Below, piece after piece: positions 1-41,275 of a stretch of 41,275 bases of DNA. The stretch is taken from positions 1 to 41,275 of IMG/VR virus record IMGVR_UViG_3300020451_000101; one strand, written 5' to 3'. The DNA comes from a virus. The notes beneath the pieces are model-generated. The model ran no database searches. It was not told the origin of the DNA and worked only from the letters and a program-made list of their open reading frames with translations. A program made the translations under genes and the position numbers. Positions within the stretch are counted from its first letter, which is position 1. Every line of letters begins with the position of its first letter.

Positions 1-1119
1 GCGTTCGTTCCGAATAATATTGCTGAACAGTTCTTTGCTTCTGTTTATCCTACTATCTCATCTGGTAAAAATACCAAGGTTATAATCATATCCACACCTC
101 ACGGTATGAATATGTACTATAAGATATGGCACGATGCTGAAAGAAAGAAGAATGAATATATAACAACTGACGTACATTGGTCACAAGTTCCTGGTAGGGA
201 TGCTGATTGGAAAGAGCAAACTATTGCTAACACATCAGAAGCACAGTTCAGAGTTGAGTTTGAATGTGAGTTCCTAGGATCTGTTGACACTTTAATATCT
301 GCAAGCAAATTGAGGTTAATGGTTTATGAAGATCCCATCGTTACTCAGAATGGACTTGATGTATATGAAGATCCTCAGAAAGAACATCAATATACTATTA
401 CTGTTGATGTTGCTAGAGGGATTGACGGTGATTATTCTGCTTTCACGGTTTTTGATACATCCACAGTTCCATATAAATTAGTTGCCAAGTATAGAAACAA
501 TCAAATTAAACCCCTATTGTTTCCTGATATTATTCATAAAGTTGCTAAGTCATATAATCACGCATACGTATTGATAGAAGTAAATGATGTAGGGGCACAG
601 GTTGCAGACATACTTCAGTATGATCTTGAATATGATAATCTTTTAATGGCAGCAATGAGAGGTAGAGCAGGACAAGTTGTAGGACAAGGTTTCTCTGGAA
701 GCAAAGTTCAACTTGGTGTTAAGATGAGTTCAGCAGTTAAAAAACTAGGTTGTTCTAACCTCAAAGGATTATTAGAAGATGATAAGATACTAATACAAGA
801 CTATGATATTATATCTGAACTAACTACGTTTATACAAAAAGGTCAATCTTGGCAAGCGGAAGAAGGATGTCACGATGACCTTGCTATGTGTTTGGTTTTA
901 TTTTCTTGGTTATGTGTACAAGATTACTTTAAAGAGTGTCACGATAATGACATTCGTTTAAAAATGTATGAAGAACAACGAGAAGCAATAGAGGCAGATA
1001 TGGCTCCGTTTGGGTTTATTCAGGATGGTATGGATGACAATTCATTTGTGGATGATGACGGTGAACGATGGTTTACAGACGAGTATGGAGACCGTGCTTA
1101 TATGTGGGAGTATCGTTGA
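1..1119 (+). CDS. gp17: Terminase large subunit, C-terminal part (truncated by window edge)
   Basis: Headful-packaging ATPase/nuclease that docks on the portal and drives DNA into the prohead. The reading frame is open from base 1, so the gene begins outside the window and the ATPase Walker A and B region is missing. The visible part starts near the end of the ATPase domain, with a coupling-type ISTPHG motif. The RNase H-like nuclease domain follows, with three acidic positions as in T4 gp17: the Asp of VDVARGIDGD, the Glu of LIEVNDVG and the Asp of CHDDLAM. The C-terminus is acidic. gp18 follows after 62 nt, as in T4. Identity is very secure. An internal ATG at 106 is not the true start. Confidence 0.96.
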   Translation, partial: AFVPNNIAEQFFASVYPTISSGKNTKVIIISTPHGMNMYYKIWHDAERKKNEYITTDVHWSQVPGRDADWKEQTIANTSEAQFRVEFECEFLGSVDTLISASKLRLMVYEDPIVTQNGLDVYEDPQKEHQYTITVDVARGIDGDYSAFTVFDTSTVPYKLVAKYRNNQIKPLLFPDIIHKVAKSYNHAYVLIEVNDVGAQVADILQYDLEYDNLLMAAMRGRAGQVVGQGFSGSKVQLGVKMSSAVKKLGCSNLKGLLEDDKILIQDYDIISELTTFIQKGQSWQAEEGCHDDLAMCLVLFSWLCVQDYFKECHDNDIRLKMYEEQREAIEADMAPFGFIQDGMDDNSFVDDDGERWFTDEYGDRAYMWEYR

Positions 1120-1131
1120 AAGAAGGGGAAT

Positions 1132-1139
1132 CATAAATA
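1132..1139 (+). promoter_or_regulatory. Late promoter box upstream of gp18
   Basis: CATAAATA lies 43 nt before the gp18 start and close to the T4 late box TATAAATA, which is read by gp55-RNA polymerase with the clamp. It sits in the gp17-gp18 gap. The assignment rests on motif and position only. Confidence 0.6.
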
Positions 1140-1181
1140 ATTTCTAGAGAATATTTGAATTTTTTTTCAGGAGAATAAGCA

Positions 1182-3944
1182 ATGGCATCTACCCAACTTT
1201 CACCAGGGGTCGTTGTACTTGAGAAGGATCTAACAACGGTTGCGAATGCGACCATTGATAATGTAGCAAGTGTTGTTGGTTCTTTTGAAAAAGGTCCCGT
1301 AAACAAGATTGTTGATATCACTTCTGAAAAGGAGCTTTTATCAGTCTTCGGTAGACCTAACGATTACAACTACGAATACTGGTACACAGCAGCTCAGTTC
1401 TTACTGTATGGCGGTACATTGAAAGTGGTACGTGGTAACTCAACTGCATTGAAGAATGCTATTGACACAGCACAATTTACACAAACAACTTTCAGTGGAT
1501 CTGATACAACCCTAACAGTAACTGCATCAACCGACATAGCAGCACAAGATTTTATCTTGATAGACGCTGAAATTATGAAGGTCACTGCTGTAGTCGGTAA
1601 CGACCTTACTGTTGATAGAGGACAGTTATCAACTGCTGCTACAAGTCACGCAGCTGGTTCACAAGTAACATTAATTGAAGACGCAGGAACATCCACTACT
1701 ATGAATCAAGGTGGAACCCTTGCTGCTGGTGGTACTTCATTAACAGTTACAGACGCATCAACACTAGGTGTTGGTACAAACGATTATATCAAGATCGCTG
1801 ACGAAATATTACGAGTAAGTAATGTTGTTGGTAACGTATTGACAGTTAGCAGAGGAGAGTTGAGTACAACTGGATCTGCACAAACTGACTCACAGACCGT
1901 TACTAAATTAATCGTTACTGCTGGTAAGACAACAATTAACGAAGCAACATCAACTGGTGTTACTGTTCCAATCATTAGAAACGTTGAGCAGTATGAAGCA
2001 TCTGTTGAGTCTGCATCTAACAACTGGAAGTGGGGTGCAAGAACACCTGGTCTTTACGGTAACTCAATAAGAGTCGTAATGACTGACGCTGGTCCTGACC
2101 AGATCCTTTCATTAGCACAACCAACATCTGCTGAGTGGGAGTTTAGTACTACCACAGATATTTCTTACAGTGCTGCAAATGCCTCTGCTAAGATTTTTAG
2201 TTATACAATCGTTGCGACTCTAGATTCATCATCTATAGCTGGGGACTTTGCTAAAGATGAAGTTTGGAGAGCAGAAACTGATGCTGGTGTAGCAATCGCT
2301 GTACAGGGAACTGTTAAAGCATACGACCCTATTACAAGAAAGATTGAACTTTCAATCAACTACTCTTTATCTTCTGATGTATTAGAAGTTGGAGATACAA
2401 TTTGTGTTTGGACAACTGCTAGTGGTGGAACTAAGACAGGAGACAAAGCAAAGATTGAATCTGTTGAAAGACAACTATCAGTTGTAACTGGTGCATCTAG
2501 CGTTCACTTCGCTGCAAACTACACACTTGCAGATGACAATGGTAGCATTTCTATTGCTTCAGTTCGTTCTGCATACGATGATCTATACTTCGGTGGTAAT
2601 CAGAAATGGTCAAACATCGCAGCAAGACCTACAACTTCTCCGTGGGTTTCAGATCGTGGTGGTGACAACGACCAAATGCACATACTTGTATTAGATGGAG
2701 ATGGAAAACTAACTGGATCACCAGGTTCAGTTCTAGAGAAGTTCCTCTTCGTATCTAAAGCATCTGATGCTAAAGGTGTACAAGGAGAAACAATATACTA
2801 TAGAGATGTAATAAAATCTAGATCTCAATACATTTACTGGGGAGCACACGAAACAGGATCCATTATGGATGTTGATGGTAGTGCTACTGGTGATATTGGT
2901 GGATCAGGTATTAGCAGATCATTTGATTTACTAAAACAGTCTGCTGCTATTAAAACTAATGAGACATCATTAGGTCGTGAAATTATTGGAACTACTGATA
3001 GTTCTACTGTTAAGTACACACTACAAGGTGGTACTGACGGATATACACTTTCACGTTCAGAGATACTTGCAGGATTTGATCTTGTTGCTGACAAAGAAAC
3101 TATTGAAGTTGACTACATCCTAATGGGTCCTTCAATGGCAGATACAAGTGACACTGTTGCTAAAGCACAGAAGATCATTGATATCGCTGCAACTCGTAAA
3201 GATTGTATCGCATTTGTATCACCTCCAAGAGGAGATATAATCGGTGTATCAGAAACATCAGTTATAGTTAACAAGACTATTGATTTCTACAATCAGTTAT
3301 CTTCAACTTCATATGCTGTATTTGATAACAACTACAAGTACATTTACGATAAATACAACGACAAGTATCGCTACATTCCTTGTAACGCTGATACTGCTGG
3401 TTTGACATTAAGTACAACACTTAATTCAGAAGCGTGGTTCTCTCCTGCTGGATTCAACAGAGGACAACTACGTAACGCAATCAAACTTGCATACTCACCA
3501 CTTAAGGATCACAGAGATAGATTGTATGCTGCACGTGTCAACCCAATAGTAGCATTTCCTGGTCAAGGAATTGTATTATTCGGTGACAAGACAGGTCTTT
3601 CATATCAATCTGCATTCGACAGAATCAACGTTCGTCGCTTGTTCTTAGTATTAGAAGATGCAATCTCTGATGCAGCAAAGACACAACTCTTTGAATTAAA
3701 TGACGAGTTCACTCGTGCTTCATTCAAGAACATTGTCGAACCATTCCTACGTAGTGTTCAATCACGAAGAGGAATTATTGACTTCCTAGTTGTTTGTGAC
3801 ACATCAAACAACCCATCCGAAGCGATTGATCGTGGCGAATTCTTTGCCGAGATCTTCGTTAAACCAACAAGGTCGATAAACTACATTACACTAACCTTCA
3901 CTGCAACTAGAACAGGTTCTAGTTTCTCTGAAGTAACTAATTGA
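1182..3944 (+). CDS. gp18: Contractile tail sheath protein
   Basis: Polymerises around the tail tube and contracts at infection. The N-terminus (MASTQLSPGVVVLEKDLT) and the C-terminal block with NYITLTFTATRTG are typical of myovirus sheath proteins. At 920 residues it is far longer than T4 gp18 (about 659). Much of the excess lies after residue 100, where two related beta-rich repeats (about 105-166 and 182-244) are inserted. The remaining extra length is in the central protrusion region around residues 260-560. The C-terminal 300 residues are the conserved polymerising core. AGGAGA at about 1170 supports the start at 1182. A late promoter precedes it and gp19 follows after 34 nt. Confidence 0.95.
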   Translation: MASTQLSPGVVVLEKDLTTVANATIDNVASVVGSFEKGPVNKIVDITSEKELLSVFGRPNDYNYEYWYTAAQFLLYGGTLKVVRGNSTALKNAIDTAQFTQTTFSGSDTTLTVTASTDIAAQDFILIDAEIMKVTAVVGNDLTVDRGQLSTAATSHAAGSQVTLIEDAGTSTTMNQGGTLAAGGTSLTVTDASTLGVGTNDYIKIADEILRVSNVVGNVLTVSRGELSTTGSAQTDSQTVTKLIVTAGKTTINEATSTGVTVPIIRNVEQYEASVESASNNWKWGARTPGLYGNSIRVVMTDAGPDQILSLAQPTSAEWEFSTTTDISYSAANASAKIFSYTIVATLDSSSIAGDFAKDEVWRAETDAGVAIAVQGTVKAYDPITRKIELSINYSLSSDVLEVGDTICVWTTASGGTKTGDKAKIESVERQLSVVTGASSVHFAANYTLADDNGSISIASVRSAYDDLYFGGNQKWSNIAARPTTSPWVSDRGGDNDQMHILVLDGDGKLTGSPGSVLEKFLFVSKASDAKGVQGETIYYRDVIKSRSQYIYWGAHETGSIMDVDGSATGDIGGSGISRSFDLLKQSAAIKTNETSLGREIIGTTDSSTVKYTLQGGTDGYTLSRSEILAGFDLVADKETIEVDYILMGPSMADTSDTVAKAQKIIDIAATRKDCIAFVSPPRGDIIGVSETSVIVNKTIDFYNQLSSTSYAVFDNNYKYIYDKYNDKYRYIPCNADTAGLTLSTTLNSEAWFSPAGFNRGQLRNAIKLAYSPLKDHRDRLYAARVNPIVAFPGQGIVLFGDKTGLSYQSAFDRINVRRLFLVLEDAISDAAKTQLFELNDEFTRASFKNIVEPFLRSVQSRRGIIDFLVVCDTSNNPSEAIDRGEFFAEIFVKPTRSINYITLTFTATRTGSSFSEVTN
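1494..1913 (+). repeat. Tandem repeated beta-domain inside gp18
   Basis: Two copies of about 60 residues share the order LTVT-AS ... I-DAEIMKV / IADEILRV ... VVGN-LTV-RG-LST, at gp18 residues about 105-166 and 182-244. The copies are diverged at DNA level, so the duplication is not recent. Similar modules recur in phage virion proteins (family knowledge from memory). Confidence 0.75.
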
Positions 3945-3978
3945 TCTCAAGAGAAATCCTTTAAGGAGTAACTAACAA

Positions 3979-4650
3979 ATGGCAGAAGCACAACCAGGAC
4001 AGGTAGAACAGAGTTCAGTAAGAGCTCCGATATTTACCTTCCGTGATCAAGTAAGAGACTTTGCACGTCCCAATCTGTTCCAAGTAGAGATCTATGCACC
4101 TCCTGTTCTACAGGATAGTGTAGGTCCTCAATCAGGAGCAGTGGCGGGTAGTGTTGCAGAAGTATCTGAAAACACATCAGGAGCATCACAACTTAACGCA
4201 TCGGAAGCATCAGCATTCGGTACATTCCTTGTAAAAGCAGCAAACATTCCTTCATCTGTTGTCGGAGTTGTTGAAGTGCCTTACAGAGGAAGACAACTAA
4301 AACTTGCTGGTGATCGTCAATTTGAACCTTGGACAATAACTGTTCTTAACGATCAGTCATTCAAGTTCAGATCATTCTTTGAATCTTGGTCAACAAACAT
4401 CCAAGCATTACAACAGAACTTCCAGAACGCTAACACAATGGCTGAATACCAAGCAATGGCTAAGGTCAGACAGATGGATAGAAAGGGTAAGATTATTCGT
4501 ACATACAAGTTCGAGGGTATCTGGCCATCTAACATCAGTTCCATTGGTTTAGATTGGGGAACAACTGACACTCCAGAAGAGTACACAGTTGAATTCCAAG
4601 TACAGTACTGGACTTACGACAACGACGTTAACACTGGAAACGCTGGATAA
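3979..4650 (+). CDS. gp19: Tail tube protein
   Basis: Builds the inner tail tube, the channel for DNA and the scaffold for the sheath. It shares T4 gp19 landmarks: FARPNLFQVEI near residue 30, LAGDRQFEPWTITVLND in the middle, and KFEGIWPSNI followed by LDWGTTDTPEEYTVEFQVQYW near the end. At 223 residues it exceeds T4 gp19 (163), mainly through a Ser/Ala/Gly-rich insert of about 40 residues after residue 40. AAGGAG precedes the ATG. It lies between sheath and portal genes, as in T4. Confidence 0.95.
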   Translation: MAEAQPGQVEQSSVRAPIFTFRDQVRDFARPNLFQVEIYAPPVLQDSVGPQSGAVAGSVAEVSENTSGASQLNASEASAFGTFLVKAANIPSSVVGVVEVPYRGRQLKLAGDRQFEPWTITVLNDQSFKFRSFFESWSTNIQALQQNFQNANTMAEYQAMAKVRQMDRKGKIIRTYKFEGIWPSNISSIGLDWGTTDTPEEYTVEFQVQYWTYDNDVNTGNAG

Positions 4651-4666
4651 GCGGTTTTAAAACTCG

Positions 4667-4674
4667 TATAAATA
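4667..4674 (+). promoter_or_regulatory. Late promoter box upstream of gp20
   Basis: An exact T4-type late box TATAAATA in the gp19-gp20 gap, 26 nt before the portal start. Confidence 0.7.
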
Positions 4675-4699
4675 ATAAGATAAACAATAGAAAGTAAGA

Positions 4700-6328
4700 A
4701 TGTCCCAACTCTTTGGTTATTCTCTTGAACGTGCTAAGAAGGATCGAAATAAAGGTCCTTCTTTTGTGCGTCCAGAGTCAGATGACGCAGCGACACCAGT
4801 TGCGGGTGGTGGTTATTTTGGAACCGCCATCGATCTTGATGGAACATTTAAGGACGAAAATGATTTAATTCGTCGTTATAGATCTATGTCTATCCACCCT
4901 GAGTGTGATAGAGCAATCGATGATGTTGTTAACGAAGCGATTGCAGGAGAAATAGATGATGTACCAGTTGAAGTAGAACTGTCTAATTTAAAAGTCGGTT
5001 CAGGAGTTAAGAAACAAATTCGTGAAGAATTTAATAACGTACTACGACTTCTAAAATTTGACACACGTGCGTACGATATTTTTAGAAGATGGTACATTGA
5101 TGGTAAAATTTATTATCATAAGATGATCGACCCTGCTAATCCTAGGGCTGGCATCACAGAATTAAGATACATCGATCCACGTAAGATACGCAAAGTCGTG
5201 GAGATGGAGAGGAAAAAAGACAGAAACAGCATAGACCCTCGCACAATGGAAGCTCAGATAGCTCCAAAAACTGCTGAATATTATGTGTACAATCCAAAAG
5301 GTATGCGTGCTGGTATGGAAACCAGTGGTATAAAGATTGCACCTGATGCTATCGCTTTCAGTCACAGTGGTTTGAAGGATATGAATAAGAATGTGATTAT
5401 GTCACATCTTCATAAAGCAATCAAAGCACTTAACCAGTTAAGGATGATTGAAGATAGTTTGGTTATCTATAGACTATCAAGAGCACCAGAAAGAAGAATA
5501 TTTTATATTGATGTAGGTAATTTACCAAAACAGAAAGCGGAACAATACCTCCGAGAGGTAATGAGTCGCTATCGAAACAAGTTAGTTTACAACGCAGACA
5601 CAGGAGAAATTAGAGATGACAGAAAATTTATGTCAATGCTCGAAGACTTCTGGCTCCCACGTAGAGAAGGAGGACGAGGTACTGAAATCACTACGTTGCC
5701 AGGTGGACAAAATCTTGGAGAACTTGAGGATGTCAAATACTTCCAAAAGAAACTTTACCGTGCATTAAATGTACCAGAGTCTCGTCTTGAATCAGAATCA
5801 CAGTTCAACTTAGGTCGTGCTGCTGAGATTACAAGAGATGAGATTAAGTTTCAGAAGTTTGTCACTAGACTCCGTAAGAAGTTTAGTGAGTTGCTTGATG
5901 ACTTACTCAAAACACAACTTGTTCTGAAAGGTATTATCTCCATTGAAGAATGGGATGATATGTCAGAGCACATTCAATATGATTATATCGCTGATAATTA
6001 CTTCAGTGAATTAAAAGAGAAAGAGATGCTCACAGAACGTCTCAATCTTATGACCCAAATGGATCCGTTTGCTGGTAGGTACTTCTCTCTAGAGTACATA
6101 CGTCGTCAAATCTTGCGTCAAACAGATGCAGAAATGACTGACATTGATAAGCAAATTGAGGAGGAGATTGAGAGTGGTAAGCTCCAAGATCCTGCATCTA
6201 TAGATCCTGAGACTGGTATGCCTTTAGAAGATCCTATGGGAATGGGAGGAGAAGGAGGTATGGAAGAAGGTCAAGAGATCTCAGTTGATAACGTCGAACC
6301 CGCAGACTATAAACGTGGGGAATTCTAA
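4700..6328 (+). CDS. gp20: Portal vertex protein
   Basis: Forms the dodecameric portal that starts prohead assembly, conducts DNA and binds terminase and neck proteins. The length (542 aa) is close to T4 gp20 (524). Recognisable blocks are YRSMSIHPECDRAIDDVVNE, YIDGKIYYHKMID, LRYIDPRKIRKV, IEDSLVIYRLSRAPERRIFYID and VPESRLESE. The C-terminus is Gly/Glu/Met-rich and probably flexible. A late promoter precedes it. The Shine-Dalgarno is weak (GAAAG). Its stop overlaps the next late-promoter box. Confidence 0.96.
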   Translation: MSQLFGYSLERAKKDRNKGPSFVRPESDDAATPVAGGGYFGTAIDLDGTFKDENDLIRRYRSMSIHPECDRAIDDVVNEAIAGEIDDVPVEVELSNLKVGSGVKKQIREEFNNVLRLLKFDTRAYDIFRRWYIDGKIYYHKMIDPANPRAGITELRYIDPRKIRKVVEMERKKDRNSIDPRTMEAQIAPKTAEYYVYNPKGMRAGMETSGIKIAPDAIAFSHSGLKDMNKNVIMSHLHKAIKALNQLRMIEDSLVIYRLSRAPERRIFYIDVGNLPKQKAEQYLREVMSRYRNKLVYNADTGEIRDDRKFMSMLEDFWLPRREGGRGTEITTLPGGQNLGELEDVKYFQKKLYRALNVPESRLESESQFNLGRAAEITRDEIKFQKFVTRLRKKFSELLDDLLKTQLVLKGIISIEEWDDMSEHIQYDYIADNYFSELKEKEMLTERLNLMTQMDPFAGRYFSLEYIRRQILRQTDAEMTDIDKQIEEEIESGKLQDPASIDPETGMPLEDPMGMGGEGGMEEGQEISVDNVEPADYKRGEF

Positions 6329-6331
6329 ATA
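6324..6331 (+). promoter_or_regulatory. Late promoter-like box overlapping the gp20 stop
   Basis: TCTAAATA spans the gp20 stop codon and lies 19 nt before the small core gene. It matches the late consensus except in the first bases. It would drive the small core gene, gp21 and possibly gp22. Confidence 0.45.
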
Positions 6332-6350
6332 ATTACATTAGAGGTACATT

Positions 6351-6545
6351 ATGCCTAGCGTAGCTGCTAAAGAAATCATAAATAAATTGTTCTCAGGAAA
6401 TAAAGATCTTGAGAATGAAGTTAATGATGCAATGATGGCACTCTCTGCTGACACACTAGAGGCAGAGAAAAAGTCAATCGCTAAAGATTGGTTAAAAGAT
6501 CCCACACAGGAAACACCAGATGAAACTGATAACGGAACAGATTGA
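6351..6545 (+). CDS. Small prohead-core-like protein (gp67 position)
   Basis: A 64-residue acidic, helix-prone protein between portal and prohead protease, exactly where T4 has gp67 and gp68. AGAGG lies 8 nt upstream of the ATG. The C-terminus is Asp/Thr/Glu-rich. The position suggests an internal scaffold component processed by gp21. Sequence similarity to T4 gp67 is not obvious by eye, so the role rests on synteny. The last 26 nt overlap the gp21 start in another frame. Confidence 0.65.
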   Translation: MPSVAAKEIINKLFSGNKDLENEVNDAMMALSADTLEAEKKSIAKDWLKDPTQETPDETDNGTD

Positions 6546-7170
6546 TGACATTGAGATCCTCACTGAGGAGAAAAATGGCAAAAAGAATCTATACATAGAA
6601 GGAACTTTTCTGCAAGGAAACATAAAGAACCGTAATGGTCGTATGTATCCAATGGAAACACTTGCACGTGAAGTTGATAAATATTCCAACACTTACATTA
6701 AGTCTGGAAGAGCAATGGGAGAACTCGGTCATCCCGATGGTCCTATTGTAAATTTAGATAGAGTTTCACATTTAATTACTTCTCTCGTTCAAGAAGGAAG
6801 TAACTTTAAAGGCAAAGCAAAGATCCTAGAAACCCCAATGGGACAAATTGCTAAGTCACTTTTAAGTGAAGGTGTACGTCTAGGTGTGTCATCACGAGGG
6901 GTAGGCTCACTCAAATTAAACCGTGAAGGTGTAAATGTTGTGGCAGATGACTTTATGCTCGCTACTGCTGCTGATATAGTGGCAGATCCCAGTGCACCAG
7001 AGGCTTTCGTAAACGGTATTATGGAAGGAAAGGAGTGGGTTTGGACAAATTCAGCGTTAAAAGAATCAGATCTCCGCAAGGTTGAGAAGGATTTAGACAA
7101 CGCTAGTTCAAAACAAGAGCTTGCTGAAAGGCAAATTACCGCATTTGAAACCTTTTTAAAAGGTTTATAA
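6520..7170 (+). CDS. gp21: Prohead core scaffold protein and protease
   Basis: Serine protease that cleaves the scaffold and capsid proteins during head maturation. It has the herpesvirus-type assemblin fold known for this family. The likely catalytic His is H71 in GELGHPDG and the Ser is S124 or S125 in GVSSRGVG. The length (216 aa) matches T4 gp21 (212). The start overlaps the upstream gene by 26 nt, with CAGGAAA just upstream. No other in-frame start fits. A consensus site for its activity is visible in gp23 at residues 50-53. Confidence 0.95.
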   Translation: MKLITEQIDDIEILTEEKNGKKNLYIEGTFLQGNIKNRNGRMYPMETLAREVDKYSNTYIKSGRAMGELGHPDGPIVNLDRVSHLITSLVQEGSNFKGKAKILETPMGQIAKSLLSEGVRLGVSSRGVGSLKLNREGVNVVADDFMLATAADIVADPSAPEAFVNGIMEGKEWVWTNSALKESDLRKVEKDLDNASSKQELAERQITAFETFLKGL

Positions 7171-7172
7171 GT

Positions 7173-7180
7173 TATAAATA
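7173..7180 (+). promoter_or_regulatory. Late promoter box upstream of gp22
   Basis: An exact TATAAATA in the gp21-gp22 gap, 46 nt before the gp22 ATG. It probably also serves gp23, which has no clear box of its own. Confidence 0.7.
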
Positions 7181-7225
7181 TTTCTTAGTTAAACCAAAGA
7201 CTGCTTATTTAAGGAGACAACAACA

Positions 7226-8209
7226 ATGTCAGATGAGAAAGTAACAGCATCTAAAGAACAAGTAACTGAAGCCAAGTTTGATGGTGCTGTTGCTGATGGT
7301 TCAACATTAGGTGCAGTAGAAGTTCTAGGAGGACCAACTCCAATGAACTCAAAACCCGATGATGATTCAAATAAATTGAAGACTCCATCACAAACTACAG
7401 CAACACCACCAAAGACAAAACCATCTGCTGCTTCAGGCAAGGTTGAATCCGTGGATGCTGAGAATGCTGAAGGTGAGAACCTAATTGAAATTGACGTTAC
7501 AGCAGACGTTGAAGCACTAACTAATGGTGAAGACCTTAGTGAAGAGTTCAAAGAAAAAGCTGCAACTATTTTCGAGGCAGCAGTCGTCTCTAGGTTAAAC
7601 GAGGAACTTGATCGTATTCATAAAGAATATGCTGATGGTGTCGTTGACGAAGTAGAGAAGGTCAAAACAGAATTGGCAGAACAGGTAGATGAGTATCTTA
7701 CCTATGCCGTACAGTCTTGGATCGACAATAACAAACTTGCAGTAGAAAGTGGTCTCAAATCAGAGATTGCTGAGTCTGTTGTTGATGGTCTCAAAAAAGT
7801 TTTCGTCGAGAACCACATCGAGGTTCCCGAAGAAAAAACAGATATCATCTCTGAGATGGCATCTGAGTTAGATACAATGGAAACAAAGCTCAACGATCAA
7901 CTTGAAAGAAACGTTGCCCTTAATAAAGCGGTAGCGGGATTTGTTAAAGATGGGATTGTGAAGGAGATCTCCGAAGGACTTGCTAGTACCGAGAAGGAAA
8001 AATTAGCATCACTTGCCGAAGGAGTTGAGTTTGAAGATGAAGAGTCATTCCGCAAAAAGGTTGAATCTTTGAAGGAGTCTTACTTCTCAAAGAAACCAGC
8101 ACCAGCTAACGCTGAAACTATTGCTGAAGACGTTCAACCAGTAGTGGACACAGAAATGACGGATTCTATGTCACGTTACGTAGACGCACTCCGTCGCTGG
8201 ACAAAGTGA
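7226..8209 (+). CDS. gp22: Prohead core (scaffold) protein
   Basis: Major internal scaffold around which the capsid forms, later digested by gp21. The 327 residues (T4 gp22 has 269) have a low-complexity acidic Pro/Thr-rich N-terminal third. A long charged alpha-helical, coiled-coil-prone middle follows, containing EELDRIHKEY and VEKVKTELAEQVDEYL. The C-terminus ends in SRYVDALRRW, a form typical of gp22 proteins. AAGGAGA precedes the ATG. It is followed directly by the capsid gene. Confidence 0.92.
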   Translation: MSDEKVTASKEQVTEAKFDGAVADGSTLGAVEVLGGPTPMNSKPDDDSNKLKTPSQTTATPPKTKPSAASGKVESVDAENAEGENLIEIDVTADVEALTNGEDLSEEFKEKAATIFEAAVVSRLNEELDRIHKEYADGVVDEVEKVKTELAEQVDEYLTYAVQSWIDNNKLAVESGLKSEIAESVVDGLKKVFVENHIEVPEEKTDIISEMASELDTMETKLNDQLERNVALNKAVAGFVKDGIVKEISEGLASTEKEKLASLAEGVEFEDEESFRKKVESLKESYFSKKPAPANAETIAEDVQPVVDTEMTDSMSRYVDALRRWTK

Positions 8210-8247
8210 TCCAATCCTATAACCCTAATAAATTTTAGTAAAAGCTA

Positions 8248-9618
8248 ATGTTTAACTCAGAACAGTTACAGGAGAAGTGGAACCCAATTCTTAAGTGTGA
8301 TGGTATCGAAGATATCAAAGATAACTATAAGAAAGCAGTTACAGCAGTTCTCCTTGAAAACCAAGAGAAATTCCTCAACGAAGAAAGAGGAGTTTTAACA
8401 GAAGCAGCACCAACAGTAAGCACAGCATCCACATCAGGTGGAGTTGCTGGTTTCAGTGCATCTTCTACAGCAACAGGTCCTTCTGCTGGTTTCGACCCAG
8501 TATTGATCTCGTTGATCAGACGTTCAATGCCAAAGCTTATTGCATATGACATTGCTGGCGTACAACCAATGACAGGTCCTACAGGACTTATCTTCGCTAT
8601 GAGATCCAGATACGGTACAAACCGTACAGCTGGTACAGAAGCATTCTTCAACGAAGCAGATTCACAGTTCTCTGGAACTGACGCAGCACAAACAAGTGGA
8701 TTCGGTTCACAAGGTAGTGCACAAGCAGGATCTAACCCAGGTATTCTTAACGACTCTGGTACCTATACAAATGGTACAGCGATGAGAACAGACGAGGCAG
8801 AGACACTCGGAACTGGATCTAATGCTTTCGCTGAAATGAACTTCAGTATTGAGAAAGTTACTGTGACTGCGAAGTCCAGAGCACTCAAAGCTGAGTACAG
8901 TTTAGAACTAGCACAAGACTTGAAAGCCGTTCACGGTCTTGACGCTGAGTCAGAACTAGCAAACATCCTCTCAACAGAGGTTCTTGCTGAAATCAACAGA
9001 GAAGTTGTTAGAACAGTATACAGAGTCGCAAGACCTGGTGCTCAGAACAACACTGCATCTGCTGGTGTTTTTGACTTAGACGTTGACTCAAACGGAAGAT
9101 GGTCTGTTGAGAAGTTCAAAGGTCTTCTATTCCAGATAGAAAGAGATATGAACGCTATCGGGCACGAGACAAGACGTGGAAAGGGCAACATCTTAATTTG
9201 CTCTGCTGACGTTGCATCTGCTCTATCAATGGCTGGTGTACTTGACTACACTCCTGCTCTTGCTGGAAACTCAAACTTACTTCCTGATGACAATAGTTCT
9301 ACACTTGCTGGAACATTAAACGGAAGAATCAAAGTTTATGTTGACCCATATTCTGCAAACGTAAGTGACAGACACTTCTACGTTGCTGGATACAAAGGTA
9401 GTTCTGCATATGATGCAGGATTATTCTACTGCCCTTACGTGCCTCTACAAATGGTTAGAGCCGTTGGTCAGGACACCTTCCAACCAAAAATTGGATTTAA
9501 GACAAGATACGGTCTTGTTTCAAACCCATTTGCTGAAGGTACTGATCAAGGTGGTGGAGACCTTGACCCTAATAAGAACCGCTACTACAGAAGAGTTCTT
9601 GTTGACAACCTTATGTAA
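8248..9618 (+). CDS. gp23: Major capsid protein
   Basis: HK97-fold hexamer subunit of the head. The 456 residues are shorter than T4 gp23 (521), as is usual in cyanophages. The N-terminal propeptide contains LTE followed by Ala at residues 50-53, matching the gp21 cleavage rule, so the mature protein should begin at A53. Conserved blocks include SLIRRSMPKLIAYDIAGVQPM, TGPTGLIFAMRSRY, SRALKAEYSLELAQDLKAVHGLDAE (residues about 210-235) and YRRVLVDNLM at the C-terminus. There is no strong Shine-Dalgarno and no exact late box in the 38-nt gap. A terminator follows. Confidence 0.97.
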   Translation: MFNSEQLQEKWNPILKCDGIEDIKDNYKKAVTAVLLENQEKFLNEERGVLTEAAPTVSTASTSGGVAGFSASSTATGPSAGFDPVLISLIRRSMPKLIAYDIAGVQPMTGPTGLIFAMRSRYGTNRTAGTEAFFNEADSQFSGTDAAQTSGFGSQGSAQAGSNPGILNDSGTYTNGTAMRTDEAETLGTGSNAFAEMNFSIEKVTVTAKSRALKAEYSLELAQDLKAVHGLDAESELANILSTEVLAEINREVVRTVYRVARPGAQNNTASAGVFDLDVDSNGRWSVEKFKGLLFQIERDMNAIGHETRRGKGNILICSADVASALSMAGVLDYTPALAGNSNLLPDDNSSTLAGTLNGRIKVYVDPYSANVSDRHFYVAGYKGSSAYDAGLFYCPYVPLQMVRAVGQDTFQPKIGFKTRYGLVSNPFAEGTDQGGGDLDPNKNRYYRRVLVDNLM

Positions 9619-9640
9619 GCGAGTCGCTTATATATTACAG

Positions 9641-9667
9641 AGAGACCCTATTGGGTCTCTTTTTTTA
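9641..9667 (+). terminator. Rho-independent terminator after gp23
   Basis: AGAGACCC and GGGTCTCT pair as an 8-bp stem around a 4-nt TATT loop, and the pairing runs straight into a T run. It closes the structural operon before the next late promoter. Its stem closely resembles the terminator near 34.9 kb. Confidence 0.9.
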
Positions 9668-9669
9668 TG

Positions 9670-9677
9670 CCTAAATA
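9670..9677 (+). promoter_or_regulatory. Late promoter-like box upstream of the gp3-like gene
   Basis: CCTAAATA directly follows the gp23 terminator and lies 28 nt before the next ATG, so it restarts transcription after termination. It matches the late box except at the first two bases. Confidence 0.55.
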
Positions 9678-9704
9678 ATAATACGGAGAACACTAATATA
9701 GTCA

Positions 9705-10265
9705 ATGTCTTTCGCTTCACAAATTAGCAATAGGAATTTCCTTTCACCAGGTGGTTTCCGTTTTACCATTGGTAAATTTCCAAAAGTGCCTTACTTAGCA
9801 CAACAGGCAAATATACCACAGATCAATATGGGTCTTGTTCAACAAGATACTCCATTCCGTCCTGCATTTGTTGACGGTATATTGGAGTATGGATCTTTTA
9901 CTTTACAGTTTCTTGTAGATGAAGATCTAGAAAACTATCTAATCATTCATAACTGGATGAGAGGACTTGGTGTCCCTGATAGTTTTAAAGACAGACAGGA
10001 CTTTGAAACAGGCATAGAAACTAACTTACCAGCAAAAGAAATTGGTGATTTGTTATTTGCAGATGGAACTCTTACTGTATTGAATAGTAATTTTCAACCT
10101 AACTTCAACGTAGTCTTTAAAGATCTGAAACCAACATCCCTCAGTACACTTGAGTTTGACGCAACTCTTGATGCTCAAGAATTCTTCCAAGCGGTTGTAA
10201 CATTTGATTATCTTAGTTACGAAATTCAAGGATTAACAGGTACGAGGAAAACTAATCTGAAATAA
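9705..10265 (+). CDS. gp3: Tail completion / tail-tube-fold protein, probably gp3
   Basis: A 186-residue virion protein, close in length to T4 gp3 (176), which caps the tail tube and stabilises the sheath. Direct sequence recognition is limited. The N-terminus has LSPGGFRFTIGKFP, the middle has DGILEYGSFTLQFLVDEDLENYLIIHNWMRG and the C-terminus ends in a beta-rich TFDYLSYEI block. The arrangement resembles tail-tube-fold proteins. The gp23-gp3-uvsY-uvsW order, recalled for cyanophages, supports gp3. GGAGAA lies upstream. The alternative is another baseplate or tube-related protein such as a gp54 relative. Confidence 0.6.
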   Translation: MSFASQISNRNFLSPGGFRFTIGKFPKVPYLAQQANIPQINMGLVQQDTPFRPAFVDGILEYGSFTLQFLVDEDLENYLIIHNWMRGLGVPDSFKDRQDFETGIETNLPAKEIGDLLFADGTLTVLNSNFQPNFNVVFKDLKPTSLSTLEFDATLDAQEFFQAVVTFDYLSYEIQGLTGTRKTNLK

Positions 10266-10268
10266 ACT

Positions 10269-10691
10269 ATGGCACTCCTTGAAGATCTTCAGGAGCAGTG
10301 GTCAAAAGATTGTATATTTGATGAGTTAGATCTAGGATCTGAATCATTAAAGGTACCTTCACTGCATCAGAAGTATCACGTATACTACAACAAATACAAA
10401 TTAGTAATAGAGGATGAGAAATGTAAACTCAAGACTCTATGGAAATCTAAGTGGATGTATTACAATGGCAAAGGTCCTGATATCAATGGGGAATACTTTG
10501 ACCACAAGATTTTAAAAGGTGATATCAATACCTTTCTTGAATCAGATAAAGATATACAACGACAACAACTCAAGATAACATACTTTGAAACTTGCATAAA
10601 TTATATTGAGGCAATACTCAAAATGATTAATAGCAGAGGTTTTCAAGTGAAAAACGCTATTGATGCCAAGCGTTTTGAGTTCCCTGTATAA
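10269..10691 (+). CDS. uvsY: UvsY recombination mediator
   Basis: Helps UvsX displace single-strand binding protein from ssDNA in recombination-dependent replication. Length (140 aa) and landmarks match T4 UvsY (137): N-terminal LLEDLQEQWSKD, central YYNGKG, FLESDKDIQRQQLKITYFETCINYIEAIL and C-terminal INSRGFQVKNAID. It is expressed in a cluster with uvsW, whose ATG overlaps the uvsY stop by one base (TAATG), implying translational coupling. Confidence 0.93.
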   Translation: MALLEDLQEQWSKDCIFDELDLGSESLKVPSLHQKYHVYYNKYKLVIEDEKCKLKTLWKSKWMYYNGKGPDINGEYFDHKILKGDINTFLESDKDIQRQQLKITYFETCINYIEAILKMINSRGFQVKNAIDAKRFEFPV

Positions 10692-12181
10692 TGGTTTCTA
10701 TTGAAAAGAAAAATGAGATCTACCTTCGGGTAGGTGCAGAGATGCACATCCATCACGAGTTGAGTGAGTACTTTAGTTTTGAAGTTCCTGAAGCAAAGTA
10801 TTTACAGAAACGTAAAAGATATCGTAGATGGGATGGAAAGATTCGTTTGTATTCACCAGGTACAGGAGAATTATATGTAGGTTTGTATCCATATCTAATA
10901 GAGTGGTTGCAAAAAATGGGATATGATTATAAGATCGAGGATAGTGAATACGGAGACCCCGATGAATTTGACGCAAGCATATCACAAGAGACAGTTAAGA
11001 GTTTTGTTAGATCTTTGGGTTTGCCTTTCAAGGCAAGAGATTACCAACTCGGAGCAATTTATTCAGCACTTCGCAATCACCGCAGACTATTACTCTCTCC
11101 CACAGGATCAGGAAAGTCACTTATAATATATGTTTTAGTACGTTGGTATCTTAAAAGAGAGAAACAGATACTAATTGTAGTACCAAGTATTTCTTTAGTA
11201 GAGCAGTTATATAAAGACTTTAAAACCTATAGATGGTATTCAAAACAAGTAGGAAAAATATATGGTGGTATGGGTGGTAGAGATCAATGGCAAGAATATC
11301 CAGTAATAATATCTACGTGGCAATCAATATACAAAGAAGATCCACAGTTCTTTAAAAGGTTTGATGTTATAATAGGAGATGAAGCACACCAATATAAAAG
11401 TAAGTCACTGACTGGAATTTTAAATAAATGTTATGATGCTAAGTATCGTTTTGGTTTGACAGGAACGTTAGATGGTTTGCAGTGTCATCAATTAATGTTA
11501 GAAGGTATGTTCGGTTCAGTAGAAAGAACAGTACGTACATCCGAACTACAGAAGGATGGTTATCTATCTGATCTTAAAATAAATATTTTACTGTGTAGAC
11601 ACGATACTATTTTCTTCGAGGACTATCAAGAAGAGATAAACAAGATAATAGAACACCGTAGAAGGAATAAAATTATCTGTAAACTATCCCTTGATATCGC
11701 TAACAATACACTGATCCTGTTCAATTTTGTAGAGAAACACGGAGAACCACTTTGGGAATTGCTAAATAGTATTAACAAACTGAAACATACTGATACACAA
11801 AAGCAGTTGTTTTTTATTCACGGTGGCGTTGCTGCCGAAGAACGTGAAAAGGTGAGGGAACTTTGCGAACACAATAGCAATGCAATCATCCTCGCATCTT
11901 ATGGTACCTTTAGCACTGGTATCAACATTAAGAACCTGCATAACATTATATTCGCATCACCTATGAAGAGTAGAGTGCGAAATTTACAATCTATAGGAAG
12001 GGCACTACGTACACACGATAGTAAAGCACAGGCTACCTTATATGATTTTGCTGATGATTTTAGTAATGAACATTACAGGAACATTACTCTGAATCATTTG
12101 AAAGAGAGAATCAAGATTTATAAACAAGAAAGATTCAATTATTCAATTACAGAAATCAAACTAGGAGACACGGATGGGTAA
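10691..12181 (+). CDS. uvsW: UvsW RNA-DNA / DNA helicase
   Basis: SF2 helicase that unwinds R-loops and branched DNA, shifting replication from origin- to recombination-dependent initiation. The 496 residues compare with about 503 in T4. An N-terminal DNA-binding region covers residues 1-110. Walker A is PTGSGKS at 137-143, the DEAH box is residues 230-233 and motif III is TGT at 257-259. The C-terminal helicase motif VI reads QSIGRALRT. All catalytic motifs look intact. Its stop overlaps the next gene by 8 nt. Confidence 0.96.
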   Translation: MVSIEKKNEIYLRVGAEMHIHHELSEYFSFEVPEAKYLQKRKRYRRWDGKIRLYSPGTGELYVGLYPYLIEWLQKMGYDYKIEDSEYGDPDEFDASISQETVKSFVRSLGLPFKARDYQLGAIYSALRNHRRLLLSPTGSGKSLIIYVLVRWYLKREKQILIVVPSISLVEQLYKDFKTYRWYSKQVGKIYGGMGGRDQWQEYPVIISTWQSIYKEDPQFFKRFDVIIGDEAHQYKSKSLTGILNKCYDAKYRFGLTGTLDGLQCHQLMLEGMFGSVERTVRTSELQKDGYLSDLKINILLCRHDTIFFEDYQEEINKIIEHRRRNKIICKLSLDIANNTLILFNFVEKHGEPLWELLNSINKLKHTDTQKQLFFIHGGVAAEEREKVRELCEHNSNAIILASYGTFSTGINIKNLHNIIFASPMKSRVRNLQSIGRALRTHDSKAQATLYDFADDFSNEHYRNITLNHLKERIKIYKQERFNYSITEIKLGDTDG

Positions 12182-12629
12182 CTCACTCAATTATATAAAG
12201 ACCGATGAAGAGTTCTATGGAATTCTTAAACTGGTTAGTGGCGAGGAAGTCATTGGTCGTATAATTGTAACAGATGAGAATGGAACTACACTTGCTTTCA
12301 TTCAAGACCCTGCTCTAGTTCATTCCTATGACACTGCTGCTCAAGGAAAACCAGCAGTAGCAGTTGGTTTGAAGAGATGGATGGTATTCTCTGATGAAGA
12401 TTTCTATATTGTTGCTGAAGATAAAATTTTGACCGTCGCCCCGCTATCGACTGAAGCAACTATAATGTATCAGTTCTTTGTCAAACAGGAACTAGGACCT
12501 GCTAAGAAGAAAACAAATCCTATGGCACCAGATGTAATATCAGAACCTAGTGAATTGAATTATAAACAAGGATATATTGGAACTGTTGAAGAAGCAAGAA
12601 AGAAACTAGAAGATTTATTTAAGAGCTAA
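12174..12629 (+). CDS. Sm-like small beta-barrel protein (candidate)
   Basis: A 151-residue protein with an N-terminal pattern like an Sm1 motif: FYGILKLVSGEEVIGRIIVTD, then DPALV. A later strand-rich block has VGLKRWMVFSDEDFYIVAEDKILTVAPL, like an Sm2 region. The C-terminal 50 residues are charged. A crystal structure of an Sm-like protein of putative cyanophage origin has been reported (recalled from memory), which makes this assignment plausible. Two smaller relatives appear at 35126 and 35457. A good AGGAGA precedes the ATG and the start overlaps uvsW by 8 nt. An RNA-binding role is inferred, not shown. Confidence 0.55.
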   Translation: MGNSLNYIKTDEEFYGILKLVSGEEVIGRIIVTDENGTTLAFIQDPALVHSYDTAAQGKPAVAVGLKRWMVFSDEDFYIVAEDKILTVAPLSTEATIMYQFFVKQELGPAKKKTNPMAPDVISEPSELNYKQGYIGTVEEARKKLEDLFKS

Positions 12630-12652
12630 TATCCTTTGAGCAACCCTACAGT

Positions 12653-12686
12653 GTTGATTGTACATATAATTTTATATGTTGTCAAC
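12653..12686 (+). promoter_or_regulatory. AT-rich interrupted inverted repeat upstream of the gp55 promoter
   Basis: ACATATAA and TTATATGT pair around a TT centre. An outer GTTGA / TCAAC pair extends the symmetry. It ends 15 bp before the -35 box of the gp55 promoter and there is no T run, so an operator is more likely than a terminator. The AT-rich context makes chance occurrence possible. Confidence 0.35.
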
Positions 12687-12701
12687 CCCTGTTATTATTC
12701 C

Positions 12702-12730
12702 TTGACATAGTACGGTATATCAACTATACT
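12702..12730 (+). promoter_or_regulatory. Consensus sigma70-type (early/middle) promoter for gp55
   Basis: A perfect -35 TTGACA at 12702 is followed by a 17-bp spacer and -10 TATACT at 12725. It lies in the only sizeable gap (127 nt) of this stretch, 27 nt before the gp55 ATG. It should be read by the unmodified host polymerase, so the late sigma factor can be made before late transcription. Confidence 0.8.
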
Positions 12731-12756
12731 AAACTCATTGGAATAACTAATATCCT

Positions 12757-13248
12757 ATGCCCACCGCAATGGCACCTAGACGTAACACAAAAAATCAACA
12801 CTATGTCGATAACCAAAAGTTCCTCAAGGCAATAATTGAGTATCGTAATAAGGTAGAGAGTGCCAAAATTAGGGAGAGAAAGAAACCTAGGATACCAGAA
12901 TACGTAGGAGATTGTTTTTTAAAAATAGCAACACACCTATCATATAGACCTAACTTCATAAACTATATGTATAAAGAGGATATGATATCCGACGGTGTAG
13001 AAAATTGTGTACAGTATATTGATAACTTCGATCCATCTAAATCTAAAAATCCATTTGCATATTTTACACAGATAGTGTATTATGCTTTTCTAAGACGTAT
13101 TGCAAAAGAAAAAAGACAGATGGATATTAAGGATAAGATTATAGAGAAGTCAGGATTCGATCAGATATTTCATACAGATGATAAAACTAATTCAGCAGAA
13201 CTTAATAGTATAAAGACTAGAATTGAAATGAATTCTAAAAGTAAATGA
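12757..13248 (+). CDS. gp55: Late-transcription sigma factor
   Basis: Highly diverged sigma subunit that directs host RNA polymerase to TATAAATA-type late promoters. It has 163 residues versus 185 in T4. The sigma region 2-like core is clear: LSYRPNFINYMYKEDMISDGVENCVQYIDNFDPSKSKNPFAYFTQIVYYAFLRRIAKEK, listed here as residues about 68-120 with DNFDP and NPFAYFTQ as diagnostic pieces. A second Met at codon 5 (12769) is an alternative start. The stop overlaps the next gene by 4 nt (ATGA). Confidence 0.94.
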   Translation: MPTAMAPRRNTKNQHYVDNQKFLKAIIEYRNKVESAKIRERKKPRIPEYVGDCFLKIATHLSYRPNFINYMYKEDMISDGVENCVQYIDNFDPSKSKNPFAYFTQIVYYAFLRRIAKEKRQMDIKDKIIEKSGFDQIFHTDDKTNSAELNSIKTRIEMNSKSK

Positions 13249-13442
13249 CACTTCCAACATCAAGAACAGAGAATGGTATTGTACTACCATTAGAGGAAGA
13301 AGAATTAGAATGTATAAGAGTATGTTTATGTAATGCACCCATACCTTATGATATTGCTAAGAAAGAAATTCCTAAAAAACTTTTAGATAGAATTGGTTAT
13401 CCAAAAGAACCAGAAAATATAATGGGTGAGGGACTACAATGA
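13245..13442 (+). CDS. Hypothetical protein, 65 aa
   Basis: A short soluble protein, acidic in the middle (LEEEELECI) and with two Cys separated by one residue (CLCNA). It starts inside the gp55 stop (ATGA overlap) and ends inside the next start, so it is translated from the gp55 message. No family is recognised. The tight coupling on both sides supports a real gene. Confidence 0.65.
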   Translation: MTLPTSRTENGIVLPLEEEELECIRVCLCNAPIPYDIAKKEIPKKLLDRIGYPKEPENIMGEGLQ

Positions 13443-13720
13443 TATTCTGGATTGGATTTACTATTATGTTCTTCAATGAAGGATTTGTTATGATGCGACA
13501 CGTCTCTCCTTTATTTGCTAGACTTAGAGATAAGGTTATAAAAAAACTTGGCGAGAATATCTGGTATCGATTACACGGTACATTAGATTATACTTGGATA
13601 GGACTTGTAACTTTAGGACTGATAGTCAATTCTAATAGATTGATGCACATATCAGTACTCTCAATCTTTTGGATTGGATCTTTCTTAATTTTTTATTTAC
13701 CGAGGTGGAAGAACAGATGA
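13439..13720 (+). CDS. Small membrane protein, 93 aa
   Basis: It has hydrophobic segments at about residues 1-20 and at about 50-85, separated by a basic stretch (RLRDKVIKKL), so two or three membrane spans are likely. The C-terminus is basic (PRWKNR). It has 4-nt overlaps with both neighbours in the gp55-gp47 operon. No family is recognised and the function is unknown. It presumably sits in the host inner or thylakoid membrane. Confidence 0.65.
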   Translation: MIFWIGFTIMFFNEGFVMMRHVSPLFARLRDKVIKKLGENIWYRLHGTLDYTWIGLVTLGLIVNSNRLMHISVLSIFWIGSFLIFYLPRWKNR

Positions 13721-13941
13721 AACTAACACAAGAAATGATTGATAAGATACAGGAGTTAATGCTACATACCAAAAAAGATGGTACAATTAATTGGGTAGAT
13801 GGTGATGACATCAAGATCAGTATAGCAGGGACATTTGCTGCTGATAGATTTATTGTTATTGCAAACGAATCTAAGAAACCTTGGGTTCCTGCTCAACCTC
13901 ATCCTAGATTTGATTACGAAAAAAAAGAATTTATTAAATGA
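13717..13941 (+). CDS. Hypothetical protein, 74 aa
   Basis: A small soluble protein starting MKLTQEMIDKIQELM, with a predicted N-terminal helix followed by a short beta-rich part (INWVDGDDIKISIAG) and a basic C-terminus. The start at 13717 overlaps the previous stop by 4 nt. A longer in-frame extension to 13669 would run deep into the upstream gene and is unlikely. It overlaps the gp47 start by 4 nt. No family is recognised. Confidence 0.65.
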   Translation: MKLTQEMIDKIQELMLHTKKDGTINWVDGDDIKISIAGTFAADRFIVIANESKKPWVPAQPHPRFDYEKKEFIK

Positions 13942-14984
13942 AGATCCTTCTTATTACAGATCAGCACTTTGGTGTGCGTAATGATAATCAAGTTTTTATA
14001 GAAAAGTATCAAGAATTTTATAATGAAACTGTTCTACCATTTATTGATAAGAATAAAATTGAACATATTATATGTCTTGGTGATGTATTTGATAAAAGAA
14101 AAAGTATAAACTTCTTATCTCTAGATGCTGCACGTAAAATGTGGTTCGATCCTCTGAGAGATAGAGGTATTACTATGGATACTTTGATCGGTAATCACGA
14201 TATCTATTATAAGAATACTTTAAAAGTAAATGCTCTTGATCACTTACTAGGTGAGTATGACAATATTAATATTATTAATGATGCACAACACTTAGAATAT
14301 GATGGACTTAAAATTTTAATGCTTCCTTGGATATGTGATGACAATAAAAAAGAGATTGATAACATTGTTGAAAACACAGATGCCCCAGTGTGTTTCGGAC
14401 ATTTAGAACTATCAGGATTTGAAGCAGTACCTGGTAGAGTTATGGAACACGGAGAAGATCCTACACGTTATGAAAAATTTGATTTAGTATGTAGTGGTCA
14501 CTACCATATGAAATCTAGAATAGGAAATGTAAACTATCTCGGTAATCCTTATCAACTCTACTGGAACGATTACGGTCAGAAGAGAGGTTTCCACGTCCTA
14601 AATACTAACAATAAGAAATTAACATTCTACACAAACCCACATCATATATTCAATAAACTTTGGTACGATGATGTTAGTAACGACTATACAGAAATACCAG
14701 ACTTTACAAAACTGAAAGGATCATACGTTAAACTGATTGTATTAAAAAGAGAAAATCAGTTATGGTTTGATAGGATGGTAAAATCATTACATAATGCTGA
14801 TGTTGCAGATTTAAAAATCATAGAAGACATCACTGTTGAACTAGATGAAGCAGATGAATCACTAGAGTCAGAAGATACTATGACAATACTTGAAAGATAT
14901 GTTGATGACCTAGAAGAAACAGTAGATAAAACATCTGTTGTAAAAATTTTAAAGACCCTTTACCTAGAAGCAATAGACCTATAA
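13938..14984 (+). CDS. gp47: Recombination nuclease subunit (Mre11-type)
   Basis: Metallophosphoesterase partner of gp46. The complex resects DNA ends for recombination-dependent replication and takes part in host DNA degradation. The 348 residues compare with about 339 in T4. Metal-binding motifs are all present: D8-x-H10 (TDQHFG), G48-DVFD, G85-NHD, then CFGHLEL and SGHYH. The C-terminal third, rich in acidic residues, probably contacts the gp46 coiled coil. The stop overlaps the next ATG by one base. Confidence 0.96.
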   Translation: MKILLITDQHFGVRNDNQVFIEKYQEFYNETVLPFIDKNKIEHIICLGDVFDKRKSINFLSLDAARKMWFDPLRDRGITMDTLIGNHDIYYKNTLKVNALDHLLGEYDNINIINDAQHLEYDGLKILMLPWICDDNKKEIDNIVENTDAPVCFGHLELSGFEAVPGRVMEHGEDPTRYEKFDLVCSGHYHMKSRIGNVNYLGNPYQLYWNDYGQKRGFHVLNTNNKKLTFYTNPHHIFNKLWYDDVSNDYTEIPDFTKLKGSYVKLIVLKRENQLWFDRMVKSLHNADVADLKIIEDITVELDEADESLESEDTMTILERYVDDLEETVDKTSVVKILKTLYLEAIDL

Positions 14985-15235
14985 TGTACATACTCTGCGA
15001 TAAAAGAACTAGAGGAGTATACGCTGTCGAAGACGAACTCAAAAATAAAGTTGTGCAAATTTTTGTTGACAAAGATGACGCTTTACGCTATTATGGATTA
15101 TTGGAAGCTAATGATTATAAACGTGACTTAATGATTACGGACATCGATGAAGAATCAGTAATCGCAAACTGTGAAGCTCACAATTATAGGTATGCTTTTA
15201 TTGAACCAGATGAACTTGTAGTCCCACCTTTATGA
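14984..15235 (+). CDS. Hypothetical protein between gp47 and gp46, 83 aa
   Basis: A compact alpha/beta small protein (MYILCDKRTRGVYAVEDE ... VVQIFVDKDDALRYYGLLEA) with an acidic C-terminus. It is translationally coupled on both sides (1-nt and 4-nt overlaps) in the nuclease operon. No family is recognised with confidence. It could be a regulator or accessory of the gp46/47 complex, but this is inferred from position only. Confidence 0.65.
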   Translation: MYILCDKRTRGVYAVEDELKNKVVQIFVDKDDALRYYGLLEANDYKRDLMITDIDEESVIANCEAHNYRYAFIEPDELVVPPL

Positions 15236-15309
15236 TTGCTCTCGTTGTTGTCGTAGTGGTTATAGCAGCCACTGCATTACTAATTCGTTATTACGACCCA
15301 CATAATTAA
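15232..15309 (+). CDS. 25-aa single-span membrane miniprotein
   Basis: The ATG at 15232 overlaps the previous stop (ATGA) and the TAA at 15307 overlaps the gp46 ATG (TAATG), so it exactly fills the gap. The product is a Val/Ala/Ile run of about 17 residues followed by LIRYYDPHN, a typical N-out or N-in single transmembrane segment with a short positive tail. It is one of two such miniproteins in the window. No family is recognised. Confidence 0.6.
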   Translation: MIALVVVVVVIAATALLIRYYDPHN

Positions 15310-17027
15310 TGATTGTTTTTGAAAGGATTCGTTGGAAGAACTTTCTGAGTACAGGTAATCAATTTACCGAAATCAATTTTCTTGAAACTCCATCCACTTT
15401 AATTATTGGAAACAATGGTGCTGGAAAAAGTACTATGTTAGATGCTTTGTGCTTTGGATTATTTAATAAACCATTTCGTAAAGTAACTAAATCACAATTA
15501 GTTAATAGTATTAATGAAAGAGAAACAAGAGTTGAGATAGAATTTAGTATAGGATCAGTAGAATATAAAGTTATACGTGGTATGAAACCAGGTCTATTTG
15601 AGTTATATCGTAATGATAATCTCATAGATCAAGATGCTGCTAACAGAGATTACCAAAAATATCTAGAACAAAGTATACTCAAATTAAATTTCAAGTCATT
15701 TACACAAGTGGTAATACTTGGGAGTAGTACATTTGTTCCCTTTATGCAATTATCAGCACCTCATAGAAGAGAAGTTATTGAGGATATACTTGACATTCAA
15801 GTCTTTAGTCATATGAATATGTTACTAAAAGATAGAGTCAAGGATAATAATGAAGCACTAAAAGATTGTGAACACGAGTTAGAGATGGCAAAGCAAGCAA
15901 TCACATCTCAACAGAAGACTCTTGATAAGTTAACTGAGTTTACTGATAAACAAAAATTAGAATTACAAATACAGATTGATAATAATGAAGAACGTATGTC
16001 ACAGATTCACAATGAGGTTGAGGTTTTACAATCAGAAATAGATAGTGGAAAAACTATTGATAAAGATTTAAAAAAGATACAGGCATCTTATAATCAGACT
16101 ATTAAAATTATGACTTCTATTGATACGAAGAATAAAAAGATCCAGAAAGATATAAAATTTTTCACTACAAATACTGCCTGTCCTACTTGTGCACAGACTA
16201 TTTCTCCAGAACATAGAGATGAAAAGGTTGAAGCATTTTCTAATAAAGGAAAAGAATTGTCAGACGCATCAGTACAATTAGCAGAACAATTAAAATCAAT
16301 AGAAGAAAGAACTAAAGGTATAAAAGAAAAACAAAGTATTCTAACTGAAACACAATTTGAGATACGTCGTTTATATAATGAAGAGACAAGACTCTTAAAA
16401 CAAAATAGTAATAACAGAAAAATATTAGAAATAGAAAATGATAATCAAGATATTAAAAAAGAAGATAATCTTTTACAAGAATTGACATCTAATTTTGAAG
16501 ATAAAGAAGAAGCTTGTGCTAGTGTTAATAAGGATGCACAAGATTATAAATTAGTTGCTACACTATTAAAAGATGGTGGAATAAAATCTAAGATTATATC
16601 TAAGTATATTCCTATTATCAATCAAAGAATTAATAAGTATCTATCTTCTATGGATACCTATATTAATTTTACTCTTGATGATCAGTTTAGAGAAATTATT
16701 AAATCTAGACATAGAGATAAATTTTCTTACTCATCATTCTCAGAAGGTGAAAAACAAAAGATTGACTTGTCTTTACTATTCACTTGGAGACATATTGCTA
16801 AGATAAAGAACTCTATCACTACAAATCTATTGATTCTTGATGAGGTATTTGATTCTAGTCTTGATACAAGTGCGACAGAGGAACTTTTAAAGATCCTTAA
16901 GGAACTACAAGACACAACTAATATGTTTATTATATCTCACAAAGGTGATATACTATTAGATAAGTTTGATAGAACTATCAAATTCGATAAATCATCTGAA
17001 TTTTCTAAGTGTATCAACTATGTTTGA
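15309..17027 (+). CDS. gp46: Recombination nuclease subunit (Rad50/SbcC-type ATPase)
   Basis: SMC-like ATPase that partners gp47 in end resection. The 572 residues compare with 560 in T4. Walker A is GNNGAGKS at 34-41. Long coiled coils flank a zinc hook CPTC at residues 291-294. The ABC signature is SFSEGEKQK at about 476-484, and Walker B is LLILDEVFD with D511-E512. Everything needed for activity is visible. The start overlaps the miniprotein stop, and the 3' end overlaps the following oxygenase gene by 8 nt. Confidence 0.96.
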   Translation: MIVFERIRWKNFLSTGNQFTEINFLETPSTLIIGNNGAGKSTMLDALCFGLFNKPFRKVTKSQLVNSINERETRVEIEFSIGSVEYKVIRGMKPGLFELYRNDNLIDQDAANRDYQKYLEQSILKLNFKSFTQVVILGSSTFVPFMQLSAPHRREVIEDILDIQVFSHMNMLLKDRVKDNNEALKDCEHELEMAKQAITSQQKTLDKLTEFTDKQKLELQIQIDNNEERMSQIHNEVEVLQSEIDSGKTIDKDLKKIQASYNQTIKIMTSIDTKNKKIQKDIKFFTTNTACPTCAQTISPEHRDEKVEAFSNKGKELSDASVQLAEQLKSIEERTKGIKEKQSILTETQFEIRRLYNEETRLLKQNSNNRKILEIENDNQDIKKEDNLLQELTSNFEDKEEACASVNKDAQDYKLVATLLKDGGIKSKIISKYIPIINQRINKYLSSMDTYINFTLDDQFREIIKSRHRDKFSYSSFSEGEKQKIDLSLLFTWRHIAKIKNSITTNLLILDEVFDSSLDTSATEELLKILKELQDTTNMFIISHKGDILLDKFDRTIKFDKSSEFSKCINYV

Positions 17028-17598
17028 CATTCCCTTTTACACTTCTAATGGTGAATTTGAATACCATAGAGATTTAAAAGAAAAATTAAAAAATCGTAGA
17101 GATGAATTTACTACAGATCTGTGTAGATTCTATGGTACTGGATATTCAACTATCCATACCAATTCTAATATACATATAGAAAATACTGAGTTTAAAGATT
17201 TTCTCTTATCAAAACAAGAGTTATTTGATCCAGACCTTGAGGTCACACATTGTTGGGTAAACATCAATCCAAAAGGTGCTTACCAAATGCGTCATAATCA
17301 CGCAGAGTGTGATGTAGCAGGAACATATTATTTACACGTACCTGTAGGAGATACAGGTGATTTGTATATGTATCATCCCGCCCCTGCTGTAGAAACAATG
17401 GGTAGAATAAAACCATACTGGCCAGCAACCCACTGCCAGATACCACGTGAAGGTGATTTATATTTCTGGCCAGGTTATCAAGACCACGAAGTACGTACTA
17501 ACCACGAGAACCAAGAACGATGGAGTATCAGTTTTATGATGTCAATCCCTTCCGAGATCCGACATACAAGATTTCCAAGTCTACCCCGCCCCCTATAA
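17020..17598 (+). CDS. 2OG-Fe(II) oxygenase-like protein (HxH type) 1
   Basis: A 192-residue double-stranded beta-helix enzyme candidate. Likely iron ligands are H92 and H94 (MRHNHAE) and H156 (YQDHEV). R168 (ERWSISF) is the probable 2-oxoglutarate anchor. The proximal motif is HxH rather than the classical HxD, as in the putative 2OG-Fe(II) oxygenase family common in cyanophages. The start at 17020 gives an 8-nt overlap with gp46. An upstream in-frame start at 16966 would overlap 62 nt and is less likely. The substrate is unknown. It is coupled to the next oxygenase by a TAATG overlap. Confidence 0.8.
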   Translation: MFDIPFYTSNGEFEYHRDLKEKLKNRRDEFTTDLCRFYGTGYSTIHTNSNIHIENTEFKDFLLSKQELFDPDLEVTHCWVNINPKGAYQMRHNHAECDVAGTYYLHVPVGDTGDLYMYHPAPAVETMGRIKPYWPATHCQIPREGDLYFWPGYQDHEVRTNHENQERWSISFMMSIPSEIRHTRFPSLPRPL

Positions 17599-18143
17599 TG
17601 GAAGAAGTAAATCTTTTCCCTACTACTATCAACGTGTTTCATCACAACGATAATGCTATCGATAGTGAAGTTGAGGGTATACCTGATGACCCTGATATAT
17701 TATCTCACATCTCTCGTAATGCAAGGGCAGATATAAAAACAGGTTCACATAATGGTATGAAAAATCTAAAGATGTTTGAGAAGTATGAACTTCCACATCT
17801 AGAAGATTTCTTTAATGAATGTTTATGGGAACTAGATGCTAGACTTAGTATAGAGCAATCTTGGATCAATAAAGGTCCTAAGGACAGTCATCAAATCGCA
17901 CACACACATTCTGGATTTAAAGTTTCTGGTGTATACTGGCATAATATAACACCACAACAAGGAGGTATCGTTTTTATGAATCCAATACCATTCTCTAAAA
18001 TGGGTCATTGGGGAACTGAAGAAGGAAGACACTTCCCTTGTAAATCTAGAACTCTTATCTTATTTCCATCTTGGTTAGAACATAAAACTGTCAAAAATGG
18101 TATAGATAGAGATAGAATATCCATAGCATTTAACGCACGATGA
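17598..18143 (+). CDS. 2OG-Fe(II) oxygenase-like protein (HxH type) 2
   Basis: A 181-residue relative of the preceding gene. Predicted ligands are H102 and H104 (AHTHSG) and H162 (WLEHKT), and R173 (DRISIAFNA) is the cosubstrate anchor. The start at 17598 shares one base with the upstream stop. A longer in-frame reading from 17520 would overlap the first oxygenase by 79 nt and is rejected. The pair looks like an old tandem duplication, strongly diverged. The substrate is unknown. Confidence 0.8.
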   Translation: MEEVNLFPTTINVFHHNDNAIDSEVEGIPDDPDILSHISRNARADIKTGSHNGMKNLKMFEKYELPHLEDFFNECLWELDARLSIEQSWINKGPKDSHQIAHTHSGFKVSGVYWHNITPQQGGIVFMNPIPFSKMGHWGTEEGRHFPCKSRTLILFPSWLEHKTVKNGIDRDRISIAFNAR

Positions 18144-18352
18144 ATTGTTGGCACTGTAACACTGAATTAATTTGGGGATCTGATTTTGATGCCGAAGACT
18201 ATGGATGTGAAGAGGAATACTCTATCGTAACTAATCTTACTTGCCCTAAATGTCAATCATTTGTACAAGTTTATTATCCTAGAGAGGATCAGAGAGATGA
18301 AAGTACCGAACTGGCAACACCACTCCAAAAAGGAGAAGAAGCGACATCTTAA
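18140..18352 (+). CDS. Small zinc-ribbon protein, 70 aa
   Basis: Two Cys pairs, CWHC at residues 3-6 and CPKC at about 35-38, form a probable treble-clef or zinc-ribbon knuckle. The segment between is acidic (DFDAEDYGCEEEY) and the C-terminal tail is polar. It overlaps the upstream oxygenase by 4 nt (ATGA). It could bind nucleic acid or protein. No family is named. The 3' part overlaps another possible short gene. Confidence 0.7.
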   Translation: MNCWHCNTELIWGSDFDAEDYGCEEEYSIVTNLTCPKCQSFVQVYYPREDQRDESTELATPLQKGEEATS

Positions 18353-18452
18353 ACCACAAGCACTACGTCAAGCACGTGCCAGACGTAGACAGTTGATAAA
18401 GTGTCTATTGAACCGTCCTAGTGGCGGTTCTTCTATTATAATGTGTATATAA
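18297..18452 (+). CDS. Possible overlapping basic mini-gene, 51 aa
   Basis: This frame starts with ATG at 18297 after a purine-rich AGAGAGGATCAGAGAG stretch and overlaps the zinc-ribbon gene by 56 nt. The product is very basic in the middle (KKEKKRHLKPQALRQARARR), like a small nucleic-acid-binding or ribosomal-like peptide. The 3' end runs through the hairpin and -10 element of the next gene, so its last codons may not be under coding selection. It is real only with moderate probability. Confidence 0.4.
   Translation: MKVPNWQHHSKKEKKRHLKPQALRQARARRRQLIKCLLNRPSGGSSIIMCI
18393..18442 (+). promoter_or_regulatory. Leader/promoter of the VWA gene, with hairpin and TATAAT
   Basis: TTGATAAAGTGTC starts at 18393. 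A hairpin GAACCG/CGGTTC follows at 18410-18430 with a short T-rich tail, and then a perfect -10 TATAAT at 18437 with no good -35 at 17 bp. The same order recurs upstream of the CobS-like gene at 20809. The hairpin may end upstream transcripts while TATAAT starts a new one. Marine cyanobacterial promoters often lack a -35 box. Confidence 0.55.
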
Positions 18453-18467
18453 GCGACACACAGAATT

Positions 18468-20804
18468 ATGACAATCAACACAGGAGTCAAAGGTACACTT
18501 GCTAAACTACTTGCAACAGAAGATCTAGTTGTAGAGCACAGAAAATGTGAGACAGCACAGTTCGATGTAGAAAGACGTGTGTTGACATTACCTGTATGGG
18601 ACAACGCATCAGAAGATGTATATGATATGCTTGTTTCTCACGAGGTAGGTCACGCACTATTCACTCCTAACGAAGATTGGACATCAAAGATCAAGGTTCC
18701 TCATTCATTCATCAATGTTATTGAAGATGCTCGTATCGAGAAGTTAATGAAGAGAAAGTATGCAGGATTACCAAAGACATTCTTCAAAGGATATCAAGAG
18801 TTAGATGGAGAAGATTTCTTTCAAGTAAATGACAAAGGTGATCTACGTGACATTCAATTAATTGATCGTATCAATCTTCAGTTCAAAGTTGGTAACTTCA
18901 CTTACATTCCTTTCCAAGATTCAGAGTATGAGTTTGTTAAAAGAGCAGAAGAAGTAGAAACATTTGAAGAAGTTATGCAACTCTCTAAAGACATCTTTGA
19001 TTTTATGAAGCAACAGTGGGAAGAAGAGCAAGCAGAAAAAGCAGAAGAAGAAGAAGCAGAAAGAATGTTAGAAATGGGTGGTGGTGAAGGTGGACAACAA
19101 CCAGACTACCTTGAAGAAGGTGAAGATCTATCAGAAGGTAAAGGAAACAAAGCAGAAGATGCAGAGCAAACACCTGATCAGGAAATCATCAATCCAAATC
19201 AACCTTGGGATTCATTAGATACTGAAGCGGGTCAAGCACCTCCAACTCCTGCAACTGCTCAAGAACCTGCAAAGGCAGATGTAAATACAGAAGCATCAGC
19301 ACCAACTCCAGAACAGTTCAAACCAGAAGCAGAAACTGACAATACTTTCATTCAGAAAGTAAAAGATTATGTCAAGCACGGTGGTTATGAAATTGAGTAT
19401 GTAGAAATTCCTAGAGTCAATGATCTTAAAGATGTCATCATCAGTGAGAAGGAGATTCAAGAAGAACTAGATACTTGGTTTACAGATTTCCAACTTACAA
19501 GACAGTGCAATTCTTCTTGGTCAAGTGATCAGAATGTTGAGAACGATCAACTATCAGAAGCACTATACACTCTTGGTCTTGCAGATAAAGAGTATGAGAA
19601 ATTCAGAAAGCAATCTCAACCAGAAGTTAACTATCTTGTAAAAGAGTTTGAGATGAGAAAGTCAGCACAAGCATATGCTAGAGCAGGGGTATCTCGTACA
19701 GGAGTTCTTAACACAAAGATTCTTCATCAGTACAAGTACAACGAAGATCTATTCAAGAAAGTAACAACTCTACCTGACGGTAAGAACCACGGTATGATCT
19801 TTGTATTAGATTGGTCAGGTTCTATGAATCACAATCTTTTAGATACAGTAAAGCAAGTTTGTTCACTCGCTTGGTTCTGTCGTAAGGTTCAGATTCCATT
19901 CAAGGTATATGCTTTCTCTAACTACAGAATGTCTTGGGGAAGAAAGCAAATGATTATGCCTGAGAAGATGGGTAATGTAGATTTGAACGAAGGATTCTGT
20001 CTTATGGAATTACTAACATCTAATGGTAACAATAAGACATTTGAGCACAACATCAAAAACTTCTTCAGAGTTGGTATGTCAGCAGGAGACTACAGACTAG
20101 AAGATTCAAATGACTTACAGGAAAATTACAATAGATTCTCTTACTACCACGGTAGAAGACTTCCAAATCCTCCTAAGTTTGGTCTTGGTTCTACTCCACT
20201 TATGGAAACAGTAACAGTATTACATTCAGTAATCCCTGCATTCAGAAAAGAAACAGGTGCAGAAAAAATATCTGTAAGTATCTTAAGTGATGGTGAAACT
20301 GCTCCTTGCTCATACTACTGCCCCAGAAATTTTATGGGTGATGTCGAAAGATACTACAGCAACAGTTTCAATTCTAGATGTCAATTACGTAACCGTAAAA
20401 CTGGTAGAGTATATCCTCACAGTTATGACATCGAAACAAGTTATAACTCTTTCCTATCACACCTAAAAGAGTCCTTCCCATATGTCAACCTACTAGGATT
20501 CAGAATACTATCTAAAGGTGAGGGTGGTTCTTACTTCAGACAGCAATCTGTTAGAGGTTACTTCAAAGGTTCTTGGGAGGAAGCATCAGCATCCTACAAA
20601 AAGAATAGATTCTTTGAAATGGACAACTCTGGTTTTGATAAGTTATTCATCTTACCATCAACCAATACAACTGACGATCATTCGATGGAAGAACTTGATG
20701 AGGGTGCAACCAAGGCACAGATCAGATCTGCATTCAAAAAGATGTTTAAAGGTAAAGCATCCAATAAAAGATTGCTCACATCATTCTCTAAGACAGTTGC
20801 ATAA
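18468..20804 (+). CDS. VWA-domain protein with HExxH motif, CobT-like partner of the AAA+ ATPase
   Basis: A 778-residue protein. Near the N-terminus is a zinc-protease-type HEVGH motif (H58, E59, H62). A downstream NVIEDARIE follows (E86 or E91 could be a third ligand). Residues about 170-300 are an acidic, low-complexity Glu/Gln/Pro linker, as in CobT. The C-terminal half is a von Willebrand A domain with a full MIDAS: D448-W-S450-G-S452, T576 and D608. Such VWA proteins pair with MoxR/CobS-type AAA+ ATPases, and one follows directly. It is often annotated as a peptidase or CobT in cyanophages. True CobT lacks HExxH as far as I know. It may act as a substrate-binding chaperone or protease adaptor. 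Confidence 0.8.
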   Translation: MTINTGVKGTLAKLLATEDLVVEHRKCETAQFDVERRVLTLPVWDNASEDVYDMLVSHEVGHALFTPNEDWTSKIKVPHSFINVIEDARIEKLMKRKYAGLPKTFFKGYQELDGEDFFQVNDKGDLRDIQLIDRINLQFKVGNFTYIPFQDSEYEFVKRAEEVETFEEVMQLSKDIFDFMKQQWEEEQAEKAEEEEAERMLEMGGGEGGQQPDYLEEGEDLSEGKGNKAEDAEQTPDQEIINPNQPWDSLDTEAGQAPPTPATAQEPAKADVNTEASAPTPEQFKPEAETDNTFIQKVKDYVKHGGYEIEYVEIPRVNDLKDVIISEKEIQEELDTWFTDFQLTRQCNSSWSSDQNVENDQLSEALYTLGLADKEYEKFRKQSQPEVNYLVKEFEMRKSAQAYARAGVSRTGVLNTKILHQYKYNEDLFKKVTTLPDGKNHGMIFVLDWSGSMNHNLLDTVKQVCSLAWFCRKVQIPFKVYAFSNYRMSWGRKQMIMPEKMGNVDLNEGFCLMELLTSNGNNKTFEHNIKNFFRVGMSAGDYRLEDSNDLQENYNRFSYYHGRRLPNPPKFGLGSTPLMETVTVLHSVIPAFRKETGAEKISVSILSDGETAPCSYYCPRNFMGDVERYYSNSFNSRCQLRNRKTGRVYPHSYDIETSYNSFLSHLKESFPYVNLLGFRILSKGEGGSYFRQQSVRGYFKGSWEEASASYKKNRFFEMDNSGFDKLFILPSTNTTDDHSMEELDEGATKAQIRSAFKKMFKGKASNKRLLTSFSKTVA

Positions 20805-20808
20805 CCAC

Positions 20809-20838
20809 TTGACAAAGTGTCCACTAACCCCCTATAAG
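20809..20838 (+). promoter_or_regulatory. Sigma70-like promoter overlapping a terminator, upstream of the CobS-like gene
   Basis: TTGACA at 20809, an 18-bp spacer and TATAAG at 20833 form a promoter whose -10 lies in the loop of the terminator hairpin. A second possible -10, CATAAT at 20854, follows the hairpin at the place matching TATAAT upstream of the VWA gene. The gene starts 26 nt after it. Confidence 0.5.
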
Positions 20839-20847
20839 GGGGTTTTC
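20826..20847 (+). terminator. Terminator between the VWA gene and the CobS-like gene
   Basis: AACCCCC (20826-20832) pairs with GGGGGTT (20838-20844) around a TATAA loop, followed by TTTTCC. It separates the two transcripts. Its G5/C5 stem resembles the one after the CobS-like gene. Confidence 0.75.
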
Positions 20848-20884
20848 CTATGTCATAATGTATACATAGACAACAGGACACACA

Positions 20885-21973
20885 ATGCCATTCAAAACAG
20901 AAATCCCAGTGACAACACAAGACCTTGTTACTTATCTAAAAGATAACTTCGGAGACGAAGTTGCTGTACCTCAATTAATGAATGCAGCAGATGAATTCAA
21001 ATGCTCTCTCGCTACAGTTAAGAAGCGTTTGAAGACTTACAAAAAAGGTATAGGTAAGTGGAACCTTACAGTACAAGAAGTACGTAAACAACTTGAGAAG
21101 ACTTATGTTCAAGAACAGAAAGTATCTCTAGTACCACTCAAGGATGAGAACTTTGTACCATTCGGTAACTTCAATGCAGTAAAGAAGATACTTAAGTCAG
21201 GTGCATTCTACCCAACATTCATTACAGGATTGTCAGGTAACGGTAAAACATTCGGTGTAGAACAAGCGTGTGCTCAACTAAATAAAGAGTTAATACGTGT
21301 AAACATTACCATTGAAACAGACGAAGATGATCTTATTGGTGGGTTTCGTCTTGTTAACGGTGACACTGTTTGGCATAATGGACCCGTTATCGAAGCTTTG
21401 GAAAGGGGAACTGTCCTCCTTCTAGATGAAGTCGATCTAGCATCTAACAAGATACTATGCTTACAAAGTATTCTTGAAGGTAAGGGAGTCTTCCTTAAGA
21501 AGATAGGTAGATACGTCCATCCTGCAAAAGGTTTCAACGTAATTGCTACAGCAAACACAAAGGGTAAAGGTTCTGACGATGGTAGATTCATCGGTACCAA
21601 TGTTCTTAACGAAGCATTCCTTGAGAGATTTGCTATTACTCTAGAGCAAGACTATCCATCACCTCAGACAGAGACAAAGATTCTTAACAAGATTTCTTCC
21701 AACAAACAGTTCTGTGAAAGACTTGCAAGTTGGGCAGACATTATCCGTAAGACATTCAAGGATGGTGGAGTTGATGAAGTGATCTCTACACGTCGTCTTG
21801 TACACGTTGTGAGAGCATTTGATATCTTTGGTTCTAAAGAAACTGCTATCCAGTACAGCATCAACAGATTCGATGATGAGACAAAGCAAGCATTCCTTGA
21901 GTTGTATGACAAGATCGATGCTGATTTCGATGTTGCACCACCAACACCACTATCAGATAATCCACAAGGTTGA
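20885..21973 (+). CDS. cobS: CobS/MoxR-type AAA+ ATPase
   Basis: A 362-residue AAA+ ATPase. An N-terminal region of about 80 residues looks helix-turn-helix-like (CSLATVKKRLKTYKKG). Walker A is GLSGNGKT at 115-122, Walker B is VLLLDEVD with D181-E182, and sensor 1 is IATANT (N224). The FLERF block holds a likely arginine finger. Annotated cyanophage CobS is one subunit of aerobic cobaltochelatase in B12 synthesis, but no CobN is present here. The alternative is a MoxR-type remodelling ATPase working with the upstream VWA protein. AGGA precedes the ATG. It is flanked by terminators, so it forms its own unit. Confidence 0.9.
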   Translation: MPFKTEIPVTTQDLVTYLKDNFGDEVAVPQLMNAADEFKCSLATVKKRLKTYKKGIGKWNLTVQEVRKQLEKTYVQEQKVSLVPLKDENFVPFGNFNAVKKILKSGAFYPTFITGLSGNGKTFGVEQACAQLNKELIRVNITIETDEDDLIGGFRLVNGDTVWHNGPVIEALERGTVLLLDEVDLASNKILCLQSILEGKGVFLKKIGRYVHPAKGFNVIATANTKGKGSDDGRFIGTNVLNEAFLERFAITLEQDYPSPQTETKILNKISSNKQFCERLASWADIIRKTFKDGGVDEVISTRRLVHVVRAFDIFGSKETAIQYSINRFDDETKQAFLELYDKIDADFDVAPPTPLSDNPQG

Positions 21974-21998
21974 CTTCTGATTTAAAAAGAGTTATTAT

Positions 21999-22024
21999 AA
22001 GGGGGTTCAAAACCCCCTTTTTTG
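21999..22024 (+). terminator. Rho-independent terminator after the CobS-like gene
   Basis: AAGGGGGTT (21999-22007) pairs with AACCCCCTT (22011-22019) around a 3-nt CAA loop, and a T run continues to 22023. It is a strong hairpin. It directly abuts the GTG start proposed for the next gene. Confidence 0.9.
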
Positions 22025-22338
22025 TGGCATTCAAATATGATGAGGATAAACTCCTCAGTGAAGTTGCAGACTACATATCGCAAACTTACCAACAGCATTA
22101 TTCAAAAGGTAATGTTCAAACACTTGACCTGATAGATTCTGTTGGAGATGCAGAAGCATTTTGTAGATCGAACATTCTTAAATATGCTTCTCGATATGAT
22201 CGTAAGGGTTCAGCGAGAAAAGATATTGTAAAAATTGTTCACTATGCTATACTGTTATTGCATTTCAATGACAAGAAAGCAACCTCTAATCTAAACATCT
22301 CTGGTTCTACAGCATTTACTGTAGATTACGACAAATAA
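22024..22338 (+). CDS. DUF3310-like (SaV-type) small protein
   Basis: The pattern LLSEVADYI ... LDLIDSVGDAEAFCRSNILKYASRYDRKGSARKDIVKIVHYAILL resembles phage DUF3310 proteins, whose function is unclear though a nucleotide-related role has been proposed. From the GTG at 22024 it has 104 residues. The only other start is TTG at 21970, which would place the whole terminator hairpin inside the coding region. There is no in-frame ATG and no good ribosome site next to the GTG. gp45 follows after 3 nt. The family call is moderate and the start is uncertain. Confidence 0.6.
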   Translation: MAFKYDEDKLLSEVADYISQTYQQHYSKGNVQTLDLIDSVGDAEAFCRSNILKYASRYDRKGSARKDIVKIVHYAILLLHFNDKKATSNLNISGSTAFTVDYDK

Positions 22339-22341
22339 ATT

Positions 22342-23025
22342 ATGACAACTGAGACTATTGTTAAACTTTCCAAGAGAACGCAGAACGTCCTCAAAAACTT
22401 CGCAACCATCAACAAGTCTATTATTATTGAGAGTGGTAGCAAAGTTAGGACACTCAGCATCAACAAAAACATCTATGCTTCTGCTAAAGTCACTGAGAAA
22501 TTCCCAAGAGAAATCCCGATTTATGATCTGGGTGTATTCCTCTCTGGTCTATCATTGTTTGAGAATCCAGTATTCGACTTCACGCATACTCAAAAATTAA
22601 TTACTCGTGATGAAGTAACAAACGCAACTACAACATTTTTCTATGATGAGGCATCGATTATCAATCCTACCTTACCTACGAAAGATATTGCAATGCCAGA
22701 AGTTGATGTTAGTTTCAATCTTAGAGCAGAAACTTTAAACAATATCTTACGTGCAGCAGCAGTATATAAAGTTGAAGACTTATGTGTTTACAATAAAGGT
22801 GAGAAGGTTCATCTTATGGTATGTGACAAGAAGAATGAAACATCAAATACTTACAGTGTACCAGTTGGTAAGAATGAATTTGATACTGAGTTCTGTTTTT
22901 GTTTCAAGGTAGAAAACATAAGAATATTACCTGGTGATTACAACGTTGAAATATCTTCTAATAAGATAAGTCGTTTTAAATCTGAAGGTAATGGAGTAGA
23001 ATACTTTATTGCATTAGAACCATAA
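22342..23025 (+). CDS. gp45: Sliding clamp (DNA polymerase processivity factor)
   Basis: Trimeric ring that tethers gp43 and also activates late transcription with gp55. Length (227 aa) equals T4 gp45 (228). Landmarks are VKLSKRTQNVLKNFATIN at the N-terminus, IPIYDLGVFLSGLSL, LNNILRAAAVYKVEDL, and the C-terminal LPGDYNVEISSNKISRFKSEGN with YFIALEP. The stop overlaps the next ATG by one base. Loading depends on gp44/gp62, also in this window. Confidence 0.95.
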   Translation: MTTETIVKLSKRTQNVLKNFATINKSIIIESGSKVRTLSINKNIYASAKVTEKFPREIPIYDLGVFLSGLSLFENPVFDFTHTQKLITRDEVTNATTTFFYDEASIINPTLPTKDIAMPEVDVSFNLRAETLNNILRAAAVYKVEDLCVYNKGEKVHLMVCDKKNETSNTYSVPVGKNEFDTEFCFCFKVENIRILPGDYNVEISSNKISRFKSEGNGVEYFIALEP

Positions 23026-23579
23026 TGTTTAGAAGATCTCTTTTTGATGTTCCAATATTCATAGTCCCAGTAGGAGATTGGCAGAACCAAAAGAGTGCCT
23101 TCTTAGATAGAATGGATTGGAGTGATAAGGATTGTCAGTTAGAACATTGTTGGACAGACTATCATAAGTTTTTCAAAGCAGGAAAGATGCCTGATTACTT
23201 TGATCACTTGATGGCAATCCTTGATTTACCGATGCAAATATTTCAAAGAGAGAATCCTGGTGCCTATGTAAATTCTGCTTGGTGTCAAAGATATTCTAAA
23301 AATAGTCAGTACCATCCTGCACATACACACGGTGCTATCGGATGGTCTTCTGTTTTCTATGCACAACTAGGATATGGACATAAACCAACTGCATTCATTT
23401 CACCTATAACTGACCCTTGGTCAGGACATATTGATGAAGCATTCCCAAATGTTAAAGAAGGTGATATGATATTCTTTCCATCATATTTAATTCATCAATC
23501 ATTACCACACAATAGTAACGAAGATAAAATTATTTTTAGTATGAACTTTGTGAAATCTGAAGAAACAATCTATGTCTGA
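23025..23579 (+). CDS. 2OG-Fe(II) oxygenase-like protein (HxH type) 3
   Basis: A 184-residue protein inserted between clamp and clamp-loader genes. Likely iron ligands are H100 and H102 (PAHTHGA) and H157 (LIHQSL). The cosubstrate position is K168 instead of Arg (EDKIIFSMNF), a conservative change. It has the same fold pattern as the two genes at 17.0-18.1 kb but is clearly diverged. It has a 1-nt overlap with gp45 and 8 nt with gp44. The substrate is unknown. Confidence 0.75.
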   Translation: MFRRSLFDVPIFIVPVGDWQNQKSAFLDRMDWSDKDCQLEHCWTDYHKFFKAGKMPDYFDHLMAILDLPMQIFQRENPGAYVNSAWCQRYSKNSQYHPAHTHGAIGWSSVFYAQLGYGHKPTAFISPITDPWSGHIDEAFPNVKEGDMIFFPSYLIHQSLPHNSNEDKIIFSMNFVKSEETIYV

Positions 23580-24516
23580 ATCATTTCTCTGGTCTGAACA
23601 ATACCGTCCTCACAAAATAGATGATTGTATTTTACCTGACCATCTAAAAAATATGCTACAAGGATTTGTAGCAAAAGGTGAGATACCTAATTTATTATTA
23701 TCAGGAACAGCAGGAGTCGGTAAGACTACTGTAGCAAAAGCATTATGTGAAGAAATAGGAGCAGATTACTATGTTATTAATGGGTCTGATGAGGGTAGAT
23801 TCTTGGACACTGTACGCAATCAGGCAAAGTCCTTTGCTTCTACTGTTTCTCTTACATCTGAATCAAAGCATAAAGTTATTATTATTGATGAAGCGGATAA
23901 TACGACACACGATGTACAACTCCTACTCCGTGCAGCGATTGAGGAATTCCAGAACAACTGTAGATTTATCTTCACGTGTAACTACAAGAACAAGATACTA
24001 GAACCTCTACATTCTAGATGTAGTTGTATTGAATTTAATATTACAGGAAAAGAAAAACAAACTCTTGCAGCAGAATTTTTTACTCGTGTACGTGAGATAT
24101 GTAAAGAACAAAAAGTTGAAGCAGAACCACGTGTACTAGCAGCACTTATCAATAAACATTTTCCAGACTTTAGAAGATCACTTAATGAGTTACAAAGATA
24201 TGCTTCACTAGGTAAGATTGATACAGGTGTCTTAGCAGTTGTATCGGATACAAAGATAGAAGATTTGATGTCATCATTAAAAGATAGACAATTTACTGCT
24301 ATGAAAAAATGGGTAGTTCAAAACTTAGATAACGATCCTAAACAAATAATGCGTAAAATATATGATTCCCTGTATACATATTTAGAACCCGCATCAATCC
24401 CTGCTGCTGTCTTGATAATAGGTGAGTATCAGTACAAGTCTGCCTTTGTCGCTGATCAAGAAATTAATCTAGTAGCATTTCTCACAGAGGTTATGTCGGA
24501 GTGTAAATTCAAATAA
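23572..24516 (+). CDS. gp44: Clamp loader ATPase subunit
   Basis: AAA+ subunit that opens and loads gp45 on primed DNA. The 314 residues compare with 319 in T4. Walker A is GTAGVGKT at 45-52, Walker B is IIIDEAD with D106-E107, and the arginine-finger SRC motif is at 148-150. The C-terminal collar domain follows. The start overlaps the upstream oxygenase by 8 nt. In T4 gene 62 follows directly. Here nearly 4 kb of accessory genes intervene. Confidence 0.96.
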   Translation: MSESFLWSEQYRPHKIDDCILPDHLKNMLQGFVAKGEIPNLLLSGTAGVGKTTVAKALCEEIGADYYVINGSDEGRFLDTVRNQAKSFASTVSLTSESKHKVIIIDEADNTTHDVQLLLRAAIEEFQNNCRFIFTCNYKNKILEPLHSRCSCIEFNITGKEKQTLAAEFFTRVREICKEQKVEAEPRVLAALINKHFPDFRRSLNELQRYASLGKIDTGVLAVVSDTKIEDLMSSLKDRQFTAMKKWVVQNLDNDPKQIMRKIYDSLYTYLEPASIPAAVLIIGEYQYKSAFVADQEINLVAFLTEVMSECKFK

Positions 24517-24532
24517 CCAAATATTACCTAAT

Positions 24533-25024
24533 ATGGAATATGAAAATCTAAAAAAACGATGTATATCTTGTAAACAAATACTACCAATAAACAAATTCAG
24601 AACAGAGAGGGCACGTGTCAGGGATGGTACAACCAACACCTGTAAACAGTGTCATAATAAAAACACACTAATAGCAAGAAACTTGAGAATGCAACTCATA
24701 GAAAAAGTAGAACGAGGACAAGCAGAGTATCCCAAAGGTTGTCATTGTTGTGGAAAGATGGTAGACTTTAAACATCTATGTGCAGATCATCGCCACGATA
24801 CAGGTGAACTACGAGGGTGGTTGTGCCACCATTGCAATAGAGGTATCGGACACCTAGGTGATAACCTAGAAGGTGTTCAGAATGCTATTCACTATCTTGA
24901 AGGTAATGTAGCAGTACACTACTGGAAAGATCTGAACTATTCTACTGAGGACTTGCTCAAAGAAGGTGAGATTGAACCTTTAGTTGAGAAGAAGACTCAC
25001 TCATTGGAGGATTTTCTTTATTAA
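24533..25024 (+). CDS. Endonuclease VII-like (His-Me finger) nuclease
   Basis: A 163-residue protein. An N-terminal zinc ribbon uses C10/C13 and C37/C40. The nuclease core has C70 and C72/C73, then ADHRHDTGELRG with D85-H86, then C98-HH-C101-N102-RGIG. This is the zinc plus His-Me arrangement of T4 endonuclease VII (gp49, about 157 aa), the Holliday-junction resolvase that trims packaging DNA. It may be the phage resolvase. Many free-standing homing endonucleases share the motif, and the site next to gp44 would suit one. It overlaps the methyltransferase gene by one base. Confidence 0.75.
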   Translation: MEYENLKKRCISCKQILPINKFRTERARVRDGTTNTCKQCHNKNTLIARNLRMQLIEKVERGQAEYPKGCHCCGKMVDFKHLCADHRHDTGELRGWLCHHCNRGIGHLGDNLEGVQNAIHYLEGNVAVHYWKDLNYSTEDLLKEGEIEPLVEKKTHSLEDFLY

Positions 25025-25611
25025 TGTATTATAACTTTCGTGATGCTTTGACTGATTGTAGGTCTGTTGTACACCTCATAGGTATGCACGGACCTAACTT
25101 AATAGGATTAGAACTAGGTGTTGATACAGCACAGAGTCACGTAACTTTATTACAGAATTGCCCTAACATAAAAAAATTATATGGTGTAGATAACTGGAAA
25201 CCTTATACAGATTATTTACGAGAGGATGGAATACACGCACCATCGCAATCAACTACTGAACCACAGATGGAGATGAATGAGTTTACTGCAAAACATCATA
25301 TCAAGTGGTCAGGTGAGCAACATAAATCAGAAATCTGGAAAGGTAATACAGAGGATTGTGTTAGAACTGCTGACGATGAATCATTTGATTTTATATTTTT
25401 AGATGCGTGGTTAAATTATGATCAGGTCAAAAGAGAACTAAAAGATTGGTATCCTAAACTTAAACACGGTGGATTGTTTATAGGTCACGATTATAAATCA
25501 GATGCAGTTGCAACTGCTGTCTCTCAATTCCGAGAGCAGTATAGTATCAAGAGTCATATGTCAGTATATGATTCTACATTCGTTTGGAAAAAAGGAGGAT
25601 CTGAATGGTGA
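25024..25611 (+). CDS. Class I SAM-dependent methyltransferase
   Basis: A 195-residue Rossmann-fold protein. Motif I is LIGLELGVDTAQS (residues about 26-38), the acidic motif II is LYGVDNW, and motif IV is FDFIFLDAW. The next part has LKHGGLFIGHDY, as in small TylF/Methyltransf_24-type enzymes that act on small molecules or sugars. There is no DNA target-recognition domain and no DPPY motif, so a DNA substrate is unlikely. An AAGGAGG near its 3' end serves the next mini-gene. Confidence 0.7.
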   Translation: MYYNFRDALTDCRSVVHLIGMHGPNLIGLELGVDTAQSHVTLLQNCPNIKKLYGVDNWKPYTDYLREDGIHAPSQSTTEPQMEMNEFTAKHHIKWSGEQHKSEIWKGNTEDCVRTADDESFDFIFLDAWLNYDQVKRELKDWYPKLKHGGLFIGHDYKSDAVATAVSQFREQYSIKSHMSVYDSTFVWKKGGSEW

Positions 25612-25694
25612 ACAATTACGGACTTGAATTAATATTCTGGGTAGTTCTAGGTGTCTATCTCATCTACCAGTACGAAGAATTTAAAAAGAAATGA
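25605..25694 (+). CDS. 29-aa single-span membrane miniprotein
   Basis: The ATG at 25605 is preceded by a perfect AAGGAGG and overlaps the methyltransferase stop by 7 nt. Its stop overlaps the next ATG (ATGA). The product has one hydrophobic segment (LIFWVVLGVYLIY) and a basic tail (EEFKKK). The strong ribosome site and the exact gap filling support a real gene. No family is recognised. Confidence 0.65.
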   Translation: MVNNYGLELIFWVVLGVYLIYQYEEFKKK

Positions 25695-26383
25695 ACAAAC
25701 ATCCTATCTTTCCTGTAGAACTTTATACATTTGAGAACACAGATTTGATAGAACCTACTCTCGATGCGTTAGATCCTATTGAGAGAGGGATGTTTAATAT
25801 GCCAAATAATGTACAGACTACAGCAGGGAACTTACATCTATTAGATGCTTTCAAACCTACTACAGATTGGATAGAAAGTTGTCTTGAAGAGATCAGACTA
25901 GATCAACAGTATGAAATGTATGGTAAGTTTGAGATCTCTTTGATGTGGGGTGTTGTCTCTCCAGAAATGAGTGCTGGTTGTCACAATGTTCATAGACACC
26001 CTATGTCATACTGGAGTGGGTTATACTGTTTAACTGAAGGTCATCCCACTATGTTTCAAGATCCTGTATTGTTCAGATCATATAATCAGATGGAAATTAT
26101 ATCAGCAAAATATGAAAATGCAGTTCCAGCACCTACACATAAACCAGGTACTTTGATAGTCTGGCCAAGTTGGTTGCTTCATTTTACTGTACCACATATA
26201 CAAGATTTTGTACGTGCAGGAATATCATTCAATGCTATGCCTACAGGTGCTATCAATCAAGGACCTTTTGGACAGAATATGGTTAACTTAAAATTACTTA
26301 AGGATGATAATACAGATAGATCTATTATGTGGGAGTATGATGAAAAAGGATATGGTAAGGATGGTGCGGGGATGGGAGGATGA
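25691..26383 (+). CDS. 2OG-Fe(II) oxygenase-like protein (HxH type) 4
   Basis: 230 residues. Likely ligands are H101 and H103 (VHRHPMS) and H164 (WLLHFTV), with R175 (VRAGISFNA) as the cosubstrate anchor. WPSW before the distal His is shared with the gene at 17598. The C-terminal 40 residues are a polar extension not seen in the other copies. It overlaps the next oxygenase by 4 nt. The substrate is unknown. Confidence 0.8.
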   Translation: MNKHPIFPVELYTFENTDLIEPTLDALDPIERGMFNMPNNVQTTAGNLHLLDAFKPTTDWIESCLEEIRLDQQYEMYGKFEISLMWGVVSPEMSAGCHNVHRHPMSYWSGLYCLTEGHPTMFQDPVLFRSYNQMEIISAKYENAVPAPTHKPGTLIVWPSWLLHFTVPHIQDFVRAGISFNAMPTGAINQGPFGQNMVNLKLLKDDNTDRSIMWEYDEKGYGKDGAGMGG

Positions 26384-26895
26384 TAGAAGTTATAGACGAT
26401 CTATTTGACTACAAGTTTGTATGGGATACGTATCAATACTTTGAGAACTATCAACACTGGGAAAAATTAGGTGATGCTTTTGGTAGCAAAGTTCCTAGTC
26501 TTGGTAGAGTCTTTGACAAAGACTTTGGTGAGTTTGAACCTATTGCAAATGAGTATGTTAAACTGTTAGATAGGCAAGATTTTAAACGTTGTCTTTATAA
26601 TGCTTTCACCTTTCAAGATTGTCCAAAACCACACATAGACTCACATTCACCTGACGGATTTACCTATATGATATATGTAAACCCTGATTGGGATGCTGGT
26701 ATGGGAGGAGAAACTATCTTTATTGAGGACGGAGAAATCATTAAGTCAGTCGTACCTAAGTTTGGTAGACTATGTAAATTTACAAGTGAGATCTGGCACG
26801 GTGCCAGACCTCCTATGATGGATGCACCTACGAGATACAGTTTAGTATTTCAAACACATCCAGTAGAACCTGAGACTATCGCAGATTTATTATGA
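26380..26895 (+). CDS. 2OG-Fe(II) oxygenase (classical HxD prolyl-hydroxylase type)
   Basis: 171 residues with the complete classical triad: H85-x-D87 (PHIDSHS), H140 (IWHGARP) and R152 (TRYSLVFQT). GGETIF between the strands is typical of prolyl-4-hydroxylase-like enzymes. The protein is short, with no extra domain, so the target may be a peptide or small molecule. It is coupled to both neighbours by 4-nt overlaps. Confidence 0.85.
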   Translation: MIEVIDDLFDYKFVWDTYQYFENYQHWEKLGDAFGSKVPSLGRVFDKDFGEFEPIANEYVKLLDRQDFKRCLYNAFTFQDCPKPHIDSHSPDGFTYMIYVNPDWDAGMGGETIFIEDGEIIKSVVPKFGRLCKFTSEIWHGARPPMMDAPTRYSLVFQTHPVEPETIADLL

Positions 26896-27797
26896 AGAAC
26901 TTGAAAACACCATTACGATATCCTGGTGGTAAATCAAGAGCAGCATCACAACTGGTGAGTGCGTTCCCTAACGAAATAAGTGAGTTTAGAGAACCCTTCC
27001 TTGGTGGTGGTAGTGTTGCTATTGAGTTTACTAAAAGGAATCCTGATATTCCTGTATGGGTAAACGACAAGTATTATTATCTAACTACATTCTGGCAACA
27101 ACTCCAATGTGCAGGAGAACAAATGGCAGAAGAGTTAACAGTATTGAAGAGAGTATATAACACTGAAGATAAAGCAAAAGAGTTATTTAATAATGCTAAA
27201 GATATGATTTCTAAGTTGGAACCATTCCAACAGGCAGTATATTTTTATGTAATGAACAAGTGTTCTTTCTCTGGATTAACAGAGAACAGTTCATTTTCTA
27301 AACAGGCATCAGTAAGTAACTTTTCTCAAAGAGGTATAGATAAGTTACCAGACTATCAAAAGTTAATTAAGAATTGGAGAATCACTAACAAAGATTATCG
27401 TGTACTCTTACTAGCAGTAGGTCACGATGCTGATAGTGAACTTGATTATTGGTTGCCAGAGACACCATTCCCTCATAGTAATTGTTTCGTATTTTTAGAT
27501 CCTCCATATGATATAAAAGATTTTTTATATGGAAACAAGGGTGGAACATTACATAAAGGATTTGATCATATTAACTTTGCAGATAATTGTAAGTTGTCAA
27601 CTAATAATTTAATGATTACATATAACTCTAATGAAAAGATACAACAACTATTCAATGATTTTAATCAGACAGAGTTCGACTTGACATATACTATGAGATC
27701 AACTGGTACTTATAATAAAGATCAAGAGAAAAGAAAAGAGTTAATGATTACAAATTACAAACGACATTCACTAGAAGAATTTATCCAATATGATTAA
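26892..27797 (+). CDS. dam: DNA adenine N6-methyltransferase (D12/Dam class)
   Basis: 301 residues. The SAM-binding motif is the N-terminal LRYPGGKSR with the EPFLGGGSVAIEF block, and the catalytic motif is D203-PPY (VFLDPPYD). This is the D12 class that includes T4 Dam (GATC), though this protein is longer. No restriction partner is adjacent, so it is an orphan methylase that likely protects phage DNA or marks it. The recognition sequence cannot be read from the protein alone. It overlaps the upstream gene by 4 nt and the deformylase gene by 8 nt. Confidence 0.88.
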   Translation: MKNLKTPLRYPGGKSRAASQLVSAFPNEISEFREPFLGGGSVAIEFTKRNPDIPVWVNDKYYYLTTFWQQLQCAGEQMAEELTVLKRVYNTEDKAKELFNNAKDMISKLEPFQQAVYFYVMNKCSFSGLTENSSFSKQASVSNFSQRGIDKLPDYQKLIKNWRITNKDYRVLLLAVGHDADSELDYWLPETPFPHSNCFVFLDPPYDIKDFLYGNKGGTLHKGFDHINFADNCKLSTNNLMITYNSNEKIQQLFNDFNQTEFDLTYTMRSTGTYNKDQEKRKELMITNYKRHSLEEFIQYD

Positions 27798-28242
27798 AGA
27801 ATTAATAGAACCAAAAGATCTTTTATTAGCACATAGGATTCAATCCTGTAGTTACAAGTTAGACCGTAAGAGTTTATCTGAGTTACTTAGAGAGAATATG
27901 TTGCACTACAATGGTGTTGGTTTATCTGCAAATCAAATTGGTATCTGGGAAAGAGCATTTGTGATGATGACTAACATAGAAAAAGAAGAAACAATAACTT
28001 GTTTTAATCCTAAGATTATAAAGACATATGCTAAGAAGGAGATAATGGAAGAAGGATGTTTATCATATCCAAACTTATTCTTAAGAGTTGAAAGACCTTG
28101 TAGTATTGTTGCTAAGTGGGAAGATGAAAATGAAGTAATTCATAAAACCAAATTCGAGGGATTTAGTGCTAGAATATTTCTACACGAATACGACCATATG
28201 GAAGGTATCGATTTCACCCAACGAAAAGTAAATGACTTCTGA
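27790..28242 (+). CDS. def: Peptide deformylase
   Basis: Removes the formyl group from nascent proteins. Cyanophages carry such genes, proposed to support processing of photosystem proteins. At 150 residues all three motifs are intact: GVGLSANQ at 42-49, EGCLSYP with C90, and H132-EYD-H136 with catalytic E133. The short C-terminus is typical of phage forms, which lack the extra C-terminal helix of bacterial enzymes. It starts inside the dam gene (8-nt overlap). Confidence 0.93.
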   Translation: MIKELIEPKDLLLAHRIQSCSYKLDRKSLSELLRENMLHYNGVGLSANQIGIWERAFVMMTNIEKEETITCFNPKIIKTYAKKEIMEEGCLSYPNLFLRVERPCSIVAKWEDENEVIHKTKFEGFSARIFLHEYDHMEGIDFTQRKVNDF

Positions 28243-28333
28243 AAAATTATTAAAGATTTACATCCAAGCAAAACTAAAGAAAATTAAATTCAAACCAACA
28301 CGCAAACATTACAACGTACATCTCTATGGCTAA
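28232..28333 (+). CDS. 33-aa basic mini-gene before gp62
   Basis: The ATG at 28232 overlaps the deformylase stop by 11 nt, and the TAA at 28331 overlaps the gp62 start by 8 nt, so it fills the only gap here. The product is strongly basic (AKLKKIKFKPTRKHY) and would suit RNA or DNA contact. No ribosome site is obvious. No family is recognised. Confidence 0.45.
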   Translation: MTSEKLLKIYIQAKLKKIKFKPTRKHYNVHLYG

Positions 28334-28706
28334 GGATCAATATCCTTTAGGTGATTATCTAAAAAGTATCAACGAAACAAAAGAAGACTTGACTCTACGT
28401 GACCCTGAGTGGATGAAGAAGTATCCACCCTTCATCATTAACAGGTGTCTTAGTAGTCATATGGATGCCATTTTGATGGCAAATGAAATGAACTTCCATC
28501 ATCAATTAGATAAGGATTTACAATATTCCTTTTATCTAAATACTCTTAGAAAAAGGAAAAGGTTCTCACCGTGGCAACGCAAAGATAAGATCGAAGACCT
28601 CGATATTGTCAAGCAATACTATCATTACAATGATGATAAAGCCAAAGATGCCTTACGAATTCTGACAAAAGATCAAATTGAATTGATCAAATCTAAATTA
28701 AAATAG
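28326..28706 (+). CDS. gp62: Clamp loader small subunit
   Basis: Partner of gp44 in the clamp loader. The 126 residues are shorter than T4 gp62 (187). The shared region is the SFYLNTLRKRKRFSPWQRK block, comparable to the NYL-RGKRYGKWAK part of T4 gp62, then a C-terminal helical part (DALRILTKDQIELI). The position directly before regA matches T4 order (44-62-regA). Similarity is weak by eye, so synteny carries part of the call. Confidence 0.8.
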   Translation: MAKDQYPLGDYLKSINETKEDLTLRDPEWMKKYPPFIINRCLSSHMDAILMANEMNFHHQLDKDLQYSFYLNTLRKRKRFSPWQRKDKIEDLDIVKQYYHYNDDKAKDALRILTKDQIELIKSKLK

Positions 28707-28716
28707 GTGGAAAATT

Positions 28717-29139
28717 ATGAGTGGGGAAACCGTTTCTTGGTCGGTTGATAATATGGTAGAGGTTGCTCTACGTCAACCAGATGACTTCTTAAAGGTCAGA
28801 GAAACATTAACACGCATTGGTGTAGCATCACGTAAGGAGAGAAAACTATTTCAGTCTTGCCATATCTTACATAAGAAAGGTAAGTATTACATAGTACACT
28901 TCAAAGAATTATTTGCATTAGATGGTAAACACGCAAACATTACATCTAATGACGTAGAGAGAAGGAATAGAATCACAAAGTTATTATCAGATTGGGGTCT
29001 TGTTAACATAGTTATAGAAAACGATCTAGGTATTCTTGCACCATTAAACCAGATAAAAGTAATCTCCTACAAGGATAAGAAGGAATGGGTGCTTGAGTCT
29101 AAGTATAATATTGGAAAGAAGAAAGTTGTAGAGGGGTAA
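28717..29139 (+). CDS. regA: Translational repressor RegA
   Basis: Binds mRNA near start codons and represses early and replication genes. It matches T4 RegA (122 aa) over most of its length: PDDFLKVRETLTRIGVASRK, LFQSCHILHKKGKYYIVHFKELF, RRNRITKLLSDWGL and KEWVLESKYNIG. The 140 residues include about 12 extra at the N-terminus. M13 (28753) aligns with the T4 start, but AGGTGG lies in front of 28717, so the longer form is preferred. The gene closes the replication operon. Confidence 0.94.
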   Translation: MSGETVSWSVDNMVEVALRQPDDFLKVRETLTRIGVASRKERKLFQSCHILHKKGKYYIVHFKELFALDGKHANITSNDVERRNRITKLLSDWGLVNIVIENDLGILAPLNQIKVISYKDKKEWVLESKYNIGKKKVVEG

Positions 29140-29172
29140 TAAAGCCTATATAAGTTAGCATAAACACACATT

Positions 29173-29559
29173 ATGGCAGATACTAAAGTAGATAAACCGA
29201 AAGGTCCTATGGGTAAACTAAAAGAGTTTACTGAGGACAAAGAGGAACAACTTGCTATCCTTAGTACATTTGTACGACTAGGTATTTTGGTCTGGTCTGG
29301 TGGGATACTAACATTAAATTATGTTACTATACCAGGTTGGGAACAAGATAAAATTGATCCAACTTTTATAGCTTCGGTCTTCACAGGAGTCACAGCTACT
29401 TTCGGCATTCAAGCGGGAGGTAAGAAGAAGAATGGTGATAGTAGTGGTGGAGCAAACATATCTAAGAAAGATATGGAGATGCTTATAGAGAAAGCATCAC
29501 AAGCAGCACCAACACAAACAATTAAGTTAGAGGTTCCAGCAGTTAAAATTACTTCTTAG
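29173..29559 (+). CDS. Two-span membrane protein, holin-like candidate, 128 aa
   Basis: Hydrophobic segments lie at about residues 34-55 (VRLGILVWSGGILTLNYV) and 63-80 (FIASVFTGVTATFGIQAG). The N-terminus is charged and the C-terminal half is polar. The two-span layout and small size resemble class II holins, but no endolysin gene lies next to it, so the role is only a guess. It is the first gene of the membrane module after regA. Confidence 0.6.
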   Translation: MADTKVDKPKGPMGKLKEFTEDKEEQLAILSTFVRLGILVWSGGILTLNYVTIPGWEQDKIDPTFIASVFTGVTATFGIQAGGKKKNGDSSGGANISKKDMEMLIEKASQAAPTQTIKLEVPAVKITS

Positions 29560-29561
29560 TT

Positions 29562-30209
29562 ATGGATCAGGATGAAGCAATGTTTGGGACAGAACCCAAA
29601 CCAAAAAAGAAAAAGGTAAATCTCGTGAAGTACTTTGCTATCACAGCAGGAGCACTATTTGGTTTATCACATATAGGTATGATTGGTATGATGAGTAAAA
29701 AAAGTCAAGTACCAACTCCTAATATACCTGTAGGACCTTATACATCTTATGTTATTTCTGCAAACAAAGATGGATATAAGATCAGTTATACTGCAAACGA
29801 TCCTAAGACTGCATATGTCACTAAGGATATTAAGACTAAGGGTGGATTCTTAGGACTTGCTACAGAGACAACTAAGGTTGCAGAAGAATACTTTATGGAT
29901 GGTCAGACAAACCAAGGAGGACCTGTATCAAATCATAGGTCTTGGATAGACTCACCACCTGGTTTAACTCCAAGTCAAGCACAAGAAATAAGTGCTGCTC
30001 GAAAAAGCGAAGCCTGTATTAAAGCAATCGGAAGTGCAGAAGGTACAGGTCGTCTTGTTGGTACAAGCGTTGGTGCGTCTGCTGCTCCTGCTCTGTCTGG
30101 TATCCCCTTTGTTGGTTGGGTTGCTGCTGGTTGGGTGGCAATGTTTGGCGGTAATCAGGGTGCTGAGATAGGTGGCAATATGGCAGAAGACCTAAATAAA
30201 AATTGTTAA
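29562..30209 (+). CDS. Membrane-associated protein of unknown function, 215 aa
   Basis: A basic stretch (PKPKKKKVNLVK) is followed by a membrane span at about residues 24-45. A polar, presumably periplasmic or lumenal, middle domain follows. The C-terminus has a Gly/Ala-rich hydrophobic segment (about 170-205) with SVGASAAPALSGIPFVGWVAAGWVAMFGG-type composition, shown here by ASAAPALSG and GWVAAGWVAMFGG. Such glycine-zipper segments occur in pore-forming or membrane-stress proteins. No family is recognised. It starts 2 nt after the previous gene. Confidence 0.6.
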   Translation: MDQDEAMFGTEPKPKKKKVNLVKYFAITAGALFGLSHIGMIGMMSKKSQVPTPNIPVGPYTSYVISANKDGYKISYTANDPKTAYVTKDIKTKGGFLGLATETTKVAEEYFMDGQTNQGGPVSNHRSWIDSPPGLTPSQAQEISAARKSEACIKAIGSAEGTGRLVGTSVGASAAPALSGIPFVGWVAAGWVAMFGGNQGAEIGGNMAEDLNKNC

Positions 30210-30222
30210 TGAATTTATTACT

Positions 30223-30489
30223 ATGCAGAAAATTGTAAATGGAATCGCTATTGCAAGTGGTATTGTATCTCTCACCGTTGTTGGTGCTTTTGGTTACGTA
30301 TTCATACGCAAGGATGCAATTATCGAAAACGTCAAAGGCAAAATAATGGAATCAGTTATGCCTGACATTGGTGGAGGAGCACTTGAAAGTATAGTGGGTG
30401 GAGGATTATCTTTACCATCACCATCTAATCCTGTTGCATCACCAGATGAACCTTCATCACCTATGTCACCAATACCATTAGGTTTCTAA
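30223..30489 (+). CDS. Small membrane-anchored protein, 88 aa
   Basis: A membrane span at about residues 7-28 (ASGIVSLTVVGAFGYVFI) is followed by a short charged linker and a Gly-, then Pro/Ser-rich tail. No family is recognised. The next gene begins with GTG at the base after its stop. It is part of a run of small membrane proteins. Confidence 0.6.
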   Translation: MQKIVNGIAIASGIVSLTVVGAFGYVFIRKDAIIENVKGKIMESVMPDIGGGALESIVGGGLSLPSPSNPVASPDEPSSPMSPIPLGF

Positions 30490-30726
30490 GTGGACTTTCA
30501 AAAGATCACTAGCACTGGTACCGCTATCGCTGTAGTGGGTACTGGTGCAGTTGTCGGTGGCAATGCTGTCGTCGATAATGTGACTAATGGTCCTGAGAAA
30601 CGTGAGGAAAGGCAGATAGAAAAGATACGTCAAGTTGTTGCAGAAGAAATATATAAACAGTTAGTGGAAGCCTTTCCAAAATCAACTGGTCAGGTGGACA
30701 AAGTTTATGTACCCAAGAAACAATGA
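30490..30726 (+). CDS. Small protein with one hydrophobic segment, 78 aa (GTG start)
   Basis: A Gly/Val/Ala-rich segment (GTAIAVVGTGAVVGGNAVV, residues about 10-28) precedes a charged helix (EKREERQIEKIRQVVAEEIYKQL) and a basic end. GTG at 30490 immediately follows the previous stop. The next gene overlaps by 4 nt. No family is recognised. Confidence 0.6.
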   Translation: MDFQKITSTGTAIAVVGTGAVVGGNAVVDNVTNGPEKREERQIEKIRQVVAEEIYKQLVEAFPKSTGQVDKVYVPKKQ

Positions 30727-30974
30727 CATTTTTAAAAGAACAAGTAAAAAGATTTTTCACTACAGGTAAGTGGGCATTGAAGTTAATCTTCCTTGTAGTA
30801 CTTGTTGAGTTAGGTATAGTTGTTGGTGCTATTGCAACTCAAGAGTTAGATGAGAATGACAGTAATAATATCAAACATATATTATCGTTAGTTGCTACAA
30901 AGTCATTTGCTTTGTATGCTGCTGAGAAAGGATCAGCACCAGCAGACCCTTATAAAAAACTTCGTGAGGAGTAA
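30723..30974 (+). CDS. Small single-span membrane protein, 83 aa
   Basis: A basic N-terminus (KEQVKRFF) is followed by a strong membrane span at about 17-38 (LKLIFLVVLVELGIVVGAIA). A charged C-terminal part follows, ending DPYKKLREE. A good GAGGAG near its 3' end serves the next GTG-start gene. No family is recognised. Confidence 0.6.
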   Translation: MTFLKEQVKRFFTTGKWALKLIFLVVLVELGIVVGAIATQELDENDSNNIKHILSLVATKSFALYAAEKGSAPADPYKKLREE

Positions 30975-31832
30975 GTGGATCCCATTGAAATACCCCAGAT
31001 TAATCTCAGGGGAACTTATAATATAAACGGACAGATAGTAACTATCCCAGACATTAGACAGGTAGACAATAGGTTGTGGATACAAGAGACACCACACGCT
31101 ATACCTATTGCTGTTCCTATTACTATACAAGTTGGAACTCCTGTTATTGAAATGCCTGGTTGTGTCAAGGTAAACAAAGAGAATGCTAAAGAAAGAAATA
31201 GAAATAAACAATTAGTAAATGACGATCCAAAAGGTAATGTAGTTCTTTGTGATGGAGGTATGCCATACTACGAACCACCCGACTATTCATCGAGTGGTTT
31301 AGAGTGGCAAACTGTCTATGGTGAGCCAGAGGAGATAGAAGAGGGTGTAGAGGTAGAACAACCAGTTCCACCGTCTCCAGAGGTTGAAGCACCTGAGACC
31401 CCTACAGGGTCAAAAGAAGAGGTTCCTTGTCCACCAATAAATGCAAGACGTATTGGTGACAGGAACCAGAAAGGAGATGAACAAGTTAAAGAATATAAAC
31501 TAACACCTGATGGATTGATCTGTGAAACGGTATGGGAACCTGTACCAGCAGTCGAACAATTCGTCCCATCAGCAGGACAAGTATCTACAACCGCAGTCAT
31601 AGCAACTGTTGCTACGGCATCTGCCCTATTTGCAAAACCTCTAGCTGACCTGATTCTGAGGGTAGTGAAACCGATTTTGAAGAAGGCAATAGATTCTGGA
31701 AAAAAGAAACTAGGGGGTTCTGTTTACCATCCTTCTCAAAAGGAACTGAAGACAAATCTTTATCGGAAGAAGAAGGGATTACCTGAGATTGATTATCAGA
31801 AGATGAAGAAGAAGAAGGATCAATCCACTTAG
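30975..31832 (+). CDS. Hypothetical protein with C-terminal membrane span, 285 aa (GTG start)
   Basis: A beta-rich N-terminal region (INLRGTYNINGQIVTIPDI) is followed by a Pro/Glu-rich low-complexity segment (about 115-150). A hydrophobic stretch follows near residues 203-225 (TTAVIATVATASALFA), and the C-terminus is very Lys-rich. AGGAG lies 5 nt before the GTG. The last 221 nt overlap a - strand gene in antisense. No family is recognised. It could be a membrane-tethered partner of the exported proteins it faces. Confidence 0.65.
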   Translation: MDPIEIPQINLRGTYNINGQIVTIPDIRQVDNRLWIQETPHAIPIAVPITIQVGTPVIEMPGCVKVNKENAKERNRNKQLVNDDPKGNVVLCDGGMPYYEPPDYSSSGLEWQTVYGEPEEIEEGVEVEQPVPPSPEVEAPETPTGSKEEVPCPPINARRIGDRNQKGDEQVKEYKLTPDGLICETVWEPVPAVEQFVPSAGQVSTTAVIATVATASALFAKPLADLILRVVKPILKKAIDSGKKKLGGSVYHPSQKELKTNLYRKKKGLPEIDYQKMKKKKDQST

Positions 31833-32613
31833 GGCTAGGTATGTTATGACTATGTGGTTGTAATTGACCACCTGGTGTGGTAACTACAACGTCAGCACAC
31901 ACAGCGAAGTATGGAGACTTTGGATGGAACATTATTCCCGCCTTTTTCAATTCACCACAATTTTTTAATCTTGCGATCTCAAAGTCTAATCTCTTGTTGG
32001 CAAGGGCTTGTGCTTGCAAATCATTCTGTGCTTGTGCTGCTTCGTGACATTGCTGTTGTAGTTTCTTGTTAAGTGGTATGGATAGAGTAGCAGATAAACC
32101 AGCATTAAATGATTGGTTTGCAGACATATCAGTTCGTACAGGTTTATTCCATAGAACATTACCTGGATTATCTGGTCTTCCATCGGGACCATTTACATCT
32201 ACAGTGATCTCCATATCTTCACCATCAGGAAACCATCTAGTTCCATCTGCCTTTGTCCTTGTGTCATACCAAGACTCCCAAGGATAGTTTTTAACAGTAA
32301 CTGTCTGTTGTGTAGTACGACCAGTGAAGTCGGTCATATCATATTGTGGTTCATTATAAAAATCGACCCAAGGATCTTTCCTTGAGTCTGCAAACTGGAT
32401 GTATGGTGTAAGGTTGAACGTTGCACCTTGACATTGCACACCACCACCATATGTGTTTGTTATATACGGACCTTGTAAAACTTGTATTGCCTGGTTGGTT
32501 ACTGAGCCTGAAGAATTGGCAATCGGGTTTGCAGTAGCAGATACACCTCCAACGTTTTCAGCACGTAAAGGTAAACATTGAACGCTGAGAACCGTTGCTA
32601 TTACTGGGTAAAT
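31612..32613 (-). CDS. Exported protein, 333 aa, start codon uncertain
   Basis: A signal-peptide-like segment (YPVIATVLSVQCLPLRA) precedes a polar, mature-type sequence. A helical region (QAQNDLQAQALANKRLDFEIARL) and a Ser-rich C-terminus follow. No ATG, GTG or TTG lies in frame near the signal sequence. ATT at 32613 is the best local start. The nearest canonical in-frame ATG (32919) would overlap the upstream gene by 319 nt. The 3' 221 nt overlap the + strand gene in antisense. It could also be made by frameshifting from the upstream gene. No family is named. Confidence 0.6.
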   Translation of the reverse strand: MYPVIATVLSVQCLPLRAENVGGVSATANPIANSSGSVTNQAIQVLQGPYITNTYGGGVQCQGATFNLTPYIQFADSRKDPWVDFYNEPQYDMTDFTGRTTQQTVTVKNYPWESWYDTRTKADGTRWFPDGEDMEITVDVNGPDGRPDNPGNVLWNKPVRTDMSANQSFNAGLSATLSIPLNKKLQQQCHEAAQAQNDLQAQALANKRLDFEIARLKNCGELKKAGIMFHPKSPYFAVCADVVVTTPGGQLQPHSHNIPSPKWIDPSSSSSSDNQSQVIPSSSDKDLSSVPFEKDGKQNPLVSFFQNLLPSSKSVSLPSESGQLEVLQIGQMP

Positions 32614-33080
32614 GTACTTGTTGTATCTGTGACGCTTCTTATAGTTGTGACCCTTTGTATTATTGTCTGGTTGGTCATCCCAGGTCCTTGATAACTTTGA
32701 GTAAATTGGAACGGTTCCCCTTGGGTTGTCATAGTGAAGTTGTTCTGTGAAGAGAAGTCTAAGTTGTCGAACGAACTTGTTACCGACCCTGTTACGCTGA
32801 CTCCGTTTGTCGAAGTGCTTAACGTTGACGGTGTTACTGTCACTGTTGATGTATTCACTGGTGGGTTGAGAGGTTGATTGTTGTTGGAAACCCCTGTCCC
32901 TGTCACTGCGTATTCCCATCCTGTACGATAATCTATACTGTTTATGGTCTCCGTCACTGTAGACTCAGTTTCCGTATGGGAAGTCATAGAGCCTTGTTGG
33001 AAATTCGGGACCACAGGCACCGCAAGGGTTCTCAATGGTACACCAAAGAAACATAATAGTAGGAGTCCTATTCGTTTCAT
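32601..33080 (-). CDS. Exported Ser/Thr-rich protein, 159 aa
   Basis: A typical signal peptide (MKRIGLLLLCFFGVPLRTLA) precedes a Ser/Thr/Asn-rich mature part with many short beta-prone repeats (TVTETINS, VNTSTVTVTPSTLSTSTN). I recall similar short exported proteins ending in a TTST-F-Q-like tail in other cyanophages, of unknown role. It lies in a three-gene - strand run and overlaps the downstream gene by about 13 nt if that begins at ATT. No lipobox is seen. Confidence 0.65.
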   Translation of the reverse strand: MKRIGLLLLCFFGVPLRTLAVPVVPNFQQGSMTSHTETESTVTETINSIDYRTGWEYAVTGTGVSNNNQPLNPPVNTSTVTVTPSTLSTSTNGVSVTGSVTSSFDNLDFSSQNNFTMTTQGEPFQFTQSYQGPGMTNQTIIQRVTTIRSVTDTTSTFTQ

Positions 33081-33095
33081 ATTATATATAGGGGT

Positions 33096-33608
33096 TTAAC
33101 GTATGGTAACTTCGGTGACAAATTGGCCAGTCGCTGTGGTTCCACTTCCACCAGCTGTTAGTGCCATTGCTCCAGCAGTGCTGATTGTACCAGCAAGACT
33201 TCCAGCAGTACCAGGTGCTGTAGAAACGGTGTTACTGTAACCGTTTACGTCACCTACATCAGCAGCAGTAGTTACAATAGCGTCACCAGTTGTTATGTTC
33301 TGTGTGAAGCTGTATGCGTTACCTTGGGTAGTCTGTGCTGTGTCAGGTAGTGCAAAAGTAGCAACTCCTGCTGTGCTGACTGCTGAGATACCACCTAGAT
33401 TACTAGCAGCACTACCACCTGTCGGTGTAATAGTTGTGCTCACACCAGATCCACTGGTACTATATGAGTTCGCTGCTCTCGATACTGAAGTATAGCCTGC
33501 GTCAACTTGTAGTTGGACTGAACTTGTCAATTTATGAGTCAAATCGGCACGTGCTGCCAATGGACTCAACATTCCCAAAATACCAAAAGCGATGAATGCT
33601 TTTTTCAT
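33096..33608 (-). CDS. Exported low-complexity protein, 170 aa
   Basis: A clear signal peptide with cleavage after AARA (MKKAFIAFGILGMLSPLAARA). The mature protein is rich in Ser, Thr, Ala and Gly (SYSTSGSGVSTTITPTGG, STAGAMALTAGGSGT), suggesting a secreted or surface beta structure. It is the first gene of the - strand run. A TATATATA box lies 25 nt upstream. No family is recognised. Confidence 0.65.
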   Translation of the reverse strand: MKKAFIAFGILGMLSPLAARADLTHKLTSSVQLQVDAGYTSVSRAANSYSTSGSGVSTTITPTGGSAASNLGGISAVSTAGVATFALPDTAQTTQGNAYSFTQNITTGDAIVTTAADVGDVNGYSNTVSTAPGTAGSLAGTISTAGAMALTAGGSGTTATGQFVTEVTIR

Positions 33609-33632
33609 TTTCTTGAGATAATGATCCTATGT

Positions 33633-33640
33633 TATATATA
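33633..33640 (-). promoter_or_regulatory. Possible promoter box of the minus-strand exported genes
   Basis: Read on the - strand it is TATATATA, about 25 nt before the first exported gene. It is one base from the late box TATAAATA. This gap also holds the + strand late box of hsp20, so it is a divergent promoter region. Confidence 0.3.
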
Positions 33641-33690
33641 CCTAATCTTATGTTCACGGAGAACCGTACTTGCTATATTGATACCTTTGT

Positions 33691-33698
33691 ACTAAATA
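33691..33698 (+). promoter_or_regulatory. Late promoter-like box upstream of the Hsp20 gene
   Basis: ACTAAATA lies 53 nt before the hsp20 ATG in the divergent gap. It matches the late box except at the first two positions. Confidence 0.45.
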
Positions 33699-33750
33699 TA
33701 GGTGAATGCCGAAAGGGTTCACACTAACAACTCGCTTATTAAGGAGAACT

Positions 33751-34191
33751 ATGACTATTCAAAGATACCAAGCTTCTGACTTACCTGATCTATTTGACAA
33801 GATCACAAAGAACAGCATTGGATTCGATAACTTTTTTAATTCTGTTTGGGATGTACCAAATCAGACCTATCCACCATACAACATCATCAATCTTAACAAT
33901 CACGAGTCCAGACTAGAGATTGCTCTTGCAGGATTCAAGAAAGATGAGGTGAAAGTCTATACAGAGTATGGTCAACTACACGTAGAAGGAACAAAAACTG
34001 ATAAAGAAGACGTAGAGTATTTCCATAGAGGTCTTGCAGGAAGATCTTTTGAAAGGGTATGGAAACTTACTGACGATTCTGAAGTCAAGAGTGTAGCGTT
34101 TGAGGATGGACTACTAACAGTTGATCTCAAAAAGATAGTACCAGAGTACCATCAGAGAAAAAATTACCTAGGTGTTGACAAAGAGTCCTAG
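33751..34191 (+). CDS. hsp20: Small heat-shock protein (alpha-crystallin type)
   Basis: ATP-independent holdase chaperone found in most T4-like cyanophages. The alpha-crystallin domain spans about residues 40-130: SRLEIALAGFKKDEVKVYTEYGQLHVEGTK, then a loop, then VAFEDGLLTVDLKKI. Here GLLTVDL is the conserved G-x-L motif. The start at 33751 follows AAGGAG by 5 nt. A longer in-frame reading from 33706 would put the ribosome site inside the gene and is rejected. The length of 146 aa is typical. Confidence 0.93.
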   Translation: MTIQRYQASDLPDLFDKITKNSIGFDNFFNSVWDVPNQTYPPYNIINLNNHESRLEIALAGFKKDEVKVYTEYGQLHVEGTKTDKEDVEYFHRGLAGRSFERVWKLTDDSEVKSVAFEDGLLTVDLKKIVPEYHQRKNYLGVDKES

Positions 34192-34203
34192 GGTGTGTAT
34201 AAT
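34175..34203 (+). promoter_or_regulatory. Perfect sigma70-type promoter after hsp20
   Basis: TTGACA at 34175, a 17-bp spacer and TATAAT at 34198 match the bacterial consensus at every position. The -35 lies inside the hsp20 3' end. The predicted start (about 34210) is at the edge of a palindrome. Confidence 0.85.
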
Positions 34204-34209
34204 ATTAGC

Positions 34210-34236
34210 ATCGAACAATTAACGTTAATGTTCGAT
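34210..34236 (+). promoter_or_regulatory. 27-nt palindrome at the predicted transcription start
   Basis: ATCGAAC ... GTTCGAT pair as outer arms around a self-complementary ATTAACGTTAAT, with one unpaired A at 34217. It begins about 7 nt after the -10 box and has no T run, so it is not a terminator. It fits an operator at +1 or a 5' mRNA stem protecting the message. Confidence 0.6.
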
Positions 34237-34247
34237 CCACCAATAGT

Positions 34248-34721
34248 ATGAGTGATGTGAATTTTAGAAGGCATCGGGTGTTCAGAGAAACACCTGATGT
34301 CATTTTCTATGATATATCTGTTGAAGAATCTAATGCACAAGACTTAGTAGTACATACTAATGCTGCTGTATCACCTCCAGATGATATGGTAGGTGCAAAA
34401 CAATTCTACATACATCGCTATCAACAGGATCATAACCGTGTATTATCAGGTGAAAGAACTTTTGAACTTGTAAACTACAACTGGAAATGCCCATATCATA
34501 TTGTGCATTTAAACATCTATAGTGGTGCTCTGGTAATACCTAGAGAAACATTCCATAGATCAGTATCAGGAGAGACAGGTTCAATAGTAATTAATCAGGC
34601 AGAACGTTTTGAAGGATTCAATGCTGATCAAGAATTTATTCCTGTGTCTACAGCAGAGAATCCAGAGTTGTATAAAATTCTCAAGCACGAGAAACCAGTT
34701 ATACATACTTTAGGAGAGTAA
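34248..34721 (+). CDS. Cupin-like conserved protein, 157 aa
   Basis: The pattern AKQFYIHRYQQDHNRVLSGERTFELVN followed by HLNIYSGALVIPRETFHRSVSGETGSIVINQA looks like the two strands-and-turn motifs of a single cupin domain. H and E residues could bind metal. I cannot name a substrate. It starts the transcript from the perfect promoter at 34175. The ribosome site is poor. Confidence 0.55.
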   Translation: MSDVNFRRHRVFRETPDVIFYDISVEESNAQDLVVHTNAAVSPPDDMVGAKQFYIHRYQQDHNRVLSGERTFELVNYNWKCPYHIVHLNIYSGALVIPRETFHRSVSGETGSIVINQAERFEGFNADQEFIPVSTAENPELYKILKHEKPVIHTLGE

Positions 34722-34729
34722 CTTCTACT

Positions 34730-34897
34730 ATGAAAACGTATCACATTTACTTAAAAGATCGTTGTCTATTTAAAAACCTTGACGATGAAGAATTTGAAGT
34801 AATATGGGGTCGCATATATCGTTCTTACTGGGATGATATTACGTACTCAGTGGTAGTAGATCAACCTGATCCACACGATCTTGAACCATCTTATTAA
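34730..34897 (+). CDS. Hypothetical protein, 55 aa
   Basis: An ATG at 34730, eight bases after the previous stop, preceded by TAGGAGAG. The product is small and acidic (LDDEEFEVIWGRIYRSYWDD, ending DPHDLEPSY) and aromatic-rich. It ends just before a terminator, so it closes the two-gene transcript. No family is recognised. Confidence 0.65.
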   Translation: MKTYHIYLKDRCLFKNLDDEEFEVIWGRIYRSYWDDITYSVVVDQPDPHDLEPSY

Positions 34898-34902
34898 AAC
34901 AG

Positions 34903-34926
34903 AAGAGACCAGAGGGTCTCTTTTTT
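34903..34926 (+). terminator. Rho-independent terminator upstream of the gp43 cluster
   Basis: AAGAGACC and GGTCTCTT pair as an 8-bp stem around an AGAG loop, followed by a T run. The stem resembles the gp23 terminator. Confidence 0.88.
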
Positions 34927-34932
34927 ATTTCT

Positions 34933-35175
34933 ATGAATCATTATTTAAACTGTACACCGAGAGAGTGTAGAGAATATGAGAGTGTTACTCTTGATGTTCC
35001 TACCGAAGCGGTTGACGATATTCTGACTTATGCTCGGATATTGTCAGAAGAAAAGAACATTACTGCACGTAAAGCAATGACTGACATTGTTCGTGGAGTT
35101 TATAACGAATTATTTGAAAAAAATTATGACCGTAAAAATCGTAAGAATGCTCAACGGAGAGGACGTAATAGCTGA
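34933..35175 (+). CDS. Hypothetical protein, 80 aa, basic C-terminus
   Basis: Starts directly after the terminator T run. The central LDVPTEAVDDILTYARILSEEKNITARKA region is helical. The C-terminus is very basic (KNYDRKNRKNAQRRGRNS), suggesting nucleic acid binding, with a ribbon-helix-helix fold only a guess. It overlaps the next gene by 50 nt in another frame. No family is recognised. Confidence 0.6.
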   Translation: MNHYLNCTPRECREYESVTLDVPTEAVDDILTYARILSEEKNITARKAMTDIVRGVYNELFEKNYDRKNRKNAQRRGRNS

Positions 35176-35518
35176 AGTACAGGAAGCATATCCTGACAAA
35201 GAACATTACACACCTATAGGTTATATGTTGACAAACCCCTATCAAATTACGATAGATTGTACAGCAGAACAAATGTTCGCAGACAAAAACTCTTCAGATC
35301 CACAGAAAATAAATGATTTACAATTAGAATTATTTCCTTGGATACCTTTATCGTTAAACAATAGAACCTTAGTAGTTCTTAATAACGTATCAACAATTTA
35401 CACACCACACCCAGAAGTTGAGGGTAAGTGGAATACACTCGTGGAGAACCATCACAATGAATCCGTTAAAACTAATAATTCTGAGGAACCAGATGTATCT
35501 GATGGGGGAAGTGACTGA
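35126..35518 (+). CDS. Sm-like small beta-barrel protein (candidate), 130 aa
   Basis: An Sm1-like start (TVKIVRMLNGEDVIAEVQEAY, later NPYQITI) is followed by LFPWIPLSLNNRTLVVLNNVSTIYTP as a possible Sm2 region, then a polar acidic tail. It parallels the protein at 12174. The start at 35126 is chosen because upstream in-frame codons only reach a TTG at 35087 and add an unrelated stretch. It overlaps the next gene by 62 nt. An RNA-related role is inferred. Confidence 0.55.
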   Translation: MTVKIVRMLNGEDVIAEVQEAYPDKEHYTPIGYMLTNPYQITIDCTAEQMFADKNSSDPQKINDLQLELFPWIPLSLNNRTLVVLNNVSTIYTPHPEVEGKWNTLVENHHNESVKTNNSEEPDVSDGGSD

Positions 35519-35705
35519 GTTAGATGAAGAACCATCTTACTTAATTACTAACTGCTATCAAGTTACAGGAAAAGACGGTGAACTAATCTTTGAAAAGTAT
35601 CCTCTTTATTCAGATCAAAGAGATTTGTTCTTGACTTCTGATGTTGTTTTGACTATAGTAGATCCATCAGAAGATACTATTAAAAACTACAAGAAGGCAC
35701 TTTGA
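35457..35705 (+). CDS. Short Sm-like relative, 82 aa
   Basis: ATG at 35457 with GGAGA upstream. LKLIILRNQMYLMGEVTEL at the start and FEKYPLYSDQRDLFLTSDVVLTIVDPSE near the end follow the same order of strands as the preceding protein, though the GEE/GED turn is lost. This suggests a tandem duplication and drift. A frame extension to 35418 is possible but enters the upstream gene. The stop overlaps the TTG start of gp43 by 4 nt. Confidence 0.5.
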   Translation: MNPLKLIILRNQMYLMGEVTELDEEPSYLITNCYQVTGKDGELIFEKYPLYSDQRDLFLTSDVVLTIVDPSEDTIKNYKKAL

Positions 35706-38179
35706 GTTCAATCTATACTAATGTGACGTTGTTGGGTGATTCCATCCTTTGCCGAGGGTATGAGGGTGGAGAACCAGTAACATATAAAGACATAATCAAA
35801 CCAAGTTTGTTTGTACCATCACCACAAGGTGATTGGAGATCTCTCGATGGTAAACCAATGGCAGAGGTCAAGCACGATGGTGCTAAAGCAGCAAGAGAAT
35901 TTTTGAGAAAGTATGAAGGTGTAGATAAGTTTGAGGTTCACGGATATGAACGCTTCATATATCAGTGGATCAGCGAGAGATTTCCAAGTGACATCTCTTT
36001 CAGTTTAAAAGATATGAAGATCTATACTATTGACATTGAGGTTGAGTGTGAGAATGGTTTCCCTGATGTAGAAGCAGCAGCAGAAAAGATGCTCTGTATT
36101 ACTATCAAAGACTATGCCTCTGGTAATTTTATTACTTGGGGAACTCGTGAGTATAATGGTAATGGCACTAACTATCGCTACTTTGATACAGAGCAGAAGA
36201 TGTTAGATGATTTTATTCACTGGTGGGTGCAATATACACCTGACATTATTACTGGTTGGAACTGTAATTTATATGATATACCTTATCTTTGTAGAAGATT
36301 AGATAGGATACTTGGTGAGAAGTTTATGTCTTCTTTGTCACCTTGGAACAAAGTAAATATGCGTGAGATTTATATTCAAGGTCGTAGGAACCTTGCATAT
36401 GAATTAGTTGGTATTAGTATTCTTGACTACCTTGATCTTTATCGTAAATTTACATACACAAACCAAGAGTCATACAGACTAGAACATATTGCTAATGTAG
36501 AACTTGGACAAGGTAAGTTAGATCACACTGAGTATGAGAACTTTAAAGATTTCTATACTAAAGATTGGGATAAGTTTGTACAATACAACATCCTTGACGT
36601 TGAACTTGTTAATAGATTAGAAGAGAAGATGAAACTTCTTGAACTAGCAGTTACTATGTCTTATGATGCCAAGGTTAATTTTACAGATGTATATTCTCAG
36701 GTTCGTATGTGGGATACCCTCATCTATAATTATTTAAAGAAGAAAAAGATATGTGTGCCACCTAAAAGAGAAGAGAGTAAGAATGACAAATATGCAGGAG
36801 CATATGTAAAAGATCCCAAACCTGGTATGTACGATTGGGTTGCATCATTTGATTTGAATAGTCTGTATCCACATCTCATTATGCAATATAATATTTCTCC
36901 AGAAACACTTGTAGATGAAAGACATCCTCACGCAACTGTAGATAAGATGTTAGATAAAGATATACAAGTTGGTAAGTATTGTGTATGTGCTAATGGTGCT
37001 CAGTATAGAAAAGATAAGCACGGTTTCTTACCAGAGATGATGAAGAAGATTTATGATGAACGTGTGATCTATAAGAAAAAAATGATTGCTGCTAAGAAGA
37101 AGTATGAAAAGACTAAAGATAAGGCACTACTAGATGACATATCTGCCTTTAACAATAACCAGATGGCACGTAAGATTCAACTGAACAGTGCCTATGGTGC
37201 TGTCGGAAATCAATACTTCCGATACTATAGTCTTGCCAATGCTGAAGCAATCACATTGTCAGGTCAGTTATCTATCCGTTGGATAGAAAACAAAATGAAC
37301 TCTTACATTAACAAAATTTTAAAAACTAAGGAGATTGATTATGTTATTGCTTCTGATACCGATTCCATTTATCTTAATTTGGGTCCTCTGGTTGAAACTA
37401 TATTCGAGGGCAGAGAGAAAAGCGATACGAGCATTCTCAGGTTCCTTGAAAAGGTGTGTGATGTGGAATTTGAAAAGTATATTACGAATTCTTATGAAGA
37501 ACTGGCAACCTTTGTAAACGCATACGAACAAAAGATGTTTATGAAGCGAGAGAACATCGCTAACAAAGGCATCTGGACTGCTAAGAAGAGATACATCCTC
37601 AATGTGTGGAATAGTGAGGGTGTTCAATACGATGAACCTAAACTAAAGATGATGGGTATCGAAGCAGTTAAATCATCGACCCCTGCTGCCTGTCGTGTTG
37701 CTATTAAAGAAGCATTACAGGTAACTATGAACGGTAATGAGTCTGATTTACAAGATTACATTGCTAATTTCAGATCAAAATTTGAATTGTTACCACCCGA
37801 AGACATTGCATTTCCTCGTGGTTGTAATAATATTGCAAAGTTTAAAGGAACTGCTACAGTATTTGTAAAGGGTACTCCAATACACGTGCGTGGTGCTCTC
37901 CTATATAATTTCCACGTCAATCAAAAGAAACTCCACCATAAGTATCCTATAATAAAGGACGGAGAGAAGGTTAAGTTCTTATACTTACGTACTCCTAACA
38001 GAATTGGTGAGAATGTAGTATCATTTTTTCAAACACTCCCATCAGAGTTCGGACTTGACAAGTCTATAGATTATGACCTACAATTCCAAAAGAGTTTCCT
38101 TGACCCACTGCAAGTCATCCTTGATACTATTCAATGGCAAGCAGAAAAAGTCGCATCCTTAGAAGAATTTTTTGTATGA
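35702..38179 (+). CDS. gp43: DNA polymerase (family B)
   Basis: Replicative polymerase with proofreading, 825 residues (T4 has 898). Exo I is D111-x-E113 (YTIDIEVE), Exo II is N187 to D192 (GWNCNLYD) and Exo III is YNILDV. Polymerase motif A is D384 (DLNSLYP), motif B is KIQLNSAYG and motif C is D552-T-D554. The start is TTG at 35702 with AGAAGG upstream. The frame has a stop just before and no ATG until residue 53. The C-terminus ends in a clamp-binding-like LEEFFV. It overlaps uvsX by 4 nt. Confidence 0.97.
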   Translation: MSSIYTNVTLLGDSILCRGYEGGEPVTYKDIIKPSLFVPSPQGDWRSLDGKPMAEVKHDGAKAAREFLRKYEGVDKFEVHGYERFIYQWISERFPSDISFSLKDMKIYTIDIEVECENGFPDVEAAAEKMLCITIKDYASGNFITWGTREYNGNGTNYRYFDTEQKMLDDFIHWWVQYTPDIITGWNCNLYDIPYLCRRLDRILGEKFMSSLSPWNKVNMREIYIQGRRNLAYELVGISILDYLDLYRKFTYTNQESYRLEHIANVELGQGKLDHTEYENFKDFYTKDWDKFVQYNILDVELVNRLEEKMKLLELAVTMSYDAKVNFTDVYSQVRMWDTLIYNYLKKKKICVPPKREESKNDKYAGAYVKDPKPGMYDWVASFDLNSLYPHLIMQYNISPETLVDERHPHATVDKMLDKDIQVGKYCVCANGAQYRKDKHGFLPEMMKKIYDERVIYKKKMIAAKKKYEKTKDKALLDDISAFNNNQMARKIQLNSAYGAVGNQYFRYYSLANAEAITLSGQLSIRWIENKMNSYINKILKTKEIDYVIASDTDSIYLNLGPLVETIFEGREKSDTSILRFLEKVCDVEFEKYITNSYEELATFVNAYEQKMFMKRENIANKGIWTAKKRYILNVWNSEGVQYDEPKLKMMGIEAVKSSTPAACRVAIKEALQVTMNGNESDLQDYIANFRSKFELLPPEDIAFPRGCNNIAKFKGTATVFVKGTPIHVRGALLYNFHVNQKKLHHKYPIIKDGEKVKFLYLRTPNRIGENVVSFFQTLPSEFGLDKSIDYDLQFQKSFLDPLQVILDTIQWQAEKVASLEEFFV

Positions 38180-39195
38180 CATCATCATTTTTTACAGACG
38201 TAATCAAGACAATAGATAATGAGTATGCCTCACTAGCAGACGATGGAATCTCTGCGGGTGATGTATCTTCCTTTATTGATACAGGTAGTTACATATTCAA
38301 TGGTCTATTAAGTGGTAGTATCTATGGAGGTCTACCATCAAATAAAATTACAGCATTAGCAGGAGAATCTAGTACAGGTAAAACATTCTTTACCTTAAGT
38401 ATTATTAAGAATTTCTTAGAAACAAATAAAGACGCAGGAGTATTCTATTTTGAATCAGAGTCAGCAGTATCTAAACAGATGTTTGCTGAAAGAGGTATTG
38501 ATACAAAACGAGTAATGATTATACCTGTTGCAACAGTACAACAGTTCAGACAACAATCACTTGTAGTGCTCGATAACTATCTAAAACTAGATGAGAAAGA
38601 TCGCAAACCTATGATGTTTGTTCTTGATAGTCTTGGTATGCTTTCTACTACAAAAGAGATTGAAGACTCAGAAGCAGGGAAAGAGACTAGAGATATGACA
38701 AGAGCACAAGTTGTGAAAGCAATCTTCAGAGTTTTGACATTGAAACTAGGTAAGGCAGATGTACCATTAATTGTTACTAACCATACCTATGATGTAGTTG
38801 GTGCTTATATGCCTACTAAAGAAATGGGTGGAGGTAGTGGTCTTAAGTATGCTGCATCTACTATCGTGTATCTATCTAAAGCAAAAGAAAAAGATGGTAC
38901 AGATGTTGTAGGTAACTTAATTAGATGTGAAACTAAGAAGTCTAGATTTACAAGAGAGAACAAAAAGATTTCTACTAGATTGTTTTATGATGAAAGAGGA
39001 CTTGATAAGTATTATGGTATGATTGAACTAGGTTTAGAACACGGTGTGTTTGAAAAAACTGGTAATCGTATTAAGGTCGGTGAGAGTTCAGTTTATCCTA
39101 AAGCAATGTTAAAAGAACCAGAAAAGTATTTCACACCAGAAATTATGAAAGCATTGGACGCTGCTGCTAAACAAGAATTTAGTTATGGATCATAA
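38176..39195 (+). CDS. uvsX: RecA-like recombinase UvsX
   Basis: Strand-exchange ATPase for recombination-dependent replication and repair. 339 residues. Walker A is GESSTGKT at 63-70 and the Walker B region is MMFVLDSLG. The DNA-binding L2 block MGGGSGLKYAASTIVYLS is typical of UvsX. The start at 38176 gives the ATGA overlap with gp43. A longer in-frame reading from 38134 would add unrelated residues within gp43. It works with UvsY and UvsW, also in this window. Confidence 0.96.
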   Translation: MTSSFFTDVIKTIDNEYASLADDGISAGDVSSFIDTGSYIFNGLLSGSIYGGLPSNKITALAGESSTGKTFFTLSIIKNFLETNKDAGVFYFESESAVSKQMFAERGIDTKRVMIIPVATVQQFRQQSLVVLDNYLKLDEKDRKPMMFVLDSLGMLSTTKEIEDSEAGKETRDMTRAQVVKAIFRVLTLKLGKADVPLIVTNHTYDVVGAYMPTKEMGGGSGLKYAASTIVYLSKAKEKDGTDVVGNLIRCETKKSRFTRENKKISTRLFYDERGLDKYYGMIELGLEHGVFEKTGNRIKVGESSVYPKAMLKEPEKYFTPEIMKALDAAAKQEFSYGS

Positions 39196-39739
39196 TTATA
39201 TCAGAGTCTTTGATAACGCTATACCCAAAAGTGTTTGTAAAGTTGCTATTGATTTATTTGAAAAAGAAAAAGATTTAGAAGAGTGGGACAGGCAAGGTCG
39301 TCCACAATTTCAGCAATACAATATAACTTCTCACTTAGAGAAAGGACATAATGATTGGGATCAAATTCAAAATGCCCTTATAGAATCTGCTCATCACTAT
39401 GGTAAAAAGTATATGGATGAGTGTGATTGTTCAGAGTTCTTTCCTGCACAGAGTTCACTAGAAGAATTTAGAATGAAAAAGTATCGTAAAGGTACTGATG
39501 ATAGATTTGATCGTCACGTTGATGTTGGAGATCATTCTAGTGCTAAAAGATTTCTTGCTTTGTTTTGGTATTTGAATACTGTTACAGACGGTGGAGAAAC
39601 TGTCTTTGGAGACTTGAAATACTCTGCAATCGAATGTAGACTATTAATGTTCCCACCACTATGGACTTTTCCTCACGCAGGACTTCCTGCTATCAGTGAC
39701 GACAAGTACATCGTGGGTACATATTGTCATTATCTATGA
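39185..39739 (+). CDS. 2OG-Fe(II) oxygenase (HxD type, Lys at the anchor)
   Basis: 184 residues. H111-x-D113 (DRHVDVG) and H164 (FPHAGLP) are likely iron ligands, with GGETVF between. The cosubstrate position is K174 (DDKYIVGTYCHY) rather than Arg, which is also used by some family members. It resembles prolyl-4-hydroxylase-like enzymes. It overlaps uvsX by 11 nt and the next gene by 4 nt. The substrate is unknown. Confidence 0.8.
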   Translation: MDHNYIRVFDNAIPKSVCKVAIDLFEKEKDLEEWDRQGRPQFQQYNITSHLEKGHNDWDQIQNALIESAHHYGKKYMDECDCSEFFPAQSSLEEFRMKKYRKGTDDRFDRHVDVGDHSSAKRFLALFWYLNTVTDGGETVFGDLKYSAIECRLLMFPPLWTFPHAGLPAISDDKYIVGTYCHYL

Positions 39740-40236
39740 ATATTTTTGTTACAGATCCTGACCCTGTAAAGTCAGCACAAGTATTACCTGACAAACACAT
39801 TGTCAAGATGCCACTAGAAACTTGTCAAATGCTTTCTATTGTTGCATCAGATAAGTGGGGTCACGGTTATGGTGTTCTACCTAAACTAGACGGTGAACCA
39901 TACAAAACAGAGAAGGGTGCATTTCGTAATCATCCTTGTACAGTATGGGCACAGACATATTTCCGTTGGTTGATAGAACACGGACTTGCCTTATGTGCAG
40001 AGTACACTCATCGTTATGGTAAGACACACAGTTGTCAATACACTATTGAGTGTGCAGATATTATCTTTCCTGATAGTCCTACACCCACGCATTTCGTTCG
40101 TGCTATGTACGATCAGTTTAAATTTGATAATACTATCGATACTTTTACAGCATACAAACGTTACATAGCATCTAAACCTTGGGTATGCTATAATTATCTT
40201 CGTAAACCAGATCGCAAACCAGAATGGATAACATAG
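39736..40236 (+). CDS. Conserved phage protein, possible pyrimidine-dimer glycosylase-like
   Basis: A 166-residue protein. MNIFVTDPDPVKSAQVLPDKHIVKMPLETCQMLS followed by RNHPCTVWAQTYF and CAEYTHRYGKTH resembles, in order of motifs, the Pyr_excise-type family. That resemblance is read only from the N-terminal DPDPVKSAQVL, the DKH-x-KMPLET block and NHPC-x-W. I cannot confirm a repair role. The start at 39736 overlaps the upstream stop (ATGA). A reading from 39724 would overlap further and is rejected. It overlaps gp41 by 13 nt. Confidence 0.5.
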   Translation: MNIFVTDPDPVKSAQVLPDKHIVKMPLETCQMLSIVASDKWGHGYGVLPKLDGEPYKTEKGAFRNHPCTVWAQTYFRWLIEHGLALCAEYTHRYGKTHSCQYTIECADIIFPDSPTPTHFVRAMYDQFKFDNTIDTFTAYKRYIASKPWVCYNYLRKPDRKPEWIT

Positions 40237-41275
40237 AATCTCTAGTAATATCCTCTCTAGTATTCAATCAAGAGTTTACTAGAGGGGTTTTGCCACACGT
40301 TAAAAAAGAATACTTTGAAGACAATACCAATCAGATATTATTTGAAGAACTAAATAGTTACTTCATCAAGTACGATAATCTTCCATCAAAAGAAGCATTA
40401 ACCATTGAAATTGAGGGTCGTACAGATATTAACGATGAAAGTTTTAAACAGGTTATATCAACTTTAAACGAATTAGATAGTGAACCACGAGAAGCACAGT
40501 GGTTGACAGATACAGCAGAGAAATGGTGTCGTGATCGTGCAATTTATATTGCTTTACTTGAATCTATACAAATTGCTGACGGTAGTGGTGATGGAAAACA
40601 ATCACGTGATGCTATCCCATCTATACTCTCTAGTGCGTTATCAGTAAGTTTCGATAACTCTGTTGGTCACGATTACTTTGAGCAATCAGATGCAAGATTC
40701 GACTTCTACCACAAACGTGAAGACCGTATTCCTTTCGACTTGGAATACTTCAACAAAGTCACAAAGGGTGGTCTTCCTAACAAGACTCTTAATATTGTTC
40801 TCGCAGGTACTGGTGTGGGTAAGTCTCTTGCTATGTGCCATTTCGCTAGTGCTAACTTACAAAGTAACTATAACGTTCTCTATATTACTATGGAGATGGC
40901 AGAAGAGAAAATTGCAGAAAGAATTGATGCCAACTGTCTCAACGTGGATTGCAGACAACTGGAGAAACTTCCGAAACCTTTGTTCGACTCTAAGATAGAG
41001 AAGTTAAAAGGTAAAACAACTGGAAGATTAGTAGTAAAAGAATATCCAACAGCATCAGCACACGTAGGACACTTCAAAGCATTGCTTCAAGAACTAGCAA
41101 TTAAGAAGTCATTTCAACCAGATATCATCTACATTGACTACCTAAATATATGTGCATCCGCTAGATATAAAGGTGCTATTGTAAATTCATATACTTATGT
41201 TAAAGCGATTGCTGAAGAACTCCGTGGTCTTGCAGTTGAGGCTAATGTACCTATCATCTCCGCTACTCAGACGAC
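40224..41275 (+). CDS. gp41: Replicative DNA helicase, N-terminal part (truncated by window edge)
   Basis: DnaB-type hexameric helicase that unwinds the fork and partners the gp61 primase. ATG at 40224. The frame is open to the right edge with no stop, so at least 350 residues are present. The N-terminal domain (ESLVISSLVFNQEFTRGVLPHV, as in helicase N-terminal helices) is followed by the RecA-like core with Walker A GTGVGKS at 195-201. An ITMEMAEEKIAERI block and Walker B IIYIDYLNIC come next. It matches T4 gp41 closely in these blocks. Confidence 0.95.
   Translation, partial: MDNIESLVISSLVFNQEFTRGVLPHVKKEYFEDNTNQILFEELNSYFIKYDNLPSKEALTIEIEGRTDINDESFKQVISTLNELDSEPREAQWLTDTAEKWCRDRAIYIALLESIQIADGSGDGKQSRDAIPSILSSALSVSFDNSVGHDYFEQSDARFDFYHKREDRIPFDLEYFNKVTKGGLPNKTLNIVLAGTGVGKSLAMCHFASANLQSNYNVLYITMEMAEEKIAERIDANCLNVDCRQLEKLPKPLFDSKIEKLKGKTTGRLVVKEYPTASAHVGHFKALLQELAIKKSFQPDIIYIDYLNICASARYKGAIVNSYTYVKAIAEELRGLAVEANVPIISATQT

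Follow-up and report, generated by a model that had tools for sequence, protein, structure and literature searches.

A predicted twin beta-barrel insert in a cyanophage tail sheath protein, a candidate docking element in the slot of T4 gp18 domain I

The tail sheath protein gp18 encoded in the window (the whole 41,275-base stretch of viral DNA analysed here, a contig of T4-like cyanophage structural genes) carries a clean block of 163 inserted residues, 98-260, composed of two tandem modules that are each confidently predicted to form a small beta-barrel. In sequence alignments this block takes the position held in T4 gp18 by domain I. We tentatively propose that the twin barrels act as a docking element on the outer surface of the sheath, with a tail fibre as the best candidate for the docked partner.

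Three Pfam domains above the curated cut-off were found in gp18, PF22671, PF04984 and PF17482 (residues 28-84, 639-804 and 810-909), along with a match to phrog_23 at E 2.8e-135. Solved T4-type sheaths matched both ends of the protein with E down to 1e-95 and left the middle unmatched, the T4 and KP1 structures covering residues 613-919. P-TIM40, P-RSM6, S-SZBM1 and S-WAM1 are annotated with the order terminase large subunit, sheath, tube, portal, and the order of the window ORFs around gp18, whose neighbours were named by position, matches that of these four phages. Judged from its sequence, gp18 is a T4-type contractile tail sheath protein, having sheath domains III/IV (the three Pfam domains) and the expected gene order. 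Neither a phrog_693 gene nor gp15 is present in the window contig. Within its clade the sheath diverges most at residues 262-480 (window 1965-2621; mean pairwise identity 0.550 across 47 sheaths), and a stretch similar to this one, searched alone, matched no Pfam or PHROG family.

Table 1. Positions of the gp18 features in the window, and of module copies in other cyanophage loci.
Feature	Location	Strand	Basis
gp18, contractile tail sheath protein, 920 aa	1182..3944	+	ORF in the 41,275-base window contig
gp18 residues 1-97, conserved N-terminal stretch of the sheath preceding the insert	1182..1472	+	aligned in insert-free sheaths; PF22671 at 28-84
Insert, residues 98-260, modules 1 and 2 in tandem and a short C-terminal tail	1473..1961	+	missing as a block in 8 related sheaths
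Module 1, residues 98-168, predicted strands ~110-174	1473..1685	+	profile match E ~1e-30; model strands
Module 2, residues 174-246, predicted strands ~186-252	1701..1919	+	profile match E ~1e-25; model strands
Residues 247-260, predicted last strand and hinge back to the sheath body	1920..1961	+	full-length model
gp15 carrying the module	L096 (Syn19) ORF 772-1812; L097 (S-CAM9); L113 (P-RSM6); L279 (S-SCSM1)		
phrog_693 protein carrying the module pair	L110:6044-8248 (P-TIM40); L111:4105-6318 (S-WAM1); L095 (S-H38)		
Module matches in very long open frames	W07:C1:60990-61169; W09:C1:17650-17838; W12:C1:65315-65455; and others		

The ends of the insert are set by eight sheaths (L074-L081) that cross the site without interruption and were aligned with 47 relatives bearing the whole block; the remaining row of this 56-row alignment, L067, is a fragment. 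A preliminary description of this DNA had noted two related repeats at residues 105-166 and 182-244 (window 1494-1913), placed after the conserved N-terminal part of gp18 and before the remainder of the protein. That position is correct, and the inserted unit extends beyond the repeats on both sides (Table 1). Aligned to each other, the two repeats gave a BLOSUM62 score of 108, compared with a mean of 29.6 (SD 5.4, maximum 60) in 2000 shuffles. All 48 repeat-2 sequences were retrieved by a repeat-1 profile (E 8e-24 to 1e-9), a repeat-2 profile in turn retrieved all 47 repeat-1 sequences (E 4e-26 to 1e-15), and together the shuffles and reciprocal searches rule out a chance resemblance. As to whether the pair arose by duplication in place or was imported as a pair, the deep nodes of the module tree have support of just 45, 56 and 68. 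Across the 47 sheaths, the mean pairwise identity of the insert is 0.636 as against 0.550 for the neighbouring residues 262-480, and only 4 of the 163 residues of the window insert are aromatic (W, Y or F).

An AlphaFold model of the insert alone (model residue = gp18 residue minus 96) has a mean pLDDT of 95.6, a pTM of 0.88 and two sets of five main strands, so the beta-domain character proposed in the preliminary description is upheld at the level of structure prediction, as two small barrels. The full-length gp18 model has a mean pLDDT of 69.2, with the insert near 90 and the sheath core poor, and falls below 50 at residues 258-282, which suggests that the joint there is flexible or poorly predicted. 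The barrel fold was assigned from VIA-align Z-scores, which for the insert were 11.2 with the VP1 virion protein, 10.5 with the JBD30 baseplate, 10.3 with GP4, 9.6 with the Mystique tail tube, 9.5 with the LKA1 tailspike, 9.2 with a K1 capsule lyase and 8.9 with the Chi tail tip; F1-ATPase barrels also scored about 8. For module 2 against barrels in solved phage proteins, Z was 9-11. The matches listed for the fold of the insert were barrels, with no Ig beta-sandwich in that list. Foldseek searches of the insert returned no match in the PDB at E <= 0.001 and 30 matches at that threshold among viral models, the first being the S-WAM1 sheath; in addition, the insert profile matched the Chi minor tail protein (E 1e-8). 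Some phage proteins have been named by NCBI after the E1 FCCH domain. Foldseek matches of the insert to Uba1 were weak (E 0.055 and up), and a Pfam search of the insert reported no E1 FCCH-like domain model. Pfam and NCBIfam offered the module sub-threshold names only, such as BT_MCC_alpha, PDZ and lambda FII-like head-tail joining, which we treated as noise or distant fold likeness and not as its identity.

Among 176 distinct sheath regions, gathered by three similarity searches plus named phages and thus a non-random set whose proportions are not population frequencies, exactly two modules were present in 100, none in 76, and no other number occurred. The insert-bearing regions are nearly constant in length (166-174 residues). 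The module is therefore not a feature of all T4-like sheaths, in keeping with the preliminary description; the variation in copy number that it had raised did not materialise at the insert site, where this non-random set contained no one-copy or three-copy sheath. A tblastn search of INPHARED with the insert located the sheath version in the named phages P-TIM40, P-RSM6, S-SZBM1 and S-WAM1, and the best match in S-H38 fell in a protein other than the sheath. In a tree of the gp18 core, the insert-bearing phages form one clade (16 of 33 tips) with a bootstrap of only 74. Sheaths of the S-CAM9 type resemble the window gp18 in holding a divergent relative of the module, recognised because of a profile comparison (hhalign probability 97.1 against the single-module profile A4, in a single comparison), but their relative lies at another site, about residues 291-361, and their counterpart of the window insert site is empty. 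Within the S-CAM9 set, 46 of 73 proteins matched the module at an independent E < 0.01, S-CAM9 itself giving 0.14. This separate insertion accounts for the extra length of the S-CAM9-type sheaths (L112:1570-4227 and L301-L359).

In an alignment of 33 sheaths, residues 97 and 262 of the window gp18 align to residues 96 and 195 of Tequatrovirus gp18, and between these anchors lie 165-172 residues in the window clade, 2-14 in insert-free cyanophages and 99 in the T4-type phage. By this alignment, the insert occupies the slot that T4 gp18 gives to domain I (residues 98-188), which PMC3004832 describes as a six-stranded beta-barrel that protrudes outward from domain II, makes no inter-subunit contacts, and binds the baseplate and the retracted long tail fibres; three mutations in it inhibit fibre retraction. 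The preliminary description held that T4 gp18 lacks the repeats, which is true by sequence but not by architecture. The module gave no significant profile match to T4 domain I (-0.8 bits), and domain I was absent from the fold matches listed for the insert. What the two share is the insertion point in the sheath chain and the general form of a beta-barrel, predicted in the case of the insert; they differ in that domain I is single, some 90 residues long and includes a helix, whereas the window insert packs two modules into 163 residues. Because the slot corresponds to that of T4 domain I, the twin barrels likely protrude on the outer sheath face, away from the subunit contacts that drive contraction.

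The module is not specific to sheaths. The whole insert matched five PHROG families (phrog_4406, phrog_1101, phrog_2885, phrog_9851 and phrog_11439; E 1e-7 to 1.2e-10), which resemble it in sequence over the module, and the barrel has solved look-alikes in VP1, JBD30, GP4, Mystique and Chi; these are head, hub, tail, baseplate or fibre proteins and not sheaths. The A4 profile found copies in 10 of 11 named records, the T4-type phage alone having none, and in all 10 further cyanophage records. For example, one copy lies at the C-terminal end of gp15, the proximal tail sheath stabiliser or sheath terminator, in Syn19, S-CAM9, P-RSM6 and S-SCSM1; a profile search detected none in the 264-aa gp15 of P-TIM40. 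Single module matches also turn up in cyanophage open frames that are very long, about 2,400 to 6,600 codons. Together with its presence in a tail-fibre protein, the recurrence of the module in gp15 and in very long structural proteins describes a mobile barrel that decorates many cyanophage virion proteins.

The tail-fibre protein in question belongs to phrog_693, a family named tail fibre protein. Of 18 records searched for this family, 15 gave a match; S-CAM9, S-SCSM1 and P-SSM2 gave none and are left out of the comparison. A tandem module pair is present in 7 of these 15 records. All six insert-bearing phages compared (P-TIM40, P-RSM6, S-SZBM1, S-WAM1, G001 and G002) have a phrog_693 protein of 638-738 aa with the pair, and eight of the nine insert-free phages have one of 477-522 aa without the module; the exception, S-H38, combines a 678-aa protein bearing the pair with a sheath that lacks the insert. 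Of the two fibre modules, the second gives strong matches (independent E 1e-22 to 3e-29), and in six phages the first gives weak ones (independent E 0.045 to 2e-5). The fibre-module alignment covers 11 of 14 loci; for S-RIM2, S-M1 and G004, which are outside it, absence of the module comes from the profile search. One phrog_693 match (G003:C1:25020-26477) contains an in-frame stop (TAA), either a sequencing error or real. Mean identity is 45.7% between gp18 module 2 and fibre module 2, compared with 39.3% between the two gp18 modules, in a module family whose tree is weak at depth. Since the insert-bearing phages form one clade with a bootstrap of 74, the co-occurrence of sheath and fibre modules is an association within one lineage and not repeated evidence, and it may stem from two one-off events in a common ancestor, with no functional link between them.

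On the mechanism that we tentatively prefer, a tandem pair of barrels of about 70 residues each, belonging to a module family that occurs widely among phage virion proteins, would fill the domain I slot and give another tail part somewhere to attach or rest on the sheath's outer surface. The tail fibre is the best candidate for that part, since the phrog_693 protein of the same phages has a homologous module pair, and the fibres would be held against the sheath until adsorption, much as T4 domain I binds the long tail fibres when these are retracted. A long tail fibre arm folded back along the sheath is described for the cyanobacterial myophage A-1(L) in PMC10966104. Docking is favoured because the slot is the one that binds retracted fibres in T4, because the fibre modules co-occur with an insert that is conserved and not hypervariable, and because gp18 module 2 has a higher mean identity to fibre module 2 than to its own neighbour. 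The extension of gp15 by the same module in four phages and the occurrence of the solved look-alikes in hubs, a tail tube and tailspikes point the same way. Against docking, S-H38 has fibre modules without a sheath insert, six phages give weak matches to the first fibre module, and insert-free phages have the module in very long proteins, which indicates that it can serve elsewhere. A stronger version, in which the matching sheath and fibre pairs of this one clade interlock into a cradle that stores the fibres along the sheath, an unrelated mobile barrel having replaced T4 domain I, seems unlikely to us.

The twin barrels might instead be structural clasps or armour, with barrels of neighbouring subunits touching each other to stabilise the extended or contracted tail and no outside partner being involved. 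Additional sheath domains have been proposed to cement the tail (PMC9230969), the insert is fairly conserved, and, as some phages have a copy of the module in gp15, which caps the sheath, modules in adjacent rings could interact. We consider this account possible though rather doubtful, given that the corresponding T4 domain makes no contacts between subunits, that close relatives assemble without the insert, and that P-TIM40 has the sheath insert with no detected module in gp15. That the module is a passenger, a mobile virion element lodged in a tolerant surface loop and kept as harmless, would fit its scatter through many virion proteins, a slot that tolerates nothing, T4 domain I or twin modules, and the appearance of a relative at another site in the S-CAM9 type, a different sheath lineage. 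All 100 insert-bearing regions, however, have exactly two modules at nearly constant length, and the identity of the insert is close to that of functional segments, which makes an idle passenger improbable as the explanation.

The preliminary description had suggested contact with cell-surface polysaccharide, and binding to this or other envelope material as an aid to adhesion would be consistent with the similar barrels in tailspikes and a capsule lyase, as well as with the adhesive role hypothesised for extra Ig-like sheath domains in PMC9230969. The insert has few aromatic residues, and its conservation above that of residues 262-480 is unlike a fast-evolving receptor binder; Pfam searches found no carbohydrate-binding family, and the matched tailspike barrel presumably lies outside the catalytic beta-helix, which we count against this reading. 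We therefore favour it less than docking and regard it as quite improbable.

The tie between the sheath insert and a matching insertion in the tail-fibre protein amounts to a specific proposal for fibre storage in abundant marine cyanophages, in which the twin modules may help to hold the fibres against the tail. A search of open-licence PMC literature found no paper describing the sheath insert, and the twin-barrel variant, the all-or-none slot, the recurrence of the module and the link to the fibre were not met there. Additional beta domains on sheaths are known: Evseev et al. 2022 (PMC9230969) describes multi-domain sheath proteins (type 2 and type 3) with beta-rich additions to a conserved core, directed away from the tube. 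The window insert is likewise a beta-rich addition to a conserved core but differs from those additions, which are mostly Ig-like, and, among the cyanophages listed in that survey, S-RIM44, P-HM1 and ACG-2014f have sheaths of 635, 669 and 731 aa, none of the length of the 920-aa variant. Set beside T4, the comparison points to a single surface slot of T4-type sheaths that is filled in three ways: left empty, occupied by domain I, or occupied by predicted twin barrels.
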